Assembly: GCF_003427025.1 (NCBI RefSeq) | Contig: NZ_QVAI01000005.1 | Location: 372,001 to 436,000, forward strand | Length of the DNA stretch: 64,000 nucleotides | Direction of reading: 5' to 3' | From: Jiangella endophytica | GTDB lineage: Bacteria > Actinomycetota > Actinomycetes > Jiangellales > Jiangellaceae | Shown here: positions 1 to 64,000 of the stretch, one piece after another | Layout: every line of letters begins with the position of its first letter | Position numbering within the stretch: position 1 is the stretch's first letter | Made by a program: the position numbers and the translations under genes | Notes under the pieces: generated by a model | Database searches by the model: none | The model's input: only the letters and a program-made list of their open reading frames with translations | What the model was told of the DNA's origin: nothing

Positions 1-496
1 CGCCGAGCATGCGGGCGAGGCTCATCCGCTCCGTGACGGTGAGGCCGGTCCGGGCGAGGACGGCCGCCAACAGCTCCGTCCAGGCGGTCTCGTTGGGGCC
101 CATGACGCGGTCGCCCATGGTGACCCACGGCAGCCAGGGGTGCGCCTCCCAGGTCTGCCCGAGCAGCCGCACCCAGGCCTCGATGCGTGGACGCCAGCCG
201 GTCCCGGGCAGCTCGCCGAGTGCCGGCGGCTCGCCGACGGCGAGGTCGATCATGGCCGCGACCAACTCGTCCTTGCCGGTGACGTAGCGGTAGAGCGACA
301 TCTTGGTGAAGTCGAGGTCGGCCGCGACCCGCTGCATCGAGACCGCCGCCAGGCCCTCCGCGTCGGCGAGGTCGACCGCCGCCTGGGCGATGCGCTCGAG
401 GCTGAGCACCGGCTTCGGTCCTCGCGTGGGCCCTTCTCGCAGCCCCCAGAGCAGCTGGATCGTGCCGTCCGCCGTCGTGCCCGGGTCCGTCACCAC
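1..496 (-). CDS. TetR family transcriptional regulator (C-terminus cut by window edge)
   Basis: About 165 codons are present; the 3' end lies outside the window. The start is a tandem GTG GTG at 496, preceded by GGAGGTG. The N-terminal half has the TetR helix-turn-helix: a LSLERIAQAAVDLADAEG helix followed by the recognition part ending in SLYRYVTGKDEL. The rest is the variable ligand-binding half, so the inducer cannot be read. It is divergent from a VOC gene and an MFS exporter gene, the classic layout of a TetR repressor controlling neighbouring detoxification or efflux genes. The shared intergenic stretch has dyads and repeats that could be its operator. Confidence 0.85.
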   Translation of the reverse strand, partial: MVTDPGTTADGTIQLLWGLREGPTRGPKPVLSLERIAQAAVDLADAEGLAAVSMQRVAADLDFTKMSLYRYVTGKDELVAAMIDLAVGEPPALGELPGTGWRPRIEAWVRLLGQTWEAHPWLPWVTMGDRVMGPNETAWTELLAAVLARTGLTVTERMSLARMLG

Positions 497-543
497 GTGC
501 CCTCACCTCCGTTGGCGAGAACTCTATCAAAATTGAGTCTTGC

Positions 544-604
544 GGAAACAGTATCTGTAGGACACAGTTGGCTTCAGCCGGAAACAGTTGACCGGCGGAC
601 ACAG
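544..604. promoter_or_regulatory. Repeat-rich divergent control region (putative TetR operator)
   Basis: Between the TetR gene and the VOC gene lie four direct copies of GGAMACAG (starting at 544, 560, 580 and 597) and an exact dyad ACAG-TAT-CTGT at 548-558. Short dyads of this kind are typical TetR operators. The assignment to the neighbouring regulator is inferred from position only. Confidence 0.45.
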
Positions 605-625
605 ATTCGGAAGGTGAGTGACCTC

Positions 626-1024
626 ATGTCCCGCAAGCTCTTCGTCAACGTGTGCACCCAGGACCTCGCCCGGGCGACCGGCTTCTACACGGCGCTCGGC
701 TTCGAGCTCGAGAAGGACTTCTCCAACGAGCAGGCCGTCTGCGTCGCCGTCAGCGACACGGTCTACGTCATGGCGCTGATCGAGGACTTCTTCGCGGAGT
801 CGGTCACCAATGGCATCTCGGCCTCCGGCACGCAGGCGATCCTCGCGATCAACGTGGACACCCGCGAGGAGGTCGACGAACTGGCCGACAAGGCGCTGGC
901 CGCCGGCGGGCAGAAGGCCAAGGACCCGTTCGACGAGGGCTTCATGTACGGACGCAGCTTCCTCGACCCTGACGGTCACCACTGGGAGCTGGTCTGGATG
1001 GACCCGAACGCCGACTTCTCCTGA
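626..1024 (+). CDS. VOC family (glyoxalase/bleomycin-resistance fold) protein
   Basis: 132 residues, the usual length of a single-unit VOC protein with two beta-alpha-beta-beta-beta repeats. The N-terminal repeat begins KLFVNVCTQDLARATGFYTALGF and the C-terminal repeat ends FLDPDGHHWELVWMDP, both standard for the family. Such proteins are metal-dependent lyases, dioxygenases or drug-binding proteins, and the substrate is not predictable here. The ATG at 626 has an AAGGTGAG ribosome site; an in-frame GTG at 614 is the alternative. It is divergent from the TetR gene and 75 bp upstream of the MFS exporter, so all three may form one regulated detoxification unit. Confidence 0.88.
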   Translation: MSRKLFVNVCTQDLARATGFYTALGFELEKDFSNEQAVCVAVSDTVYVMALIEDFFAESVTNGISASGTQAILAINVDTREEVDELADKALAAGGQKAKDPFDEGFMYGRSFLDPDGHHWELVWMDPNADFS

Positions 1025-1098
1025 GGCGGAGCCGGCCGCGATGAATTCGAGCGACTTTGTCAGTCCGTATCGGCACAATCATTCGCGGAGGACCCACG

Positions 1099-2505
1099 AT
1101 GACTGACGTACAACCCGTCGCCGCCGGCCGGCAGCTGCCGCGCGCGCTGACGCCGTTCCGCACCCCGGCCTACCGCCGCCTGGCGGTGGCCCTGGTGCTG
1201 TCGACGTTCGCCAGCGGCGTGTGGATCGTCGCTCAGGTGTGGGAGGTCATCCGCCTCGGCGGCGGCCCGGCCCAGCTCTCGGTCGTCTCCACGGCGTCGG
1301 CCGTCGGCGTGCTGCTGCCGGCGCTGCTCGCCGGCGTCGTGGCCGACCGCGTCCCGCAGAAGACCATCCTGCTGTGCGTCGCCGGCATCGAACTGGGCGG
1401 CATGGCGTTGGTGGCCGTGCTGTCGCTCACCGACGTCACCCGGCTGTGGCACCTGGCCGTGGTCGCGTTCCTCACCGGCGTCGGCATGGCGTTCTACTAC
1501 CCGGCCTACTCCGCGTGGCTGCCGGCGTTGGTGCCCGAGTCCGACCTCATGGCGGTCAACGGCTTCGAGGGCATGGTCCGGCCGACCATCGGCCAGGCGC
1601 TCGGGCCCGCGGTCGCCGGCGCCGTCGTCGGCATGGCCAACCCCGGTTCGGCCGTGCTGGTGGCCGCGGGGGCGGCGGCGCTGGGACTCCTGGCGCTGAC
1701 CACGGTCCCCAAGACGCCGGTCCGCCGCGAGCTGCCGCCCGAGGCCGTCGCGCACCCCGTCCGCACCGCGCTGGCCGACATGCGCGAAGGGCTGGCATAC
1801 ATGTGGCGCACGCCGTGGCTGCTGGCCACGCTGCTGTTCGCCAGCCTGATGATCCTGGTGCTCATGGGCCCGCTCGAGGTCCTCACGCCGTTCATCATCA
1901 AGGACCGCCTCGGTGGCGGGCCCGGCGACCACGCGTGGGTGCTGGGCGCGTTCGGCATCGGCGGCGCGGTCGGCTCGCTGGTCGTGGCGTCCATGCGCAT
2001 GCCGCGGCGCTACCTCACCTGGATGAACCTGCTCTGGGGTCTCGGCTGCCTGCCCATGATCGTCATCGGCTTCGCCGGGTCGGTCTGGGTGGTCATCGGG
2101 TCGGCGTTCGTGCTCGGTGCCATGTTCTCCGCGCCCATGGTCATCTGGGGGACGCTGCTGCAGCGGCGGGTGCCGCCGGCGCTGCTGGGCCGGGTCGCCA
2201 GCCTCGACTTCTTCGTGTCCATCTCGCTCATGCCGGTGTCCATGGCGCTGGCCGGCCCGATCTCCCAGGTCATCGGCCTGCGGGCGACGTTCGTCATCGC
2301 CGGTGTGGTTCCGGTCGTGGTCGCCGTCGTGGCGGTCGTCTGGGCCAGGCTCCCGGCCGACGAGCTCGCCCATCCGCTGCGCGACGACCCCGAGCCCGAG
2401 CGTGGTCCGGCGCGTGGGCCCGGCGACACGCCCGGTGACGACGCGGCGGCGGCCGTCCTGCCCGGCCCCGACACCGAGCGCGAGCCGGTGCCCGACCCCG
2501 TCTGA
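1099..2505 (+). CDS. MFS transporter (EntS/MFS_3-type exporter)
   Basis: 468 residues from the ATG at 1099, which has GGAGGA nine bases upstream. It is strongly hydrophobic with a 12-helix MFS pattern. The helix 2-3 loop GVVADRVPQKT matches MFS motif A (GxxxDR). The overall look, beginning FRTPAYRRLAVALVLSTFASGVW, is the MFS_3 branch that includes the enterobactin exporter EntS and drug pumps. The C-terminal 45 residues are a polar, charged cytoplasmic tail. Its position next to the VOC and TetR genes suggests efflux of a toxic small molecule; the substrate is unknown. Confidence 0.88.
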   Translation: MTDVQPVAAGRQLPRALTPFRTPAYRRLAVALVLSTFASGVWIVAQVWEVIRLGGGPAQLSVVSTASAVGVLLPALLAGVVADRVPQKTILLCVAGIELGGMALVAVLSLTDVTRLWHLAVVAFLTGVGMAFYYPAYSAWLPALVPESDLMAVNGFEGMVRPTIGQALGPAVAGAVVGMANPGSAVLVAAGAAALGLLALTTVPKTPVRRELPPEAVAHPVRTALADMREGLAYMWRTPWLLATLLFASLMILVLMGPLEVLTPFIIKDRLGGGPGDHAWVLGAFGIGGAVGSLVVASMRMPRRYLTWMNLLWGLGCLPMIVIGFAGSVWVVIGSAFVLGAMFSAPMVIWGTLLQRRVPPALLGRVASLDFFVSISLMPVSMALAGPISQVIGLRATFVIAGVVPVVVAVVAVVWARLPADELAHPLRDDPEPERGPARGPGDTPGDDAAAAVLPGPDTEREPVPDPV

Positions 2506-2627
2506 CGGCGGGCCGGGGGTCGCTGTCGGCCGCCGGCCCTGCCCGACCTCGATGGCGAGAATCGCGTGAACCGGGCGCCGGGGCCGCTGAGGCGGGTCTC
2601 TCTACAGGGGTCGTCCCTGGATCACAT

Positions 2628-3458
2628 CTAGCCGACAGCCGCGCCGCGGGCGAGGCTCTGCGCCAGCGCGGCCGCCGGGTCGATGAGGTTGACCGGGTTC
2701 CGGTGCGCCCCGACGAGCGTGCCGTTGCGGACGTGCGGGTTGCCCTCGTCGACGTCGCCGACGATGCAGGTGACGTTGTCGCGGCCGCCCGCGGTCAGCG
2801 CGGCGTCGACCAGCCGCCGCGCCGCGGCCGTCGGTGAACCCTCGTCCAGCAGCCCGGCGATGACGTCGTCGGGCACGAGGTCGGTGAGGCCGTCGCTGCA
2901 CAGCAGCACGCGGTCGCCGGGTTCCAGGCCGACGCGGAGGATCGTCGCGACCGGCGTGGTCTCGGCGGCGACCGACCGCACGACGACCGAGCGGTACGGG
3001 TGGGTGGCGACGTCCTGCCGGGTGATGCGGCCCTCGTCGATCAGTTCCTGGACGAGGGTGTCGTCGCGGGTGAGCTGCTGCAGCGCCGGCCCGCGCAGCA
3101 GGTAGCCGCGCGAGTCGCCGAGGTGCGCCAGCGTGAACCCGTCGCCGTCGGCGAGCAGCGCCGTCAGTGTCGTGGCCATGCCGGCCCGGGCCGGATCGCG
3201 CCGCACGCCGTCGCTGAGGTGCGCGAACGCGTACTCGATGGCGTCGCTGAGTAGCGCGACCGGGTCTTGCCGCGCGCGCGACCCGAGCACGAACGACGCG
3301 ATGACGTGGGCCACGCTGGCCGACGCGACCTCGCCAGCCGCGTTCCCGCCCACGCCGTCGGCCACCAGCAGGAGGCCGGCGCTCGCGTAGCCGGAGTCCT
3401 CGTTGCCGGGGCGCACGAGGCCGCGGTCGGACGCCGCCGCCGGGCGGAATCGGAGCAT
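2628..3458 (-). CDS. PP2C-family serine/threonine protein phosphatase
   Basis: 276 residues from the ATG at 3458 (GACGAGGTG ribosome site). The PP2C motifs occur in order: RPGNEDSGY near the N-terminus, LLVADGVGGNAAGE (metal-binding DG), AGMATTLTALL, LAHLGDSRGYLLR, LTRDDTLVQEL, LLCSDGLTDLV and GGRDNVTCIVGD. The metal-binding aspartates of bacterial PstP/Stp-like enzymes are therefore present. It has no membrane segment, so it is a soluble phosphatase, presumably opposing Hanks-type kinases; no kinase gene is adjacent. It is divergent from the IclR operon and appears monocistronic. Confidence 0.92.
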   Translation of the reverse strand: MLRFRPAAASDRGLVRPGNEDSGYASAGLLLVADGVGGNAAGEVASASVAHVIASFVLGSRARQDPVALLSDAIEYAFAHLSDGVRRDPARAGMATTLTALLADGDGFTLAHLGDSRGYLLRGPALQQLTRDDTLVQELIDEGRITRQDVATHPYRSVVVRSVAAETTPVATILRVGLEPGDRVLLCSDGLTDLVPDDVIAGLLDEGSPTAAARRLVDAALTAGGRDNVTCIVGDVDEGNPHVRNGTLVGAHRNPVNLIDPAAALAQSLARGAAVG

Positions 3459-3556
3459 CGGCACCTCGTCCCTCGCCGGGATCGGATCCCCTCTCACCCT
3501 GCGTCGATTCGCCGCGGTGCGCAACCGCCGGCCCGCCGCCAGCGGCCGTCGCCTCA

Positions 3557-3615
3557 TTGACACGATTCAAGACGCGCCCTACGCTCGCCGCAATGTCGAA
3601 CACGCTTCGACATTG
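3557..3615 (+). promoter_or_regulatory. Promoter with overlapping 25-bp IclR operator
   Basis: TTGACA (3557-3562), a 17-bp spacer and TACGCT (3580-3585) form a near-consensus promoter. Immediately downstream, CAATGTCGAA n5 TTCGACATTG (3591-3615) is a perfect inverted repeat with 10-bp arms. It covers the expected transcription start of the IclR gene, which begins at 3664. The arrangement suggests autoregulation and control of the whole operon. Confidence 0.7.
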
Positions 3616-3663
3616 CCGAACGAGTCGAGCGGCCGGACCGGACGGCCGGAAACGGAACCGACG

Positions 3664-4500
3664 ATGACTGACGACGACGTCGCGCGACCGATGGCCGCCG
3701 CCCCACGCCCGGAGCCGCGGACCGCGATCCAGGCGATCGATCGCACCGTGGCGCTGCTCGACGTCGTCGCGGGCGTCGGCTCGCATGGCATCGCCCTGCG
3801 CGATCTCGCCCAGCAGGTGGGGCTGCCGTCGTCGACCGCGCGGACGCTGCTGTCGTCCCTGGTGGCGCACGGCCTGGTCGCGCAGCACGCGAGCAGCCGT
3901 CATTACCTGCTGGGTTCCCGGTTCTTCGAGCTGAACCGCCGGTTCGTGATGCAGACCGACCTGTCCGCCGCGGCCGCACCGGTGCTGCGGACCCTCTGGG
4001 AGCGCACCCAGGAGACGGTGCACCTGGCGGTGTTCCACGGCTACCGCCGGGTCGACATCGCCGTCCTCGTCAGCCCGCAGCTGCTCACCATCGACCCGAC
4101 GACGGCACGGTTCGTCGACGCCTCGGCCACCCCGCCGTACCGCACCGCGGCCGGCAAGGTGCTGTTCGCCGGCCTGCCGCGACCGGAGCGTCTGAGCATG
4201 CTGCGGTCCGCGCCCTGGCGCGACGACGCCCCGCCGGACGAGGCGGAGCTCATGGACGCCATGGACGCCGTCGCCACCCGCGGGTTCGCGACCAACCTCG
4301 AGGAGGAGGCGCCCGGTGTCTGCGGCGTCGCGGCACCGGTGCGCGATCACACCGGGCGCACCATCGCGGCGGTATGCGCCGGGTATCCGTCCGTCCGGCA
4401 CACGGACGCCCACGCCGCATCGCTGCGCGACGACGTCGTCGATGCCGCCGCCGAGCTGTCGCTGATGCTCGGAGCCGACCCGGGGCAGGTGAGCGCATGA
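3664..4500 (+). CDS. IclR family transcriptional regulator
   Basis: 278 residues from the ATG at 3664. The N-terminal winged helix (about residues 20-80) contains AIDRTVALLDVVAG and LAQQVGLPSSTARTLLSSLVAHGLV. The C-terminal IclR effector domain (about 95-270) includes the PYRTAAGKVLFAGLP segment and the GVCGVAAPVRDHTGRTIAAV strand typical of ligand-binding IclR domains. Its stop overlaps the next start as ATGA. It is the first gene of an operon for uptake and probably oxidation of a sugar-like compound, so the effector is likely that compound or a product of it. Confidence 0.92.
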   Translation: MTDDDVARPMAAAPRPEPRTAIQAIDRTVALLDVVAGVGSHGIALRDLAQQVGLPSSTARTLLSSLVAHGLVAQHASSRHYLLGSRFFELNRRFVMQTDLSAAAAPVLRTLWERTQETVHLAVFHGYRRVDIAVLVSPQLLTIDPTTARFVDASATPPYRTAAGKVLFAGLPRPERLSMLRSAPWRDDAPPDEAELMDAMDAVATRGFATNLEEEAPGVCGVAAPVRDHTGRTIAAVCAGYPSVRHTDAHAASLRDDVVDAAAELSLMLGADPGQVSA

Positions 4501-5792
4501 CGCCGTACTACGACGTCGTCGTCGCGGGCGGCGGGACGGCGGGCGGCCCGGCGGCGACGCAGGCGGCCCGCCTCGGTGCGCGCACACTGCTGGTCGAGAA
4601 GAACGGCGCGCTCGGTGGAACCACGACGGTGGCGGGGGTGTCGCTGCCCGGCCTGTTCCACGCATGGGGTCAGCAGGTGATCTCCGGTATCGGCTGGGAG
4701 GCCGTGACGCGCTCGGTCCGCGAGGCCGGCCTGCGGCTGCCCGACTTCTCCCAGTGGGAACTGCCGCACCACCGGCTACAGGTCCGGGTGTCGCCGGCCG
4801 TGCTGGCGGCGGTGCTGGACGACACGGTGGTCGGCTCGGGGGCGGAGCTGCTGCTGCACGCCATCGTGGTCGAGGCCGCGTGGGACGGGACGGATTGGCG
4901 GCTGACGCTGGCGACCAAGGACGGCCTGCACCGCATCCGGGCAGGGGCCGTCGTCGACTGCACCGGCGACGCCGACCTCGTCGCGCTCGCCGGGCTGGCC
5001 CGCTCCACCCGTCCGCGCCGCCAGCCCGGCACCATCATGGTCCGGCTGGGCGGTTACGACCTCGCGGCCATCGACGTCGACGCGGTCCAGGCCGCGCACG
5101 ACGACGCGGTCAGGCGCGGCGACCTCCTGCCCGCCGACCTCGCTCACAACCCGGTCGCGAAGTTCCTGCGGGTGCGGGGCGAGAACGCGATCCACGTCAC
5201 CGGCGTGCAGGGCGGCACCAGCCGCGACAAGACGGCCGCCGAGGTCGCCGGTCGCCGCACCCTGCTGCGGATCCTGCGCTTCCTGCGACGGCAACCCGGC
5301 CTGGAGCAGGTCGTCATCGAGTCGTGGGCGATCGAGACCGGCATCCGCGAGAGCTGGACCATCGACGGCCACGCCACCATCACGCTCGACGACTACGCCA
5401 GCGGCCGCGCCTGGCCCGACGCGCTCAGTTACAGCTTCTACCCGATCGACGTGCACCGGCCGGACGGCGACGGCATCGACATCCGGCCGCTCGCCTACGG
5501 CACCCTGCCCACCATCCCACGCGCGGCGATGATCCCACGCGGATCGTCCCGGCTGGTCGTCGCCGGTCGCGCCATCAGCGGCGACCAGGAGGCGTCGTCC
5601 GCGTACCGGGTGCAGGCGTCGTCCATGGCCATGGGCCAGTCCGCCGGGGTGATGGCGGCACGCGCCGTGGGCCGCGGCAGCGACGTCCTGGACCTTCCGC
5701 TCGACCTGATCCACGACGACCTGCGCGCCCACGGGGCGATCCTGCCCGGCGACGTCGTCGTGCCACCCCTGCCGACCAAGGAGACCTCATGA
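4497..5792 (+). CDS. FAD-dependent oxidoreductase (PF12831-like)
   Basis: 431 residues; the ATG overlaps the IclR stop. The N-terminus YDVVVAGGGTAGGPAATQ carries the GxGxxG dinucleotide site (G11, G13, G16), followed by LLVEKNGALGGTTT. A second typical FAD region is VVDCTGDADLVALAG in the middle, and the C-terminal LVVAGRAISGDQEASSAYRVQA is the usual closing flavin loop. Proteins of this family often occur in operons for sugar or plant-compound utilisation. Here it is coupled to an ABC sugar-type importer, so it plausibly oxidises the imported compound. The substrate is not identifiable. Confidence 0.88.
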   Translation: MTPYYDVVVAGGGTAGGPAATQAARLGARTLLVEKNGALGGTTTVAGVSLPGLFHAWGQQVISGIGWEAVTRSVREAGLRLPDFSQWELPHHRLQVRVSPAVLAAVLDDTVVGSGAELLLHAIVVEAAWDGTDWRLTLATKDGLHRIRAGAVVDCTGDADLVALAGLARSTRPRRQPGTIMVRLGGYDLAAIDVDAVQAAHDDAVRRGDLLPADLAHNPVAKFLRVRGENAIHVTGVQGGTSRDKTAAEVAGRRTLLRILRFLRRQPGLEQVVIESWAIETGIRESWTIDGHATITLDDYASGRAWPDALSYSFYPIDVHRPDGDGIDIRPLAYGTLPTIPRAAMIPRGSSRLVVAGRAISGDQEASSAYRVQASSMAMGQSAGVMAARAVGRGSDVLDLPLDLIHDDLRAHGAILPGDVVVPPLPTKETS

Positions 5793-7099
5793 CCATCGAC
5801 GCCGCTCGGTCCCGTCTCGCCCGTGTCCTGATCCAGCGGGCCGCTCTCGGCACCGCACTCGTCGTGACGCTCGGCGCCTGCGGATTCGTCAACTCCGGCG
5901 ACGACTCGACCGAGGACGGCGGGTCGGGCGGCAGCCTCACGGCGTACGTCAACACCGAGCAGAACACCGGCCTCGCGCCGCTGATCGAGGCGTACGAGGA
6001 GGAGACCGGCGCGACCGTCGACGTCTCCTCGGCCACCACCGACGAGTTGAACCAGCAGCTGCGGGTTCAGCTCACGTCCGGGACCGCGGCGGACCTGATC
6101 CGGGTCTCGCCGGGGAACTCCAGCCCGGTCGCGGTCGGCGTGCTGGGTCGCGAGGGCGAGCTGACGGACCTGTCCGACGCGGCGTGGACGGACGAGCTGG
6201 GCGACGACACCCGCGCCCTCGCCGAGGTCGACGGCGAGGTGCTGGCCTTTCCGGTGAGCCGCAACGCCATCGTGATGGCCTACAACCGGCAGGTGTTCGA
6301 GGACGCGGGCGTCGAGGTGCCCACGACCTGGCAGGAGTTCGTCGACGCCTGCGCGGCGCTGGACGCGTCCGGCGTCACGCCGATCGCGGCGCCGTTCCAG
6401 GGCGGCATCTTCTTCCAGTTCTGGGTCTACGCACTGGCCGGGACGCTGGTCTACGCCGAGAACCCGGACATCGACGCGCAGCTGGCCGCGGGGGAGACGA
6501 CGTTCGCCGAGAACGCGGAGTGGGGCGAGGTGTTCGCCCGCATCGCCGAGCTGCGCGACGCCGGGTATCTCTCCGACGGCATGCTGGGCATCCCAGCCGA
6601 CCAGGGGATGCAGTCGGTCGCGACCGGCGACGCGGCGATGGTGCTGATGGTCTCCGCCGGCCTGCCGCAGCTGCACGGCTACTCCGAGGGCGGCGCCGAC
6701 GCGTTCGGCGTCTTCGCGTTGCCGGCAAACGACGACCCGGAGGCGACGATGGTCCCCGTGGCGCCGGACTTCCTGGCCGTCAACGCGGCCGCCGACCCCG
6801 AGGCGGCACTGGGCTTCCTCGACTTCCTGGCCGAGCCGGAGAACGTCGCGACCTACGCGAACGAGATGGGCGTGCTGCCGGGCCTCGCCACCGACGTCAC
6901 GCTGGACAGCGACGTGCTGGCGCCGATCGAGCCGCTGCTCGCCGACGGGCGTTCCGTCGCCTACGCCAACTACCTGTGGCCCAACGGCGACGTCCAGCAG
7001 ACCATGCTGCAGTCCGGCCAGGAGTGGCTCGACGGCGCCCTCGACACGACGGGGCTGCTCGGTCAGCTGGACGCCGAGTACGCCAAGGGCCAGTCGTGA
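5789..7099 (+). CDS. ABC transporter substrate-binding lipoprotein (sugar type)
   Basis: 436 residues, ATG overlapping the upstream stop (ATGA). It has a lipoprotein signal with a lipobox ending LGAC, giving the lipidated Cys31, then an acidic serine/glycine linker. The mature part follows the family 1 (MalE/UgpB-like) pattern: a binding fold beginning GSLTAYVNTEQNTGLAPLIEAYEEETG, a hinge near FPVSRNAIVMAYNRQVFEDAG, and aromatic-rich C-terminal positions such as VAYANYLWPNGDVQQ. It is attached to the outer membrane face and delivers a solute to the two downstream permeases. Solute identity is unknown; a carbohydrate is the family default. Confidence 0.93.
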   Translation: MTIDAARSRLARVLIQRAALGTALVVTLGACGFVNSGDDSTEDGGSGGSLTAYVNTEQNTGLAPLIEAYEEETGATVDVSSATTDELNQQLRVQLTSGTAADLIRVSPGNSSPVAVGVLGREGELTDLSDAAWTDELGDDTRALAEVDGEVLAFPVSRNAIVMAYNRQVFEDAGVEVPTTWQEFVDACAALDASGVTPIAAPFQGGIFFQFWVYALAGTLVYAENPDIDAQLAAGETTFAENAEWGEVFARIAELRDAGYLSDGMLGIPADQGMQSVATGDAAMVLMVSAGLPQLHGYSEGGADAFGVFALPANDDPEATMVPVAPDFLAVNAAADPEAALGFLDFLAEPENVATYANEMGVLPGLATDVTLDSDVLAPIEPLLADGRSVAYANYLWPNGDVQQTMLQSGQEWLDGALDTTGLLGQLDAEYAKGQS

Positions 7100-8025
7100 C
7101 CCTGACCGCCAGCCCGCCGTCGACCGACGGCGGGCCGGAGGTCGCCCGCCGCCGGTCCCGCCGGGCGAGCGTCCCGTACCTGCTGCTGGTGCCGGCGCTG
7201 CTCTTCTACGCGTTCGTGGTGCTGTGGCCGACGCTGCAGGGCGCCGGGTACGCGTTCACCGACTGGGCCGGACGACGGGAGACGCCGGGCTTCGTCGGAC
7301 TGGACAACTTCACCGAGCTGTTCTCCGCCCCCGCCGCCCGCTCCGCGCTGCGGAACACGCTGGTCATCGCCGTCTCGACCACGATCGTGCAGACGCTGGT
7401 GGGCCTGGCGCTCGCCCTGGCGCTGCACTCGGCGCTGGCCAGCCGGAACCTGCTGCGGACCATGTTCTTCGCCCCGGCACTGCTGCCGCCGGTGATCATC
7501 GGGTTCCTCTGGCAGTACATCCTGACCCCGGCCGGTCCGCTGAACGACGCGCTCGGCGCTGTCGGGCTCGGCGGGCTGGCCCAGAACTGGCTCGGCGACT
7601 CCTCGGTGGCGCTGGCCAGCGTCATCGGCGTCATCATCTGGCAGAACGCCGGCCTCACGATGGTCATCTACCTGGCCGGGCTCGAAGGCGTGCCGCCCGA
7701 GCTGCACGAGGCGGCCACGATGGACGGCGCCGGGCGCTGGCAGCGGCTGCGGCACGTGACCCTTCCGCTGCTCCTCCCGGCCACGACGATCGCGCTCTCG
7801 CTGACGCTGATCGGCAGCCTCAAGCTGTTCGACCAGGTCTACGTCATGACGGGCGGCGGCCCCGGCTACGCGACCGAGACCCTGTCCGTCGTCATGTACA
7901 AGGAGGCGTTCGTGTCCGGCCGGTACGGCTACTCCACGGCCATCGCGCTCGTCCTGACGATGATCGTCTTCGCGTTCGCGCTGCTCCAGCTGCGTGGCCT
8001 GCGCCGGTTCGAGGTGCAGCAGTGA
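7096..8025 (+). CDS. ABC transporter permease (MalF/UgpA-like)
   Basis: 309 residues from a GTG overlapping the binding-protein stop (GTGA). It has six predicted membrane helices. The cytoplasmic EAA loop is visible as LHEAATMDGAGRWQRLRHVTLPLL around residues 210-235, the contact site for the ATPase. It pairs with the next gene as a heteromeric channel. No ATPase gene is present in the operon; actinomycetes commonly power such importers with a shared MsiK-type ATPase encoded elsewhere, which is inferred here. Confidence 0.93.
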   Translation: MTLTASPPSTDGGPEVARRRSRRASVPYLLLVPALLFYAFVVLWPTLQGAGYAFTDWAGRRETPGFVGLDNFTELFSAPAARSALRNTLVIAVSTTIVQTLVGLALALALHSALASRNLLRTMFFAPALLPPVIIGFLWQYILTPAGPLNDALGAVGLGGLAQNWLGDSSVALASVIGVIIWQNAGLTMVIYLAGLEGVPPELHEAATMDGAGRWQRLRHVTLPLLLPATTIALSLTLIGSLKLFDQVYVMTGGGPGYATETLSVVMYKEAFVSGRYGYSTAIALVLTMIVFAFALLQLRGLRRFEVQQ

Positions 8026-8912
8026 GCGCCGTGGAGGTCCGGACGACGCGGCCGGCCGGCGGCGACGTGCCGCCGGTGCGCCGGGCCCGGCGTCGGTGGA
8101 CCCTTCCGCGCATCGGCGCTGAGCTGGGCATGCTCGCCGTCGCCGCGATCTTCCTGTTCCCGTTCTACGTCTTCCTCACCGTGGCGTTCAAGACGCCCGC
8201 CGAGCTGGCCCGCTCGCCGTTGTCGCTCCCCTCGGACCCGGCGCTGGCGAACTTCACCGAGGCCTGGCAGCGGGGCGACCTGGGCACGGCGATGGTGAAC
8301 TCGGTCGTGGTGACGAGCCTGTCGGTGCTGCTGCTCGTGGCCTGCGGCTCGCTGGCCGCGTACGTGCTGGCCCGGCGCGGCACCCGGCTGGGCTACGGGA
8401 CGTACCTGCTCTTCCTGCTGGGCCTGATGATCCCGCTGCAGCTGGGCATGGTGCCGCTGTACCAGCTGATGCGCGATCTCAACCTGCTGCAGACCTACAC
8501 GTCACTGATCATCTTCGAGATCGGGCACCAGCTGCCGCTGGCCGTGTTCCTCTACGCCGGGTTCCTGCGCGCCCTGCCCCGCGACTACGAGGAGGCGGCG
8601 CGCGTCGACGGCGCCGGGTCGCTGTCGGTGTTCCGGCGCATCGTCTTCCCGCTGCTGCGCCCGGTGACCGGCACGGTCGTGATCCTGTCGGCCATCAACA
8701 TCTGGAACGACTTCCTGACCCCGCTGCTCTACGTCGGCGGGAGCCCGCAGCAGACGCTCCCGGTGGCGATCTTCGCCTTCCGCGGGGAGTTCGCCAGCCA
8801 GTGGCAGGTGATCTTCGCCGGCATGGGCATCGCGATCGTGCCGATCCTCGTCATCTACTTCCTGCTCCAGAAGTACATCATCAAGGGCTTCGCCAGCGGC
8901 ATCAAAGGCTGA
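8022..8912 (+). CDS. ABC transporter permease (MalG/UgpE-like)
   Basis: 296 residues; the GTG start overlaps the previous stop (GTGA). After a basic N-terminal tail of about 35 residues come six membrane helices. The EAA loop reads YEEAARVDGAGSLSVFRRIVFPLL, as in MalG-type permeases, and the protein ends LQKYIIKGFASGIKG, a common closing sequence of this family. It is the partner of the preceding permease. It is followed after 44 bp by the secreted protein gene, with its own good ribosome site. Confidence 0.93.
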   Translation: MSAVEVRTTRPAGGDVPPVRRARRRWTLPRIGAELGMLAVAAIFLFPFYVFLTVAFKTPAELARSPLSLPSDPALANFTEAWQRGDLGTAMVNSVVVTSLSVLLLVACGSLAAYVLARRGTRLGYGTYLLFLLGLMIPLQLGMVPLYQLMRDLNLLQTYTSLIIFEIGHQLPLAVFLYAGFLRALPRDYEEAARVDGAGSLSVFRRIVFPLLRPVTGTVVILSAINIWNDFLTPLLYVGGSPQQTLPVAIFAFRGEFASQWQVIFAGMGIAIVPILVIYFLLQKYIIKGFASGIKG

Positions 8913-8956
8913 CGGCCCGACGGACCCGGCCGCGCTCGCGGCGGAACGGAGGCACC

Positions 8957-10948
8957 ATGGCAGTCGCAGGAGCCCGGCCGAACCGGCGGACGCTGATCGT
9001 CGGCGGGGTCGCCGGACTGGTGGGCGGTCTGGCCGCCACGCGGGGTGCTCAAGCGGCCCCCGTCACCACGGCCGGCGGCGACCCCGGCAGCGGGCCGCTG
9101 GCCCGGCTCGCGCCGCTTCCCGCCGGCGCGCCGTCACGGGCGGGCTTCGCCGCGGCGGAACAGCGGTACGCGCCGTACCTGGTCACGCTGGCCGATATGG
9201 TCAACGACATCGACGACTCCGACACCGAGCTGCGGGGGTTCATGGCCGGTGGCTGGTGGCGCACGCCGGTCGAGTCGTTCAACGCGCGGATCATGGAGCA
9301 CGTCGCCACCCTGGCCTGGTTCCACGGCGCCGACCGGCCGTGGAACCCGTACCGTCACGACCCCGTCCTGCTCGCCCGCCTGGACGCGGCCATCGGCTAC
9401 TACCTGCGGCTGCAGCACGACGACGGTTCCTGGTCGGAGTTCGCGCCGGACGAACGGTCGCGCGCGGCCACGGCGTTCGCCCTGGGCTACCTGAGCAAGA
9501 CGCTGCGGCAGCTGCGCGACGCCCGCGCACTGCCGGAGCGCGGCGCCGAGATCAGCGCCGCGCTGCACCGGGCGATGACGTGGTTCCTCGACCCCGGCAA
9601 CAGCGGCGTCTGGCAGGACGGCATGGTCGAGTTCGCGAACCAGCCGGCCGCCGGGCTCGCCGGCGCGGCCAAGGCGCTGAACCTCGACCCGGACGCCGGC
9701 CTGCGCCGCCTGCTCGACGACCGCATCGCCTACTACGCCGCCCACGCGCAGAGCCCGGCCGGATTCCTCTACGAGCCGCGGGGCATGGACATCGCCTACA
9801 ACCTCAACGTCACGCTCACCGAGTTCCACGAGATCCACACCGAGGTCGGCCGGCCGGTGCTGCTGCCGGTCGTCCGCCGGCTCGCTGAGTGGCTCGGTCA
9901 CACCGTCGTACCCGAGCCGGACGGCGCCGGGCTGGTCTCGTTCGCCTCCGGCGCCGCGCGCACCCCCATGTACTTCCTCGACCCGGTCACGCCGGACCGG
10001 CAGCAGCGCGACCTGGGATCGGTGTTCGCCCGCTCGGTTCCGGGTCTGCGTGTGTTCTGTCCCGCTCAGGAGGACCGCGACGCCCAGCGGGCGGCGTGGG
10101 CGGCGGCATCGGAGCCGGTGGCGGCGCTCGCACCGGGCGACACCAACCCGCGGATCCCCGCGAACATCCCCTACGGCGAGGGGTACCCGAGCCGCCGGCA
10201 GCGCGACGTGGCGATCGCCGGGCTGCCCGCCGTGCGGCACAGCCGGTTCACGCAGCTGCGGGCCGACCCGAACGACCAGCACTACCTCTTCCTCCGGCGA
10301 CCGTCGTACTACCTGCAGGCGTTCCTGGGCACCCGGCCCAACGGCGTGGTGCGGGCCGGCCTCGGGCTGCTCTGGCATCCGGACGCCGGCACGTTCGTCC
10401 ACGGCGGGCAGAACTCGAACACCGAATGCTGGGCGACCGTGCTCCCGGGCGGCGGCACGGACGCCGCGTCGAACCTGACGCCGGTGTACTACGACGGCCC
10501 GGCCGGCACCGGGCCGGTCGTCGCCCCCGACCGGGTCGCGGCGGTCCGCGGCGATCTCGGCCTGCGCTGGACGACGACGAGCGGCAACGTGACCGTCGCG
10601 GCGCTGTTCACCGACGCCGGGATAGTGCGGGAGATCACGACGACCATGGACGCGGTCGAGCAGGTCCCGCTCGTCCTCCGGCCGGACGACCAGGTGCGGT
10701 GGTCGACCGGGGACGAGGTGGTGGCCGGAGTGCCGGCCGCCGCGACGGCCGGCTCGCTGGCGATCACCCGCGGCGACGTCACACTGACCATCGACTGGGG
10801 GCAGGCGGCCGACGCCTCGGTCACGCCGGCCACACGGACCTACTTCCTGGACGAGTCGCGCCGGCTGCACATGCTCCGCATCCCGCACGGCCGCGCCGGC
10901 CGGATCGCCTACACGTTCACGTCTGCGGGCGTCGCACCAGGCGGATGA
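8957..10948 (+). CDS. Secreted protein of unknown activity, alpha/alpha-toroid-like (candidate polysaccharide-active enzyme)
   Basis: 663 residues from the ATG at 8957 (CGGAGG site). The N-terminus has NRRTLIVGGVAGLVGGLAA and then RGAQAAP, a twin-arginine-type signal with an AxA cleavage site. Residues about 50-330 are helix-rich with aromatic patches (WWRTPVESFNARIMEHVATLAWF, YYLRLQHDDGSWSEF), reminiscent of the alpha/alpha toroids of polysaccharide lyases and unsaturated-glucuronyl hydrolases. The C-terminal third is beta-rich with ECWATVLPGGGTDAASNLTP. I do not recognise the exact family. Position directly after a sugar-type ABC operon suggests it processes an extracellular glycan for that importer. 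Confidence 0.75.
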   Translation: MAVAGARPNRRTLIVGGVAGLVGGLAATRGAQAAPVTTAGGDPGSGPLARLAPLPAGAPSRAGFAAAEQRYAPYLVTLADMVNDIDDSDTELRGFMAGGWWRTPVESFNARIMEHVATLAWFHGADRPWNPYRHDPVLLARLDAAIGYYLRLQHDDGSWSEFAPDERSRAATAFALGYLSKTLRQLRDARALPERGAEISAALHRAMTWFLDPGNSGVWQDGMVEFANQPAAGLAGAAKALNLDPDAGLRRLLDDRIAYYAAHAQSPAGFLYEPRGMDIAYNLNVTLTEFHEIHTEVGRPVLLPVVRRLAEWLGHTVVPEPDGAGLVSFASGAARTPMYFLDPVTPDRQQRDLGSVFARSVPGLRVFCPAQEDRDAQRAAWAAASEPVAALAPGDTNPRIPANIPYGEGYPSRRQRDVAIAGLPAVRHSRFTQLRADPNDQHYLFLRRPSYYLQAFLGTRPNGVVRAGLGLLWHPDAGTFVHGGQNSNTECWATVLPGGGTDAASNLTPVYYDGPAGTGPVVAPDRVAAVRGDLGLRWTTTSGNVTVAALFTDAGIVREITTTMDAVEQVPLVLRPDDQVRWSTGDEVVAGVPAAATAGSLAITRGDVTLTIDWGQAADASVTPATRTYFLDESRRLHMLRIPHGRAGRIAYTFTSAGVAPGG

Positions 10949-11384
10949 TCGGCAGCTCGCGGTCGGTCTTGGTCTGGTACTCGGCGAAGCGCGGGGAAGC
11001 GGTGGTGATCTGGTGCCAGGCTTCCTCGCGCTCGGTGCCGTGGAGCTGCTCGGCGGTGACGGGGATCTTCTGGCCGGCGACCTCGGCGTGAACCTCGTCG
11101 GGGTGGGCGGCGAGGTTGTAGTACCAGGCCGGGTTCTTCGGCCCCCCGGCCGCGGAGGCGACGATGAGCCAGCTGTCGTCGGGGCCGGGGAACCAGCCGA
11201 CCGGCGTGCTGCGTTCGGTGCCGGACTTGCGGCCGACGGTGGTGAGGACGAGCGCGTTCATGCCCATGAACCGGCCGCCCTTGCGGCGGATGCGGTTCAT
11301 GGCGCGGTTGTTCAGCCAGCGGAAGAACGGGCTGGCGCTGGGCTGGCGGGCGCCGCGGGTTCCGTTGCGGGTGTCGAAGCTCAT
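10917..11384 (-). CDS. Deazaflavin (F420)-dependent nitroreductase family protein
   Basis: 155 residues, ATG at 11384. The pattern ALVLTTVGRKSGTERSTPVGW, then DSWLIVASAAGGPKNPAWYYNLAAHP and a closing EYQTKTDRELPIIRLVR, is that of the actinobacterial Ddn/DUF385 family. These small split-barrel proteins bind coenzyme F420 and reduce quinones or nitroaromatics. The start overlaps the stop of the upstream small flavin-protein gene (ATGA), so the two are co-translated. The 3' end overlaps the convergent secreted-protein gene by 32 bp. Control by the divergent MarR regulator is likely. Confidence 0.9.
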   Translation of the reverse strand: MSFDTRNGTRGARQPSASPFFRWLNNRAMNRIRRKGGRFMGMNALVLTTVGRKSGTERSTPVGWFPGPDDSWLIVASAAGGPKNPAWYYNLAAHPDEVHAEVAGQKIPVTAEQLHGTEREEAWHQITTASPRFAEYQTKTDRELPIIRLVRRPQT

Positions 11385-11638
11385 GGGGTGGTCCTCGGGG
11401 TCGTGACGGGCTGGTGGACGGTGCGCCGGGCCCGCACCTCGCGGTCGTGGCCGAACGGGCGGCCGTCCAGGTTCCGGCTCCACGAGTGGGTGGGGGTGAC
11501 GCGCAGGGCGCCGTCGACGAGTTCGGCGGCGCCGTAGATCCGCAGGTAGGGCGGCGTCCACGGACGCTGCGCGAGCAGGTCGTCGATGACGAGGGCGACC
11601 TTGGTGCGCCCGGACCGCACGTTGTCGGTGAAGGACAT
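11381..11638 (-). CDS. Internally deleted PPOX-class F420-dependent oxidoreductase remnant
   Basis: 85 residues; full-length relatives have about 130-150. The first residues MSFTD are the normal N-terminus of F420-dependent PPOX split-barrel proteins, but they run directly into NVRSGRTKVALVIDD, which normally lies about 50 residues later. The C-terminal part (PYLRIYGAAELVDGALRVTP, SWSRNLDGRPFG) is intact. The deletion removes roughly the first half of the barrel while keeping the frame, start codon, GGGAGG ribosome site and ATGA overlap with the next gene. It is probably non-functional as an enzyme but may still drive translation of the downstream gene. Confidence 0.75.
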   Translation of the reverse strand: MSFTDNVRSGRTKVALVIDDLLAQRPWTPPYLRIYGAAELVDGALRVTPTHSWSRNLDGRPFGHDREVRARRTVHQPVTTPRTTP

Positions 11639-11658
11639 CCAGTCGACCTCCCTGCTTG

Positions 11659-11689
11659 GTTAGCTACGCGTACTGTACGCATCATTAAC
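11659..11689. promoter_or_regulatory. MarR-type operator, 31-bp interrupted palindrome
   Basis: The sequence is symmetric about 11674: inner arms GCGTAC-T-GTACGC (11668-11680) and outer arms GTTA (11659-11662) and TAAC (11686-11689) at equal distances. It lies between the MarR gene and the divergent flavin-protein genes, where MarR repressors usually bind to control both directions. Confidence 0.6.
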
Positions 11690-11715
11690 TATCTCTGGGA
11701 TGTACCGTATTCCGT

Positions 11716-12222
11716 GTGGACGACAGCGGGCAAACGGCGACGTCGGCCGGCCTGGTCACCGCGCCGCACGTCCTCGACGGCGAACAGCCGCTCGACGTGG
11801 CGGACGCGCTGGTCCGGCTGTCCGGCCTGGTGCAGGGGCTCTACGCGCGCATCGCCGAACGTCACGACCTGACGCCTGTACAGGCGAAGTTGCTGTGCAT
11901 CGTGGCCGATCGCCCTCGGGGCATGGCCGACCTCGCGCGCTGCTTCGGTGTCGAGAAGGCGGCGCTCACCGGCCTGGTCGACCGCGTCGAACGGCGCGGC
12001 CTGGCGGCCCGGTCGTCGGTGCCCGGTGACCGGCGCGCGGTGCAGGTGGTGCCGACCGACGCCGGCCGGCAGGCGTCGGCCGCGTTCCACGCCGAGGTCA
12101 GCGCCGAGCTGAGCCGGCTGCTGGAGCCGTTGAGCCCGGCCGGCCGCGACCAGTTCCGCGCGGCCGTGGCCCAGATCATCGCCGCCTGCCAGGGGCACGG
12201 ACCCGACGACGGCACCGGCTGA
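11716..12222 (+). CDS. MarR family transcriptional regulator
   Basis: 168 residues from the GTG at 11716, which has no clear ribosome site, so leaderless translation is possible. It has a central winged helix: LTPVQAKLLCIVADRPRGMADLARCFGVEKAALTGLVDRVERRGL, then a wing with SSVPGDRRAVQVVPTDAG, diagnostic of MarR proteins. N- and C-terminal helices form the dimer. It is divergent from two F420-type flavin protein genes, with a palindromic operator in between; the likely role is repression of that pair in response to a redox-active or phenolic compound. Confidence 0.9.
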   Translation: MDDSGQTATSAGLVTAPHVLDGEQPLDVADALVRLSGLVQGLYARIAERHDLTPVQAKLLCIVADRPRGMADLARCFGVEKAALTGLVDRVERRGLAARSSVPGDRRAVQVVPTDAGRQASAAFHAEVSAELSRLLEPLSPAGRDQFRAAVAQIIAACQGHGPDDGTG

Positions 12223-12236
12223 CGGCAGCGGCCGGC

Positions 12237-13082
12237 TCAGGAGGGTCGCAGCGGCCGGTAGTCGATGACGGTGATGCCCTCCTCCGCCAGCACCTCGCGG
12301 GCGCGGGCCGAGGTGAGGAAGGCGTGGTCGGTCGCGCGCACCTGCCAGCCGGCCGGCTCGATCGCCCGCCACTCCGGCGTCGCGAGCGCCGGGTGCACGG
12401 CCCACTCGCTGAGCCCTGCCGGCAGGTCGCGGAGCAGACGCTCGTAGGTCGCCGCCTTGTCGTCCGGGTCGAGGGCGAAGCTGTCGACGAACGCGTGGTC
12501 GACGACCGGCCGGCCCTGGACCCGCGCCGCCGCCCGTCCGTCGTCCAGCCAGGCGCGCACTGCCAGCCCGTGCTCCGCGGCGAGCGCCAGGCCGAGCTCG
12601 AACACGTCCGCCCGTCCGCCGTCGGCGAGGCAGTGCCAGTCCAGGTGGGTCGGCGCCAGCCCTTCCCGCAGCACCGCGTCGAGCTGGGCGCGCAGCTCGC
12701 GCTCGACCTCGTCGAGACGGGCGCGCGCGAGCAGCCGGTCGCGGCCGGCCGGGGTGTTCGTGAACAGCTCGCCGGTCGCAGTATCGAGCAGCGACGGCAC
12801 CCGCTCGCGCGCGGCGACCGGGCCCCAGGCGGAGTCGTCCGCGTCGCGGATGATCGTGAGATGGACGCCGAACGGCAGCCACGGCCGGTCGCTGAGCAGC
12901 CGCATCGCGTCGGCGGCACCCGGCGCCGACACCATGAGGCTGGCCGAGCCGGCGATGCCGTTCTCGACGGCGTCGACGATGCCCGCGGTGACCGCCGGGT
13001 GCATGCCGAGGTCGTCGCAGTTGACGATCAGGACGCGCTCAGACGGCGCGAATCCCAGCGTCTCTGCGCCCTCGGCCGGCAT
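12237..13082 (-). CDS. ChbG/YdjC-family carbohydrate deacetylase
   Basis: 281 residues from the second of two close ATGs (13082), spaced eight bases from GGAGG; the ATG at 13088 is too close to it. Family marks: VLIVNCDDLGMHPAVTAGI (metal-binding DD), LPFGVHLTI, and APTHLDWHCLAD, giving the Asp and His ligands of the (beta/alpha) barrel. ChbG removes the acetyl group of chito-oligosaccharides in enteric bacteria; homologues act on varied N-acetylated sugars. It is convergent with MarR and lies downstream of the lanthipeptide genes, separated by 300 bp, so it is probably independent. Confidence 0.87.
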   Translation of the reverse strand: MPAEGAETLGFAPSERVLIVNCDDLGMHPAVTAGIVDAVENGIAGSASLMVSAPGAADAMRLLSDRPWLPFGVHLTIIRDADDSAWGPVAARERVPSLLDTATGELFTNTPAGRDRLLARARLDEVERELRAQLDAVLREGLAPTHLDWHCLADGGRADVFELGLALAAEHGLAVRAWLDDGRAAARVQGRPVVDHAFVDSFALDPDDKAATYERLLRDLPAGLSEWAVHPALATPEWRAIEPAGWQVRATDHAFLTSARAREVLAEEGITVIDYRPLRPS

Positions 13083-13384
13083 CGGCATCTCCTCCGCGCA
13101 CGAGGATGTCACCCGTCGGCCACCCCTGGATGAGTGAGTCCGAGTGAGGCTCTGCACTTCGGTGCGTTGGTCGGTTGCGCCCGGGTTCGCCGGAGCTGGC
13201 GGCATTCACCGGAGGCAGTCCTCTACCCACCTGTTCTCTCAGCCGCCGTCGGGGTGACGGGCCATCATGAGCCGTTCTGGTGCATCACGAGGCATGCATG
13301 CCTGGTGGAGCGGGAGAACGCCTGGTGTTGTACGCGCTCCCCAGGCACGCTGCGGCCCACCACCGAACGATCGGACTCACTCGG
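13083..13384. other. Intergenic stretch without a gene
   Basis: I see no coding pattern here. The only structure is a perfect 14-bp palindrome, AGGCATGCATGCCT, at 13290-13303. The stretch separates the deacetylase promoter side from the end of the cyclase gene. Confidence 0.5.
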
Positions 13385-14545
13385 CTAGCGCGGTCGCGCC
13401 GGCCGGGGATCGATGAAGGGCCGGGGTCCGCCGTCCGTCAACCGGGTCAGGAACAGGCCGATGCCGGCGGCTCCGGTGGCGTAGTCATTGGAGATCTTGT
13501 CCAGCGATCGGCTCGGCCAGGCCGTTCCCTTCTCCTTCGGGACGCGGAACCACGAGATCGTCTCCGCCACGTCCAGCGCCCAGTCGGCATAGCGTGGCTC
13601 GGCCGTCGCCCGGTACAGGTCGAGCATCAGCTCACCGATGCCGGCCAGCCCGTCGAACAGCCCGGGACTGACCGTGAACTTCACGTACGCATCCGTGCAG
13701 ATCCTCGCCGCGAGCTCCGCATAGCGCCGGTCGTGCGTGCCCTCGAAGAAGCGGACCACCGCGCTGCCCACGCCCGCGCTCCCGTGCAGCCAGTAGGGCC
13801 GCAGCAGGTCGTCGCCCTCGAACCGGCGCCACAACCAGCCCAGCTCCGTCTCCGTGCGCGCCTCGAGATCGAACTCGAGGCCCCGTACCGCCTCACTCAG
13901 ATAGGCGGTCGTGCCGGTGGCCTGGTAGAGACGGAGGAGGTACACGGCGATGCCGCTCGCGCCGTAGCCGAGTCCGTAGTGCACCCGATCGTCCAGGCCA
14001 CACCGCCAGGCGGTTCCGCCGTCACGCCGGGCTCCGCTCGCGATCAGGTGGTCACCGGCGCGGACCGCCCAGTCCAGGTACGTCTGCTCCCCGGTTGCGG
14101 CGTACAGGTGGAGATCGACGAGTCCCCACCCGGCGGCGCCCACCGCGATGCCCGGATCCGTGAAGAGCAACGGCGACCGCCGCTGCTCCCGCATGATGCG
14201 CGCCGCCTCGGCGACCAGGCCGAGTTCGGCGAACGTGTACGCGACGCCCGCGAGCCCGAAGAAGAGGCCGGGCGGGTAGGAGTCCGAGTCGATCTCGTGC
14301 GCCAGCATCCAGTCGACGATGGGCTCGGGAACGCCGGTCGTGGTCTGGCTGAGGAGGAACAGGGCCGTGCCGCAGGCGCCGTAGGCGACGTTGAGCGGAT
14401 TCGTGGTGTAGACGGCGGCGTCCGCCGGCCAGAGGCGATCCGTCCGGTCCGGGTCGGCGGTCGACAGCACGTAGTCGACGGTCCCGCGGCGCAGCGCCGA
14501 GAACTCGCCCGGCCGGGGCCGTGCCGACGCCCCGTCGCCGGTCAC
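13385..14545 (-). CDS. Stand-alone LanC-like cyclase domain of a class III lanthipeptide synthetase
   Basis: 386 residues from the GTG at 14545, which overlaps the upstream stop as GTGA; GTG 14560 is an alternative. It is an (alpha/alpha) toroid with repeated GxxG turns: NVAYGACGTALFLL, GLFFGLAGVAYTFAEL, GYGASGIAVYLL, WLHGSAGVGSAV, GLFDGLAGIGELML and TGAAGIGLFL. The zinc ligands of class I/II/IV cyclases are absent: the WCHG position is WLHG and the CHG position is FDG. That is the class III condition. In known class III enzymes this domain is the C-terminal third of one LanKC protein; here it is its own gene. Role: ring closure by Cys addition to dehydroalanines. Confidence 0.85.
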   Translation of the reverse strand: MTGDGASARPRPGEFSALRRGTVDYVLSTADPDRTDRLWPADAAVYTTNPLNVAYGACGTALFLLSQTTTGVPEPIVDWMLAHEIDSDSYPPGLFFGLAGVAYTFAELGLVAEAARIMREQRRSPLLFTDPGIAVGAAGWGLVDLHLYAATGEQTYLDWAVRAGDHLIASGARRDGGTAWRCGLDDRVHYGLGYGASGIAVYLLRLYQATGTTAYLSEAVRGLEFDLEARTETELGWLWRRFEGDDLLRPYWLHGSAGVGSAVVRFFEGTHDRRYAELAARICTDAYVKFTVSPGLFDGLAGIGELMLDLYRATAEPRYADWALDVAETISWFRVPKEKGTAWPSRSLDKISNDYATGAAGIGLFLTRLTDGGPRPFIDPRPARPR

Positions 14546-16041
14546 GTCGCGACCCGCCACTCGCGCAGAAGGGCCTGCGCCGCCCGCGGCCGGCCGTCGA
14601 CGAGCAGATGGATGAGCTGCCGGACCTCGTCAGGCACGCCGAGGCGGACGAACCGGTCGAGGAACAGCTCCATGGCGCCGGGCTGGAGCCCGAAGAGCGG
14701 GTTCACCGGCACCACCGCGTGGTAGAGCACCATGGCGGCGGCGTAGAAGTCGTCGTCCGGGCCGAGTTCGCCGCGCTGCCCGCGGTCGGGCGCCGCGAAA
14801 CCCGGGGTGCGCCACGCGGCCGCGAACCCGCGAATCTCCGGCCCGTCGTCGACCGTGACCGCGCTCTCGAAGTCGATCAGGCCCACCTGCTCGCCGTCGT
14901 CGTCGATCATGACGTTGGCCGGCGACAGGTCGCCGAGCAGGACACCGCGCTCGTGGACGGCGAGCACCATCGCGATGAGCCGCTCGGCCACGTGGGTGAA
15001 GAGTGGCAACCATTGCGCGAGCCGGTGCGGCCGCCGGATGTAGGGCGCCAGGATGATCTCGTTCCGGGCCCAGTAGTGCCGGAGGCTGCGCCCCGGGAGC
15101 CGCTGCTCGACCAGGAACGTGTGTCCGCTGTCCTCGAAGATCTCGACGACCGTCGGCACGAAGGGCAGCCCGGCGAGCCGGCGCAGGATCGCATGCTCCC
15201 GGTGCAACAGGTCGACCGCGTCCCAGGTGGTCTCGCCGATGCTCCAGTGGTGGGTGAACGGGCGGGCCTCCTTGATGATGACCGGTGTCCGGCCGGCCGC
15301 ATCGATGCCGACGTAGATGCCGCCCGCGTTCGAGAAGCTGACGGCCGACTCGATGGTGTAGCGGCCGTTGAGGGCGAGGGACGAGTCGACGTTGATCTCG
15401 CCGCTGCGGCCGAAGGGGTCCTCGACCCAGCCGGGCAGCTGGAAGTACGGTCGCCGGTCGTCGGGCTCGAACACGCCGGCCGGCGACACGAGGCACGGGG
15501 TGTGTGTGCCGTCGAGGTTGACCCGTTTCGGCGAGGAGAAACCGCCGTATCGGTAATGGACGACCGAACTGTCCTTGTATCGTCGGTCGGAAAGTATGTG
15601 CGGACCGACGACACCGGCAGATCGGGTCGCCTGATAAAGCTGCTCTATCAGTCCTCGAAACGCCGCGTCGTCGGGTGGGTAGATCGTAATGAATTTCCCC
15701 GATCCGCCCCGCGACTGGCGTTTAGAATTCAGCACCTGCAAGATCGTCGGATCGCCGGCGACCTTGAAGTCGACGCGCCAATCGGCGCAGATCGGCGCGA
15801 CGACTCCGAGGACGGTCGACGCATTCTGTGGAATCGCCGAGATGTGTATCTTGAAACCCTGCTGGCGCTGCGTTCCGGAGCCGGAGTCCTCGGGCGTGGC
15901 ATGAAGCCAGACGTCATACCTGCTGATCAGCCAGTTGTCCGGGAGCAGCGTCAGCAGTTGGTTGCTGTACTCGTCAGACGGCGGGCGGCTGGCCAGCGGC
16001 TCGAAGACGTACGGGTGCCAGAAGAAGTTCGGCGCGCGCAT
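14542..16041 (-). CDS. Class III lanthipeptide synthetase, lyase plus kinase part
   Basis: 499 residues. The N-terminal phospho-Ser/Thr lyase region (about 60-170) has GFKIHISAIPQN, RGGSGKFITIYPPDD and PHILSDRRYKDSSVVHYRYGGF, all typical of RamC/LanKC. The kinase domain (about 230-480) has Lys257 in VIIKEARP, the catalytic loop GVLLGDLSPANVMID (Asp371, Asn376) and a DFE triplet (Asp390). The protein stops where the cyclase normally follows; that domain is encoded by the next gene. Role: phosphorylates and dehydrates Ser/Thr of the precursor. It lies 42 bp downstream of the precursor gene. The ATG at 16041 lacks a clear ribosome site, so the start is slightly uncertain. Confidence 0.9.
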   Translation of the reverse strand: MRAPNFFWHPYVFEPLASRPPSDEYSNQLLTLLPDNWLISRYDVWLHATPEDSGSGTQRQQGFKIHISAIPQNASTVLGVVAPICADWRVDFKVAGDPTILQVLNSKRQSRGGSGKFITIYPPDDAAFRGLIEQLYQATRSAGVVGPHILSDRRYKDSSVVHYRYGGFSSPKRVNLDGTHTPCLVSPAGVFEPDDRRPYFQLPGWVEDPFGRSGEINVDSSLALNGRYTIESAVSFSNAGGIYVGIDAAGRTPVIIKEARPFTHHWSIGETTWDAVDLLHREHAILRRLAGLPFVPTVVEIFEDSGHTFLVEQRLPGRSLRHYWARNEIILAPYIRRPHRLAQWLPLFTHVAERLIAMVLAVHERGVLLGDLSPANVMIDDDGEQVGLIDFESAVTVDDGPEIRGFAAAWRTPGFAAPDRGQRGELGPDDDFYAAAMVLYHAVVPVNPLFGLQPGAMELFLDRFVRLGVPDEVRQLIHLLVDGRPRAAQALLREWRVAT

Positions 16042-16083
16042 CGCACGAACAATGTGCTGTTGTCGGCGTTCGGTGCGGCACGG

Positions 16084-16275
16084 CTACTGAGGCGCAACCT
16101 CTGGTTCGGCACGCATGACGGCGCAGTGATTGCTGAACGTGCTGTTGCCGCAATGATCCGAAACGCCGCTGTTGGCGAACCCTCTGCCGCCTTCCGCATC
16201 GGAGACATCCAAGCGCTGCAGTCCGAGCATTTGCTCCAGCCTGTCCAGGCGAGCGCTGAGGTCGTTGTCTGCCAT
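16084..16275 (-). CDS. lanA: Class III lanthipeptide precursor peptide
   Basis: 63 residues, with a GGGGGG site seven bases before the ATG at 16275. The leader MADNDLSARLDRLEQMLGLQ contains MLGLQ, matching the conserved LLxLQ recognition motif of class III leaders. The core holds two repeats, NSGVSDHC and NSTFSNHC, each Ser-x2-Ser-x2-Cys, suited to a labionin or lanthionine ring (Ser36/Ser39/Cys42 and Ser45/Ser48/Cys51). Most described labionin motifs have three residues before Cys. A 12-residue tail AVMRAEPEVAPQ follows. The modifying genes lie directly downstream on the same strand. No protease or ABC exporter gene is in the locus. Confidence 0.88.
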   Translation of the reverse strand: MADNDLSARLDRLEQMLGLQRLDVSDAEGGRGFANSGVSDHCGNSTFSNHCAVMRAEPEVAPQ

Positions 16276-16310
16276 GATCAAACCCCCCATTCGACATGAT
16301 CGACATTTTG

Positions 16311-16339
16311 ATCGTAGTCCCAGGAAAATGGGTTGACAA
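16311..16339 (-). promoter_or_regulatory. Promoter of the lanthipeptide operon
   Basis: On the minus strand TTGTCA (16339-16334) and TACGAT (16316-16311) are separated by 17 bp, close to the vegetative sigma consensus. Transcription would begin near 16304, giving a leader of about 29 bases before the precursor ATG. Confidence 0.6.
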
Positions 16340-16822
16340 GGGTGTCGGGCGTATGCATATGGCGATATCGGGTAGTCGCGAGTGAGGGCCGTGGCGGCAC
16401 GCCGGGGCACGGGGCTCGACGCGGCCGTGAGCCGGTCCCGCCGCCGGCCGCACCCACCGAGCCGACGGTGCGCGACGATCGCCCGGTGCCACAGGTCGAT
16501 GACGCCGACGAGGTCCGGCGACGCTACGAGCAGCAGACGGCCGCGCTCGTCGGCCGGCAGATCCTGGGACGTCGGGCCGGCCATTCGGCAGAGAGACGGC
16601 CTGCGCGTCTCTGAGCCCCGGACGTACGGCATCCCGGTCGCCCCGCGCCTTCGACGTCAGCGCCGGCCCCATGTGGATCGTCGCGGCCATGCCGCGGTGG
16701 CCGGACGTCGACGAAGTGCTCGTGGGCGGGGACGAACTCATGGTGGTCTTCACGCCCGACCGCATGCGCAGGATCGGTCTCCGGAGGCGGACTTCGTCCA
16801 CTCGTGGGCCACCGAGACCGTG
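16340..16822. other. Stretch with no recognisable gene
   Basis: Several open frames cross this region on both strands, but none has a convincing start, ribosome site or family pattern. It lies between the lanthipeptide promoter and the first copy of the tRNA-Asp end sequence, and may be debris from an old insertion. Confidence 0.4.
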
Positions 16823-16919
16823 CCCGGACATGAAACAGCTCAGAGGAGATCCTCTGAGCTGTGGGCGTTGCGGCGGTCCTGACGGGACGTGAACCCGCGA
16901 CCTCCGCCTGACACTGCGG
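16823..16919. repeat. tRNA-Asp attachment-site copy 1 (diverged)
   Basis: A diverged copy of the region surrounding the 3' end of tRNA-Asp. It contains the terminator hairpin (ACAGCTCAGAGG, loop AGAT, CCTCTGAGCTGT at 16835-16862), then the tRNA 3' acceptor and T-arm, and part of the anticodon arm (from 16875). It is the leftmost of five such copies and marks the outer limit of insertions at this tRNA locus. Confidence 0.75.
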
Positions 16920-16960
16920 GGCCTCGCCGTCGCAGCCGAGAGTGCTTCTTGCTGAGGCGC

Positions 16961-17446
16961 TCAGGGCGTCCATCGGCTGTGTTCCGGATCGCAGAAGACG
17001 GTCTGCTCGGCCGCCCCGCCAGGTAGGCACTGGCCGTCGATCAGCGCTCGATCCCCAATCGGCTCGGTCAAGGTCACGTCATAAGGGACCCATTCGTTGC
17101 CTTGGCAGTCCGCTGCGTCGGGGTCCTCGGGCTCCACCTGGAAGGTGACGACGATCTCGGATTCCCCGAACTCGACGTCGGGCGCCACCACGTCACCGGT
17201 GACCCCGCTGTTGCATGCGAGACGCGAGACAATCGCTGTGAAGCCGGTGGATGAGGTCGTGAGCCGCTGATCTGACTGCAGTTCCCACACGGCAGGGGCA
17301 CGGTCCACTGCGGGGGCCTGCGACCTTGCGTCACTTGGTTTCGAATCGGCACACGCCGAGAGCATCGCCAACGCACCCATCCCCGTGAGGACGAGCGAGC
17401 CGATGGATCCCGGAGCGGGTTCGACGAGCCGCACAGGTCGAATCAT
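16961..17446 (-). CDS. Putative lipoprotein of unknown function
   Basis: 161 residues, ATG at 17446. The N-terminus has arginines, then SIGSLVLTGMGALAMLSAC, a lipoprotein signal with lipobox LSAC. The mature part is a small beta-rich domain with four or more cysteines and the pattern VTFQVEPEDPDAADCQGNEWVPYDVTL, then GDRALIDGQCLPGG. Similar secreted or lipid-anchored hypothetical proteins are common in actinomycetes; no function is known to me. It sits between att copies 1 and 2 and so may be cargo of an old insertion. Confidence 0.7.
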   Translation of the reverse strand: MIRPVRLVEPAPGSIGSLVLTGMGALAMLSACADSKPSDARSQAPAVDRAPAVWELQSDQRLTTSSTGFTAIVSRLACNSGVTGDVVAPDVEFGESEIVVTFQVEPEDPDAADCQGNEWVPYDVTLTEPIGDRALIDGQCLPGGAAEQTVFCDPEHSRWTP

Positions 17447-17741
17447 CCGCCAGGCCAGGGCCTGACGCCAGGGCGAAGGGCGTCCGGTGGCCGCCTCCGC
17501 CCGCTGAGGAGACCGGCTCCGGACATGAAAACAGCTCAGAGGATGGCCTCTGAGCTGAGGGTGTTGCCGGCGGTCCTGACAGGACGTGAACCCGCGACCG
17601 AGGAATGATCAGAACCTGTGGGTCGCCCTCGGTGGGTGAGGTGATCGGGCGCACCTTCCCGAGGTAGATCTCAGAACGAAGCCACTCTGATCATGGCCGG
17701 CGTTGGCGCGCCGGTTCGGGAACGTACGCCCATGTTGAAGT
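17447..17741. other. Gene-free stretch holding att copy 2
   Basis: No gene is seen. The stretch contains about 30 bp resembling an integrase 3' end, then the second diverged tRNA-end copy, and runs into the truncated transposase. Confidence 0.5.
17518..17600. repeat. tRNA-Asp attachment-site copy 2 (diverged)
   Basis: It has the same order as the intact locus: CCGGACATGA (integrase-end sequence), the ACAGCTCAGAGG/CCTCTGAGCT hairpin and the tRNA 3' end from GGTCCTGAC at 17572 onward. It is degraded, with several substitutions, and identity is lost after GCGACC. Confidence 0.7.
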
Positions 17742-18373
17742 GTCCGCGCGGATGGCGCCAAGGAGCTGGTCGCGCTCGATGACGGTCAACGCGAGTCCAC
17801 CGAGTCCTGGGCCGGCCTGCTCCGCTGCTGCAAGCGCCGCGGGATGCGCGCTCCGGTGCTCGCGGTCGGTGACGGTGCGCTCGGGTTCTGGGCCGCGCTG
17901 CGCGACGTGTTCCCCGAGACCCGAGAACAGCGCTGCTGGTTCCACAAGATCGCCGACGTGCTCAGCGCGCTGCCCAAGTCCGCCCAGCCCGGCGAGAAGG
18001 CGGCGCTTGCCGAGATCTGGAACGCCGAGGACCGCGAGCATGCCCAGGCCGCCGCCTGGACGTTCGCCGACGCGTACGGAACCAAGTGGCCCAAGGCCGC
18101 CGCGAAGATCACCGACGACCTCGATGTGCTGCTCGCGTTCTACGACCACCCGGCCGAGCACTGGATCCACCTGCGCACCACCAACCCGATCGAGTCCATC
18201 TTCGCCACGGTCCGGCTCCGTCAGCGGGTCACCAAGGGACCCGGCTCCCGCGCTGCCGGCATCGCCATGGCCTTCACGCTCGTCGAGTCCGCCCAACGCC
18301 GCTGGCGCGCCGTCACGCGCCCCACCTCGTCGCCCTCGACCACGAGTCAGGAGATGACGCTCAAGCCGCGTGA
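17742..18373 (+). pseudogene. IS256-family transposase, 5'-truncated and frameshifted
   Basis: About 190 codons of the C-terminal half survive. The in-frame part runs from VRADGAKELVALDDGQRES through GDGALGFWAALRDVFPETR, QRCWFHKIADVL and HLRTTNPIESIFATVRLRQR, unmistakable IS256 transposase; it retains the downstream catalytic-region Glu but lacks the N-terminal third and first Asp region. A frameshift near 18315 moves the ending APHLVALDHE into another frame. No terminal inverted repeats were recognised, so this is a dead fragment left among the tRNA-Asp insertions. Confidence 0.85.
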
Positions 18374-18413
18374 ACACTCGATCTATGGGTGGCCAACGAG
18401 ATCTGCCCGCTGA

Positions 18414-18723
18414 CGGCCACCGACCTCTCGGCGGTGGTGACCACGTGGAGTGGTCAAAGACAAGAAGGCCGCGACGCGCCTCAGCCGGCGTGCCGGCGGT
18501 CGGCGATGCGATGGAGCCGCTTCGGCCGCGCGTTCTGGGACGGTCGCCGGCTGACCGCGGCTTGAGCAGATCGCCGAATCGGTCGCGCGCTCGGTCTGCG
18601 GTCTGGTTCGCACCACGGTGTTGAGTAGGTGGGATCAGACGCCGATGAGAAGTGGCGCCGGTAGTCGTCTGAGCTGAGTAAGGCCCGGCGAACGCGGGGC
18701 GCGCATCAAGGGAGAGCAACAAG
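18414..18723. other. Gene-free stretch after the transposase remnant
   Basis: No coding pattern is seen on either strand. The last bases (GGGAGAG before 18724) form the ribosome site of the next gene. Confidence 0.5.
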
Positions 18724-19293
18724 ATGAGACCACTCCGATACTCGATCAACGTCACACTCGACGGCTGCTGCCATCACGAGGCAGGGCTCCCCCCGGACGA
18801 GGAGTCGATGCGCTACTGGACCGCTGAGATGGAGCGAGCCGATGCCCTGCTCTTCGGCCGGGTGACCTACGAGATGATGGAGTCGGCCTGGCGGAGGCCG
18901 GCCACGGGCACGTGGCCTGACTGGATGGATGAGTGGCAGATCCCGTTCGCCGAGGCCATCGACGGGGCGAAGAAGTACGTCGTGTCGAGCACGCTGAGCG
19001 GGATCGATTGGAATGCCGAGCTGGTGCGAGGCGACTTGGGGAAAGCGGTTCAGCGGCTCAAGCAGGAGCCAGGCGAGGGCCTGTGGGTGGGTGGCGTGAC
19101 GCTCCCTCTGGCGTTGGCAGATCTGGGACTGATCGACGAGTACGAGTTCCTTGTTCAGCCGGTCCTCGCCGGACACGGGCCGACGTTGCTCGCCGGTCTG
19201 CGCGAGCGCATCCAGCTCGAGCTCGTGGATCGCCATGAGTTCCGGTCGGGGGCGCTCGCCCTGCGATACCGGCCCACGCGAGTAACGGCTTGA
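18724..19293 (+). CDS. Dihydrofolate reductase-like protein (RibD C-terminal family)
   Basis: 189 residues, with GGGAGAG ahead of the ATG. The pattern INVTLDGCCHHEAGLPPDEE at the start, ADALLFGRVTYEMMESAW, KKYVVSSTL, GEGLWVGGVTLPLALADLGLIDEYEFLVQPVLAGHGPTL is the RibD_C/YyaP family, small NADPH-binding reductases related to DHFR. The true substrate of these widespread stand-alone proteins is mostly unknown. It lies within the relic insertion zone and has no operon partner. Confidence 0.88.
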   Translation: MRPLRYSINVTLDGCCHHEAGLPPDEESMRYWTAEMERADALLFGRVTYEMMESAWRRPATGTWPDWMDEWQIPFAEAIDGAKKYVVSSTLSGIDWNAELVRGDLGKAVQRLKQEPGEGLWVGGVTLPLALADLGLIDEYEFLVQPVLAGHGPTLLAGLRERIQLELVDRHEFRSGALALRYRPTRVTA

Positions 19294-19764
19294 CGTGATG
19301 TGTCCTGGCACGTTGGCTGCTGCCTCGCGACGGAACGACGGTTCTCGCGCCTGATGCGAGGGTTCGGAACCGACCCAAACGTGCGGACAGAACGGCGCAA
19401 CCTGCGTCCCCGAGGTGCCGGTAGATCACGGCTCGGGCGGGGTGTCGAGCTACTCAGCATCCGCACGCCGCGTGACGAGATGGCCATGTCCGGGTAGGTT
19501 CCATTGGCCGCCGGCGGGCAGATGCTGCTGGCCGCCCACTCTCAATCCGCAGGTCTTGACAATTCCTCCGCGCGACCTCCGCCTTGACAGTGCAGGGCCA
19601 CGCCGTCGACCGTTGTCGTCTGGTGCTGGCCCTGCTCAGTCTGCGCAGGTCGGACGTCGTCGGCGGACGGTCGCTGGTGGCCGTCGATGGCCGCCCCGCT
19701 GACTATTCGCTGACTCGTCGGCGCCTGCGTGCCGTCTCCGGGGGCGGCCTGGGCACAGGCTTGC
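19294..19764. other. Gene-free stretch with a fifth partial att copy
   Basis: No convincing gene. At 19576-19600 it holds GCGACCTCCGCCTTGACAGT followed by sequence similar to what follows att copy 3, so the interior arm of another element end survives here without the acceptor part of the tRNA. Confidence 0.5.
19576..19600. repeat. Partial tRNA-Asp attachment-site copy
   Basis: The anticodon-side part of the att core is present, matching copy 3 (22551-22577) including the element-side bases TGC after the core, and followed by a similar CGCCGTC/TGTCGTCTG stretch. The acceptor-stem half and terminator are missing. Confidence 0.6.
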
Positions 19765-20310
19765 TCAGTCGATTGGGGCATCGGATACTTCGATCAGGTC
19801 GGAGAGTCGGCGCACATCGGTGCGGGTGCGAACATGGATGACCTTGCTGGCGTATGGCCGCAGCCGTTGGTCGACGGTTGCGCGACTGTTCGCGCCAGGG
19901 TTCCTGGCAAGCTCGTCATCGCTGGCGACGGGGCGATGGAAGTAGCGCCAGGCCGCGTCATAGGTGAACCCGACCAGCAGCCGCACTCCCTTGTGCGGAT
20001 TGTTGCCGCCGACCGAGTTCCGGACGTGGCGACGAATGATCCTGTACGCCGACAGGACCGGCGGTAGATCCAGCCAGATGATCCGATCGGCCGCACGCAG
20101 TAACGGATCCGTCCAGCCGCAATAGATGCCCTCGCAGACCCAGGCCGGTTCGGCGGCAAATCGCTCGCACGCCTGGCGGAGTTCGACGGCATCCCTACCG
20201 ATGACGGAGTCGAGGTCGAGCGCCTCCACCCCGATCCGTGCGGCGAGCTGGCGGGCGAGTGTGGTCTTTCCCGATCCTGCTGCTCCGATCACCTGAATTC
20301 GCTGAGCCAT
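19765..20310 (-). CDS. P-loop kinase, DNA topology modulation protein (FlaR)-like
   Basis: 181 residues from the ATG at 20310. The Walker A motif GAAGSGKTTLARQLA is at the N-terminus, followed by ALDLDSVIGR. Then come PAWVCEGIYCGWTDPLLRAADRIIWLDLPP and a YRIIRRHVRN segment like the lid of adenylate-kinase-type enzymes. Proteins of this shape are annotated as topology modulation or FlaR-like, but they are small NMP-kinase-fold enzymes of unknown substrate. It stands alone in the relic insertion zone. Confidence 0.85.
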   Translation of the reverse strand: MAQRIQVIGAAGSGKTTLARQLAARIGVEALDLDSVIGRDAVELRQACERFAAEPAWVCEGIYCGWTDPLLRAADRIIWLDLPPVLSAYRIIRRHVRNSVGGNNPHKGVRLLVGFTYDAAWRYFHRPVASDDELARNPGANSRATVDQRLRPYASKVIHVRTRTDVRRLSDLIEVSDAPID

Positions 20311-20718
20311 GCGCCGATCGTCGGTGAGTGTCGACAGGTACTCAACCGGATTTCGGCCTGATCGCGCGCCCCACCCGGGGTGGCCACTTCGAGGCGTCGT
20401 CCTTGACCCGCGCAGCCGAGGCCGCAGACTGGCCGCGTAGAGGGCGATGCCGGACGGCGACTGCCCGAGGCTGCCTCGCGTGGTGGTCGGTGCGGTGCGG
20501 CGCGTCAGCGCCGCCTTGATCTCAGAGAGGTCAACTCGGGCAACACACACAGGCGGCGACATGTCCTGTCGCGGTTGATGCTTGACGGATCTGTGTCGGC
20601 TGACGCTCGACGCTCGGAATCGCGCCTGACGGCAGGGGCGTCGCGGGGCGCAACAAGCCCAGGACGGCTGGAAGGACGACCTCGTATACGCCAGCCGACA
20701 CAGGACGTCGGTGACGGC
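20311..20718. other. Gene-free stretch with left arm of an inverted repeat
   Basis: No gene is seen. It contains the left arm (20571-20605) of a 35-bp inverted repeat that encloses the zinc-ribbon gene. Confidence 0.5.
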
Positions 20719-21109
20719 TTAGTCTTGTCCAGCGTTCTGGTCGAACCACGGACGCCCGTCGTTATCCCACTCTTGTCGGTAGACCTCGAATGACACGGGC
20801 GCCGCCGTGCCTGGGTTGTCGTCGTTGCCAAACTCGAACCCGCAACGCGGGCACACCTCGTATGACGGACGGCCAAGCATGTTCTCGTATGGCGGGCTCA
20901 GCTGGACGCCCTCTGGTGGCGGCCACGTCGCGTACGGACGAACGGTCAGCCCGGCATGCCCACAGACCGGGCAGGTGTACCGGATGCGACCAGTTGTATC
21001 GATGCCCACGGAGACAGCCTCTCACTGAGAGCAGTAGACCTGAACCATGTGAGAGCTAGCCCCAGTTGTCCACCCGTCAACTGACACAGATCCGTCAAGC
21101 ATCACCCGC
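20571..21109. repeat. Unit bounded by 35-bp inverted repeats (MITE- or cassette-like)
   Basis: The left arm 20571-20605 and right arm 21075-21109 are reverse complements with three mismatches in 35 positions; the shared core includes GACACAGATCCGTCAAGCAT. Outside or beside both arms the sequence CACAGGCGGCGAC recurs in direct orientation (20549-20560 and 21120-21131 region). The unit of about 540 bp encloses one small gene. No transposase is inside, so if mobile it would need one in trans. Confidence 0.6.
20719..21009 (-). CDS. Small zinc-ribbon protein, unknown function
   Basis: 96 residues from a GTG at 21009 (GAGAGG upstream). It has two CxxC knuckles: YTCPVCGHAGL near residue 12 and YEVCPRCGFEFGNDD near 52, suggesting one bound zinc. 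The closing part EVYRQEWDNDGRPWFD is typical of a family of small bacterial proteins found in toxin, immunity and mobile contexts. The function is not known. It is the only gene within the 35-bp inverted-repeat unit. Confidence 0.75.
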   Translation of the reverse strand: MGIDTTGRIRYTCPVCGHAGLTVRPYATWPPPEGVQLSPPYENMLGRPSYEVCPRCGFEFGNDDNPGTAAPVSFEVYRQEWDNDGRPWFDQNAGQD

Positions 21110-21261
21110 TTCAAGGCAACACAGGCGGCGACAACACCGGCGGCCGTTGTGTTCCGTCGGCAGATCTGCAGACACGCGTCCGTCAGTTGATGTGCGACAC
21201 TCCGAGCGTGCGCCGAGAGAGCCGTTCGGTCGATGAGGTTGGCGGTCACTACCGTGGCTCC

Positions 21262-22008
21262 GTGAAGCACACAGTCCCGGTGGTCGCGAAGGATGGCGTG
21301 GTTCTCCGTGTGCATCTTCAGGGCGATCCCGCTGGTCCGGCCGTCGTGCAACTGTCGGGTGGGCCGGGTTACGTGGCATACCTGGCCGATACTGAGTGGT
21401 GTCGTCCAGCGTTCGTGATCACGCCCGAGGCAAGGGGTGTCGGCGGCAGCGCCGGCAACGCGCACGATCTCGCGCAAGCGATCGCCGACCTTGAAGACGT
21501 CCGAAACCATTTGGCACTAGACACCTGGGCTGTCGTGGGTCACTCCTGGGGGGCGGACCTTGGTCTGTTCTACGCGCTGGCGCACCCCGAACGTGTCCGC
21601 GTCCTCGTCCATGTCTGTGGTAGGGGCGTGCAGAACGATCGTGACTGGTCTGCCGCCTATCACGCGGCCAAGGACAACGACGTGAGCCCGGCCGGCGATC
21701 CCTTCCCCTATCCGTACTCCACAGAGGTTCACGCCGCGCTTCTGCGCAGTTGGCGTCAATGGATCAAGCGTCCTCAGCTCTGGCGTGAGATCGCCGGATG
21801 CTCGGCCCGCGTCATCGTGGTGGTTGCCGGGGATGACATCCGCCCTTCATGGCCCAATGCTCAGCTCGCCGAAGCACTGCCCTGCGCCGAGTTCGTCGTC
21901 GTGCCCGATGCGCATCACGATTTTTGGGCCGCCCCGGGTCAGGCCTGGTGCGAGCAGGTCCAGCGCCGTGCGGTTGAGGTGCAGGCAGACCGCCCTTCCG
22001 GGCCGTAG
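21262..22008 (+). CDS. Alpha/beta hydrolase (prolyl iminopeptidase-like)
   Basis: 248 residues from GTG 21262; an upstream ATG at 21190 would add 24 residues without family similarity. The oxyanion segment is VVQLSGGPGYVAYL and the nucleophile elbow VVGHSWGADLGLFYALAHPERV. The acid is probably in VVAGDDIRP and the histidine in VVPDAHHDFW near the C-terminus. Together these give a complete Ser-Asp-His triad of the alpha/beta hydrolase fold; the HGGPG-like SGGPG and the GxSxG context resemble proline iminopeptidases. It lies in the relic zone just left of the integrase tail. Confidence 0.83.
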   Translation: MKHTVPVVAKDGVVLRVHLQGDPAGPAVVQLSGGPGYVAYLADTEWCRPAFVITPEARGVGGSAGNAHDLAQAIADLEDVRNHLALDTWAVVGHSWGADLGLFYALAHPERVRVLVHVCGRGVQNDRDWSAAYHAAKDNDVSPAGDPFPYPYSTEVHAALLRSWRQWIKRPQLWREIAGCSARVIVVVAGDDIRPSWPNAQLAEALPCAEFVVVPDAHHDFWAAPGQAWCEQVQRRAVEVQADRPSGP

Positions 22009-22116
22009 CAGATCGCCACTCATTGGCCGATCGCAGCCGCGCGGCTTGCGCTCATGCGATTGGGCCGCTCGGCGGCGCGCTGGGCTGCCAGAGCGACATG
22101 CGCCTGATGCGCCAGT

Positions 22117-22488
22117 GTGTGGCGTCCCGCCCTCGTCCGGGCCGGGCTGCTGGGCAAGGCGATCCAGGAGGGCGAGAACGTCTACCGAGGCGTCCGGCAG
22201 GACGACGCCGGGCGGGAGCAGACGGAGACCTTCGAGACCGAGGCCGCCGCCGTCAAGGAGGTCTCGCGCCGGGCGCCGGAGGGCTGCGGTTCCTCGACCT
22301 GCGCCACTCGTACGCGACCTGGCTGGTGTCCGACGGCGTTGCCCGTGAACGACGTCCAGCGCGTCATGGGACGCGAGCAGGCGACGACGACGCTCAACCT
22401 CTACACGCACGACTCGGGAAGCGCCCGCACCAGACTGTTCGATGCTTTCGCTGCCTCGGCCCGCCGACGAGCCCGACTCCGGACATGA
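22117..22488 (+). pseudogene. Integrase 3' fragment (tyrosine recombinase), remnant of an earlier element
   Basis: About 123 codons nearly identical to the C-terminal third of the integrase at 30741-31964, beginning WRPALVRAGLLGKAIQEGE and ending with the tyrosine region TLNLYTHDSG. The N-terminal two thirds are missing. It shares the two compensating frameshifts of the full copy. It is followed by the same terminator and tRNA end, so it is the tail of a previously inserted, related element. Confidence 0.85.
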
Positions 22489-22572
22489 AAACAGCTCAGA
22501 GGATGACCTCTGAGCTGTGGGTGTTGCTGGCGGTCCTGACGGGACTTGAACCCGCGACCTCCGCCTTGACAG
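22120..22572. repeat. Long direct repeat A (left attachment region)
   Basis: Aligned without gaps to 31596-32048 (offset 9476). By eye there are about six mismatches in 453 bp. It includes the integrase 3' end, the terminator hairpin and 41 bp of the tRNA-Asp 3' half (22532-22572), where identity stops. The last 41 bp are the probable recombination core of the element. Confidence 0.85.
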
Positions 22573-22821
22573 TGCGGATCGGGCTCGCCGTCCGCTGTCG
22601 TCTGTTGCTGTCGGTGGCTCATCAGCGCAGGTCAGCATGGCGGCCGCTATCGGCCCTTGTTCGAGGGCGGTGCGGGTTCTGATGCCTCTTCGCTGCCTCT
22701 CCGCTGCGCGGCCACGCGGTCCGCCCGGTGCCTGCGCGTCCTCACCGTTAGTCGCCCCCGGCCGGTGCTGGAACACCGCGCCGGGGACTTGATCCCAACC
22801 TGAACTAGCAGGGAGAGACCC

Positions 22822-23346
22822 GTGGTCAAGCTACCCGAACCCGATACCCGAGAGATCATCACCCGCGAACCCTTCGTCGAAGAGGGCGTCGGCGAGATGG
22901 TCGCGCACATCCTGCAAGGTGACGCCCACATCGATGTGGTGATCAAGCCGTTCGAGACCGACATGTACGCGCAGTTCGACCTGCTTCCGAAGGAGGCCCG
23001 CCGGCTCGCCGCAGACCTGGTGCGCATCGCCGACACCGCCCAACAGGCCATGTGGACGCCCAAGCTGCTCGCCAACGTGCGAGAGCGGTACCTGCCCGGC
23101 GCGACCGATGTCGAGATCGTCGAACAGCTCAATCGCATGGTCGAGCGTGTCGGCGGTCTGGAGCTGATGAAGCCGGGCGTGCTCTACCCGCAGGACGGCT
23201 ACACGCTGAGGAGCCAGGCCCACAGCGAGGTCGTCGACCGAGTCGCAGGCGTGCTGTCGGAAGCTGGCGTAACGCTGGGCGAGCTGGAGTCCGTTGTCCG
23301 TGATCTGCGCAAGATCCAGCGCGCCGAGACCGAGGACGCCCAGTGA
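22822..23346 (+). CDS. Hypothetical protein of the integrative element
   Basis: 174 residues from a GTG at 22822 with GGGAGAGA upstream. The protein is soluble, acidic and mainly helical. It has an N-terminal strand-rich part (AHILQGDAHIDVVIKPFETDMYAQFDL) followed by helices (KEARRLAADLVRIADTAQQ and a closing VVDRVAGVLSEAGVTLGELESVVRDLRKIQR). I do not recognise the family. It is first in the element after the left att site and overlaps the next gene (GTGA), so the two form an operon. Confidence 0.65.
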   Translation: MVKLPEPDTREIITREPFVEEGVGEMVAHILQGDAHIDVVIKPFETDMYAQFDLLPKEARRLAADLVRIADTAQQAMWTPKLLANVRERYLPGATDVEIVEQLNRMVERVGGLELMKPGVLYPQDGYTLRSQAHSEVVDRVAGVLSEAGVTLGELESVVRDLRKIQRAETEDAQ

Positions 23347-23636
23347 CCGCCGCCGACCGGGAGGACTGCGCGGTGAAGTGGTGCGACGAGTCCGGCGTGC
23401 ACACCGTGCACCGGCACTATGTGGAGTCGATCCCGGCCGACTCCGGACGCTGGGTGCTCGGCGTCAACGTCGTCCGCCCGCACAGCTCGACGACCGGTGT
23501 CGAGCTGACAACCGTGCCGCGTCATGGTCGGAGCACTGTGGTCCGCCTCGGGACTCATGAGGCCGATCTACTGCGGGAGGCGATCCACGAGGCCGTCGAG
23601 CGCATCCAGCGACGAACTGGCCGCGACGCTCTCTGA
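23343..23636 (+). CDS. Hypothetical small protein of the integrative element
   Basis: 97 residues; the GTG start overlaps the stop of the upstream gene. It is beta-rich in the first two thirds (AVKWCDESGVHTVHRHYVESI, RWVLGVNVV) and ends in a helix ADLLREAIHEAVERIQRR. No family is recognised. A strong hairpin follows immediately (23645-23689) and ends this two-gene unit. Confidence 0.62.
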   Translation: MTAADREDCAVKWCDESGVHTVHRHYVESIPADSGRWVLGVNVVRPHSSTTGVELTTVPRHGRSTVVRLGTHEADLLREAIHEAVERIQRRTGRDAL

Positions 23637-23644
23637 CGATGTGC

Positions 23645-23689
23645 CGGCTGGTCCCGTCGCATCGGCTGCTGGTGCGACGGGACCAGCCG
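23645..23689 (+). terminator. Hairpin terminator, 17-bp perfect stem
   Basis: The arms CGGCTGGTCCCGTCGCA (23645-23661) and TGCGACGGGACCAGCCG (23673-23689) are exact reverse complements around an 11-base loop. There is no U tract, as is common in actinomycetes. It lies nine bases after the stop of the gene ending at 23636. Confidence 0.7.
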
Positions 23690-23795
23690 TATCCCTCTGC
23701 GAACTGCGACGACGCGCGACGTCAACTGATCGTGCGTCGTCTCGACTGAAAGTGAGACTGCTGTGTCTGCTGAGCTTCTGCCGTACGCTGGGACT

Positions 23796-24050
23796 ATGTC
23801 CGAGATGCCGGTGCAGGACGCGAAGGATCACCTCAGCGAGGTGATCAGCCGAGCCACGTCCACCGGGGAGGTCATCTACCTGACCGACCACGGGGAGCGC
23901 CTGGCTGCCATCATGCCGGCGGAACGAGCCGCCGTCCTCGATGGCCTACTTGCCGTTGAGGAGTTCGAGGCCGAGCACGGACCGATCCCCGTCGACGAGG
24001 CACGCAAGGCACGCGACGTGCTGGTCCGCGAGGGTGTCATCACTGACTGA
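23796..24050 (+). CDS. Antitoxin, Phd/YefM (prevent-host-death) family
   Basis: 84 residues. The N-terminus MSEMPVQDAKDHLSEVISRA with VIYLTDHGERLAAIMPAER is the Phd/YefM DNA-binding fold, and the acidic C-terminal half would wrap the toxin. A -10-like TACGCT ends six bases before the ATG at 23796, so the message may be leaderless. The stop overlaps the toxin start (TGATG). Such antitoxins neutralise the toxin and repress their own operon. Confidence 0.88.
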   Translation: MSEMPVQDAKDHLSEVISRATSTGEVIYLTDHGERLAAIMPAERAAVLDGLLAVEEFEAEHGPIPVDEARKARDVLVREGVITD

Positions 24051-24427
24051 TGGGCATCACTTACGACACCGGCGCGTTGGTAGCGGCGGAAGCCAATCGT
24101 GTCGACATCTGGGCCTTGCACCGTGACGCGCTACGGCACGAGATCCGCCCGGTCGTCCCTGCCGCCGTACTGGCGCAGGCTTGGCGCGGCGGCCCGCAGC
24201 ATCAGCTCTCCCGTTTGCTGCGTGGCTGCAAGATCGAGCCGATGACCGAACAGCTCGCCCGCGAGGCCGGTGCTGCGTGTGCCGCCGCGAGAACCAGCGA
24301 CGTTGTCGACGCCACGGTCGTCGTCTCGGCCCTGTCACGCGGCGACCTCGTCATCACCAGTGATCCCGGCGACCTCGCCCACTTGGCCGATGCGGTCAAC
24401 AGGTCCCTTCGCCTGCATAGCGTCTGA
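24050..24427 (+). CDS. vapC: PIN-domain toxin (VapC-type RNase)
   Basis: 125 residues, coupled to the antitoxin. The PIN acidic residues appear in ITYDTGALVAAEAN (first Asp and Glu), RTSDVVDATVVVSAL (central Asp pair) and LVITSDPGDLAHL (C-terminal Asp), matching a metal-dependent RNase that cleaves tRNA or rRNA when freed from the antitoxin. Role here: element maintenance and/or phage defence. The pairing of a Phd-type antitoxin with a PIN toxin is common in actinomycetes. Confidence 0.88.
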   Translation: MGITYDTGALVAAEANRVDIWALHRDALRHEIRPVVPAAVLAQAWRGGPQHQLSRLLRGCKIEPMTEQLAREAGAACAAARTSDVVDATVVVSALSRGDLVITSDPGDLAHLADAVNRSLRLHSV

Positions 24428-24751
24428 CATGACTGCCGTCGCCTGATCCGTAAGCGGCCACGGGAGTTTCGACGGCGTCCACGAATGTTGCCATGACCTG
24501 TACGGCTGCGTCGCCGCGCATGTGACCGTCGCCGTCTTCGTCTGCAACCGTCATCGTTGGCGTTGCAGGAGCGTTCGCACCTGGTCTCGCCTACGGGTAT
24601 CGACGGTCTCAACACGACCACGCCGGCGCGACGCCTATCGGTGGGCTTCTGTCCGACACGAGGAGTAGCGTCTCGCTCACCATGGGTCCGGCCGATGCTG
24701 CGCTGCCCTGGTCGATTCGGGAAGCAGCGCGAAGGGGGCGAAGGAAAGCAG
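24428..24751. other. Gene-free stretch before the DUF262 gene
   Basis: No gene is supported, although the downstream reading frame stays open through part of it without a ribosome site. It presumably holds the promoter of the DUF262-HEPN pair; I could not identify it with confidence. Confidence 0.45.
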
Positions 24752-25888
24752 ATGGCAGACGACGCAGTTGCCGCTGATGCAGAAGTTCGGCCTGAAGAAG
24801 TTGAGATCGACGAAGTGCTGGACGTCGATCCAGAACTCGAAGTAGTAGCTACTGCTTACGAGATTGCTTCCTACGGAGCCGATTATCCCGTCGACGGGCT
24901 TGTGAAGAGGATAGACCTGGGCGACATTGTAATCCCGTCGTTCGACCCTGCTTTTCCGGAGGATGAGGAGGTCCACGGTTTTCAGCGACGCTTCGTGTGG
25001 ACACGGCCTCAAATGGATAAGTTCATTGAGAGCCTCCTCCTCGGCCTTCCGGTTCCGGGGGTATTCCTCGTCCGAGACCGAGCAAATAAGCTTCTTGTAC
25101 TCGACGGCCAACAGCGCCTCCGCACACTGCAGTACTTTTATAGCGGAAACGTCGGTGAATCTCGCTATCGACTCAAGTACATTCAAGCGCCGTTCGTCGG
25201 ACTAACCTACGAGGAGCTCGACCCGGAAGACCGTCGGCGCCTCGACGACAGCATAATCCACGCGACAGTTCTCCGTCAGGAACACCCAATGGGATCGCAG
25301 GATGCGGTCTATTCCATATTCGAGCGGCTGAATACGGGTGGCAGTCCGCTGCAGCCCCAAGAGATTCGTGTAGCTCTCTATCATGGATCCTTTCTGAAGG
25401 GCATCAGCCGGCTGAATGAAGATCTCGCCTGGCGGGAGCTATATGGTCCCGCGTCGGCGAGGTTCAAGGATCATGAACTTATCCTAAGAGTGCTGGCGCT
25501 CTATGAGGATAGTGAGAGCTATGCACGTCCCGTGAAATCGTTCCTAAATCACTATCTTGAGAAGAATCGCACGCGAGATCTCGTGCCCGATGGGGGATTG
25601 GGTGCCAGGTTTGTCGACGCGATGAGGCACATCCTGATATTCATTGGTCCGCGCGCGTTTCGCCCGGTGCGGCCGATCAATGCAGCCGTTGTAGATTCGG
25701 TGGGGGTCGGTCTGATGCGACGGCTGGAAGCAGGCAACATCACGAAGCACGACGATCTGAAGGTCAAGTACGACCAGCTCCTCGAAGATGAGGATTACCG
25801 CAACGCCACGACCAGTTCGACCGCTTCCGAGGAGAGTGTAGATACGCGCCTCGCGACGGCGACCGATGCGTTTGCGGAGGTTGAGTAA
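24752..25888 (+). CDS. DUF262 (GmrS/ParB-like) domain protein, candidate defence component
   Basis: 378 residues from the ATG at 24752 (GAAGGAAAG site). DUF262 marks: FQRRFVWTRPQMDKFIESLLLGLPVP (about 77-102), LLVLDGQQRLRTL with the conserved DGQQR at 118-122, and IFERLNTGGSPLQPQEIR (about 189-206). The family has a ParB/Srx-like fold with a proposed NTPase or nicking activity and occurs in GmrSD-type restriction and BREX-associated systems. The DUF1524 HNH nuclease half is absent. Base composition is visibly less GC-rich than the chromosome, with TTT, AAA and TAT codons. It overlaps the HEPN gene (TAATG). Confidence 0.87.
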   Translation: MADDAVAADAEVRPEEVEIDEVLDVDPELEVVATAYEIASYGADYPVDGLVKRIDLGDIVIPSFDPAFPEDEEVHGFQRRFVWTRPQMDKFIESLLLGLPVPGVFLVRDRANKLLVLDGQQRLRTLQYFYSGNVGESRYRLKYIQAPFVGLTYEELDPEDRRRLDDSIIHATVLRQEHPMGSQDAVYSIFERLNTGGSPLQPQEIRVALYHGSFLKGISRLNEDLAWRELYGPASARFKDHELILRVLALYEDSESYARPVKSFLNHYLEKNRTRDLVPDGGLGARFVDAMRHILIFIGPRAFRPVRPINAAVVDSVGVGLMRRLEAGNITKHDDLKVKYDQLLEDEDYRNATTSSTASEESVDTRLATATDAFAEVE

Positions 25889-26394
25889 TGCGCGCGCCGA
25901 GTGCGGCAATAAGGGGGCGTGCCGACGTAATAAGACGTTTAGAAAAGTTCAATTCTGCCTTGACCCTAATTGAAGGAAAGGAGCTTGAGGCAGAACTCGT
26001 GGCGCATTACTCTAGGTACTTGTGCGTATTGCTATCTGGGGTAATTGAGCAGTCCACTAAGGAGCTCGTAATCGAGTACGCTCGTCGCCGCTCTTCCCCA
26101 CAGTTGCACCGATACGTTCAAGCTCAGTTGCGGCTGTTGAGGAATATAGACGAAGAAAAACTTAGGAAGTTAATCCAATCTCTGGAGACGTCCTGGTGGA
26201 CCGATTTGGAGGATGATTATTTCGAGGAGATAGACGCTATTCGGAGTGTCGCTGGACTCAGAAACAGCATCTCACATGGCGGAGATTCCGGAATAACTAT
26301 TGTGACAGTTAGGCAGTACTACCGAGACGCCTCAAAGCTGTTGCGTGCGTTATGTGACCTTCTCGATCCCGAACAAGTTCGAGAAAGTGCGTAG
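25888..26394 (+). CDS. HEPN-domain protein (MAE_28990/MAE_18760-like), probable RNase effector
   Basis: 168 residues, all-helical. It starts one base inside the DUF262 stop. The RNase signature of HEPN proteins, Rx4H, is present as RNSISH (Arg125-His130), within VAGLRNSISHGGDSG. The N-terminal helices include YLCVLLSGVIEQSTKELVIEYARRR, as in the MAE_28990 group. HEPN RNases cut RNA when activated by a sensor partner; the tightly coupled DUF262 protein is the obvious candidate partner. GC content is low for this genome (many AAA, TTA and ATA codons), showing recent transfer. Confidence 0.8.
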   Translation: MRAPSAAIRGRADVIRRLEKFNSALTLIEGKELEAELVAHYSRYLCVLLSGVIEQSTKELVIEYARRRSSPQLHRYVQAQLRLLRNIDEEKLRKLIQSLETSWWTDLEDDYFEEIDAIRSVAGLRNSISHGGDSGITIVTVRQYYRDASKLLRALCDLLDPEQVRESA

Positions 26395-26755
26395 TGATAG
26401 ACCCGGCGTTACTGATAACTCGCGCCTCGCCTGCGGTGCCGTCCTCATAGCTGCCGGCGGTTGGTCGGAGCGGAGCGGGTCAAGGGTCGGTGTAGCCGAT
26501 CCCGTAGTGACGACGAAGTCGCCCTTGACGCGTGGAGGGGAGACCAAAGAATGGCCGCGACGAGGACGACACACGAACACGGAGCTTGGATAGGCGTGGG
26601 CCGAATCTGCGGTGAGCGTGTGCCTGCCGGCCGACAGGGCCGGAACGGCCGTCAGGCCGCACGTCCGGCCCGGAGGCCGGGGCGGGCACGGCGCGCGCAG
26701 CGCGCCGCTTGATCCTCAATAGCTCGATCCGGCAATCCAGAGATAAGGGGGCCAC
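26395..26755. other. Gene-free stretch with GC-rich hairpins
   Basis: No gene. Structures: GGCGCGC-GCA-GCGCGCC (26690-26706) and a second inverted pair GTCAAGGG...CCCTTGAC across about 26475-26530. These may terminate the HEPN transcript and precede the promoter of the Abi-alpha-like gene. Confidence 0.5.
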
Positions 26756-27598
26756 GTGAGTCAGCTTCCGCCAGGTGGAGAGGAGCAGGAGTTGGAACCT
26801 GGAAGCCTGCTAGCGGCAAAGACTGCTGAAGAGGCTGGACGTGGAATCGGTAGCCTCTTGGTCCGCCTCCTTGGGCCTGCTACGGACGAGGTTGCCATCT
26901 ATCTGGCCTACAAGGCCAAACGCAGGATAGGTAACGCTATGAGAATTCTTGAGCGTGCCGAGGCTAAAGGTGGCCAAGAGGGGTATATGAATGAGCGTGT
27001 GGCGGATCGCATCCTAGATGACGGGCTGCTGCTCGATGATTCGGTCGCAGTCGATTATGTCAGTGGTCTTCTCGCTGGCTCTAGGTCGCCCAACGGTCGC
27101 GATGATCGTGCAGTTACCTGGGCAGCAGAGGTGACCTCGATGAGCACCTTGCAGATACGGGCACATTACCTTCTCTATCGGGAATGGGCTAGCCGCCTAC
27201 ACGGCAGGGCGGACGTGCAGCTCAACGTTACCTCCGGTACGCGAAAGGCGCTGATGCTTGTTGAGTACTCCGAATTCGTGTCTATGCTTGTAGGCGATCA
27301 CGACATAGACAGGCAAGGCGCGATCACGCACGCGATTATTGGCATCCACCAAGCGGGTTTGATCGGTCAGGATTTCGCTCTAGGTGACAAGAAGACGGTA
27401 GCGGTGGAAGAGAATCCATTCCGAGCCGCATTGAAGGTAACTCCGACGATCCGCGGTATTGAGCTTTACGGATGGGCGTCGGGGGATCCGTCGGTGATCG
27501 CGCCAACCTTTACGCGGCTCGCCGCTCCGTTCGACACCGACCCGCCTTTGCCACGCTTGACGCGCGTCGTGCTGCCGAAGCTTGAGCCGGCGAGTTGA
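26756..27598 (+). CDS. Abi-alpha-like (DUF4393) protein, putative abortive infection factor
   Basis: 280 residues from GTG 26756 with AAGGGGG upstream. The N-terminal region LLVRLLGPATDEVAIYLAYKAKRRIGNAMRILERAEAK followed by LLLDDSVAVDYVSGLLAGS and EVTSMSTLQIRAHYLLYREW matches the layout of Abi-alpha/DUF4393 proteins: a conserved helical N-terminal half and a variable C-terminal half. These are found in phage-exclusion loci but their mechanism is not established. It has its own leader region, so it is not coupled to the DUF262-HEPN pair, and is convergent with the GntR gene. Family assignment is by pattern only. Confidence 0.6.
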   Translation: MSQLPPGGEEQELEPGSLLAAKTAEEAGRGIGSLLVRLLGPATDEVAIYLAYKAKRRIGNAMRILERAEAKGGQEGYMNERVADRILDDGLLLDDSVAVDYVSGLLAGSRSPNGRDDRAVTWAAEVTSMSTLQIRAHYLLYREWASRLHGRADVQLNVTSGTRKALMLVEYSEFVSMLVGDHDIDRQGAITHAIIGIHQAGLIGQDFALGDKKTVAVEENPFRAALKVTPTIRGIELYGWASGDPSVIAPTFTRLAAPFDTDPPLPRLTRVVLPKLEPAS

Positions 27599-27629
27599 CC
27601 GTCAGAATTCACGCGTCGCTGGCGGACAT

Positions 27630-28409
27630 CTAGATCGGCGTCGGCCGATCCGTCCGGGGTGGCACGGGGAGTCGGTAGGACAGGACGTAGCGGTCGGAGG
27701 AGACGACGATGTCGGCGGTCTCGATGGGTCGGCTCTTGGCGTAGTAGGTGCGTTCGATGGCGAGGATGGGCACGCCGACTGGAACCTTCAGCGTTTCGGC
27801 CTCATAAGGCCGCGCTGACCGTCCGGTCACGTCCTCGACGACGTGGGTGATGTGGATGCCGATGGCGTCCATGCGGGGCACGACGCCGGTGACGGGGCCG
27901 CCTTCGGGCTGCTCGACGGGTGTGCCCTCGGTGATGGCCAGCGGCTCGAATGACGTCGACAGCATCGCGGGCTCGCCGTCGGCGAAGAAGCGGTAGCTGG
28001 TGCGCATCACCGGGTCGCCGGCTGTGATGCCGAGGCGGTCGGCGATGGTCTTGGATGCTGTGGTGCGGCGGGTCTGGTACTCCCACTCCGGGACCTGGCC
28101 GGAGGCTCGGGCGGACGCAGCGAATGGCGATGCCTCGGGGCGCTCGCTGTAGAGGTCGCCGACGACGCGGGTGCGCTGTGGTCGCTGGGCTCGGACGAAG
28201 CTGCCGCGCCCCTGCTGCTTGACCACGAGTCCTTCGGACCGGAGGACTTCGACGGCGTTGCGCACGACGATGCGTGAGACGCCGTAGTCGGCCATGAGGT
28301 CGGCTTCGCTGGGCAACCGGTCCTCGGCCTGCAACGTGCCGTCGATGATCTGGCTGCGGATGTCGTCAGCGATCTGCAGGTAGGCAGGGCGACCCCTGAA
28401 GTCCGCCAC
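27630..28409 (-). CDS. GntR/HutC-family regulator of the integrative element (KorSA-like)
   Basis: 259 residues, GTG start at 28409. The N-terminal GntR winged helix is AYLQIADDIRSQIIDGTLQAEDRLPSEADLMADYGVSRIVVRNAVEVLRSEGLV, and the C-terminal UTRA domain includes VMRTSYRFFADGEPAM, EDVTGRSARPYEAETL and ILAIERTYYAKSRPIETADIVVSSDRY. In pSAM2-type elements the equivalent KorSA represses the activator and replication genes. It is divergent from the small Cys-rich gene, rep, xis and int, as expected for that role. Confidence 0.9.
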   Translation of the reverse strand: MADFRGRPAYLQIADDIRSQIIDGTLQAEDRLPSEADLMADYGVSRIVVRNAVEVLRSEGLVVKQQGRGSFVRAQRPQRTRVVGDLYSERPEASPFAASARASGQVPEWEYQTRRTTASKTIADRLGITAGDPVMRTSYRFFADGEPAMLSTSFEPLAITEGTPVEQPEGGPVTGVVPRMDAIGIHITHVVEDVTGRSARPYEAETLKVPVGVPILAIERTYYAKSRPIETADIVVSSDRYVLSYRLPVPPRTDRPTPI

Positions 28410-28423
28410 AGGCCCTCCCCTCT

Positions 28424-28536
28424 ACTCGACAGAACAAGTCTTCCACCTGGGCGGTCGCCCGCGTAACTGAGGCGGTCAGCCTGGCGTGTCGCATACTGCG
28501 TTGTCCAGTCGTCCTACTTGTTATAACGTGTCGAGT
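28424..28536. promoter_or_regulatory. Divergent regulatory region with two facing operator-like sites
   Basis: ACTCGACAGAACAAGT (28424-28439) faces a related site at 28516-28536 that contains ACTTGTTATAAC and GTGTCGAGT. They share the outer blocks ACTCGACA and AACAAGT in inverted orientation. The second contains the exact palindrome GTTATAAC (28520-28527). The sites lie between the GntR gene and the rep module, suggesting binding and looping by that regulator. Confidence 0.5.
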
Positions 28537-28571
28537 GTCAGATGGAGTCATCCCTATCCCCGGAGGTCACG

Positions 28572-28901
28572 ATGACGACCCAGACACTGGCCTCAGCCAT
28601 GGCGGCGACGCTACGGCCGTTGCGGCTGAACTTCGCTCAGGTGTGCATCTGGTGCGGCTACCGGTGGTGCGCCTCGCCACGCTGCATCGGCCTGCACGAG
28701 CGGTCGGTGTGGATCGTGTGCATCGACTGCGACGGCTTCGGTGTGCTCGGTCCGCTGGACGCGTGCCACTGCGTGCACGGGCTGATGGAGGCAACACCGG
28801 CCGTCGATCCCGCCGAGCTGCGCCGGCCGCTGCCCGTGTACCGGCCGGAGGACGACGAGCCCGAGTTCATGGTCACGCCACGACCAGTAGGGCGGCAGTG
28901 A
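28572..28901 (+). CDS. Cysteine-rich small protein upstream of rep
   Basis: 109 residues from the ATG at 28572 with CCGGAGG upstream. It contains a dense set of cysteines: CIWCGYRWCASPRC, CIDCDGFG and ACHCVHG, consistent with a zinc-binding module. Proteins like this are often found just before the replication gene in actinobacterial integrative elements, but I know no assigned role. Its stop overlaps the rep start (TGATG), so it is co-translated with rep. Confidence 0.7.
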   Translation: MTTQTLASAMAATLRPLRLNFAQVCIWCGYRWCASPRCIGLHERSVWIVCIDCDGFGVLGPLDACHCVHGLMEATPAVDPAELRRPLPVYRPEDDEPEFMVTPRPVGRQ

Positions 28902-30478
28902 TGGTGCTCGGCCCGGCCCTCTCCGACGAGCTGGTCCGCAGCGCCGCCGTCCTCCTCGGCGCCTGCGTGCGTCCGATCCTGTCGCGGGTGACCGACACGA
29001 CCACCGGCGACGTGCGGACCGTGACGATCGCGTGCGGCGCGACCCGTGAGGCGATCTGCCCCTCGTGTGCCGAGCGGGCTCGACGGCTGAGGATGCAACA
29101 GTGCCGCGAGGGCTGGCACCTCGACACCGAACCCGAGCTCGACGATCCTGACGCCGCTGAGAGCGACGACGGGGCCCCTACGGAGGACGACGACGCCGCC
29201 GACGTGACAGAGCGTCGTGTGCGGTCCACCAGGCGGCGTGAGGACGTGCCAGACCTGCCCCGGCTGCCGGTCTCAGGCCACACCGTCGGGCGGACCTTCG
29301 AGGCCCCGGACGGCAAGACCTATCGGCCGTCGATGTTCCTCACGCTCACGATGCCGTCCTACGGGCGCGTGACCGACGAGGGCGTCCCCGCCGACCCGGA
29401 CCGGTACGACTACCGGCGCGCCGCCATGGACGCGATGCACTTCCCGAAGCTCGTCGACCGGTTCTGGCAGAACCTGCGCCGCGCCACCGGCTACAACGTC
29501 CAGTACTTCGCCACCGTCGAACCGCAGCGTCGCCTCGCCCCGCACCTGCACGCCGCCATCCGCGGTGCGATCCCGCGCACGCTCATCAAGCAGGTCGCAG
29601 CCGCGACCTACCACCAGGTCTGGTGGCCCGATCTCGACCACGTCCACCACTACCGCGACGGCCGCCCGACGTGGGATGACGAGCAAGGCGGCTACGTCGA
29701 CGACGGCGGCTGGGCGCTGCCGACCTGGGACGAGGCGATGGACTACGTCGACAACGGCGACGGCCTCGACCTCGGCGAAGAACCGGAGCCGGTCCACGTG
29801 CTGCGCTTCGGCGTCCAGGTCGACCTGCAAGGCATCCTCGCTGGGACACCGGCCGCTGACCGCCGCGTCGGCTACCTGACAAAGTACCTGACCAAGTCGA
29901 TCGCCGAACCGCTCGACACCGACGACCCGGACCGCATCTCGGCCGCACGCCGCGCCCACATCGACCGCCTCGCCGAGGAAGTCCGCTGGCTCCCGTGCTC
30001 GCCCACGTGCGCGAACTGGCTGCGCTACGGCACCCAGCCGAAGAACGCCAAGCCGGGCATGGAACCCGGCCGCTGCCCGTCCAAGGCCCACGACCGCGAC
30101 CACCTCGGGCTCGGCGGCCGCCGAGTCCTCGTCTCGCGCAAGTGGACCGGCAAGACGCTGACCGAGCACCGCGCCGACCGGGCGGCCGTCGTCCGCGCCG
30201 TCCTCGCCGAAGCCGGCATTGAGATGGACGACCACGACCAGCTCTCAGCCACCGCCACCGCACCGGACGGCAAGCCTCGCTACATCTGGACCCCGGTTCG
30301 TCCCGGCGACCCCGACGCGCCCTCCTACGTGTGGGCCGTCGCGAAGTCGATCGAGCAACGTCGCCGCTGGCGCGAGCAGTACGACGCCGCCCAACAGGCC
30401 ACCGGACCGCCGTCCGGTGATGTTTCGGCAACCGACCCGTTCTCCCCGGAAGGAACCCCGCCATGCCCGACAACGTGA
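28901..30478 (+). CDS. Replication initiator protein, RepSA-type
   Basis: 525 residues. An N-terminal zinc-like cluster (CPSCAERARRLRMQQCREGW) precedes YRPSMFLTLTMPSYG, then YNVQYFATVEPQRRLAPHLHAAIRG, with an HLH motif like the metal-binding HUH box of rolling-circle Rep enzymes, then GYLTKYLTKSI with a candidate catalytic tyrosine and CPSKAHDRDHLGLGGRRVLVSRKWTGKTL near the end. This is the RepSA/DUF replication initiator of pSAM2-like elements, allowing autonomous rolling-circle copies after excision. The ATG overlaps the upstream stop and the 3' end overlaps xis by 16 bp. Confidence 0.88.
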   Translation: MVLGPALSDELVRSAAVLLGACVRPILSRVTDTTTGDVRTVTIACGATREAICPSCAERARRLRMQQCREGWHLDTEPELDDPDAAESDDGAPTEDDDAADVTERRVRSTRRREDVPDLPRLPVSGHTVGRTFEAPDGKTYRPSMFLTLTMPSYGRVTDEGVPADPDRYDYRRAAMDAMHFPKLVDRFWQNLRRATGYNVQYFATVEPQRRLAPHLHAAIRGAIPRTLIKQVAAATYHQVWWPDLDHVHHYRDGRPTWDDEQGGYVDDGGWALPTWDEAMDYVDNGDGLDLGEEPEPVHVLRFGVQVDLQGILAGTPAADRRVGYLTKYLTKSIAEPLDTDDPDRISAARRAHIDRLAEEVRWLPCSPTCANWLRYGTQPKNAKPGMEPGRCPSKAHDRDHLGLGGRRVLVSRKWTGKTLTEHRADRAAVVRAVLAEAGIEMDDHDQLSATATAPDGKPRYIWTPVRPGDPDAPSYVWAVAKSIEQRRRWREQYDAAQQATGPPSGDVSATDPFSPEGTPPCPTT

Positions 30479-30741
30479 TCCGCCTCGACGCCCACCGGCC
30501 GCCAGGACAACAGCCCCGCGTCGACGCCCTCGTCTACTCCGTCGCCGAAGTCGCCGAGCTGCTGAACATCGCCCTCGGCGGCACCTACGCCCTGGTGCGG
30601 TCCGGCGACATCCCGGCACGCAAGCTCGGCGGGCGCTGGGTGATCCCCAAACAGGCGTTCCACGACTGGCTCGAGGACGTCACCATCGAGCCCGACCCGG
30701 AGCCCGGACCGCTGCTCCCCGGACAGGACGGGCTGTTCTGA
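30463..30741 (+). CDS. xis: Excisionase (MerR/AlpA-like helix-turn-helix)
   Basis: 92 residues. The core YSVAEVAELLNIALGGTYALVRSGDIPARKLGGRWVIPKQAFHDWL is the excisionase/helix-turn-helix 17 family, which binds att-site arms and directs the integrase toward excision. The start lies within the end of rep and the stop overlaps the integrase ATG (TGATG), giving a coupled rep-xis-int unit. Confidence 0.9.
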   Translation: MPDNVIRLDAHRPPGQQPRVDALVYSVAEVAELLNIALGGTYALVRSGDIPARKLGGRWVIPKQAFHDWLEDVTIEPDPEPGPLLPGQDGLF

Positions 30742-31964
30742 TGGGCTTCGTACGCAAGACGACGGCCGGGACCTTCCGCGCCTCGTGGCGTGATCCGTCC
30801 GGGGCGCAGCGCTCCAAGTCGTTCCCGACCAAGCGTGAAGCGTCCCACTTCCTCGCCGAGGTCGAGTCGGCCAAGAACCACGGGCTGTACGTCGATCCTC
30901 GCGCCGGACGGGTCCGTCTGAGCGACTACGCGGCGACGTGGGTCGCTGGGCGGGCTAGCGCCACGACGACCACCGTGCGCACGGACTCGGTGCTCCGGAC
31001 CCACGTGTTGCCCCGCTGGGGCTCGGTGCCGCTGGACAAGATCGACCACTCGTCGGTCCAGCGCTGGGTCTCGGAGCTGAACACCACCCGTTCGCCGGCC
31101 ACCGTGCGGAAGTGCTTCCACGTGCTCGCGGGCATCATGCGGCTCGCCGTCCGTGACCGGCTGCTGGCCTTCAACCCGTGCGAGGGCGTCCAGCTCCCGG
31201 CGATCCGTCGTTCGGACACCGACGAGCGCACGATCAGCCGCGAGGCGTTCCTGAGCCAGCTCCTGCCCGTCATCCCCGAGCGGCACCGCGCCCTGGCGGC
31301 ACTGGCCGGCGGAACCGGGTTGCGCTGGGGCGAGTGCGTCGGCCTCCGCTGGGATGCCGTCGACCTGGACGCCGAGGAGGTCCACGTCGTGCGAGTCGCG
31401 GTCGAGGTCGCCGGGGCTGTCACGACGAAGCCGTTCCCGAAGTCGCGGGCCGGTCGCCGCGTCGTCCCGCTGCCGCCGTTCGTCGTCACCTCGCTGCGCG
31501 ACCACCGTCGCGTCTACGGCCAGGGCGACGCGGGGGAGGTGTTCACCAGCCAGGCCGGGGGACCGGTCCGCCGCACGCTCTTCCGCGTCCGAGTCTGGCG
31601 TCCGTCCCTCGTCCGGGCCGGGCTGCTGGGCAAGGCGATCCAGGAGGGCGAGAACGTCTACCAAGGCGTCCGGCAGGACGACGCCGGGCGGGAGCAGACG
31701 GAGACCTTCGAGACCGAGGCCGCCGCCGTCAAGGAGGTCTCGCGCCGGGCGCCGGAGGGCTGCGGTTCCTCGACCTGCGGCACTCGTACGCGACCTGGCT
31801 GGTGTCCGACGGCGTTGCCCGTGAACGACGTCCAGCGCGTCATGGGACGCGAGCAGGCGACGACGACGCTCAACCTCTACACGCACGACTCGGGAAGCGC
31901 CCGCACCAGACTGTTCGATGCTTTCGCTGCCTCGGCCCGCCGACGAGCCCGGGTCCGGACATGA
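30741..31964 (+). CDS. int: Tyrosine site-specific integrase with a scrambled HxxR segment
   Basis: 407 residues. It has an N-terminal arm-binding AP2-like part (GFVRKTTAGTFRASWRDPSG), a SAM-like core domain (RLSDYAATWVAG to LNTTRSPATVRKC) and a catalytic domain with ALAGGTGLRWGECVGLRW (box I Arg) and a tyrosine in TLNLYTHDSG. Between them, residues from GCGSSTCGTRT to PTAL replace the expected GLRFLDLRHSYATWLVSDGV, which is present in another frame between about 31762 and 31817. A one-base loss and a one-base gain restore the frame. As written, the HxxR box II is destroyed, so activity is doubtful unless these are sequence errors or recoding occurs. Confidence 0.85.
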   Translation: MGFVRKTTAGTFRASWRDPSGAQRSKSFPTKREASHFLAEVESAKNHGLYVDPRAGRVRLSDYAATWVAGRASATTTTVRTDSVLRTHVLPRWGSVPLDKIDHSSVQRWVSELNTTRSPATVRKCFHVLAGIMRLAVRDRLLAFNPCEGVQLPAIRRSDTDERTISREAFLSQLLPVIPERHRALAALAGGTGLRWGECVGLRWDAVDLDAEEVHVVRVAVEVAGAVTTKPFPKSRAGRRVVPLPPFVVTSLRDHRRVYGQGDAGEVFTSQAGGPVRRTLFRVRVWRPSLVRAGLLGKAIQEGENVYQGVRQDDAGREQTETFETEAAAVKEVSRRAPEGCGSSTCGTRTRPGWCPTALPVNDVQRVMGREQATTTLNLYTHDSGSARTRLFDAFAASARRRARVRT

Positions 31965-32048
31965 AAACAGCTCAGAGGATGACCTCTGAGCTGTGGGTGT
32001 TGCTGGCGGTCCTGACGGGACTTGAACCCGCGACCTCCGCCTTGACAG
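31596..32048. repeat. Long direct repeat B (right attachment region)
   Basis: Partner of 22120-22572. It ends inside the intact tRNA-Asp gene; the shared tRNA core is 32008-32048, from the acceptor stem to the anticodon loop. Confidence 0.85.
31964..31994 (-). terminator. Rho-independent terminator of the tRNA-Glu/tRNA-Asp transcript
   Basis: On the minus strand ACAGCTCAGAGG and CCTCTGAGCTGT form a perfect 12-bp stem with a four-base loop, followed by a short T run. It starts ten bases after the encoded CCA of tRNA-Asp. It also faces the end of int, so it may serve both strands. Copies occur at each att remnant. Confidence 0.85.
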
Positions 32049-32081
32049 GGCGGCGAGCACTCCGAGCTGCTCCACAGGACC
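32004..32081 (-). tRNA. tRNA-Asp (anticodon GTC)
   Basis: A full cloverleaf on the minus strand: acceptor GGTCCTG/CAGGACC (32081-32075 with 32014-32008), anticodon stem CCGCC/GGCGG with loop CTGTCAA, T arm GCGGG-TTCAAGT-CCCGT, discriminator G, and an encoded CCA (32006-32004). The integrative element uses its 3' half as the attachment site and leaves the gene intact. Confidence 0.95.
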
Positions 32082-32127
32082 TTGCGTTGTACTGCCTTAC
32101 CCGACGACCTGCCGAAGCAGGGCATCG

Positions 32128-32200
32128 CATCCCCAACGGGATTCGAACCCGCGTTGCCGCCTTGAAAGGGCGGAGTCCTAGGCCGCTAGACGATGGGGAC
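32128..32200 (-). tRNA. tRNA-Glu (anticodon TTC)
   Basis: 73 bases on the minus strand: acceptor GTCCCCA/TGGGGAT with a G-U first pair, D arm with TAGCGGCCTAGGAC, anticodon stem CCGCC/GGCGG with loop CTTTCAA, T arm GCGGG-TTCGAAT-CCCGT. CCA is not encoded. It is 46 bp upstream of tRNA-Asp and probably co-transcribed, an order common in actinobacteria. Confidence 0.93.
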
Positions 32201-32265
32201 CAGATCTGACGACATGGCCCATGGCTCGTCGCCGTTCGGGACGCTGAAAGCATATGGTGACGAGC

Positions 32266-33813
32266 TCAGTTCTCCAAATCGGGAGCTGGCGAGGGGTCTT
32301 CGGGGCCCTGAGCGGCGCCGTCGTCCTCGCCGGCCTGGTGGCGGTCGATCTCGGCGCTGGTCCGGCCGAGGCCGCCGAGGGTGAGATCGTCCCAGGCCAC
32401 CAGCGCTTTCGTCTCCGGATCGAAGTAGAGCACCGACAAGTTGACCGGAGTGGGATCTTCGTCACGTAGTCCGCGCAGCCCGGCGCCGCCGGTGGAGCCT
32501 TGGACCATGACCCGGGTGCCGTCGTCGAGGACGTAGGTGTCGCGCTTGTGCGCGTGGCCCGAGAGCACGAGCGGGGCGATGCCGTCGAACAGTTCGGCGT
32601 GGCTCGGGTCGTGGTAGACGATGACGTCCGGCGACGGCTCGGCGTCCGCGGCGTCGTCGGCGAACTCCTCGGTGCCCTCGCGCAGCACCTCGTCCGGGAC
32701 GCCGCGGACGGACTTGTCCGGCGTGAACCGGGGGTCCGGCTCGCCCATGAACCGCAGCCCGGCCACGTCGGCCGGTTCGCCGTCCAGCACGACGGCGTTC
32801 GGGGCGGCGGCGACGGCGGCCACGGTGGCGACGGAGTCGTGGTTGCCCTTGACGAACACGTAGGGCCGGCCGAGGTCGGCGATGGGGCGGACGTAGGAGT
32901 TCTCCAGCGGCGTGCCCTGGTCGACGATGTCGCCGCTGTCGACGATGGCGTCGACCGAGTACTGGTCGGCGACGGCGCCGATGATGTCCCACGCGGCCGG
33001 GTTGAGGTGCAGGTCGGACACGTGCAGCACCCGGATCGTGTCGTCGTTGGGCTGGAACGTCTGCAGGTTGAGCGTGGTGTCGTAGACGGCGGCGACGTTG
33101 GCGACGAAGCCGGCCAGCTGGTCGGCGTAGGCGTCGAAGTTCGTCGCGATGTCCTCGGCGTTGCCGATCAGCTGCGGCGCGGCCGCCAGGGGGCCGGTGT
33201 ACGCGGGCTCGCGGACGGCGTCGGAGTTGTACGTCAGCGCCACGAGCCCGTAGCTGCCGAGCACCGCGGCGGTCGCCACGCCGGCCGCCAGCGCCGTGCG
33301 CCGGACCGAGCGCAGCACCAGCGCGGCCGCCAGCGTCCCGCCGATGACGGCGGTGACGGCGGCCCGGATGGCGGCGTCGACGAGCACGTCCTGGATGCCG
33401 GCCGCGAGCTCGTCGTCGAGGCCGGCCAGCGAGTAGGGATCGTTGACGTAGCCGCTGAGGCCGTCGAGGTCGACCTGGCGCACGGAGATGTCCAGCGTGA
33501 CCGGGCCGGAGTGGGTGTCCAGAACGACGGCGCCGACGGGGTCGAGGTGGATGACGGACTCGCCGGTCAGCGTCGGCCGGAACGCGACGTCGATGGCCAG
33601 CGGGCCCACGTACGTCTGCGTCGTGCCGGCGATGACGAGCGCGATCCAGGCCCCGGCCAGCGCCAGCGCGACCGGACTGAGCAGCGAGAACGTCCGGCGC
33701 AGCCAGGTCGGCCACGTCGCCGGGCGCGTGTAGTCACGCCATGCCCTGCGCGGCGCGGGGTCGCCGGGCGGGCTCGTCTCGGTCACCACGTCCACGCCTC
33801 GTTGGTAACACAT
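32266..33813 (-). CDS. Membrane-anchored metallophosphoesterase
   Basis: 515 residues from the ATG at 33813; in-frame GTGs at 33789 and 33786 are alternatives. The N-terminal part (about 1-240) has two or more membrane helices (VALALAGAWIALVIAG, AALVLRSVRRTALAAGVATAAVLGSYGL). The C-terminal calcineurin-like domain has VLHVSDLHLNPAAWD, VDSGDIVDQG, VKGNHD, VIVYHDPSHAELF and LVLSGHAHKRDTYV, the complete two-metal set (DxH, GDxxD, GNHD, GHxH). The likely role is an extracytoplasmic or membrane-proximal phosphodiesterase; the substrate is unknown. It is located just beyond the tRNA pair. Confidence 0.9.
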   Translation of the reverse strand: MCYQRGVDVVTETSPPGDPAPRRAWRDYTRPATWPTWLRRTFSLLSPVALALAGAWIALVIAGTTQTYVGPLAIDVAFRPTLTGESVIHLDPVGAVVLDTHSGPVTLDISVRQVDLDGLSGYVNDPYSLAGLDDELAAGIQDVLVDAAIRAAVTAVIGGTLAAALVLRSVRRTALAAGVATAAVLGSYGLVALTYNSDAVREPAYTGPLAAAPQLIGNAEDIATNFDAYADQLAGFVANVAAVYDTTLNLQTFQPNDDTIRVLHVSDLHLNPAAWDIIGAVADQYSVDAIVDSGDIVDQGTPLENSYVRPIADLGRPYVFVKGNHDSVATVAAVAAAPNAVVLDGEPADVAGLRFMGEPDPRFTPDKSVRGVPDEVLREGTEEFADDAADAEPSPDVIVYHDPSHAELFDGIAPLVLSGHAHKRDTYVLDDGTRVMVQGSTGGAGLRGLRDEDPTPVNLSVLYFDPETKALVAWDDLTLGGLGRTSAEIDRHQAGEDDGAAQGPEDPSPAPDLEN

Positions 33814-33863
33814 TTCCGCCCCCGGAATCGGTGTGCACCGGTTCGACAGGCGAGACTGGTCCC

Positions 33864-34214
33864 GTGCTGGAGCTGACCGAGGCGGAGTTCGAACGACTGG
33901 TATCCGAGGCGATCGACGAGATCCCGCCTGAGCTGGCCCAGATGATGGACAACGTGGTGATCCTCATCGAGGACGAGGCTCCGGACGACGCCCCCGACGT
34001 GCTGGGGTTGTACGAGGGCACGCCGCTCACCGAGCGTGGCGAGTGGTACACCGGCGTGCTGCCCGACACCATCCGCCTGTTCCGGCTGCCGATCCTGCGC
34101 ATCTGCGACACCCCCGACGACGCTGTCGAGGAGGTGCTGATCACCGTCGTGCACGAGGTGGCGCACCACTTCGGCATCGACGACGAGCGGCTGCACGAGC
34201 TCGGCTGGTCGTAG
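33864..34214 (+). CDS. Zincin-like metallopeptidase family protein (DUF1025)
   Basis: 116 residues from GTG 33864. The family signature is near the C-terminus: VVHEVAHHFGIDDERLHELGW, an HExxH zinc motif followed by a downstream glycine-isoleucine-aspartate turn. The N-terminal half begins LTEAEFERLVSEAIDEIPPEL. These short minimal zincins are widespread in actinobacteria and proteolysis has rarely been demonstrated. It is divergent from the metallophosphoesterase, with only 50 bp between starts. Confidence 0.9.
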   Translation: MLELTEAEFERLVSEAIDEIPPELAQMMDNVVILIEDEAPDDAPDVLGLYEGTPLTERGEWYTGVLPDTIRLFRLPILRICDTPDDAVEEVLITVVHEVAHHFGIDDERLHELGWS

Positions 34215-34530
34215 GGCGGGCATCTCGGCGATGCCGTTCGTCGTGGTGTTCATCGCGCTGACCGTGCGCGGCCGCACCTGACGTGCGCGCGCTGCCGCCG
34301 TGGGGCGGTGAGTAGGAATGGTTCGGGCGCCGGGCCGGGAACGCCTCTCGGCGCAACGGCCGCTCGTAGCGGCTATAAATGGGACCCGGGGTTACCACGG
34401 CCCGCCGCCCAGCGAGAGCCCCGAGGGGCTGTCGCCAGTACCTGAAACTACCTGATGTCCGTGGTTGTTCCCAGCGCTCCGGCGTGGGAAGGATCACCTT
34501 GACGATCGGCCGGTGGGCGGTTCGTCCCGG
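34215..34530. other. Unassigned intergenic region between convergent genes
   Basis: 316 bp with no coding pattern. It has several short hairpins, such as GCCGCT-CGT-AGCGGC (34359-34373) and AGCCCC-GA-GGGGCT (34427-34440), plus a patch of lower GC (CTATAAATGGG). It could contain a small RNA or paired terminators; I recognise no known RNA family. Confidence 0.4.
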
Positions 34531-35286
34531 TCAGGGCGGGGTCGGCGGCCGGACGATGACGCCGCGGGCGACCAGCTCGATCGTGAGCGCGACGGCGACC
34601 GTCTCGACCGCCAGCAGACCGATCAGCACGAACAGCTGGACGGCGCCGGCCTGGATCGGGTCGGCGCCGCCGATGAGCATGCCGACGAACGCGCCCGGCA
34701 GCACGACCAGGCCGACGGTGCGGGTCTGGTCGAGGGCGGGGATCAGCGCGGTCGCCGCCTGCGGCCGGGCGATCTCCAGCGCCGCGTCGCGCGGCAGCAG
34801 ACCGACCGACAACGCGGCCTCGACCTCGCCACGCCGCGCGATCAGCTCGTCCAGCGCCCGCCGCCCGGCCAGCGCCGCCGCCGTCATCGCGCCGCCGATC
34901 AGGATCCCGGCGACGGCGATCACGGCCAGTGGGTCGGCCGGCAGCACACCGGTCGCCAGCAGTGTCGTCACGACCAGCAGCGGACCGGCCGCCACCGGAA
35001 CCACCGCCCACGTCCAGGACCGGTCCCGGGTCATCCGCCGTCCGGCCGTCACGGTCGCCGTCGCCAGCATCAGCAGCAGGAACGCCGCCGTCAGCGGCGC
35101 CACCCGGACCACGGCCGCGAGCACGAGCGCGACGAGGGCGAGCTGGGCCACCGCGCGCAGGGCCGCCGTCACGATCGCGCGGTCGTACCCGAGCCTGGCG
35201 ACGGCGCTCACGGCGACGGCGACCACGACGAGGACCGCCATCGCCACGCCCAGAGCCGGCTCGACCGGCAGCAGCGTCGACGACAT
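34531..35286 (-). CDS. UPF0014 family permease (FetB-like)
   Basis: 251 residues from ATG 35286 (ATG 35298 possible). It has about seven membrane helices. Family segments: RAIVTAALRAVAQLALVALVLAAV, LLLMLATATVTAGRRMTRDRSW, and the long central ALIPALDQTRTVGLVVLPGAFVGMLIGGADPIQAGAVQL, the signature of FetB/YbbM. In E. coli FetAB exports iron and protects against peroxide. No FetA ATPase is adjacent here, so the ATPase must be elsewhere or the function differs. Confidence 0.85.
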   Translation of the reverse strand: MSSTLLPVEPALGVAMAVLVVVAVAVSAVARLGYDRAIVTAALRAVAQLALVALVLAAVVRVAPLTAAFLLLMLATATVTAGRRMTRDRSWTWAVVPVAAGPLLVVTTLLATGVLPADPLAVIAVAGILIGGAMTAAALAGRRALDELIARRGEVEAALSVGLLPRDAALEIARPQAATALIPALDQTRTVGLVVLPGAFVGMLIGGADPIQAGAVQLFVLIGLLAVETVAVALTIELVARGVIVRPPTPP

Positions 35287-35325
35287 CCCGCCGAGCATCC
35301 CACCTCGGGGCCGTAGTGTGGGGAC

Positions 35326-35952
35326 ATGGTGAGGTTGACGAGGATCTACACCCGTACTGGCGACGACGGCACCACTGGGCTGGGCGACTTCAGCCGCACC
35401 CGCAAGACCGACCCACGCCTGGCCGCCTACGCCGACGTCAACGAGGCCAACGCCACCATCGGCGTCGCCGTCGCACACGAGCGGTCCGGCACCGGCGGCG
35501 GCGACCTCGGCCCGGACGTGCTCGCCGTCCTGCAGCGGGTCCAGAACGACCTGTTCGACGTCGGCGCCGACCTCTGCATGCCGCTGAAGGCCGAGTACGA
35601 GTACCCGCCGCTTCGGGTCCAGGCCGCCTGGATCGAGGAGCTCGAGGCCGACTGCGACCGCTACAACGCCGAGGTCCCCAAGCTGACGTCGTTCATCCTG
35701 CCGGGAGGCACGCTCACCGCGGCGCAGTTGCACGTCGCCACCACCACGGTGCGGCGGGCGGAGCGGTCGGCCTGGCACGCGGTCGAGGAGTACGGCACCG
35801 GCGACATCGACGGCGTCAACCCGCTCACCGCCTCCTACCTCAACCGCCTCTCCGACCTGTTGTTCATCCTGTCCCGCTACGCCAACCGGGCCGCGGGCGA
35901 CGTTCTCTGGCAGCCTGGCGGCGGACGCGCGGAACCGCCGTCGCAGCGCTAG
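35326..35952 (+). CDS. Cob(I)alamin adenosyltransferase, PduO type
   Basis: 208 residues. The N-terminal TRIYTRTGDDGTTGLGDFSRTRK is the ATP-binding motif of PduO/MMAB enzymes. VNEANATIGVAV, VQNDLFDVGADLCMP, FILPGGTLTAAQLHVATTTVRRAERSAW and LNRLSDLLFILSRYAN are the standard helices. The reaction transfers the adenosyl group of ATP to cob(I)alamin to form coenzyme B12. It is a soluble trimer. It is located in a core-gene neighbourhood that in many actinobacteria follows the ATP synthase region. The start is the ATG at 35326, divergent from the FetB-like gene by 39 bp. Confidence 0.95.
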   Translation: MVRLTRIYTRTGDDGTTGLGDFSRTRKTDPRLAAYADVNEANATIGVAVAHERSGTGGGDLGPDVLAVLQRVQNDLFDVGADLCMPLKAEYEYPPLRVQAAWIEELEADCDRYNAEVPKLTSFILPGGTLTAAQLHVATTTVRRAERSAWHAVEEYGTGDIDGVNPLTASYLNRLSDLLFILSRYANRAAGDVLWQPGGGRAEPPSQR

Positions 35953-35962
35953 CCTCGAGATC

Positions 35963-36592
35963 ATGAGGCTGACGAAGTTCGAGCACTCCTGCGTCCTCGT
36001 CGAGGACGGCGACGGCCGCATCCTCATCGATCCCGGCGGCTTCTCGCACGGCTTCGAGTCGCTGACCGGGCTGACGGCGGTGCTGGTCACCCACCAGCAC
36101 CCCGACCACCTCGACGTCGACCGCCTGCGGCCGCTGCTGGCGGCCAACCCGGAGGCACGGCTCTACACCGACGCCGCGAGCGCGGCGATCCTGGCCGAGA
36201 CCGGCATCGCGGCCATGGGCGTCCAGCCGGGTGAGCGGCTGCACGCCGGCACCGCGGTCGACGTGTTCGGCGGCCAGCACGCGGTCATCCACCCCGACGT
36301 GCCGGTCATCCCGAACGTCGCCTACCTCATCGGCGGCCGGTTCCTGCACCCCGGTGACTCCTACACGATCCCCGACGTCGACGTCGAGATCCTCGGGCTG
36401 CCCACCGCCGCGCCCTGGCTGAAGCTGAGTGAGTCGGTCGACTACCTCCGGGCGCTGACACCGAACGTCGCGATCCCGATCCACGAGGCGATGCTCGCCG
36501 TGCCCGCCTTCTTCTACACCCTGATCGAGAAGCTCGCGCCCGAGGAGACCGAGCTGCGTGTGGTGGCTCCCGGCGCCACGCTCGAGGCCTGA
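35963..36592 (+). CDS. MBL-fold metallohydrolase (UlaG/YycJ-like)
   Basis: 209 residues, ten bases after the preceding stop and so probably co-transcribed. Metal motif VLVTHQHPDHLDVDRL (HxHxDH), then VIPNVAYLIGGRFLHPGDSY with the bridging Asp, and AIPIHEAML with a late His. The N-terminus MRLTKFEHSCVLVEDGDGRILIDPGG is typical of the subgroup related to L-ascorbate-6-phosphate lactonase UlaG. The substrate is unknown. Confidence 0.9.
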   Translation: MRLTKFEHSCVLVEDGDGRILIDPGGFSHGFESLTGLTAVLVTHQHPDHLDVDRLRPLLAANPEARLYTDAASAAILAETGIAAMGVQPGERLHAGTAVDVFGGQHAVIHPDVPVIPNVAYLIGGRFLHPGDSYTIPDVDVEILGLPTAAPWLKLSESVDYLRALTPNVAIPIHEAMLAVPAFFYTLIEKLAPEETELRVVAPGATLEA

Positions 36593-36628
36593 TCCACGGC
36601 AGCGGCGCACACAAGGGACAATGGAGAC

Positions 36629-37237
36629 GTGACCGAAGGCAGCCACCGGCGACCCCAGCTGCGCCCCGACATGCCCGACCTGCTCGGCGACCCCGATCCC
36701 GCCGACCGGACCGCTGTCGCGCACGCCACCGCGGCCGCCGTCCTGCAGGCGGCCCGGGCCGAGCCCGGCGCCGCGCCGCGGCTGCTCGATCTCGCCGACC
36801 GTCTCGGCCTCGACGAGATGGCCGAACTGTGGCGCGGCTCCGGCGCCGACACCCTGCCCGGCACACTCTGGTCGCTCTACCTGCTGCGCAGCTGGGTGCA
36901 CCGCAACGGCGCCGAGGCGGCTCGCGTCTTCGCCGTCGGCGAGCGCGTGGCCGAGGTGTCGACGGCGGTCGCGGGCGTCGCGCACCCGCCCGGCCCCGCC
37001 GAGGTCGCCGCTCTCGGCGACGCCGTCCTGACCAGCGCGTTCACCGGCGACTTCGCGGTCGCGCTGGAACGGGCCGCGGCGTTCTGCCGGGTGGTCGCCG
37101 CCGGGCGCGCCCACGCTGCCGACGACCTCGCCGAGGACGAGGGGCAGCGGCAGACGCGGCTGGCCAAGGGCAACCTGCGCATGGCGGAAGAACTCGAACG
37201 CGCCGCCGTGCTCTGGCGGCGCAACGACCTGCACTAG
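36629..37237 (+). CDS. Conserved actinobacterial hypothetical protein
   Basis: 202 residues, GTG start at 36629. It is soluble and helical: LPGTLWSLYLLRSWVHRNGAEAARVF, VAGVAHPPGPAEVAALGDAVLTSAFTGDFAVALERAAAFCRVVAAGR. I recognise the pattern as a conserved actinobacterial protein usually near this set of genes, without a known function. It is on the same strand and close behind the MBL gene. Confidence 0.75.
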   Translation: MTEGSHRRPQLRPDMPDLLGDPDPADRTAVAHATAAAVLQAARAEPGAAPRLLDLADRLGLDEMAELWRGSGADTLPGTLWSLYLLRSWVHRNGAEAARVFAVGERVAEVSTAVAGVAHPPGPAEVAALGDAVLTSAFTGDFAVALERAAAFCRVVAAGRAHAADDLAEDEGQRQTRLAKGNLRMAEELERAAVLWRRNDLH

Positions 37238-37259
37238 CTGACGCGGGCGCCACCTGCCG

Positions 37260-38042
37260 TCAGCGGAGGACGCCGATCACGATGAGGGCGATTCCGGCCA
37301 CGGCGGCGACCGTGGCGCCGAGCAGGAAGAGGCGTTGCTTCGAGCGCGACTCGCGGAGCAGGGTCTCCTCGTCCTTGGTCGAGATGAGCGTGGGCGCCTC
37401 GATCGCGAGCTCCCCGGAGGCGTCGCCGGCCTCGCCGAGAACGTAGACCTTCCGGCCGGGCTCGAGCACCCACTCCTCGTACTGGTAGCCGATGGTGCCT
37501 TCGCGCTGAGTCTTCGGCAACGACAGGCTGAACGAGCCGATCGACAGCTCGGTCCGCTCCTCCTTCTCGTCGTGCGGCTCGAACCGGTCGACGATCTGCT
37601 CGACGCCTTCGACCCCTCGGCTCGGATGGACGAGCACGCTGCCGGTCTCGTCGGTCACGAGGAAGGGCTGCTCGGACTCCCGGTCCGCCACCTTCTCCTT
37701 CTTCTCGACCCGGCGATTGCGGTAATTGCCGTTGGAGTCGCGCTTGCGTTCGGTCTCCCAGTACTTGCGGGTGACGACGTGCTTGTGCCAGACGCACTCC
37801 GTGGCGGAGATCTCGGACTTCAGCGCCCCCGACGCGCTCGGCTGGGCGGTGCCCGCCACCTCGCAGGTCTGCCGGAACACGCCCGGCCCCGCTGCCTCGG
37901 CCGCGGCCGCTTGGAGGGTGCGGAGCTCCTGGGCGGTGAACGTGTCGGTCGTGATCATCTGGCGCTGCCGCCCGCGTGCCCTGACGACGAGAAATCCGCA
38001 GAACCCGGCAACGCCGAGCAAGACCAGGCCGACCAACCACAT
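37260..38042 (-). CDS. GIDE-domain membrane protein
   Basis: 260 residues from the ATG at 38042. The N-terminal helix is WLVGLVLLGVAGFCGFLVV; the C-terminal helix is LFLLGATVAAVAGIALIVIGVL. Between them is a GIDE domain: IGYQYEEWVLEPGRKVYVLGEAG and TECVWHKHVVTRKYWETE, as in mitochondrial MUL1-type ligases, but no RING finger is present, which is normal for bacterial relatives. It is probably a membrane protein with a cytosolic or extracytosolic middle domain of unknown role. Confidence 0.85.
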   Translation of the reverse strand: MWLVGLVLLGVAGFCGFLVVRARGRQRQMITTDTFTAQELRTLQAAAAEAAGPGVFRQTCEVAGTAQPSASGALKSEISATECVWHKHVVTRKYWETERKRDSNGNYRNRRVEKKEKVADRESEQPFLVTDETGSVLVHPSRGVEGVEQIVDRFEPHDEKEERTELSIGSFSLSLPKTQREGTIGYQYEEWVLEPGRKVYVLGEAGDASGELAIEAPTLISTKDEETLLRESRSKQRLFLLGATVAAVAGIALIVIGVLR

Positions 38043-38147
38043 GACAGAGATCCTTTCGACATGTGTGCCCGGCCCGCACACGATAGCCCACCCCGGCCCC
38101 GCGCCGAGGTCAGCAATCGGCCCCACCCGGTCCGGGGCCGGCCGATG

Positions 38148-39902
38148 TCACCGAGGGACGAACGAGGGCGAGAGGGGGTTGGGCACGGAGCCGACGGCGG
38201 AGATGACCGGACGCTCGGGGTCGTCGGCGTAGCCGCGCTCGAACAGCCGCAGCCGGTTGAGGCACAGCTTCGGGAAGGTCGGCGACTCGAGGTCGAACAT
38301 CGTGAACCGGTCGGCCAGCTCGCCGCGGAAACGCTCCTGGTACGCCGCCAGCACCGACCGCGCCGAAGCCCAGAAGTCGGCCTCCGGCACGCCCAGCCGG
38401 TCCGCGAAGATCTCCGCCAGGTACCGGTCGACGCAGATCAGCAGGCCGTTCTGCAGGTACTTCCGCAGCGTCTTCCCGTCCAGGATCACGTCGGCCAGCG
38501 CGGCCCGCACGGCCGGCGTCAGACCGGCATGCTCGGGAATGGACTCCGAGCAGATCGCGAGGTCGTCGACGAAGTCCTTGACGACCAGCCGGGTCGGCAC
38601 ACCGTCGCGGTGGACGATCATGCAGTTCTGCCCGTGCGGCGAGAACATCGCGCCGTACTTGTACAGGACGTGCAGCAGCGGCGGCAGCACCGCCGCGTGC
38701 AGCCGCCGCACCCACTCCGACGCCGGCAGGCCGCTCCGCTCCACCAGCGCGCCCGCGAACGTTCCGCCGGACGGGTCGGCGTGCAGCAGCGCGGCCAGCG
38801 AGACCGCCTGCTCGCCGTCGCGCAGGTACGGCTGCACGGGCTCGCGCCAGATCGCCCCCAGCAGCTCGGTGTACTGGTACGGGACGCCGGGCAGGCCGGA
38901 GTACACGGGGTGCGCGACGCTCACCCCGGCCACCTCGCCGAGCAGGATCAGCCCGGTCTCCCGCAGGAAGGCGTCCGACGAGACCACCGACGACAGCCAC
39001 GACGTCAGCCCGGGCGCGGCCAGCGTCCGCTCGCGCGGCAGCCCGCGGTAGACCGACGTGTTGAGGATCGACAGCGGCAGCTTGAGGTAGCGACGTGCCG
39101 GGTCGTCGAGGTCGGTCATCGTGCGGATCGCCAGCTGCGGCCGGTACCGCGCCGGCCCGTCGCCGAGGACCACCAGGTCGCCGCGGGCCAGTTGCGGCGC
39201 GTGCAGCGGCAGGATCCGGTGCGCCCACTGCCACGGATGAACGGGCAGGTAGACGCAGGTGTCCGGGTCCAGCCCGCCCAGCTGGGCCTGCGCCCGCATC
39301 CCCTCGAACGCCTCGGAACCGACCTGGTCGCGCACCACCGCGTGGTGGTCGAGGCCGACGGCGTCCGCGACGGCCGGCGACGCGGCCAGCCAGAGCAGCC
39401 GGACGTCGGCCCGCGCCTCCGGCGGGTACGCCCGCAGGTCGTCGGCGCCGAATCCGACCCGGCCCTTGTTCGCGACGATCCACGGATGCCCGGTCAGCTC
39501 GGCCTCGGCCAGTACCGGTTCCAGGTCGGCCAGTTCGGCCGCCGGGCGCGCGGTCGTGAGCTGCCGCGCGTCGGTGAGCAGTGTCGACGACAGCTCCGAC
39601 ACGGCGCCGGCGACGGTGGACGCGTCGGCCCCCGCGGCGGTGAGCAGCGCGGTGAACACCGCGACGGCGTCCGGCAGCGGCCCGCCGCCCTCGGCCGTCA
39701 GCGACTCGGGGAGGACGCGCCACCAGCCGAGCGCCCGCCGCACGGCCCGTCCGGTCAGCGTCGCGCCCGGCAGCGGCACCGTCAGCGCGCCGTCGTCCGT
39801 GACGTCCAGCGCGATGATCTCTTCATAGCCGAACTCGGTGAGCAGCTTCGCGATCAGCTCGCGGTTCGCCCGCTCCCACTGCTCCAGGTCAGGTGCGGTC
39901 AT
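38148..39902 (-). CDS. rhbF: IucA/IucC-type siderophore synthetase (RhbF-like)
   Basis: 584 residues from ATG 39902, 14 bp inside the hydroxylase gene. NIS synthetase marks: VYLPVHPWQWAHRILPLH, PRYRPQLAIRTMTD-like region (RYRPQLAIRTMTDL), RRYLKLPLSILNTSVYRGLP and FSPHGQNCMIVHRDGVP, followed by the FhuF-like C-terminal helices. The enzyme activates citrate or a citryl monoamide as an adenylate and condenses it with the hydroxamate amine. As last gene of the operon, by analogy with rhizobactin it would add the second acylated N-hydroxy-diaminopropane. Confidence 0.9.
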   Translation of the reverse strand: MTAPDLEQWERANRELIAKLLTEFGYEEIIALDVTDDGALTVPLPGATLTGRAVRRALGWWRVLPESLTAEGGGPLPDAVAVFTALLTAAGADASTVAGAVSELSSTLLTDARQLTTARPAAELADLEPVLAEAELTGHPWIVANKGRVGFGADDLRAYPPEARADVRLLWLAASPAVADAVGLDHHAVVRDQVGSEAFEGMRAQAQLGGLDPDTCVYLPVHPWQWAHRILPLHAPQLARGDLVVLGDGPARYRPQLAIRTMTDLDDPARRYLKLPLSILNTSVYRGLPRERTLAAPGLTSWLSSVVSSDAFLRETGLILLGEVAGVSVAHPVYSGLPGVPYQYTELLGAIWREPVQPYLRDGEQAVSLAALLHADPSGGTFAGALVERSGLPASEWVRRLHAAVLPPLLHVLYKYGAMFSPHGQNCMIVHRDGVPTRLVVKDFVDDLAICSESIPEHAGLTPAVRAALADVILDGKTLRKYLQNGLLICVDRYLAEIFADRLGVPEADFWASARSVLAAYQERFRGELADRFTMFDLESPTFPKLCLNRLRLFERGYADDPERPVISAVGSVPNPLSPSFVPR

Positions 39903-41208
39903 GGGCGCGGACCTCCTCGGGGACGCCGAAACTCTGGTAGACGGTGCGGTCGCGGACGGGGTAGACGTCGCGGCCGGCGAGCGCGTTGACGATGACGGAG
40001 TTGCGGTGCGCACCGAGGCCCAGGTCCGGTGCGCCGACGCCGTGCGTGTGCAACTCGGCGTTCTGCGCGAACAGCGTGGACGGCGCCGCCTCGGACGTCA
40101 GCCGGAGCCGGTAGTCCAGCGACACCTCGGGCCGGCCCAGCGTGTCGCGTGCGACGACGCCGTCGGCCACCGGCAGCGGGGACGGCTCGTGCCCCGTCCC
40201 CAGCACGACGACGTCGGTGTCGCGGGTGAAGGTGCGGTCCAGGTCGCGGTGGTGCCAGGTCAGCCGCCAGCGCCGTCCGGGCGTCGGCGACGGCTCGATC
40301 GCGCGCAGTTCGCACCCGCCCGCGTACGCCACCGGCGGGTCGGCCCGATCGACCGTCGCCTCGTACAGCAGGTCGTAGATGCGCTCGCTGGTCTCGGCGG
40401 ACAGGCCCTTGTAGAGCAGGTCCTGCCCGGCCCGGATCTCGTCGCGGGTCGAGGGCGGCAGACCGTGGAAGTAGGCCGTGTACTCGGGCGTGAAGTGCTC
40501 CAGCCCGAGCTTGGAGTACTCCATCGGCAGGAACCCGCGCGACCGGGTGAACCAGTCCACCGTCAGCCCGCCGGGGAGCCCGGCCTCGAGCAGGTCGGCG
40601 ACCACCTCGCCGGCGCTCTGCCCGGACCCGACGACGGTGACGGCGGACGCGGTCACCGCCTTCTCGCGGTAGGTGAGGTAATCCTCGGTGTGGAAGACGT
40701 CCGCCCCGAGGACGTCGCGGGCGACGGCCGGCACGGACGGCCGGGTGCCGACGCCGAACACCACCGAGCGTGCCGTGTGCTCCTCGACGGCGCCGTCCGC
40801 GGTCTCGACGACGACCCGCCACGATCGGCCGTCCGGCTCCACCGCCGTGACCCGGGTCCCGAACCGGCAGGACGGCAGCGACTCGGCGACCCACCTGGCG
40901 TACGCGTCGAACTCCGCCCGCGGCACGTGGAACCGCTCGTAGAAGTAGAACCGGTACAGCCGGCCGCGGTCGTGCAGGTAGTTGAGGAACGACCAGCGGC
41001 TGGTCGGATCGGCCAGTGTCACGAGGTCGGCCAGGAACGGCACCTGCAGCGTCGTGCCGGGCAGCATCAGCCCCGGGTGCCAGGCGAACCGCGGCGCCGC
41101 CTCGAAGAACACCGCGCCGACGTCGGGCACCGGGTCGAGCAGCGCGGCCAGCCCCAGGTTGAACGGCCCCAGCCCGACGCCGACGAGGTCATGCTCGTGA
41201 GAGCTCAT
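39889..41208 (-). CDS. rhbE: L-lysine/ornithine/diamine N-monooxygenase (RhbE-like)
   Basis: 439 residues. The FAD site is LVGVGLGPFNLGLAALL at the N-terminus, the NADPH site VVGSGQSAGEVVADLL, and there is a substrate-end segment FAQNAELHTHGVGAPDLGLGAHRNSVIVNAL with the typical family ending. LQVPFLADLVTLADPTSRWSFLNYL is the conserved region of IucD/SidA enzymes. It hydroxylates a terminal amine, here most likely of 1,3-diaminopropane, to start the hydroxamate. The ATG overlaps the stop of the small upstream gene (ATGA). Confidence 0.93.
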   Translation of the reverse strand: MSSHEHDLVGVGLGPFNLGLAALLDPVPDVGAVFFEAAPRFAWHPGLMLPGTTLQVPFLADLVTLADPTSRWSFLNYLHDRGRLYRFYFYERFHVPRAEFDAYARWVAESLPSCRFGTRVTAVEPDGRSWRVVVETADGAVEEHTARSVVFGVGTRPSVPAVARDVLGADVFHTEDYLTYREKAVTASAVTVVGSGQSAGEVVADLLEAGLPGGLTVDWFTRSRGFLPMEYSKLGLEHFTPEYTAYFHGLPPSTRDEIRAGQDLLYKGLSAETSERIYDLLYEATVDRADPPVAYAGGCELRAIEPSPTPGRRWRLTWHHRDLDRTFTRDTDVVVLGTGHEPSPLPVADGVVARDTLGRPEVSLDYRLRLTSEAAPSTLFAQNAELHTHGVGAPDLGLGAHRNSVIVNALAGRDVYPVRDRTVYQSFGVPEEVRAHDRT

Positions 41209-41561
41209 CTGTGGCTCCCTTGCTGGTTCCGCGGGTCAGCAGCCGTGGCGACGCCCGGCGCGGGCCCCGGCCACACCCGTGCCGGGAGCACCTCGCCCGC
41301 GTCGTGGCCGTATCGGCACCAGAACGGCACGCCATACGGCGTCCCGGCGAGTGAGGTGAGCGCCGTGCGCCTGCCGCCGCCTCCCACCCCGGAGGATGGG
41401 CGACCCGGATCCGTTCCCGTGGTGATCTTGGTGTGAGTGCGCAACTGCGGCGTGAATTGTCCGGTCGATGGCCCGACAACTCCAAGATCAACGCCGGGTG
41501 CGGCGGCGATCTCGTCGCCTCGGGCTGACACGTACCCACGGAAACGGCCGAAGAGCCTCAT
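41205..41561 (-). CDS. Unrecognised small protein coupled within the siderophore operon
   Basis: 118 residues. The ATG at 41561 overlaps the acetyltransferase stop (ATGA) and is preceded by a strong GGGAGGGAG site; the stop overlaps the hydroxylase start (ATGA). This coupling on both sides argues for real translation. The sequence, starting MRLFGRFRGYVSARGDEIAAA and containing TALTSLAGTPYGVPFWCRY, is basic, glycine- and proline-rich, with low predicted structure, and matches no family I know. Rhizobactin-type operons have no gene here. It may be an accessory protein or a degenerate gene kept for coupling. Confidence 0.6.
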   Translation of the reverse strand: MRLFGRFRGYVSARGDEIAAAPGVDLGVVGPSTGQFTPQLRTHTKITTGTDPGRPSSGVGGGGRRTALTSLAGTPYGVPFWCRYGHDAGEVLPARVWPGPAPGVATAADPRNQQGSHR

Positions 41562-42139
41562 GTGCTCCCTCCCGCCCCCGCGGCCACGGCCGCGCGGTCG
41601 CCCGGCCAGCGCGTGTCGAACGCAGCCCGCTCGCAGGCCAGCACCGCCGCCCGCTTCTCCGGCAGGTCGACCTCGCCCAGCGACGTCAGCCCGAGCCGGT
41701 CGCAGTAGGCCAGCATCCGCCCGTTGCGCACGTCCGGCTCGCAGACAGCGCGGCCGCCGCGGTTCAGCAGCCAGGCGAGCACGGCCCGGCCCATCAGCCG
41801 CGGCACCCCGGTGCCGAGCATCGACAGCGGCCCGACCAGCAGGTGGAAGCCCTGGTCGTCCGGACGCGCGGGGTAGTAGCCGGCCAGCGGGTCCTCGGGG
41901 ACGGCGTACGTCTCGACGTAGCCGAACGCGACGCCGTGCGCCGACACCAGCCACGGCCGCAGGTGCGTGAGCCCGGCCAGGTAGGCGCGGATCGCCGCCG
42001 GCGAGACGCCCAGCTGCCACCACGGCACGACGTGCGACCGGTTCATCCAGTCGTGCACCAGCTCGCCGTCCTCGTCCGGCCGGACCGGCGCGAACGTCAG
42101 CTCCACCGTGGCGTCCGGCAACGTGACGGACCAGGTCAT
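41558..42139 (-). CDS. rhbD: Siderophore acyltransferase (RhbD/AlcB-like GNAT)
   Basis: 193 residues, ATG 42139 overlapping the upstream synthetase stop. The AlcB/IucB pattern: LVHDWMNRSHVVPWWQLG (substrate contacts), GYVETYAVPEDPLAGYYPARPDDQGFHLLVG, and acetyl-CoA region LGTGVPRLMGRAVLAWLL, then CEPDVRNGRMLAYCDRLGLTSLGEVDLPEKRAAVL. It transfers an acyl group, acetyl or longer, to the N-hydroxyl-amine, making the hydroxamate. Operon partner of the hydroxylase. Confidence 0.9.
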   Translation of the reverse strand: MTWSVTLPDATVELTFAPVRPDEDGELVHDWMNRSHVVPWWQLGVSPAAIRAYLAGLTHLRPWLVSAHGVAFGYVETYAVPEDPLAGYYPARPDDQGFHLLVGPLSMLGTGVPRLMGRAVLAWLLNRGGRAVCEPDVRNGRMLAYCDRLGLTSLGEVDLPEKRAAVLACERAAFDTRWPGDRAAVAAGAGGST

Positions 42140-43914
42140 GCCCCCACCCCCAGCAGCGGATTCGGCAGCGTCACGTACACCGACTGGGTCGAGATGTCGC
42201 CGACCAGTTCGTCCATGTCGTGCGCCCGGGTCAGCAGGTTCGCCTTGCACGGCCAGCGCTCGTCGTCGAGCAGCCGGTCCAGCAGCGTGGCCGGGTACCG
42301 CCCGCCGCGCGACCGTTCCTCCGTCAGCACCCGGCGCAGGTCGCCCAGCAGCACGTTCTCGTCGACGCTCGGGCCGAGCGCGTTGATCACGCCGAGGGTG
42401 AGGTTGACGAACAGGTAGTAGACCAGCCGCTCGTCGGCCAGCTCCTCGGGGAAGATCGACTCGGTGACCTCGCCCAGCCCGGGCACGACGTCGACCAGGT
42501 CGCCGTGCGCGGCCGCGCGGTGGAAGTAGCCCTGGCTGTCGCGGTACACGCCGCGCACCGGCCAGCCGTCCTCCAGTTCGACCAGCGTGTTCTGCTGGTG
42601 CGCCTCGAAGCACAGCCCGACGTCGAGGTAGAGCCGGACCAGCGAGCGCACCACCACGTCGCAGAACCGGCCGAACCACTCGCGGGCGACGGCGTCCTCG
42701 GTGCGGTGGTCGCGGACGGCGATGTGCGCGACGATCGCGGCCAGCCGGCTGCTGCCGCCGTACGGGTGGTCCTGGCAGAGCGTGGTGAGCGCGCTGACGT
42801 CGCGCGGGCCGCTCGCCGTCCAGCGGTTGTCCCGCAGCAGGACGGAGAACCCGTCCAGCACCATGCCGTCGCGGGCCAGCGTCAGGTAGGCGGGGTCCTG
42901 GACGAGGACGAAGTGCGGCGCGGCCGCGCGGGTGCGGTCGCCGATGACGGTGCGGGCGAGCGCCGCCGACTCGACGGCGCGGTCCAGCTCCTTCGGCAGT
43001 GTCACCCGCATCGAGTTCGTCACGCGCACGTGCAGGCTGAACTTCAGCTGCCAGGGCGCGTCGGCGCGGTACACCGTCCGCACCGACGTCGTCGGCAGGA
43101 AGGGCGCGCCCCACGCGCCGAGGTCGACGACGGCGCCGGAGTCGAACAGGTCGGCCGTCAGCGGGTCGGCGGCCAGCCGGTCCGCCTCGTACGGGTGCGC
43201 GGGCAGCAGGATCCGGTCGCCGCCGACGGCATCGCGGGTGGCGGCCAGCGCCCCCTGGTCGACGGCGGGATCGTCGCGCAGCAGCGCCGCGGCCAGCTCG
43301 GGTGCCGGGACGTCCAGCGCGCTGCCGTGCCGCACCAGGTCGCGGTCGACGGCCAGCCAGCGCAGCGCGAACCGGCCGCCGGTCTCGGGGGAGAAGCGCT
43401 GCCGCTCGACGGCGCCCAGCTCGCCGCGGCTCTTCGGGGTCGGGTGGACCAGGTGGCCGAGCAGCAGCGCCTGCTCGGTCTCGGCGAACGGCAGCGGCTC
43501 GGCGGACCAGAGCCGGTCGATCTCCGGCGCTCGGCCGTCGAGGTAGCCGGCGACCGCGGCGGCGCTGTCCAGGACCCGGGCGAGCAGCGGTTCCGTGCGC
43601 AGCCCGGTGCCGGGCAGCGCGTCGGCGAGCAGGACGGCCAGGTGTGCGAGCCCGACCGGCCGTGGCTCGCCGCCGGCGATCTGGACGAGCGCGGGCAGCT
43701 CCAGCTGGTGCCGGTACGTGGCCGACACCCGGCGGACGCCGACGATCAGGCGGGCGTTCCACTGCGGCAGCGGGATGACGATGCGCGCCCCGCCGGCAGG
43801 CTCGAGCGTCCAGCCCGGCACCTCGCGCAGCCAGCACGACAGCAGGGCGTGCGCCGTCGCGTCGTCGGCGGCCTGGGTGGGCGTCGGGGCCGCGGTCTCG
43901 AGCAGGCCGGTCAT
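42136..43914 (-). CDS. rhbC: IucA/IucC-type siderophore synthetase (RhbC-like)
   Basis: 592 residues; ATG 43914 overlaps the decarboxylase stop. NIS synthetase marks: HLVHPTPKSRGELG near residue 150, ILLPAHPYEADRL in place of the more usual HPWQ, LKFSLHVRVTNSMRVTLPKEL, and LCFEAHQQNTLVELEDGWPV, then FhuF-like ending. It would carry out the first citrate-amine condensation. Together with the second synthetase gene it fits a citrate-dihydroxamate siderophore of the schizokinen/rhizobactin type. Confidence 0.9.
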   Translation of the reverse strand: MTGLLETAAPTPTQAADDATAHALLSCWLREVPGWTLEPAGGARIVIPLPQWNARLIVGVRRVSATYRHQLELPALVQIAGGEPRPVGLAHLAVLLADALPGTGLRTEPLLARVLDSAAAVAGYLDGRAPEIDRLWSAEPLPFAETEQALLLGHLVHPTPKSRGELGAVERQRFSPETGGRFALRWLAVDRDLVRHGSALDVPAPELAAALLRDDPAVDQGALAATRDAVGGDRILLPAHPYEADRLAADPLTADLFDSGAVVDLGAWGAPFLPTTSVRTVYRADAPWQLKFSLHVRVTNSMRVTLPKELDRAVESAALARTVIGDRTRAAAPHFVLVQDPAYLTLARDGMVLDGFSVLLRDNRWTASGPRDVSALTTLCQDHPYGGSSRLAAIVAHIAVRDHRTEDAVAREWFGRFCDVVVRSLVRLYLDVGLCFEAHQQNTLVELEDGWPVRGVYRDSQGYFHRAAAHGDLVDVVPGLGEVTESIFPEELADERLVYYLFVNLTLGVINALGPSVDENVLLGDLRRVLTEERSRGGRYPATLLDRLLDDERWPCKANLLTRAHDMDELVGDISTQSVYVTLPNPLLGVGA

Positions 43915-45374
43915 GCCGCCTCCTCGAGTCCGGCCGACGCCTCGGCCCCCACCGCGACGAGCAGCGCGGCGACATCGTCGTGGCTGGTCAGCGGGTTGGT
44001 GAAGGTGAGCTTCAGGGCGACCCGGCCGCGGTACCGGGTGCGCCCGACGACCGCCCGGCCGGAGGCCAGCAGCCGCCGCTGCACGTCGACGTTCAGCGCG
44101 TCCAGCCGGTCCGCGTCGACGCCGTCGGGGCGGCAGCGGAACAGCACGGTGACCGTCTGCGGTGGCGCCAGCAGCTCCAGGTCGGGGCGGCGGCGGACCG
44201 CCTCGCCGGCCTTCGCCGCGAGGTCGACCAGGTGCTCGACCAGGCCGGCCAGCCGGCGCCGGCCGGTCGCCCGCAGCGACACCAGGATCTTCAGCGCGTC
44301 GAACCGGCGCGACGTGTCCAGCGACCGGTCGACGAGGTTGAGCACGTCGTCGTCCTCGGTGCGGTTGAGGTAGTCGGCCGGCTCGCGGACGCTGCCCAGC
44401 GCGTCGGCGTCGCGGACCAGGAGGGCGCTCGCGCCGATCGGCTGCCACCAGAGCTTGTGCAGGTCGGCCGTGATCGAGTCGGCCCGCTCCAGCCCGGCCA
44501 CCAGCGGCCGCAACCGGTCGCTGAGCACCAGGGCCGACCCGACGGCGGCGTCGACGTGGAACCAGGCGCCGGCGGCGGCCGCGCGGTCGGCCAACGCCGT
44601 GAGCGGATCGATGGCGCCGGTGTCGGTGGTGCCGGCGGTCCCGACGACGGCGATCGGCACGCCGCCGGTCTGGGCGAGCTGGGCCAGCGTCCGGTCCAGG
44701 GCGGCGACGTCCATGCGGCCGTCGTCGTCGGTGGTGACGGCGACGACGGCGTCGCGGCCCAGCCCCAGCACCGCGGCGGCCTGCCGGACGCTGACGTGCG
44801 CCCCGGCCGACGCGAGAATGCGCCAGCGGGCGGCGCCGGGCGGGAGCCCGCTGAGGTTCGCCCCGCCGGCCGCGTGGTCCCGGGCGAGCAGCAGCCCCAG
44901 CAGGTTGGACGCCGTCCCGCCGGAGGTCAGCACACCGGATCCGCCCTCGGGCAGCCCGATCAGCGCGTTGAGCCGGCCGACCAGCCGGTCCTCGACGTAC
45001 GTCGCCATGGGCGCCTGGTCGTAGGAGTCCATCGACTGGTTCGTCGCGGCGATCGCCAGCTCGGTCGCGGCCGCCGTCAGCAGCGTCGGCGGGTGCAGGT
45101 GGGCGGCGCACCACGGATCGGTGACCCGCGCGCCGTGCGCCAGCACCGTCCGGCCGACGTCGGCGAGCACCTCGCCGAGCGGCTCCGCCTCGTCCGGCAG
45201 CGGCTCGATCGCGTCCGCGATCTCGCGAAGCCGCGCCGGGCCGGCGGACGGGAACGGGCGGTGCTCGCCGGGCGGGCCGTCGGCGGAGGCCAGGACGGTG
45301 AGCACCTCGGCGACGGCCGCCCGCAACGCGTCGTGCGCCGCCGGGCTGCCGTCGAGGAACAGCGGCCCGGTCAC
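43911..45374 (-). CDS. rhbB: L-2,4-diaminobutyrate decarboxylase (PLP-dependent, RhbB-like)
   Basis: 487 residues from a GTG overlapping the aminotransferase stop (GTGA). Group II decarboxylase marks: ATNQSMDSYDQAPMATYVE near the N-terminus, GVLTSGGTASNLLGLLLARD, WFHVDAAVGSALVLSD and the PLP lysine in ADLHKLWWQPIGAS. The C-terminal part ends RGRVALKLTFTNPLTSHDD. It converts 2,4-diaminobutyrate to 1,3-diaminopropane, the diamine arm of the siderophore. A shorter enzyme than the fused forms; the aminotransferase is a separate gene, as in rhizobia. Confidence 0.93.
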   Translation of the reverse strand: MTGPLFLDGSPAAHDALRAAVAEVLTVLASADGPPGEHRPFPSAGPARLREIADAIEPLPDEAEPLGEVLADVGRTVLAHGARVTDPWCAAHLHPPTLLTAAATELAIAATNQSMDSYDQAPMATYVEDRLVGRLNALIGLPEGGSGVLTSGGTASNLLGLLLARDHAAGGANLSGLPPGAARWRILASAGAHVSVRQAAAVLGLGRDAVVAVTTDDDGRMDVAALDRTLAQLAQTGGVPIAVVGTAGTTDTGAIDPLTALADRAAAAGAWFHVDAAVGSALVLSDRLRPLVAGLERADSITADLHKLWWQPIGASALLVRDADALGSVREPADYLNRTEDDDVLNLVDRSLDTSRRFDALKILVSLRATGRRRLAGLVEHLVDLAAKAGEAVRRRPDLELLAPPQTVTVLFRCRPDGVDADRLDALNVDVQRRLLASGRAVVGRTRYRGRVALKLTFTNPLTSHDDVAALLVAVGAEASAGLEEAA

Positions 45375-46759
45375 CGCCCCGCCTCCTCGTCCGCGCGGAC
45401 GGCCCGCAGCGCTGCGCCGAACGCCTCGACCACCCGGTCCAGCTCCTCGTCGGTGACGACCAGCGGCGGCAGGAACCGGACGACGGCGTCGTGGCTGCCC
45501 CCGACCTCGACGATGACGCCGCGGCGCAGCATCTCGCTCTGCACCTTGCCGGCCAGCCAACCGTCCGGCACCGGGACCCCGTCGGCGTCGGCCACGCCCG
45601 GGTCGACCAGCTCGGCGCCGACCATCAGGCCGCGGCCGCGGACGTGCCCGACCCGCGGATCGTCGGCCGCCACCGCGAGCAGTCCCTCCGTCAGCCGGCG
45701 GCCGGCCTCGCGGGCCCGCTGCGCCAGTCCGGCGCGGACCACCTCGCGGATCGTCGCCGCGCCCGCCGCCAGCGCGAGCGTCTGCCCGCGGAACGTGCCC
45801 GCGTGCGCGCCCGGCTGCCAGCCGTCCAGCTCGCCGCGGTGGATGATCACCGCCAGCGGCAGCCCGCCGCCGATCGCCTTCGACAGCACCAGCACGTCGG
45901 GGTCCAGCCCGATCGCGTCGCTCGCCCACAGGTCGCCGGTGCGGCCGAGGCCGGTCTGCACCTCGTCGGCGATGAGGACGGTGCCCGTCGTGCGCGTGGC
46001 CTGGCGGAGCGTGCCCGCGAACGCGGCCGGCATCGGCTGCACGCCGCCCTCGCCCTGCACCGGCTCGGCGATGACGGCGGCCGGCGTCGCGATGCCGCTG
46101 AGGTCGTCCGTCAGCGCCCACTCGACCAGGCGGCCGGCCATCGCGGCGCCGTCGTCCAAGCCGAACGGCGACCGGAACGCCGTCGGGAACGGCAGGTGGT
46201 GGACGTCGGGGAGGAGCGTGCCCAGCGGCTCCTTGACCGCCTTGCGGCCGGTGAGCGCGAGCGTGCCCTGCGTCATGCCGTGGTAGGCGCCGCCGAACGC
46301 GATCAGCCCGGACCGGCCGGTGGCGGTGCGGGCCAGCTTGACCGCGGCCTCGACCGCGTCGGCGCCGGTCGGCCCGCAGAACAGGATGCGGCCGTCGCGC
46401 AGCGGCTCCGGCAGCACGGCGAACAGCTGCTCGACGAACCGGTCGCGGACCGGTGTCGGCAGGTCCAGCGTCGACAGCGGCGTGCCCTCGTCGAGTACCT
46501 CGCGCAACGCCTGGTCGACGACCGGGTGGTGGTGGCCGAGCGCCAGAGCGCCGGCACCGGCGAGGCAGTCGAGGTACTCGCGGCCCTGGCGGTCGCGGAC
46601 GGTGCTCGCCTGCCCGGCGACCAGGGCGATCGGGAGGCGGCGCGGATAGGAGCGCGCCGAGGATTCTCGGAGGCGCTGGCGTTCGAGCAGGTCGTCGGCG
46701 GTTTCGGCGGTTCCGGTTGCCGGCGGTTCGGCGAGCCTGACACCCTCGTGGTACGCCAC
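45371..46759 (-). CDS. rhbA: Diaminobutyrate-2-oxoglutarate aminotransferase (RhbA-like)
   Basis: 462 residues from GTG 46759 with AAAGGA upstream. Class III aminotransferase marks: DCLAGAGALALGHHHPVV, FCGPTGADAVEAAVKLAR, FGGAYHGMTQGTLALTG, LIADEVQTGLGRTG and the PLP lysine in VLVLSKAIGGGLPLAVI. It makes L-2,4-diaminobutyrate from aspartate semialdehyde and glutamate. First gene of the operon, located 38 bp downstream of an iron box. Confidence 0.93.
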   Translation of the reverse strand: MAYHEGVRLAEPPATGTAETADDLLERQRLRESSARSYPRRLPIALVAGQASTVRDRQGREYLDCLAGAGALALGHHHPVVDQALREVLDEGTPLSTLDLPTPVRDRFVEQLFAVLPEPLRDGRILFCGPTGADAVEAAVKLARTATGRSGLIAFGGAYHGMTQGTLALTGRKAVKEPLGTLLPDVHHLPFPTAFRSPFGLDDGAAMAGRLVEWALTDDLSGIATPAAVIAEPVQGEGGVQPMPAAFAGTLRQATRTTGTVLIADEVQTGLGRTGDLWASDAIGLDPDVLVLSKAIGGGLPLAVIIHRGELDGWQPGAHAGTFRGQTLALAAGAATIREVVRAGLAQRAREAGRRLTEGLLAVAADDPRVGHVRGRGLMVGAELVDPGVADADGVPVPDGWLAGKVQSEMLRRGVIVEVGGSHDAVVRFLPPLVVTDEELDRVVEAFGAALRAVRADEEAGR

Positions 46760-46796
46760 GGGCGCGGTCCTTTCACGGAGAATGATCTGCAGTCAA

Positions 46797-46815
46797 CTAG
46801 GTTTGCCTAACCTAA
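46797..46815 (-). promoter_or_regulatory. Iron box (IdeR/DmdR operator) of the siderophore operon
   Basis: CTAGGTTTGCCTAACCTAA on the plus strand; read on the operon strand it is TTAGGTTAGGCAAACCTAG, matching the 19-bp IdeR/DmdR1 consensus at 17 positions. Fe2+-loaded repressor bound here would block transcription when iron is sufficient. Confidence 0.85.
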
Positions 46816-46836
46816 CTCAGACCGCAAGTAGCTCCG

Positions 46837-47655
46837 TCAGACCCCCGGCTGGTTCGCGAGACTCCCGGTGAGCGTGCCCTCGACGGCGACGGCGATGCAC
46901 ACCACTTCGCGGTCGCGGGGCCAGCTCGGTTGCTGCGGGTACAGGTAGGACAGGCCGATTTCGGGGTTCTCGTACGCTCTCGGCGAGTAGGTCAGCAGTG
47001 CCGCGGCGCACCGCGCGTCGGCCTGCGCGGTGATGCCGTCGAGTCCGGGGTAGTCGCCCGCAGCGAGCTCGAACGACGCGAACACCTCGCCCTCGTGCGC
47101 CTCGGTGCACGGGACGGCGGGCAGCGAGGTGACGCTGGAGGCGTCCTCGACGTCGCGCAGGCCGTTCAGGCAGTCGCCGATCTCGACGTCGTAGGTCGAC
47201 AACGAGCCCTCGTCGGTGATCTGGCCGGTGTCGTCGCGCTCCGGCTCGGTGACCATGGCGTGGACGCCCGCCCCCACGAGGACCAGCAGCCAGAGGCCGG
47301 CGCCGATCAGCCCGGCGACGGCCAGCCCGCGGCCCTGCTGCCGGTCGTTGGACGTCTGGCCGAGCGCGATGACGCCGAAGACGATGGCCAGTGGGATGCC
47401 GCCGATGAGTCCGAAGATCAGCGCCGCGATGGCCATGCCGTTCGTGCCCGGCCTGCGTTCCGGTTGCGGCTGGACCGGCCAGGGGCTCGGCGGTCCGTAC
47501 GGCCGGCCGCCGTAGGTGCCGTACTGCGGGGGCGGCTGCTGCGCGATCGTGGCACGGTGCTCGGCGTACGAGGGTGGCGTCGCGGCCGGTGTCGCGTACG
47601 GCGTCGCGTACGGGTCGCGCGCGGCCGGCGGGGTCGGCGCCTCGGGCTCGGACAT
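46837..47655 (-). CDS. DUF4190 / septum-formation-domain membrane protein
   Basis: 272 residues from ATG 47655. There is a proline/tyrosine-rich cytoplasmic N-terminus (YATPYATPAATPPSYAEH), then the DUF4190 two-helix unit GMAIAALIFGLIGGIPLAIVFGVIALGQTSN and AVAGLIGAGLWLLVLVGAGV. An external domain follows with IGDCLNGLRDVEDASSV, LPAVPCTEAHEGEVFASF and a Cys-containing C-terminus, matching the Septum_form-type domain. The function is unknown. It is probably not part of the siderophore operon, since the iron box lies between them. Confidence 0.82.
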   Translation of the reverse strand: MSEPEAPTPPAARDPYATPYATPAATPPSYAEHRATIAQQPPPQYGTYGGRPYGPPSPWPVQPQPERRPGTNGMAIAALIFGLIGGIPLAIVFGVIALGQTSNDRQQGRGLAVAGLIGAGLWLLVLVGAGVHAMVTEPERDDTGQITDEGSLSTYDVEIGDCLNGLRDVEDASSVTSLPAVPCTEAHEGEVFASFELAAGDYPGLDGITAQADARCAAALLTYSPRAYENPEIGLSYLYPQQPSWPRDREVVCIAVAVEGTLTGSLANQPGV

Positions 47656-47807
47656 GGCGCGACGGTAGTGCTGGGTCCGGACTCTACCGCCGCAACGTGA
47701 CATGCCACATCTCTCGTATCAAACGTAACCAAGCGATAACCTCGGCGCGGATCGGCCGATCTTGACTGGTCCTGCCCCCACTGCCGGTTCTGCGGAGGAA
47801 TGCGTTC

Positions 47808-49178
47808 ATGAGACGTACTGATCACTCCCGTTCGAGTCGCCGCACCGTCCTGCTGGCCGCGGCCGCCGTCCTGGCGGTTCCCGCGGTCGCCGTCCCGGCC
47901 GCCGTGGGCGCGGCGTCGCCGTCGGCCCCGTCTGTCGCGGCCGACGCCGAGTTGCCCAGCGGCAACACCGCCTACCGGACGCTGGCCGACTACGAGGCCG
48001 ACATGGCGGAACTGGTCGCCGACCACCCCGACCTGGTCAAGCCGATCACGCTGCCCTACCCGACGACGTCCGGGCGCACCGTCCGCGGCGTCGAGATCAG
48101 TACCGACGTCAACGCCGACGACGGCAAGCCGGTCTTCGTCGACGTCGGCATGCACCACGGCAACGAGTTCCCGAGCGGCGAGCTGACCATGGAGTTCGCC
48201 ATCGACCTCGTCCAGCGGGCCGCCGCCGGCGACCGTCACGTCACGCGACTGCTCGACAACGCCCGCGTCGTCGTCGTGCCCATCGTCAACGTCGACGGGT
48301 TCGTGCGCGGCCGGCGGCAGACCGACACCAACACCGACATGAACCGCAACTACGGCATGGGCTGGTTGCCGATCTCCACCGGTGGCGCCGCCGCGTGGTC
48401 GGAGCCGGAGACCCGCAACATCGAGTGGCTGCTGTCGACCCGGCAGGCGGTCGTCTTCAACACCCAGCACACGTGCATCCAGGTCGTGTTGTACCCGCCG
48501 TTGCAGCTGGCCGCCGGCCCCGCTCAGGATGTCGACCGGCTGCACTCCCTCGCCTCCGAGGTGGCGTCGATCTATGGCCCCGGCTACGACGCGCTGCCGT
48601 CGGCCGAGGACTACGAGACCACCGGCGAGGCGATCGACTGGGCCTACTACGCCACCCGCGGCCTCGCCCTCACGACCGAGACCTGCCCCGACGCCGGTGT
48701 GGCGCGCACGTACGAGACCCAGGTCCTCGACGTGTACGACGAGCACCGCGAGGCCATGCTGACCATGCTCGAGACGGCCGCCGACCCCGCCCAGTACGCC
48801 GTCATCGAGGGCAAGGGCCCGAAGGGTGCCGTGCTGCGCATCACCAAGGCGTTCGACATGTACACCAGCCCCTACCTCCAGTCCGACGGCGCCACCCGCC
48901 CGTCGTCGTTCACCACCACGCTGACGTCGGATCTCACGCTCGGCCGCAACGGCAAGTTCGAATGGGCCGTGAACCCGTCGTACCGGCCGATCCCGGCCTA
49001 CCAGGAGGACGGGGTGCACGGGTTCCAGACCGGGTTCTACGAGGAGCCGTGGATCCTCACCTGCGAACGCCCCGACGGCACCGTTCTCGAAACCGTGCCG
49101 GTCAACGTCGACCTCGGCGAGAGCATCACCGTCGATCTCAAGGAGTGCCGCCGCGAGTTCCACAAGTCGCGGCCGTGA
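47808..49178 (+). CDS. Secreted M14 zinc carboxypeptidase
   Basis: 456 residues. The N-terminal SSRRTVLLAAAAVLAVPAVAVPAAVGAAS is a Tat-like signal peptide. The M14 fold: VDVGMHHGNEFPSGE with HxxE zinc ligands, VVVPIVNVDGFVRGRR, DMNRNYGMGW, a later His in FNTQHTCIQ, and a Glu in ALTTETCPDAG as the catalytic residue. The C-terminal 110 residues form a beta-rich extra domain. It removes C-terminal residues from extracellular peptides. The gene appears monocistronic with a strong terminator behind it. Confidence 0.9.
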   Translation: MRRTDHSRSSRRTVLLAAAAVLAVPAVAVPAAVGAASPSAPSVAADAELPSGNTAYRTLADYEADMAELVADHPDLVKPITLPYPTTSGRTVRGVEISTDVNADDGKPVFVDVGMHHGNEFPSGELTMEFAIDLVQRAAAGDRHVTRLLDNARVVVVPIVNVDGFVRGRRQTDTNTDMNRNYGMGWLPISTGGAAAWSEPETRNIEWLLSTRQAVVFNTQHTCIQVVLYPPLQLAAGPAQDVDRLHSLASEVASIYGPGYDALPSAEDYETTGEAIDWAYYATRGLALTTETCPDAGVARTYETQVLDVYDEHREAMLTMLETAADPAQYAVIEGKGPKGAVLRITKAFDMYTSPYLQSDGATRPSSFTTTLTSDLTLGRNGKFEWAVNPSYRPIPAYQEDGVHGFQTGFYEEPWILTCERPDGTVLETVPVNVDLGESITVDLKECRREFHKSRP

Positions 49179-49203
49179 TTCGGTAACAGCGGGTTCCGAC
49201 CCC

Positions 49204-49245
49204 CGTGGTCATGGGCCGGCATGCGACCGCCGGCCCATGACCACG
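49204..49245. terminator. Bidirectional terminator, 17-bp perfect stem
   Basis: CGTGGTCATGGGCCGGC (49204-49220) and GCCGGCCCATGACCACG (49229-49245) pair exactly around an eight-base loop. It is placed between the convergent carboxypeptidase and CGNR genes. Confidence 0.85.
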
Positions 49246-49278
49246 TCTCCTGTCCTGCTCGAAAACGCGCCCTCGCCG

Positions 49279-49845
49279 TCACTCGGTCTCGGCGCGATCG
49301 CCGTGAGCCGCGTAGTAGCGGCGGGACTTGTCGCGGCTGCCGCACGTGATCATGCTGCACCACCGGCGCCGGCCGTTCTTGCTGGTGTCGAGGAACAGCC
49401 AGTGGCACGAAGGGCAGTCGCCGAGGCGGTGCAGCGGTCCCCGGGTGAGCAGCCCAGCGGCCGAGGTGGCGACCTCCCAGAGCAGCACCCGCAGGCTCTC
49501 TGGCTCCGCCCAGGAGAGCCGGAACGTCGCGCCGTCCTCCACGAACCGGGCCTGCGCGATCCCTTCCGCGTGCACCGTATGGATGAGTTCGAGGTCGTCG
49601 GGCGAGGGGGCGTCGCCGTGCGCCAGCGGCTGGAACACGCGGAACACGGTCTCGCGCAGGTCACGGGCCACGGGGAGGGTGAACCGCAGGCTCGGATCGT
49701 CGTCGACGGGGTGTCCGACGGCGCGCGCCCAGGTCACGACCTCCGCGGGCGACGCCAACCAGTCGCGACGGGCGACCGGCCGCGCGTTGACGGTATTGGC
49801 GAAGTCGAGGCAGAGCGCGTTGCCGACCAGTTCGACGTCGGTCAT
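49279..49845 (-). CDS. CGNR zinc-finger (ABATE-type) regulator
   Basis: 188 residues. The N-terminal ABATE domain starts ELVGNALCLDFANTVNARP and is predicted to bind a small ligand. The C-terminal CGNR zinc finger is DCPSCHWLFLDTSKNGRRRWCSMITCGSRDKSRRYYA with Cys-x2-Cys and Cys-x4-Cys; the CGNR tetrad reads CGSR. These proteins act as transcription regulators in actinobacteria and are often divergent from a transporter, as with the MFS gene here. Confidence 0.9.
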   Translation of the reverse strand: MTDVELVGNALCLDFANTVNARPVARRDWLASPAEVVTWARAVGHPVDDDPSLRFTLPVARDLRETVFRVFQPLAHGDAPSPDDLELIHTVHAEGIAQARFVEDGATFRLSWAEPESLRVLLWEVATSAAGLLTRGPLHRLGDCPSCHWLFLDTSKNGRRRWCSMITCGSRDKSRRYYAAHGDRAETE

Positions 49846-49943
49846 GTGGCCCAGGCTATCTCACCGTTCATCAGGCGTTGACAGGTAAGACGCTCGGCGT
49901 CGAGACTGCAACCAGTGAAACGCCGATGAAGGGTGAGAATCCG

Positions 49944-51236
49944 ATGCGGGTGTTGCCGGTGCCGTTGGGCCGGTCGTTCAACGGGCTGTGGTTCGGGACG
50001 GGGGCGGCGAACCTCGGCGACGGCATGGGGCTGTTCGTGCTGCCATTGCTGGCGATCGCCGTCGGCGCGTCCGCAGGCGGCGTCGCGGCGGTGACGGCGG
50101 CACTCACCCTGGCGTGGCCGGTGTTCGGGCTGCACGCCGGCTGGATCGTCGACCGCGTGGATCGGCGGGCGTTGCTGAGCACCGTGAACGCGGTGCGCGG
50201 CCTGGTGCTCGGCGGCGTCACGGCCGCGTTCCTCGCCGATGCGCTGACGCTGCCGCTGATCCTCGTCGCGGCCGTGCTGCTCGGCGTCGCCGAGACCCTC
50301 GTCGACACCGCGCTGACCGCGACCATCCCACTGGTCGTCGAGCCGGCCGGGCGCAGCCGGGCGAACGCGCGCATCGAGGCGACCATCAACGTGACCAACC
50401 AGCTGGCCGGGCCGCCGCTCGCCGGTCTGCTCGCCGGCACGACGCTGGCCCTGGCGACCGGTGCCAGCGCCGCGCTCTACGTCCTCGCCGTCGGCGGGGT
50501 GCTCATGATGACGCTGCCCCGCGCCGCGCCGACCGCCGTGTGCGAGCCCGGCGCGACCGCCGGTGGTGGGGTTGCGGCCGGTGGTGTGGCCGCCGGGTTC
50601 CGGTTCCTCTGGCGGCAGCCGGTCGTGCGGACGCTGACGTTGTTCACGGCCGCCATGAACGTCGTCTGGGCGGTGGCGACCGCGCTGCTCGTCGTGTACG
50701 TCGTCGAACCGGGGCCGCTGGGGTTGACGGCCGCTCAGTACGGGCTGCTGCTGACCGCCATGGCCGTCGGCGGGATCGTCGCGTCGGTGCTGGTCGAGCC
50801 GCTGCGCCGGTGGGTCGGCACCACCCGCCTGATGATCGCCGACGCCGTCGGGACGGTGTTGTTCGTCGAGCCGGTCGCGTTCGGCGCCGGCATCTGGGTG
50901 GTGGCGGGCGGCGCCGTCGTCGCCGGGGCGGGGTCGAGCATCTGGCGCATCCTCGCGGGGACGATCCGGCAGAACCTGTCGCCGCCGGAACTCCTCGGCC
51001 GCATCTACTCGGCGTCGCGGATGATCAGCTGGGGCGTCATCCCGGTCAGCGCCGCCCTCGCCGGCGTCATCGCCGAGGTGTGGGGGCTGCGGACGGCGTT
51101 CGCCGCGGCGACGGTGCTCGCGGTGATCGTGCTCGCCGCGTTCGTGCGATTCGCGCTCCGCACCGATCTGGCGGCCGCCGTCCGTGGTGCCGTCGGCGGT
51201 GCCGCCGACGAGGACGACGTTGCGGCGACCGCGTGA
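49944..51236 (+). CDS. MFS transporter, probable drug exporter
   Basis: 430 residues from ATG 49944, chosen because AAGGGTGAG lies eight bases upstream; ATG 49926 is in frame. It has twelve hydrophobic helices. The motif A-like loop is GWIVDRVDRRALL and there is a second half of MFS_3 type (GTIRQNLSPPELLGRIYSASRMISWG). The likely substrate is an antibiotic or metabolite. It is divergent from the CGNR regulator, with 98 bp between, suggesting ligand-induced expression. Confidence 0.87.
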   Translation: MRVLPVPLGRSFNGLWFGTGAANLGDGMGLFVLPLLAIAVGASAGGVAAVTAALTLAWPVFGLHAGWIVDRVDRRALLSTVNAVRGLVLGGVTAAFLADALTLPLILVAAVLLGVAETLVDTALTATIPLVVEPAGRSRANARIEATINVTNQLAGPPLAGLLAGTTLALATGASAALYVLAVGGVLMMTLPRAAPTAVCEPGATAGGGVAAGGVAAGFRFLWRQPVVRTLTLFTAAMNVVWAVATALLVVYVVEPGPLGLTAAQYGLLLTAMAVGGIVASVLVEPLRRWVGTTRLMIADAVGTVLFVEPVAFGAGIWVVAGGAVVAGAGSSIWRILAGTIRQNLSPPELLGRIYSASRMISWGVIPVSAALAGVIAEVWGLRTAFAAATVLAVIVLAAFVRFALRTDLAAAVRGAVGGAADEDDVAATA

Positions 51237-51288
51237 GGGCGGCACGGTCGGCCCGGCACGGTCGCCCCGCCCGGCCGGCCCGGCCCGG

Positions 51289-52488
51289 TCAGCCGGTGGA
51301 CGCGGCCGCCGAGGGTGTCCCGGCGAACGCCGGATAGAGGCGAGGCGGCGGCGCACCGGCGTCCGGCCAGCGGATCACCATCGCCTCGGCCAGCTCGGTG
51401 GACCAGTGCGCGAGATCCGGCAGGATGCCGGCCCGAGCGGCGAGGCGCCGGAACACCCCGAGCTGCTGGACCAGCTGAGCGCGCCGCCGCCAGCTGTCGT
51501 ACGCCGGCTGGTCCGGGCTCGCGATCAGTGGAAGACGGGTCACCCGGCCGGCGAGCGCGGTGGCCGCGCCGACCGCGAGCATCTCGTCGTACGCCGGCAG
51601 CGCATCCACCGGGAGCGATTCCGCGAGCACGTCCCGATACGCGCGGTCGGCGTCGTCGACCACGTCGACCGGCAGGACGGACCAGTTCGGGCTGTGGTGA
51701 GGAAACGGGTAGTGCAGGAACGAGACGTCGAAGCCGATGTGCCCGTATCGGCTGCCTTCGAAGTCGACGAGTCGCACGCCGTGCTCGGTGACGAGTGCGT
51801 TGGTCGGGTTGAGGTCGTCATGCACCAGAGCCGCGTAGGCGCCGGGGTCGTCGAGGTGTGAGCGGACGAGCGCGAGGTCGTCCCGCGCGATCCTGGCGTC
51901 GGGGAGGCCGAGGTCCGTGCAGGCGTCCTCGACGACGGACCAGTGGCGCGTGCCGCGGGTCCCGGAGCCGCCGCCGGTCGTCACATCGGCCGGCCCGAAC
52001 TCGGCCAGCGCGGCCTCGTGATCGAGGCGGCGCCCGAGGGTGCTCGCATGGAGCCGCCCGACCGCCCGGCCGTACTCCACCATCGCCGAGGCCGCGCGTT
52101 CCCGGTCGTCGCCGAGGAGCACCTGCTCCAGCGTCGGCCGGCTCCCGAGGTCGGACTGCACGACGACACCGGCCTCGTCGTCGACGAGGATCACGCGCGC
52201 GGCGACCCGGCTTCGCCCGAGCGTCCGCAACGCGGCGACCTCGCGCCTCAGGTAGGCGGGGCCGCCGTGCCCCGCACCGTCCACTCGCCTCGTCTTCACG
52301 ATGATCGAGCGGGCCGCGCGATCATCGGCGCCCAGCCCGGGCAGCTCCCGATCGAACACCAGCCGCGTCACCGGCGCCCAGTCGTGGCCGACGCCGTCCG
52401 CCGCCACGACGACCGGTCGTCGCCCGCAGATCACGGTCAACCCGTGCAGCACGGCGTCGCGACGAGCGGGTGTCAGCGGATAGTGCAC
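51289..52488 (-). CDS. Aminoglycoside phosphotransferase-like kinase
   Basis: 399 residues, GTG start at 52488. APH fold: SIIVKTRRVDG (ATP lysine), an ARVILVDDEAGVVVQSDLG hinge, catalytic loop ALVHDDLNPTNALV (HDxxxxN) and metal-binding VRLVDFEGSRYGHIGFDV. APH-family proteins phosphorylate antibiotics, sugars, choline or other small alcohols; nothing here points to a particular substrate. It is convergent with the MFS exporter gene and divergent from the VOC-arginase pair. Confidence 0.87.
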   Translation of the reverse strand: MHYPLTPARRDAVLHGLTVICGRRPVVVAADGVGHDWAPVTRLVFDRELPGLGADDRAARSIIVKTRRVDGAGHGGPAYLRREVAALRTLGRSRVAARVILVDDEAGVVVQSDLGSRPTLEQVLLGDDRERAASAMVEYGRAVGRLHASTLGRRLDHEAALAEFGPADVTTGGGSGTRGTRHWSVVEDACTDLGLPDARIARDDLALVRSHLDDPGAYAALVHDDLNPTNALVTEHGVRLVDFEGSRYGHIGFDVSFLHYPFPHHSPNWSVLPVDVVDDADRAYRDVLAESLPVDALPAYDEMLAVGAATALAGRVTRLPLIASPDQPAYDSWRRRAQLVQQLGVFRRLAARAGILPDLAHWSTELAEAMVIRWPDAGAPPPRLYPAFAGTPSAAASTG

Positions 52489-52539
52489 GCTCGGACCTTC
52501 TCACGGTCTGCGCCCAGACTGTCGGACCCGCGTGCGAGC

Positions 52540-53244
52540 ATGGCCGGCATGGGCGAGGACACAGCGCGGCCGCTGCGCCGTCCGGAGGCGTCGGCCGCCG
52601 TCGAGCGGCTGGGCTGGCGCTATCTCCTGGCGCGGTTCCACACCCGCGTCGCGGTGGGGTCCTCGGCCGAGGCGGTCGACGTCACGGCGACGGCGGTACG
52701 CGCGGCCGGCCCGGCCGACGCCCACCTGCTGGTCGACCTGCGGCCCGGCCGCGTGCTGCTCAGCCTTCAGGACGCCGCCCTGGCCAACGTCACCAGCACG
52801 GACGTCGACGCCGCCGGCCGCATCACCACGGCGCTGCGGTCCGCCGGGCACGACGTCGATCCGGCGGTCGGCGGGCCGTCGCGGTCCGAGCAGGCCCTCG
52901 AGATCGCCATCGACGCGCTCGACATCCCGGCGGTGCGGCCGTTCTGGAAGGCGGTGCTCGCCTACGCCGACGAGCCCGGACCCGACGGTCCCGCCGATGC
53001 GCTGGTCGACCCGCTCGGGCAGGGGCCCGCGGTCTGGTTCCAGCAGATGGACGCGCCGCGGCCGCAGCGCAACCGCATCCATCTCGACATCAGCGTCCCA
53101 CACGACGAAGCGCGCCGGCGGCTGGCGGCGGCGCTCGACGCCGGCGGACGGCTGGTCAACGACGGACGGGCGCCGGCGTTCTGGGTGCTCGCCGACGCCG
53201 AGGGCAACGAGATCTGCATCTGCACCTGGCAGGGACGGGACTGA
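52540..53244 (+). CDS. Pterin-4a-carbinolamine dehydratase-like plus VOC fusion protein
   Basis: 234 residues from ATG 52540 (52549 also possible). The N-terminal 110 residues (AVERLGWRYLLARFHTRV to GRITTALRSAGHDVDP) look like a pterin-4a-carbinolamine dehydratase fold. The C-terminal half is a VOC/glyoxalase-like domain: IAIDALDIPAVRPFWKAVL, NRIHLDISVPHDEARRRLAAAL and FWVLADAEGNEICICTW. The two-domain type is known in actinobacteria without a clear activity. It is four bases from the next gene and so co-translated with it. Confidence 0.8.
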   Translation: MAGMGEDTARPLRRPEASAAVERLGWRYLLARFHTRVAVGSSAEAVDVTATAVRAAGPADAHLLVDLRPGRVLLSLQDAALANVTSTDVDAAGRITTALRSAGHDVDPAVGGPSRSEQALEIAIDALDIPAVRPFWKAVLAYADEPGPDGPADALVDPLGQGPAVWFQQMDAPRPQRNRIHLDISVPHDEARRRLAAALDAGGRLVNDGRAPAFWVLADAEGNEICICTWQGRD

Positions 53245-53248
53245 CGCC

Positions 53249-54142
53249 ATGACGACGCTCGGAATCCTCGGCGTGCCGTCGAGTGCTGCCGCCCACTGGC
53301 CGGGCCAGGAGCGTGCGCCGGCCGCGCTGCGGGCCGCCGGGCTGGTCGAGCTGCTCGAGCGGTCCGGCAACGATCTCCACGACCACGGCGACCGCCCGGT
53401 CCGCCGGTGGACGGCACGCCCCGCGGCCGACGGCGGACCGAACAATCTCGACGGCGTGCTGGAGGTGCTCGACGACACCCGGGCGGCCGTCACACAGATC
53501 CTGGCCGACGACCACACGCCGGTCGTCGTGGGCGGGGAGTGCACGCTGACCATCGCCGTCGTCAGCGCGTTCGCCGCCGCCGGGCACGAGGTCGGCCTCG
53601 TGTACGTCGACGGAGGGCAGGACCTCCAGACGCCCGCCGATCATCCGGACGAGCCGATCGCCGACGGCATGGGGGTCGCGCACCTGCTCGATCTTCCCGG
53701 CACCGCGCCCGCCCTCAGCGGCTTCGGTCCGCGGAGGCCGCTGCTCACGGCCGACCAGGTGTGCTTTTTCGGCTACGCCGACGACGAAGAGGACGTGCAC
53801 GGACGGGTCCCCAGCTGGCGGTTCCCGGTCGCGTCGGTGGCGCCCGACCCGCAGGCCGCCGCCCGGCTGGCGCTCGACGCCGTCACGTCCGTGACGACGC
53901 GGTTCATCGTCCACCTCGACGTCGACGTCGTGAACTTCCTCGACCTCCCGGCCGCCGACGTCCCGCAGTACCGCGGCCTCACGCTCGCCCAGGTCATGAG
54001 CGCGGTGACGGTCATGGTGCGGCACCCGGGGTTCGCCGGCCTGGTGCTCACCGAGTTCAACCCCGACCACGGCGAGCCCGACGGCTCGACGGCGCGGCGC
54101 CTGGCCGAGGCCCTCGCCGCGGCGTTCACACCAGTGCGCTGA
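53249..54142 (+). CDS. Arginase/ureohydrolase-fold protein with altered metal ligands
   Basis: 297 residues, four bases after the VOC gene. The arginase fold is recognisable: GVPSSAAAHWPGQERAPAALR, VVVGGECTLTIAVV, VGLVYVDGGQDLQTP, HLDVDVVNFLDLP, LVLTEFNPDHGEPDGST. In active enzymes these are GGDHS, DAHxD, DxDxxDP and ExNP. Here the first His is Cys, the DxH His is Gly and the last Asp of DxDxxD is Asn. At least two of the usual manganese ligands are missing, so normal ureohydrolase activity is doubtful. Confidence 0.83.
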   Translation: MTTLGILGVPSSAAAHWPGQERAPAALRAAGLVELLERSGNDLHDHGDRPVRRWTARPAADGGPNNLDGVLEVLDDTRAAVTQILADDHTPVVVGGECTLTIAVVSAFAAAGHEVGLVYVDGGQDLQTPADHPDEPIADGMGVAHLLDLPGTAPALSGFGPRRPLLTADQVCFFGYADDEEDVHGRVPSWRFPVASVAPDPQAAARLALDAVTSVTTRFIVHLDVDVVNFLDLPAADVPQYRGLTLAQVMSAVTVMVRHPGFAGLVLTEFNPDHGEPDGSTARRLAEALAAAFTPVR

Positions 54143-54881
54143 GTCGCTCCTCCACCAGTGCCAGCGCCCGCCGCTGCGACTCGTTGAGCATGTCGTCGGT
54201 GTACGCGGACAGCAACGGCGCCAGCGCACCGAGGTCGAGATCGTCGTCGCCCGCTGCCTGGACGTCCGCCAGCATCGGCGCCACCAGCGCGGCCAGGTCG
54301 TCGGCCAGCCGCTCGATCTCGGCGTCGCCGCTGTCCGGGCCCAGCTCGTCGATGCGTACGTAGAGCGCCCTGCTCGCGGCGATGACGTCGGGGTCGGCCA
54401 TCCGCTCGTACAGCCGGGCCAGCTGCGGCAGCTTCGCGTCGCCCACGAGATGGGCGATGAGGATCGCCTGCTCGCGGTCGATGCGCGCCAGCCCGGGCGC
54501 CACCTCGCCCGCCCCCGACGCCGTGAGGTAGCGGGCCAGCTCGTGCGGCAGGTCGGGCGCCGCACGGTCGCGCCGCAGCTCGGCGACGATGGCGCGCCGC
54601 GCCTCCAGCCGCCGGATCGCGGCCGCCAGCTCGTCGTCGAGCTGGTCGAGCAGCGCGACGGCGTCGGCGCCGGGCTGGTCGAGCAGGTCCGGCAGCGCGG
54701 ACAGCGGGAACCCGAGCGCCGTCAGCCGTTTGATCCGCAGCAGCCGGATCAGGTGGTGGACGTCGTACGAGCGGTAGCCGTTGGCCGACCGCGGCGGCTC
54801 GTCGAGCACCCCGACCTGGTGGTAGTGCCGCAGCGTCCGGACGGTGACGCCGGCCAGCGCGGCCAGCTCACTACTGCGCAC
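54126..54881 (-). CDS. MerR family transcriptional regulator
   Basis: 251 residues from a GTG at 54881. The N-terminal MerR winged helix is SSELAALAGVTVRTLRHYHQVGVLDEPPRSANGYRSYDVHHLIRLLRIKRL, followed by the dimer coiled coil (LLDQLDDELAAAIRRLEARR) and a large effector part of about 150 residues, as in multidrug-sensing MerR proteins. The start lies 11 bp inside the MFS gene end, so the pair is an operon, probably self-regulated by the transported compound. Confidence 0.9.
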   Translation of the reverse strand: MRSSELAALAGVTVRTLRHYHQVGVLDEPPRSANGYRSYDVHHLIRLLRIKRLTALGFPLSALPDLLDQPGADAVALLDQLDDELAAAIRRLEARRAIVAELRRDRAAPDLPHELARYLTASGAGEVAPGLARIDREQAILIAHLVGDAKLPQLARLYERMADPDVIAASRALYVRIDELGPDSGDAEIERLADDLAALVAPMLADVQAAGDDDLDLGALAPLLSAYTDDMLNESQRRALALVEERLSALV

Positions 54882-56112
54882 TCGCGGGCACCTCCTCGGC
54901 CGGTGCGGTCACGGAGTCCACGGTACGCAGCGCTCGCGAGCGCAGTGCGACGATCGCCGTCACCGTCCACACCACCGTGACCGCGATGGCCGCCACGCGC
55001 ACCGAGCCGTACTCGGTGAGCACCGCGGCGAGCATGATCCCGGCCGGCGGCGCGGCCGTCGTGATCGCGTTCTGCGTCCCCATGACCCGGCCGCGGAACG
55101 CCTCCGGCACCCGCTCGATCATCAGAACGCCGAGCAGGCTGGAGCTGAGCCCGCTGAACGCTCCGACGAGGAACGCGCCCGCGAACACCGCCCACGGTGC
55201 GACCAGGCCGGCGACGACGGCGAACCCGGCGGTCGTCCCGGCGATGCCGGTGAGCAGCCAGAAGCGCCGCGATACGCGCGGGCCGGCGGCAGCGTAGGTG
55301 CCGGCGCCGAGCAGCATGCCCGCGGCGATCGCGGTGAGGACGAACCCGACCTGCTCCGGACGCCCGGCGTCGAGGAAGTACACCGGCAGGACGAGCCCTT
55401 GCAGCCCCGCCAGGACGAACACCGACACGACGGCGATCAGCGTGACGGTCGCGAGGAACCGGCTCCCGGCCAGGACCCGCCAGCCGTCCGTGAACTGCCG
55501 CCACGACGAGCCGGTCGGCGCGGCTGCCACCGCGGTGTCGATGACGCCGACCCGGTGCGGGATGAGCAACGTGATCAGCGCCGCGCCCAGCGACGTCGCC
55601 GCGGTGATCCACAGCACGGTGGACCCGTCGAACACCGCCATCAGCGTCCCGGCGGCGGCGGGCCCGGCGAGGAGGGCGACGGCGCCCAGTCCCTCGCGGG
55701 TGCCCATGAGCCGTTCGGCGCTGACGCCGCTGTGTCGCACGATCGCCGGCAGCAGCGCGTCGCGCGCCGTCATCCCGGGCACGTCGCCGAGCGAGCCGAT
55801 GATGCCGAACAGCACGAACCAGCCGAGCTCCAGTCCCGTGACCGCGTCGACGACGGGGAGCGCGGCGACCGCCCCGGCGGAGACCAGGTCGGTGACGATC
55901 GACGACGTGCGCCGGTTGATCCGGTCGATCACGACGCCCATGAACAGGCCGGCGAGGACCGCGGGCACCGCCGTCGCGGCCGCGACCCAGCCCGCGCCGA
56001 GCGCGCTGCCGGTGACCTGCAGCACGATCAGCGGCAGCGCGACACCGGCGATGGAGTTGCCGAGCAGACTCAGCGTGTACGACGCGAGGTACGCGACCGG
56101 GATCAGCTTCAT
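54871..56112 (-). CDS. MFS transporter paired with MerR regulator
   Basis: 413 residues from ATG 56112 (ATG 56130 adds six). It has twelve helices. MFS_3-type marks: LFMGVVIDRINRRTSSIVTDLVS (motif A) and the second-half VMGTQNAITTAAPPAGIML. It is a probable drug or metabolite exporter. It precedes the MerR gene in the same operon. Confidence 0.88.
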   Translation of the reverse strand: MKLIPVAYLASYTLSLLGNSIAGVALPLIVLQVTGSALGAGWVAAATAVPAVLAGLFMGVVIDRINRRTSSIVTDLVSAGAVAALPVVDAVTGLELGWFVLFGIIGSLGDVPGMTARDALLPAIVRHSGVSAERLMGTREGLGAVALLAGPAAAGTLMAVFDGSTVLWITAATSLGAALITLLIPHRVGVIDTAVAAAPTGSSWRQFTDGWRVLAGSRFLATVTLIAVVSVFVLAGLQGLVLPVYFLDAGRPEQVGFVLTAIAAGMLLGAGTYAAAGPRVSRRFWLLTGIAGTTAGFAVVAGLVAPWAVFAGAFLVGAFSGLSSSLLGVLMIERVPEAFRGRVMGTQNAITTAAPPAGIMLAAVLTEYGSVRVAAIAVTVVWTVTAIVALRSRALRTVDSVTAPAEEVPASAQ

Positions 56113-56183
56113 GGGTCCAGCGAAAACCATGACGTCGCGTCGGGGTCAAGCCGGCGCGGGGCCGCCCGGGAGACACTGGGTCC

Positions 56184-57218
56184 GTGACTGCCGACCCCAC
56201 ACCCGGCGACCTCATGCGGCGCATCGCGTTCCTGCTGGAGCGGGCCCGCGAACCGACGTACCGCGTGCGTGCGTTCCGGACCGCGGCCGAGACCGTCGAC
56301 TCCATCGGGATGGCCGAGCTGGTCGACCGCGTCGAGGCCGGCACGCTGACCGAGCTGCCCGGCATCGGCAAGGTGACCTCGACCGTCATCACCGAGGCGC
56401 TGGCCGGCGAGGTCCCGGTGTACCTGCGCCGGCTGGAGGCCACCGGCGGGCGGCCGGTCGCCGAGGGCGGCGCGGAGATCCGGGCGGCGCTGCGCGGCGA
56501 CCTGCACACCCACTCCGACTGGTCCGACGGCGGCAGCCCGATCCACGAGATGGTCCGGGCCGCCGCCGAGCTGGGGCACGCGTACGTCGCGCTGACGGAC
56601 CACTCGCCGCGGCTCACGGTCGCGAACGGCCTGTCGCCGCAGCGGCTGCGCGAGCAGCTGGACGTCGTGGCGGAGCTGAACGACAGGAGCGACGGTATCC
56701 GGATCCTCACCGGCATCGAGGTCGACATCAACGAGGACGGCTCGCTCGACCAGACCGACGAGCTGCTCGGCCGGCTCGACGTCGTCGTGGCGAGCGTGCA
56801 CTCGAAGCTGCGCATGGCGTCGGACGAGCTGACCGAGCGCATGGTCACCGCCATCGCCAACCCGCACGTCGACGTGCTCGGGCACTGCACCGGCCGGCTG
56901 ATCACCGGCAACCGCGGCACCCGGCCCGAGTCGACGTTCGACCCGGAGCTCGTCTTCGCGGCGTGCGAGCGGTTCGGCGTCGCCGTCGAGATCAACTCGC
57001 GGCCGGAGCGGCTCGACCCGCCCAAGCGGCTGCTGCGGCTGGCCGTCGAGGCGGGCTGCTCGTTCGCGCTCGACACCGACGCGCACGCGCCCGGCCAGCT
57101 GGACTGGCAGCCGTACGGGTGCGAGCGCGCGGCCGCCTGCGGGGTGCCGGTCGAGAAGATCGTCAACACCTGGCCGGTCGACGACCTGCTGGCCTGGACC
57201 GGCCGCAACGCACCATGA
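56184..57218 (+). CDS. PHP-domain protein with helix-hairpin-helix (PolX-type phosphoesterase)
   Basis: 344 residues, GTG at 56184. The N-terminal helix-hairpin-helix region (TYRVRAFRTAAETV, GTLTELPGIGKVTSTVITEAL) binds DNA ends in PolX. The C-terminal PHP domain has GDLHTHSDWSDGGSPIHEM, YVALTDHSPR, GIEVDINEDGSLD, VVASVHSKL, VDVLGHCTGR and FALDTDAHAPGQLD, the full set of metal ligands. The polymerase palm of bacterial PolX is absent, so this is the short actinobacterial form, probably a 3' exonuclease or phosphoesterase in repair. It shares a terminator with the convergent MFS gene. Confidence 0.88.
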   Translation: MTADPTPGDLMRRIAFLLERAREPTYRVRAFRTAAETVDSIGMAELVDRVEAGTLTELPGIGKVTSTVITEALAGEVPVYLRRLEATGGRPVAEGGAEIRAALRGDLHTHSDWSDGGSPIHEMVRAAAELGHAYVALTDHSPRLTVANGLSPQRLREQLDVVAELNDRSDGIRILTGIEVDINEDGSLDQTDELLGRLDVVVASVHSKLRMASDELTERMVTAIANPHVDVLGHCTGRLITGNRGTRPESTFDPELVFAACERFGVAVEINSRPERLDPPKRLLRLAVEAGCSFALDTDAHAPGQLDWQPYGCERAAACGVPVEKIVNTWPVDDLLAWTGRNAP

Positions 57219-57268
57219 TCATCAATGATCCAACCACTCCTGAGGGGTTGGATCATTGATGATCATGG
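57213..57268. terminator. Bidirectional terminator holding both stop codons
   Basis: Arms 57213-57235 and 57246-57268 are exact 23-bp reverse complements (each reads CCATGATCATCAATGATC... inward) around a ten-base loop. The stop of the PHP gene (57216-57218) and of the MFS gene (57265-57263) occupy equivalent positions in the two arms, each read CCA TGA. Confidence 0.9.
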
Positions 57269-58450
57269 GAGCGGGCGCGGGCGGACGGCGAGTGCGCCGG
57301 CGCCGAGCGCGACCACCGCCATGACGGCGCAACCCCAGAGCGCGGCGACCGGGCCATCGGCGTCGACGAGGACGCCGAGCAGGCTGGTGGTGCCGGCGGC
57401 GACGCCGACGCTGAGCCCGAGCGCCATGCCCGCGGCCAGTCCGGCGTGCCGCGGCAGGCCGTCCTGCGCGACGATGACCAGCGGGTAGAAGATCCCTTCC
57501 AGCACCAGGCCGATCACGATCAGCAGCAGCACGGCCGGCAGTGGCCCGGTCAGTGGCAGCACGGCCGACAGCGGGACCAGCGCCAGCACGGACACCAGCA
57601 CGACCGGCCGTCGTCCGTGGCGGTCGCCGAGCGTGCCGGCCAGGTACGTCCCGGCGGCTCCGGCCAGCAGCATGCCGGTGACCGCTGCGCTGCCAAGGCC
57701 CACGCCCGCGCCCAGCGTCTCGTCGAACCACACCGGCGCGAACGCCATCAGCCCGAACAGCACGCCCGCGGCCGCCGTCGCGCCGAGCGTCGCGAAGCCG
57801 AACGTGCGCCAGTCGCTGCGGACCGGCCACGCACCGGCTGAGGCCGGGTCGGGCTCGGCCAGGTCGGAGGGGACCCCGCGGCCCAGCAGCAGGGCGCCGA
57901 GCAGCGGGATGACGGCGACCGCGCCGGCCGCCTCGATGCCGTACGCCGCACCCAGCGGCACGACCAGCGACGGGCCCAGGGCGAAGCCGATGTTGCCGCC
58001 GAGCGCGAAGACGCCGAGCGCGGCGCCCGGGCTGGCGGCCGCAGCGGCGCGAGTGGCGCGGAACGCCTCCGGGTGGAAGATCGCGACGCCGAGGCCGCCG
58101 AGCAGCAGCGCGACCGCGATGGCGGCGAACGAGTCGAGCATGGTCGCCGCGAGCAGCCCGCCGCCGGCCAGCGCCAGCCCCAGCGGCTGCAGCCAGGCGG
58201 CCCGGACGCGGTCGCCGACCACGCCGGCCAGCGGCTGCATCACCGACGACGCGAGACTGCCGGCCAGCACCAGCAGCCCGGCGTCGGCGTAGGTCATGCC
58301 GCGCTCGGCGACGAAGAACGGGATCAGGGCGGGGACGGCGGCCTGGAACAGGTCGGCGCCGGCGTGCGCGACCGTCAGCCGGGCGACCCGGCCGCGGTCG
58401 ACGCCCTGGCCGGGGATGACCCGCTCGAGCACGGTGGCCACGGCGCTCAT
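57263..58450 (-). CDS. MFS transporter (fosmidomycin-resistance Fsr-like)
   Basis: 395 residues. The start overlaps the TetR stop (ATGA). It has twelve helices: HAGADLFQAAVPALIPFFVAERGMTYADAGLLVLAGSLASSVMQP, GVAIFHPEAFRATRAAAA and ALGVFALGGNIGFALGPSL are the signatures of the Fsr/YnfM-like branch. An exporter of unknown substrate under the coupled TetR repressor. The final codon context is part of the 23-bp terminator arm. Confidence 0.88.
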   Translation of the reverse strand: MSAVATVLERVIPGQGVDRGRVARLTVAHAGADLFQAAVPALIPFFVAERGMTYADAGLLVLAGSLASSVMQPLAGVVGDRVRAAWLQPLGLALAGGGLLAATMLDSFAAIAVALLLGGLGVAIFHPEAFRATRAAAAASPGAALGVFALGGNIGFALGPSLVVPLGAAYGIEAAGAVAVIPLLGALLLGRGVPSDLAEPDPASAGAWPVRSDWRTFGFATLGATAAAGVLFGLMAFAPVWFDETLGAGVGLGSAAVTGMLLAGAAGTYLAGTLGDRHGRRPVVLVSVLALVPLSAVLPLTGPLPAVLLLIVIGLVLEGIFYPLVIVAQDGLPRHAGLAAGMALGLSVGVAAGTTSLLGVLVDADGPVAALWGCAVMAVVALGAGALAVRPRPLP

Positions 58451-59022
58451 GGCAGCAGCCCGTGCAGCGTGAGGTCGAGGACGGCGTCGGTGGCGCGCCG
58501 CGCCGACCAGCGGTGTTCGCGGCGCAGGTGCCGATAGGTCTCGCAGACCTGGACGTACAGCACGGTCGCGGTCTCCTCGGGATCGGCGGCCGGACGCAGC
58601 GAGCCGTCCAGCGCGCCGTCGCGCAGCAGCCGGACGATGGGGGCGGTGAACTCGGTGCGAGTGAGCGACTCGTCGCCGGGATCGTGGTAGATCGCGTTCA
58701 GCGTCGGATCGTCGAGCCCGGCCATCAGCTCGGACCGTTCGTCGGTGACCGCGCAGAAGACTTCGAACGCCGCGGTCAGCCGGGCGCGGGCGTCGCCGGG
58801 GCCGGCGAGGACCGGGAGCAGCCGCTCGCGCTCCTCGCGAGCCAGCTCGTCGCGCAGCGCGACCAGGATCGCCGTGCGCGTCTCACCGCGCCGGTACAGC
58901 GTGACGCGGGTGATGCCGGCCTCCTTGGCGATGTCCGCCATCGACGCGCCGCCGAGCTCCTGCCGCTCGGCCAGCCGCTTCGCCGCGGCCAGGACGTCCT
59001 GAGACACCGTCGCTTCGTTCAC
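58447..59022 (-). CDS. TetR family transcriptional regulator
   Basis: 191 residues. The N-terminal helix-turn-helix is VLAAAKRLAERQELGGASMADIAKEAGITRVTLYRRGETRTAIL, followed by a ligand-binding helical domain. It is first gene of a two-gene operon with the Fsr-like exporter (stop-start overlap ATGA), so it probably represses the operon from the dyad just upstream of its start. Confidence 0.92.
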   Translation of the reverse strand: MNEATVSQDVLAAAKRLAERQELGGASMADIAKEAGITRVTLYRRGETRTAILVALRDELAREERERLLPVLAGPGDARARLTAAFEVFCAVTDERSELMAGLDDPTLNAIYHDPGDESLTRTEFTAPIVRLLRDGALDGSLRPAADPEETATVLYVQVCETYRHLRREHRWSARRATDAVLDLTLHGLLP

Positions 59023-59037
59023 GATACAAGGTGTATC
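59023..59037. promoter_or_regulatory. TetR operator dyad
   Basis: GATACA-AGG-TGTATC, a perfect inverted repeat, begins one base upstream of the TetR start codon region. It fits autoregulation of the TetR-MFS operon. Confidence 0.6.
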
Positions 59038-59090
59038 ACGACGCAGCTCAGGACGTCCAGACCCGGCGGCCGGTGTGGCGGCGGCGAAGG

Positions 59091-62000
59091 TCAGTCCAGC
59101 GGGTAGGCGCGGATGACCTCCTGCTCCAGCCGGGTGCCGTCACCCTGGGCGTCGATCCGCAGCGAGACGTGCTCGGCGTCCGCGGGGTGCTTGACGCTGA
59201 CGGTGTACTCCCCGGCGCCGGACCGCCGGACGACCGCGGGCCGCCAGCTGGCGCCGTCGTCGTACGAGACGTCGACCCGCACCCGCCGGACCGACGGCGA
59301 CGGCGCCCCCACCTGCCCGCCCACGGTCAGGCCGAAGTGGAACGTGCGCCCGGCCGGCGCCCGGTTCAGCGAGTCCAGCGGCACGTCGTACGTCGCGAAC
59401 AGCAGCGGCAGCAACGCGCAGTTCCGGTCGCCGCGGTCGGTGCACGCGTAGTGCGACGGCAGCTCGCCGACGCCGGACGCAGGGGCGGCGGACCGGAACG
59501 TCCACGCCGTCGACGACCGCGTCCCCCAGCTCCACGGCGCGTCGGACCAGGCGTCGATCTCCAGCCGGTACTCCGAGTCCGCCGCGACCGCCGCCAGCAC
59601 CCCGCGCCCGGTCCGCCGGCTGACCACCAGCGCGTCGTCGCGGTACAGACGGGTGGCCGAGTTCTCCCAGCGGGTGTCCCAGGAGCCGTAGTGGCCGTCG
59701 CCGGAGTCGGCGACGTCCTCGATCCAGAAGAACAGCTCGTCGGCGTCGCGGCAGGCCGGGCACGGGATCGCCACCCGGTCCTGCTCCAGCACCTCGCGCC
59801 GCGGCGTCGGCACGAAGGGCGCGCCGAACCAGGTGTCCTCGAGCTGCTCGCCGGCGTCGAGCGTGCGCAGCCGGTCGCGGGCGTGCCGCGCGAGGACCAC
59901 CTCGTCCGTCTCGTAGCCGACGGTCTGCTTCAGCCAGAGCATCCCGGGCGACGCCGTCACGTACTCCGTCCGCTCGACCGGCGCGCGGAAGTAGCGGTAC
60001 GAGTCGAAGGACGACTCCTGCCAGGGCGCGAACGACGCGTTCACGTCCGCGACTGTGCGCTGCGGCGCGTCCGCACGGTAGGTGCTCGAGACGGTGGCGA
60101 GCTCGTCCGGGTCGACGACGTACGAGAGGTCCGTGCCGACCCCGCCGTCCTGGTCGAAGCGCAGGTCGTAGAGGTAGGGGCTGTCCGGCGTCGAGTGGAC
60201 GGTGACGGTGCCGCCGTCGCGGGCGAGCAGCGCCTCGGCCTCGCTGAGGTCCAGTGCGGCGGCGGGGATCGGCAGCCCGCGCTCGACCGCGCCGGAGAAC
60301 GGGTAGCCGGCCCGGCTGTAGAGGAACGCCAGCTCCGCACCCGCGGCCGCGACCGCCCGAATCTGCTCGCTCCACTGCCCGCCGGTCGCCTCGACCAGCG
60401 CGATCCGCCCGTCGAGGTCGACGGCGCCCAGTTCGGCCGGCGTCGCGGCGCCGGCGTCGACGACGTCGCGGCGGAACCGGCCCGCGGGCAGCTCCGGCGC
60501 GTAGACGAAGTACTCCGGCTCGAACGCGGCCAGCCCGGTGCCGTCGACGACGATGTCCGGCTCGGCGAGCGAGACCTGCGTGACGAGATGGAAGCCGCCC
60601 TCGGTGACCTGCTCGGTCGGCGTCGCGTAGACGTCGGTGAACGGCTCGCCGAGCAGGTAGCGGTAGTGCATGGCCTCGCCGGACAGCGGGAATCGCCAGA
60701 ACTCCAGCTTGGCGAAGACCCCCTCGACGGTCCGGCCGACGTCCGCGGTGACCGGGACCGCGGTGCGGCCGTCGAGCACGACGCTCGCGCCGCCCGGGCC
60801 GACGCCGATCTGCGGGTCGCCGGCGAACGTGTAGGTGTACCGCTCGCCGTCCAGCTCGGTCATGATGCTCAGGGCGCTGTACGTGCCCGGCGGGACGCGG
60901 ACGGTCGCCTGGCCACGGGCGTCCAGGTTCGGGAACGACACGTGCTTCGACGAGTCGTCGACGTTCCCGACCTGGACGGTGGCGCCGCGGTTGGGGCGGC
61001 CCTCGCGGTCCAGCACGGTGACCGTCAGCTCGTAGACCTCCGGCTCCTTGTTCAGCCCGAGCGGCAGCGAGACGCTCACCCCGTCCGGTCCGGTCCCGGT
61101 GACGAAGCCGCTGTACAGGCCCGCCGCGCCGAGCGACGGGTCGAGGGTGACGTCGACCGCCGCCGTGCCGTTCGCGGGGACGGTGACCGACGGCGCGCCG
61201 AGCGCGAGCATGCCGGCCGGTGCGGGTGCCGCGCCGACGCTCGCCGACGCCGCGAGGTCCAGCGTGACCGGAGCCTGCGTGCCGTTGGAGAACGTCACGG
61301 TGCGGACGATCGGCTCCAGGCCGGTCTGCGGGTACGGCAGGTAGCCGAAGTTCAGCGGCGCCGGACCGGCGTAGACGCCCTGCGCGACGGCGGTCGCGAC
61401 GTCGACGCGGCCGCCGCCCTGCTGGTAGACGGTGAGCCCCTCGCGCGGAATCGCCGTCGACACCAGTGCGGCCTTGACCTGCTCGGGCGTCCAGTCCGGG
61501 TGCTGCTGGCGGACGATCGCGGCGGCGCCCGCGACGTGCGGGGTGGCCATCGAGGTGCCGGACGCGCTGGTGTACAGGTCGTCGACCGGCGTGCCCATCG
61601 CCGTCCCGGCGGCCCGGGCGGCGACGATGTTCGTGCCCGGCGCGGTGAGGTCGGGCTTGACGGCGTGGTCGCCGACCCGCGGGCCGCGGCCGGACGTCGC
61701 CGCCAGCTCGTCGGTCTTGGTGACGTTGCCGACCGTGAGCGCGGCGTCGGCGGCGCCCGGGTTGGTCAGCGAGTAGTCGCCCGGTCCGTAGTTGCCGCCG
61801 GCGATGACGAACAGCGCGCCGGTCTGCGCGGTCAGCTCGTTCACCGCTTGGCTGAGCGGGTCGGTGCCGTCGCTGGGGTATCCGCCGAGGCTCATGCTGA
61901 CGACGTCGGCGCCGCCCCGCGCGGCCCACTCCATGCCGGCGATGACCCAGGAGTCCTGGCCGCTGCCGCCGTCGTCGAGGACCTTGCCGATCATCAGGTC

Positions 62001-62918
62001 GGCGCCGGGCGCGACGCCGCGGCGGGCACCGTCGGAGCCCGCGCCGGTGCCGGCGACCGTCGCCGCGACGTGGGTGCCGTGGCCGTGCCGGTCGGTCGCG
62101 CTGCCGCCGCCGGTGAAGTCCTGCTGCTCGGCGATCCGACCGGCGACGTCCGGGTGGGCGGGGTCGATCCCGGTGTCCAGGACCGCGACCGTGGTGCCGG
62201 TGCCGTCGAGGCCGCTCGCCCATGCCTCCGGCGCACCGATCAGCGGCACGCTGACGTCGAGTGTCGCGGCGACGCTGCCGTCGAGCCAGACGCCGTCGAC
62301 GCCGCGGTCGGCCTGGACGGCGGCCCAGAAGGCGCCGGCGTCGGCCTTGGCGACCTCGACCGCCGCGCCGTCGATGCTGGGCAACGGGAGGGTGGCGTCG
62401 CTGGCCGGGAGGCGCTCGGCGCGGGCGGCGACGGCGGACGCGGACCGGGCGGCGGCGCCGTCATAGGTGACGATGACCAGCAGCTCGGCGGTCGCGTCGT
62501 CGGCGTACCCGCTCTCGATCAGCCGCGTGACGTTGAACAGCTGGTCGTCGACCGTGCCGGCCCGCACCTGCGGCGCGACCCGGGCCGGGACGACGTAGGT
62601 GTCGCCGTCCAGCTCGTATGCCTCGACCGCGCCGCCGTCCGCGGCGGCGACGGCGACCGACGTCTTCTGGCCGGTCGTGGTCACGTCGACGACGTCACCG
62701 GTGACCAGCGTGACCCGGGTGGTGGCCTCGGCGCTCGCCGAGGACTCCGGCGCGGCGCCGGCGGGGCCGGCCGGCGCCGCGGTCGCCGGGGCGGAGGCGG
62801 TGGCCGTCAGGGCGACGACCAGGATGGTCGCGGACCAGCCGGCCACCCATCGTCGCCGTCGTTCGCGGGATCGAGGCGGTGTCGAAGGCCTGAGGTCGGT
62901 CAGGCGGCGAGGTCGCAC
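59091..62918 (-). CDS. Large secreted subtilisin-like serine protease (S8)
   Basis: 1275 residues from GTG 62918 with GGAGGAG upstream. The signal peptide is RRRRWVAGWSATILVVALTATASAPATAAP. A propeptide (about 60-200) precedes the catalytic domain: Asp in TTVAVLDTGIDPAHPDV, His in DRHGHGTHVAATVAGT, Asn of the oxyanion hole in VIAGGNYGPG, and Ser in SASGTSMATPHVAGAAAIV. The remaining 700 residues are beta-sandwich and PA-like domains (LGAVDLDGRIALVEATGG) and a C-terminal accessory domain. It degrades extracellular protein. Monocistronic. A long frame on the opposite strand is a codon-bias shadow. Confidence 0.93.
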   Translation of the reverse strand: MRPRRLTDLRPSTPPRSRERRRRWVAGWSATILVVALTATASAPATAAPAGPAGAAPESSASAEATTRVTLVTGDVVDVTTTGQKTSVAVAAADGGAVEAYELDGDTYVVPARVAPQVRAGTVDDQLFNVTRLIESGYADDATAELLVIVTYDGAAARSASAVAARAERLPASDATLPLPSIDGAAVEVAKADAGAFWAAVQADRGVDGVWLDGSVAATLDVSVPLIGAPEAWASGLDGTGTTVAVLDTGIDPAHPDVAGRIAEQQDFTGGGSATDRHGHGTHVAATVAGTGAGSDGARRGVAPGADLMIGKVLDDGGSGQDSWVIAGMEWAARGGADVVSMSLGGYPSDGTDPLSQAVNELTAQTGALFVIAGGNYGPGDYSLTNPGAADAALTVGNVTKTDELAATSGRGPRVGDHAVKPDLTAPGTNIVAARAAGTAMGTPVDDLYTSASGTSMATPHVAGAAAIVRQQHPDWTPEQVKAALVSTAIPREGLTVYQQGGGRVDVATAVAQGVYAGPAPLNFGYLPYPQTGLEPIVRTVTFSNGTQAPVTLDLAASASVGAAPAPAGMLALGAPSVTVPANGTAAVDVTLDPSLGAAGLYSGFVTGTGPDGVSVSLPLGLNKEPEVYELTVTVLDREGRPNRGATVQVGNVDDSSKHVSFPNLDARGQATVRVPPGTYSALSIMTELDGERYTYTFAGDPQIGVGPGGASVVLDGRTAVPVTADVGRTVEGVFAKLEFWRFPLSGEAMHYRYLLGEPFTDVYATPTEQVTEGGFHLVTQVSLAEPDIVVDGTGLAAFEPEYFVYAPELPAGRFRRDVVDAGAATPAELGAVDLDGRIALVEATGGQWSEQIRAVAAAGAELAFLYSRAGYPFSGAVERGLPIPAAALDLSEAEALLARDGGTVTVHSTPDSPYLYDLRFDQDGGVGTDLSYVVDPDELATVSSTYRADAPQRTVADVNASFAPWQESSFDSYRYFRAPVERTEYVTASPGMLWLKQTVGYETDEVVLARHARDRLRTLDAGEQLEDTWFGAPFVPTPRREVLEQDRVAIPCPACRDADELFFWIEDVADSGDGHYGSWDTRWENSATRLYRDDALVVSRRTGRGVLAAVAADSEYRLEIDAWSDAPWSWGTRSSTAWTFRSAAPASGVGELPSHYACTDRGDRNCALLPLLFATYDVPLDSLNRAPAGRTFHFGLTVGGQVGAPSPSVRRVRVDVSYDDGASWRPAVVRRSGAGEYTVSVKHPADAEHVSLRIDAQGDGTRLEQEVIRAYPLD

Positions 62919-63052
62919 GGCTCCTCCGGGGGCGAGAGGTGGTCGTACCAGATGTGCCGGATGTCCGGTGCGGACAAGATGGCACCGCCGCCGCCCGGGG
63001 CGGAAGGACTACACGTGGCCGGTAGGCGCCAATGGCGCAAAGATGCCGCTGG

Positions 63053-63946
63053 TCAGGCCCGGCTTGCGACCTCCCGCTCGGCCAGCAGCGTGGCGCTGAG
63101 GACCGACACGTCGTCGTCGCCGTGCCCGGCGGCGACGGCCCGGTGCAGCTGCGCGAGCGCGGCCCGCTGGACGGTGCTGTCGAGATCGCGCCGCTCCGAC
63201 GCCGCGACGACGTGCTCGAGCCCGGCGGCGATCGTCCCCAGGCCCGCGACGTCGGCGTCGTAGCGGCCCGCGTCCAGCCGCTCGCCGTGCTCCGCGACCG
63301 AGTCCCTGAGCAGGGTGGCCAGCCCTTCGGCCAGTGGCGCGAGGTCGGCGCCGTCGATGCCCTCGGCCTTGGCCAGCGCGAACGCGTGTGTCAACCCGGA
63401 GACCGCCGTCCAGAAGAAGTCCAGCAGCGCGACGTCGTACGCGGCGGCGCGGCCGGGGTCGGTGCCGAGGTGGTGCTGAGCGCCGCCGAGCGCGGCCAGC
63501 GTCGCGGCGTGACGCTGGTGGAGCCCGGCCGGGCCGCTGTAGATCAGGACCGCGTCGGGCGTGTCGATGGTGACCGTCGGCGTCATGATCGACCCGTCGA
63601 GGTAGTCGATGCCGTGGCCGGCCGCCCAGCCGGCCAGCTCGCGCGCGGCGTCGGGCGTGTCGGCGGTGAGGTTCACGACGGTGCGCCCGCGCAGCGCGTC
63701 GGCGGCCGGCTCGAGCAGCTGCCGCGCGACCACGTAGTCGACCACGCACACGATGACGAGATCGGCGCCCACGACAGCGTCGGCGACGCTCGCCGCCCGC
63801 GTCGCACCGGCCGCCACCAGTGCGTCGCCCTTCTCGGGGGAGCGGTTCCAGACGGTCGTGGGGTGGCCGTGGGCGAGGAAAGCGCGCGCGAGGGCCTGCC
63901 CCATGTTGCCGAGTCCGAGCACGGTGACCTGCGAAGATGTCGTCAT
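63053..63946 (-). CDS. NAD(P)-dependent oxidoreductase, imine reductase-like
   Basis: 297 residues. The N-terminal Rossmann motif is VTVLGLGNMGQALARAFLAHGH (GxGxxG), then the 6-phosphogluconate/beta-hydroxyacid dehydrogenase-type VWNRSPEKGDAL. The C-terminal half LLDFFWTAVSGLTHAFALAKAEGIDGADL belongs to the imine-reductase subgroup, with Asp at the catalytic position in AAYDVALLDFFW. These enzymes reduce cyclic imines or related compounds. It is divergent from whatever lies beyond the right edge, and reads from a MerR-type promoter. Confidence 0.88.
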   Translation of the reverse strand: MTTSSQVTVLGLGNMGQALARAFLAHGHPTTVWNRSPEKGDALVAAGATRAASVADAVVGADLVIVCVVDYVVARQLLEPAADALRGRTVVNLTADTPDAARELAGWAAGHGIDYLDGSIMTPTVTIDTPDAVLIYSGPAGLHQRHAATLAALGGAQHHLGTDPGRAAAYDVALLDFFWTAVSGLTHAFALAKAEGIDGADLAPLAEGLATLLRDSVAEHGERLDAGRYDADVAGLGTIAAGLEHVVAASERRDLDSTVQRAALAQLHRAVAAGHGDDDVSVLSATLLAEREVASRA

Positions 63947-63955
63947 GCCCGGTAC

Positions 63956-63985
63956 GCTAAACCTTCACGCTGACGTGAGGGTCAA
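63956..63985 (-). promoter_or_regulatory. MerR-type promoter/operator of the imine reductase gene
   Basis: On the minus strand TTGACC (63985-63980) is followed, after an 18-19 bp spacer, by TTTAGC/TTAGCG (63961-63955). The long spacer contains the dyad ACCtTCACG n4 CGTGAgGGT, the hallmark of promoters activated by MerR-family proteins. The transcription start would fall a few bases from the ATG at 63946. Confidence 0.7.
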
Positions 63986-64000
63986 GCCCGTCGGCGGCAC

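Follow-up and report, generated by a model that had tools for sequence, protein, structure and literature searches.

The window, a stretch of 64,000 nucleotides, carries three genes of a class III lanthipeptide locus, all on the minus strand. The first encodes a predicted LanA precursor of 63 residues (16084..16275), with an LGLQ leader and two S-x2-S-x2-C units. It is followed by a lyase-kinase of 499 residues (14542..16041), with phospho-Ser/Thr lyase and Ser/Thr kinase-like domains and a DFE motif, and by a stand-alone LanC-like cyclase of 386 residues (13385..14545), which starts with GTG and lacks the zinc ligands. The last two genes overlap in the tetranucleotide GTGA (14542..14545), the cyclase GTG at 14543-14545 lying over the lyase-kinase TGA at 14542-14544. 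As separate proteins the two would have masses of about 55 and 41 kDa. When checked against the sequence, the coordinates, the protein lengths and this junction agreed with those given in the earlier note.

A second genome of the same genus (G005) has ATGA at the place of the GTGA. An alternative GTG at 14560 would give a cyclase of 391 residues in an open frame, and an upstream GTG is present in G005 too; the G005 ATG falls exactly at the GTG of 14545, which favours 14545 as the start. A candidate promoter, TTGTCA-17 nt-TACGAT, is found on the same strand at 16311..16339, 35 nt before the precursor ATG. In a pairwise alignment with G005 the hexamers and their spacing are identical and 6 of the 17 spacer bases differ, the distance to the ATG in G005 being 34 nt. 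The hexamers are not outstanding in this comparison, as the bases downstream of them are also conserved.

Class III synthetases are normally single three-part proteins with lyase, kinase and cyclase domains. Against the class III LanKC model NF038151 (833 positions), the lyase-kinase covers positions 10-454 with 427.7 bits and the cyclase positions 478-832 with 265.4 bits, which places the break in the inter-domain linker. Neither half reaches the equivalog cut-off of 575 bits and, half by half, nor do the three other split pairs that were scanned. Pfam recognised RamC_N (2.9e-56) and Pkinase (7.9e-13) in the lyase-kinase and LANC_like (4.8e-25) in the cyclase. In the PDB the lyase-kinase matched LanKC crystal structures, the best being 8sao (E=5.7e-55), and the nearest solved structures to the cyclase were the cyclase domains of fused LanKC. 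The domains and their order, the lyase and kinase motifs and the zinc-less cyclase are shared with ThurKC (8sao, 8sap and 8sam), 9wop, 8car and SalKC (9ugq). These structurally solved LanKC are single polypeptides, whereas the window cyclase is the product of a separate gene. The lyase domain, the kinase-like domain, the zinc-less LanC-like cyclase and the type of precursor are thus all those of a LanKC-type class III system, except that the three domains are divided between two genes.

Class V systems (LanK and LanY, with LanX or LanC) are described as likewise using several proteins for phospho-dependent dehydration (PMC9486802, PMC12291118), and since kinase and lyase are separate proteins there as well (PMC9486802), we considered whether the locus is a relative of class V, or of class IV, rather than a member of class III. 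In class V the kinase is apart from the lyase, which is of the HopA1 type; in the window a RamC_N-type lyase and the kinase are in one protein, and the cyclase alone is separate. Class IV cyclases bind zinc, and the zinc ligands are absent from the window cyclase. Both halves also score higher against NF038151 than against NF038150. Membership of class IV or V is consequently very improbable, the missing zinc ligands and the fusion of the lyase and kinase domains being what rules it out.

The residues expected of such enzymes are conserved. Every row of the 29-row lyase-kinase alignment has K64, H66, K116 and R164 in the lyase and K257, D371, N376 and D390 in the kinase, and R111 and E392 are almost invariant. 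Window residues K64, R164, K107, K116 and D390-F391-E392 correspond to K65, R163, K108, K117 and the DFE motif of ThurKC, where K65 and R163 are reported to be essential and the others important (PMC10604976). In the cyclase, L253, F297 and D298 align with the NisC zinc ligands C284, C330 and H331 (S726, F770 and D771 in ThurKC), which bears out the earlier reading of a cyclase without zinc ligands; the zinc triad is missing from all 29 cyclases in the alignment, whether from split or from fused synthetases. D298 is the counterpart of ThurKC D771, and both D771A and F770A are reported to have lost the labionin signal (PMC10604976). Of the 10 aligned cyclases from the clade described below, 9 have Asp or Glu at this position and that of Nonomuraea cypriaca has Ser.

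The core units of the precursor are SGVSDHC and STFSNHC, and the LGLQ fits the LxLQ-type leader motif of class III precursors. The NCBIfam matches of the precursor were weak and below cut-off: lanthi_III_b at E=1.3e-4 (22 of 30 bits) and lanthi_III_a at E=0.0031 (18.1 of 22 bits). A weak Pfam match to RamS (E=0.0098) was likewise below its cut-off. The core of SapB/AmfS (RamS) also consists of two ring units, although those of SapB would be SxxSxxxC against SxxSxxC in the window. G005 shares exactly this predicted core, and that of N. cypriaca (NSGASDHC GNSAYSNHC) is similar. The pattern [ST]xx[ST]x(2-5)C was used to scan 23 loci and the window for precursors. A small frame with two matches was found near the lyase-kinase gene in 16 of the 16 clade members of the concatenated tree, and the candidates at L048 and L049 had one match each, no more. 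At L046, L047 and L060 the scan gave no plausible precursor; L047 has a weak candidate from another scan. The fused relatives L040, L045 and L120 carry the pattern too, and it is therefore not a mark of the split. SxxSx(2-5)C is given as the labionin motif in PMC11251773. In the window core a histidine precedes each cysteine (residues DH and NH). Because of these histidines, His-butyrine cross-links of the kind reported for noursin-type NorKC (PMC10206099) were considered for the window peptide and then set aside.

The same three genes are present in G005, where the lyase-kinase is 77% and the cyclase 80% identical to that of the window. Nei-Gojobori dN/dS between the two genomes was 0.297 over 499 codons of the lyase-kinase, 0.295 over 379 codons of the cyclase and 0.030 over 63 codons of the precursor. 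The retention of the whole arrangement together with purifying selection on both halves argues for more than chance. A damaged fusion or a sequencing error in this strain was nevertheless weighed: the halves abut at the linker, where a single indel could part them, and a decayed copy of the split type does exist in Streptomyces griseoluteus (L041). Against this stand G005, another 12 split pairs of the clade, a gene offset that varies among lineages, an order that is rearranged in Nonomuraea, and the dN/dS of about 0.30 in both halves. A sequencing error does not explain independent genomes that are equally split, including L036, where the cyclase is encoded on the opposite strand, and L042, where its gene precedes that of the precursor, nor is this strain alone in its split among fused relatives, as the closest relative found, G005, is split as well. 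Damage or error is ruled out by the independent genomes, the rearranged gene orders and the dN/dS values, and its probability is negligible. The view put forward in the earlier note, of a genuine two-gene class III synthetase, is upheld by G005 and by the other split genomes.

The two-gene class III synthetase is a real natural variant that recurs across bacterial phyla. Besides this genus, split pairs are found in Streptomyces, Nonomuraea, Streptosporangium, Corallococcus, a Chloroflexota MAG and an Anderseniella MAG. A search of the family (22 genomes; the order comprises the same 22) gave 5 genomes with a match at E<=1e-40, 2 split (the window and G005) and 3 fused and distant; three other same-genus genomes have a fused LanKC from a different, distant clade. 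When the class, the genus and the phylum were searched, three first-look candidates were scored per genome, so that the counts are lower bounds. At least 20 of the 393 genomes sampled from the class had a match at E<=1e-60, at least 3 of them split (the window, G005 and G384) and the others fused, G384 having one form of each kind. Within the genus of G384 (392 genomes) there were at least 6 genomes with a match at E<=1e-100, at least 5 split and at least 1 fused (G600). In the phylum sample (396 genomes) a match at 1e-100 was seen solely in the window's own genome, again as a lower bound.

Genome contigs gave no match when searched with a single protein as the query. An alignment query returned 172 loci with a relative, the best 80 of which were analysed, and distant splits may be missed by that choice. 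These 80 comprised 9 split loci (L035-L039, L042-L044 and L047), 67 fused loci, the decayed split-type copy (L041), two with broken frames (L054 and L091) and one cut by a contig end (L074). L091 was classed as broken and not split, since a long first frame is followed there by a second with only half a cyclase. In the plasmid search 30 records matched; among the 20 matches listed, identity was at most 38%, and 17 were annotated as LanKC or LanL, the other 3 being without an annotated feature. The window's own genome has 7 matches to NF038151, the two split halves and 5 weak ones that cover pieces of the kinase region, and this search found no further LanKC there.

The genes run from precursor through lyase-kinase to cyclase in 12 of the 14 split members of the clade. 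N. sediminis (L042) has the cyclase first, ahead of precursor and lyase-kinase, and N. cypriaca (L036) carries it on the opposite strand, so that the cyclase behaves as an independent gene. Elsewhere the relation between the two frames differs by lineage, being an overlap in the window and G005, a 4-base gap with the start in another frame in the Streptomyces pairs, and an in-frame single TAG in L035 and L037. The last of these, in which the cyclase frame continues that of the lyase-kinase, raises the idea that the genes are joined at translation, by a frameshift at the overlap or by read-through of the stop, and that they act as one fused enzyme after all. A shared signal was not seen by eye at the junctions, the window has an overlap where the Streptomyces pairs have a 4-base gap and a start in another frame, and the cyclase gene of L036 and L042 does not follow the lyase-kinase at all. 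As a general mechanism, frameshifting or read-through is rejected on the varying frame relation and on these two loci, and we regard joining at translation as very improbable.

The history of the split was examined in trees of each half and of both together. Before rows were counted, duplicates (L001, L002, L008, L009, L013, L115 and L118, the last being identical to part of L038), unrelated kinases (L003-L007) and L074, L054 and L091 were dropped. In the lyase-kinase tree (106 rows) 14 split rows, L041 and 2 fused rows (L040 and L120) group with an SH-aLRT of 99. The tree of the cyclase, with 105 rows, recovers these 14 split and 2 fused rows as a group at 92, and the concatenated tree (31 of the 105 rows) unites the 14 split pairs with the 2 fused proteins in a single clade at 100/99. 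The half trees agree on the clade and disagree on some of its inner branches, in particular on L040: the lyase-kinase tree places it beyond the 13 nearest split pairs, the cyclase tree among them.

The fused members, L040 from Flavobacteriales and L120, which is Streptomyces G600, are both nested inside the clade, and L047, from an Acetofilamentum MAG, is split yet outside it. The question of whether separate genes form a clade, posed by the earlier note, therefore has a qualified yes as its answer, given later re-fusions: 14 of the 15 placed split pairs do fall in one clade, but a strict split-only clade fails because fused L120 and L040 nest inside. It was rejected by the AU test (p=2.2e-53 for the 14 split rows alone and p=0.026 with L120 added). 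Counted on the concatenated tree, one fission and two re-fusions amount to 3 changes within the clade, and a fused ancestor needs at least 4. A single old fission with two re-fusions is favoured as the shortest history, by one step, which is not proof. Members of the clade belong to Actinomycetota, Chloroflexota, Pseudomonadota and Myxococcota, with a fused form in Bacteroidota, the Chloroflexota, Pseudomonadota and Bacteroidota members being one metagenome-assembled contig each. This spread over several phyla suggests horizontal transfer of the genes between them.

We read the locus, with a probability of about 80%, as a two-protein class III lanthipeptide synthetase whose halves act together. 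The occurrence of both halves in the same clade, and of a natural fusion (Streptomyces G600) inside it, is consistent with cooperating partners. Going by the conserved residues and by ThurKC, Ser/Thr residues of the core would be phosphorylated by the kinase domain, and the phosphate would be eliminated by the lyase domain to give dehydro amino acids. Each SxxSxxC unit would then be closed by the separate zinc-free cyclase into a lanthionine or labionin ring, so that a peptide with two such rings, made by both proteins together, is the most likely product. The leader is expected to dock, and the two proteins would form a complex, probably transient and bound to the precursor, resembling the covalent arrangement in fused LanKC.

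By analogy with ThurKC, the cyclase probably also stimulates dehydration. The lyase-kinase part of ThurKC is reported to be inactive alone and active once the cyclase is added in trans, most tested mutations in the cyclase domain altered dehydration, and no stable complex of the halves was detected; other isolated class III/IV domains are reported to be active (PMC10604976). That the window cyclase may also be needed for dehydration has, in our estimate, somewhat better than even odds. The other course is that the two are independent enzymes acting in sequence, the lyase-kinase dehydrating the precursor fully on its own and the cyclase only closing the rings later, neither in a complex with it nor influencing dehydration. 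Separate genes, on opposite strands in L036, would permit this; the ThurKC results (PMC10604976), the same-clade halves and the natural re-fusion speak against it. It differs from the two-protein synthetase with cooperating halves in the last mechanistic step alone, with overlapping odds, and we consider it a serious contender with well under an even chance. The fullest version of the cooperating synthetase is offered tentatively, at odds distinctly below even: an obligate two-component enzyme that arose by one fission, was transferred between phyla and was re-fused at least twice, its free zinc-less cyclase serving both to close the rings and to activate the lyase-kinase in trans.

A laboratory counterpart exists in ThurKC cut artificially at the corresponding linker (1-486 + 487-872), which is reported to be active as two polypeptides (PMC10604976); in the window and its clade the division into two genes is natural. 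We found no report of a naturally split class III synthetase in the open-licence papers searched, and the novelty is provisional. In one mining study, as its rules are described, class III/IV was assigned only if one protein matched both LanC-like and kinase models and the rest stayed unclassified (PMC7268733), a rule that would leave two-gene clusters unclassified. As NF038151, at its cut-off, in addition misses both halves of each of the 4 split pairs that were scanned, such loci are probably under-reported. The clade offers native, evolved partners and natural re-fusions with which cross-control between LanKC domains can be tested, and the natural two-protein form should ease cyclase swapping.

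Pfam recognised no protease among 21 neighbour genes scanned at the window, L033, L034, L038 and L044. The sole exporter-like gene among the 21 encodes an ABC transporter (L034:1-1278) and lies in G005, some 10 kb away from the precursor.

The synthetase encoded at the Streptomyces locus L120 is a natural fusion, with a short linker between the lyase-kinase and cyclase halves in an open frame of 910 codons. In the concatenated tree it is nested within the split clade, and it is likely to be a re-fusion. The window's genus also includes three further genomes (loci L010, L011 and L012) whose LanKC is fused and belongs to a distant clade.

At the Caldilineaceae and Anderseniella loci (L035 and L037, respectively), only a single in-frame TAG, at 7474-7476 in each, lies between the lyase-kinase and cyclase frames. 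Both have an ATG nine bases past the TAG, and read-through of this codon is conceivable. The cyclase gene is on the opposite strand in the Nonomuraea cypriaca locus (L036, 3795-7506), and is found upstream of the precursor in that of Nonomuraea sediminis (L042, 4544-7434). The Streptomyces griseoluteus locus (L041) is a decayed one of the split type, ie its lyase-kinase frame is broken and its cyclase is interrupted.

In the window precursor (16084-16275) each core Cys is directly preceded by His (SDHC, SNHC). Among the clade cores listed, this feature is shared only with N. cypriaca and G005, the same-genus genome with the same split.

Near the cluster lies a partial Mutator-family transposase (17844-18413), which matches positions 228-377 of the 379 in the Transposase_mut profile and suggests past mobility. 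A Phd/YefM antitoxin and PIN-domain gene pair is located at 23763-24427 of the window. At the G005 locus (L034), the precursor is preceded by an HTH gene and a PIN_3-like gene (the two at 9577-10566), the latter with a match below the cut-off, and an ABC transporter (1-1278; ABC_tran, 3.3e-31) is approximately 10 kb from the precursor.
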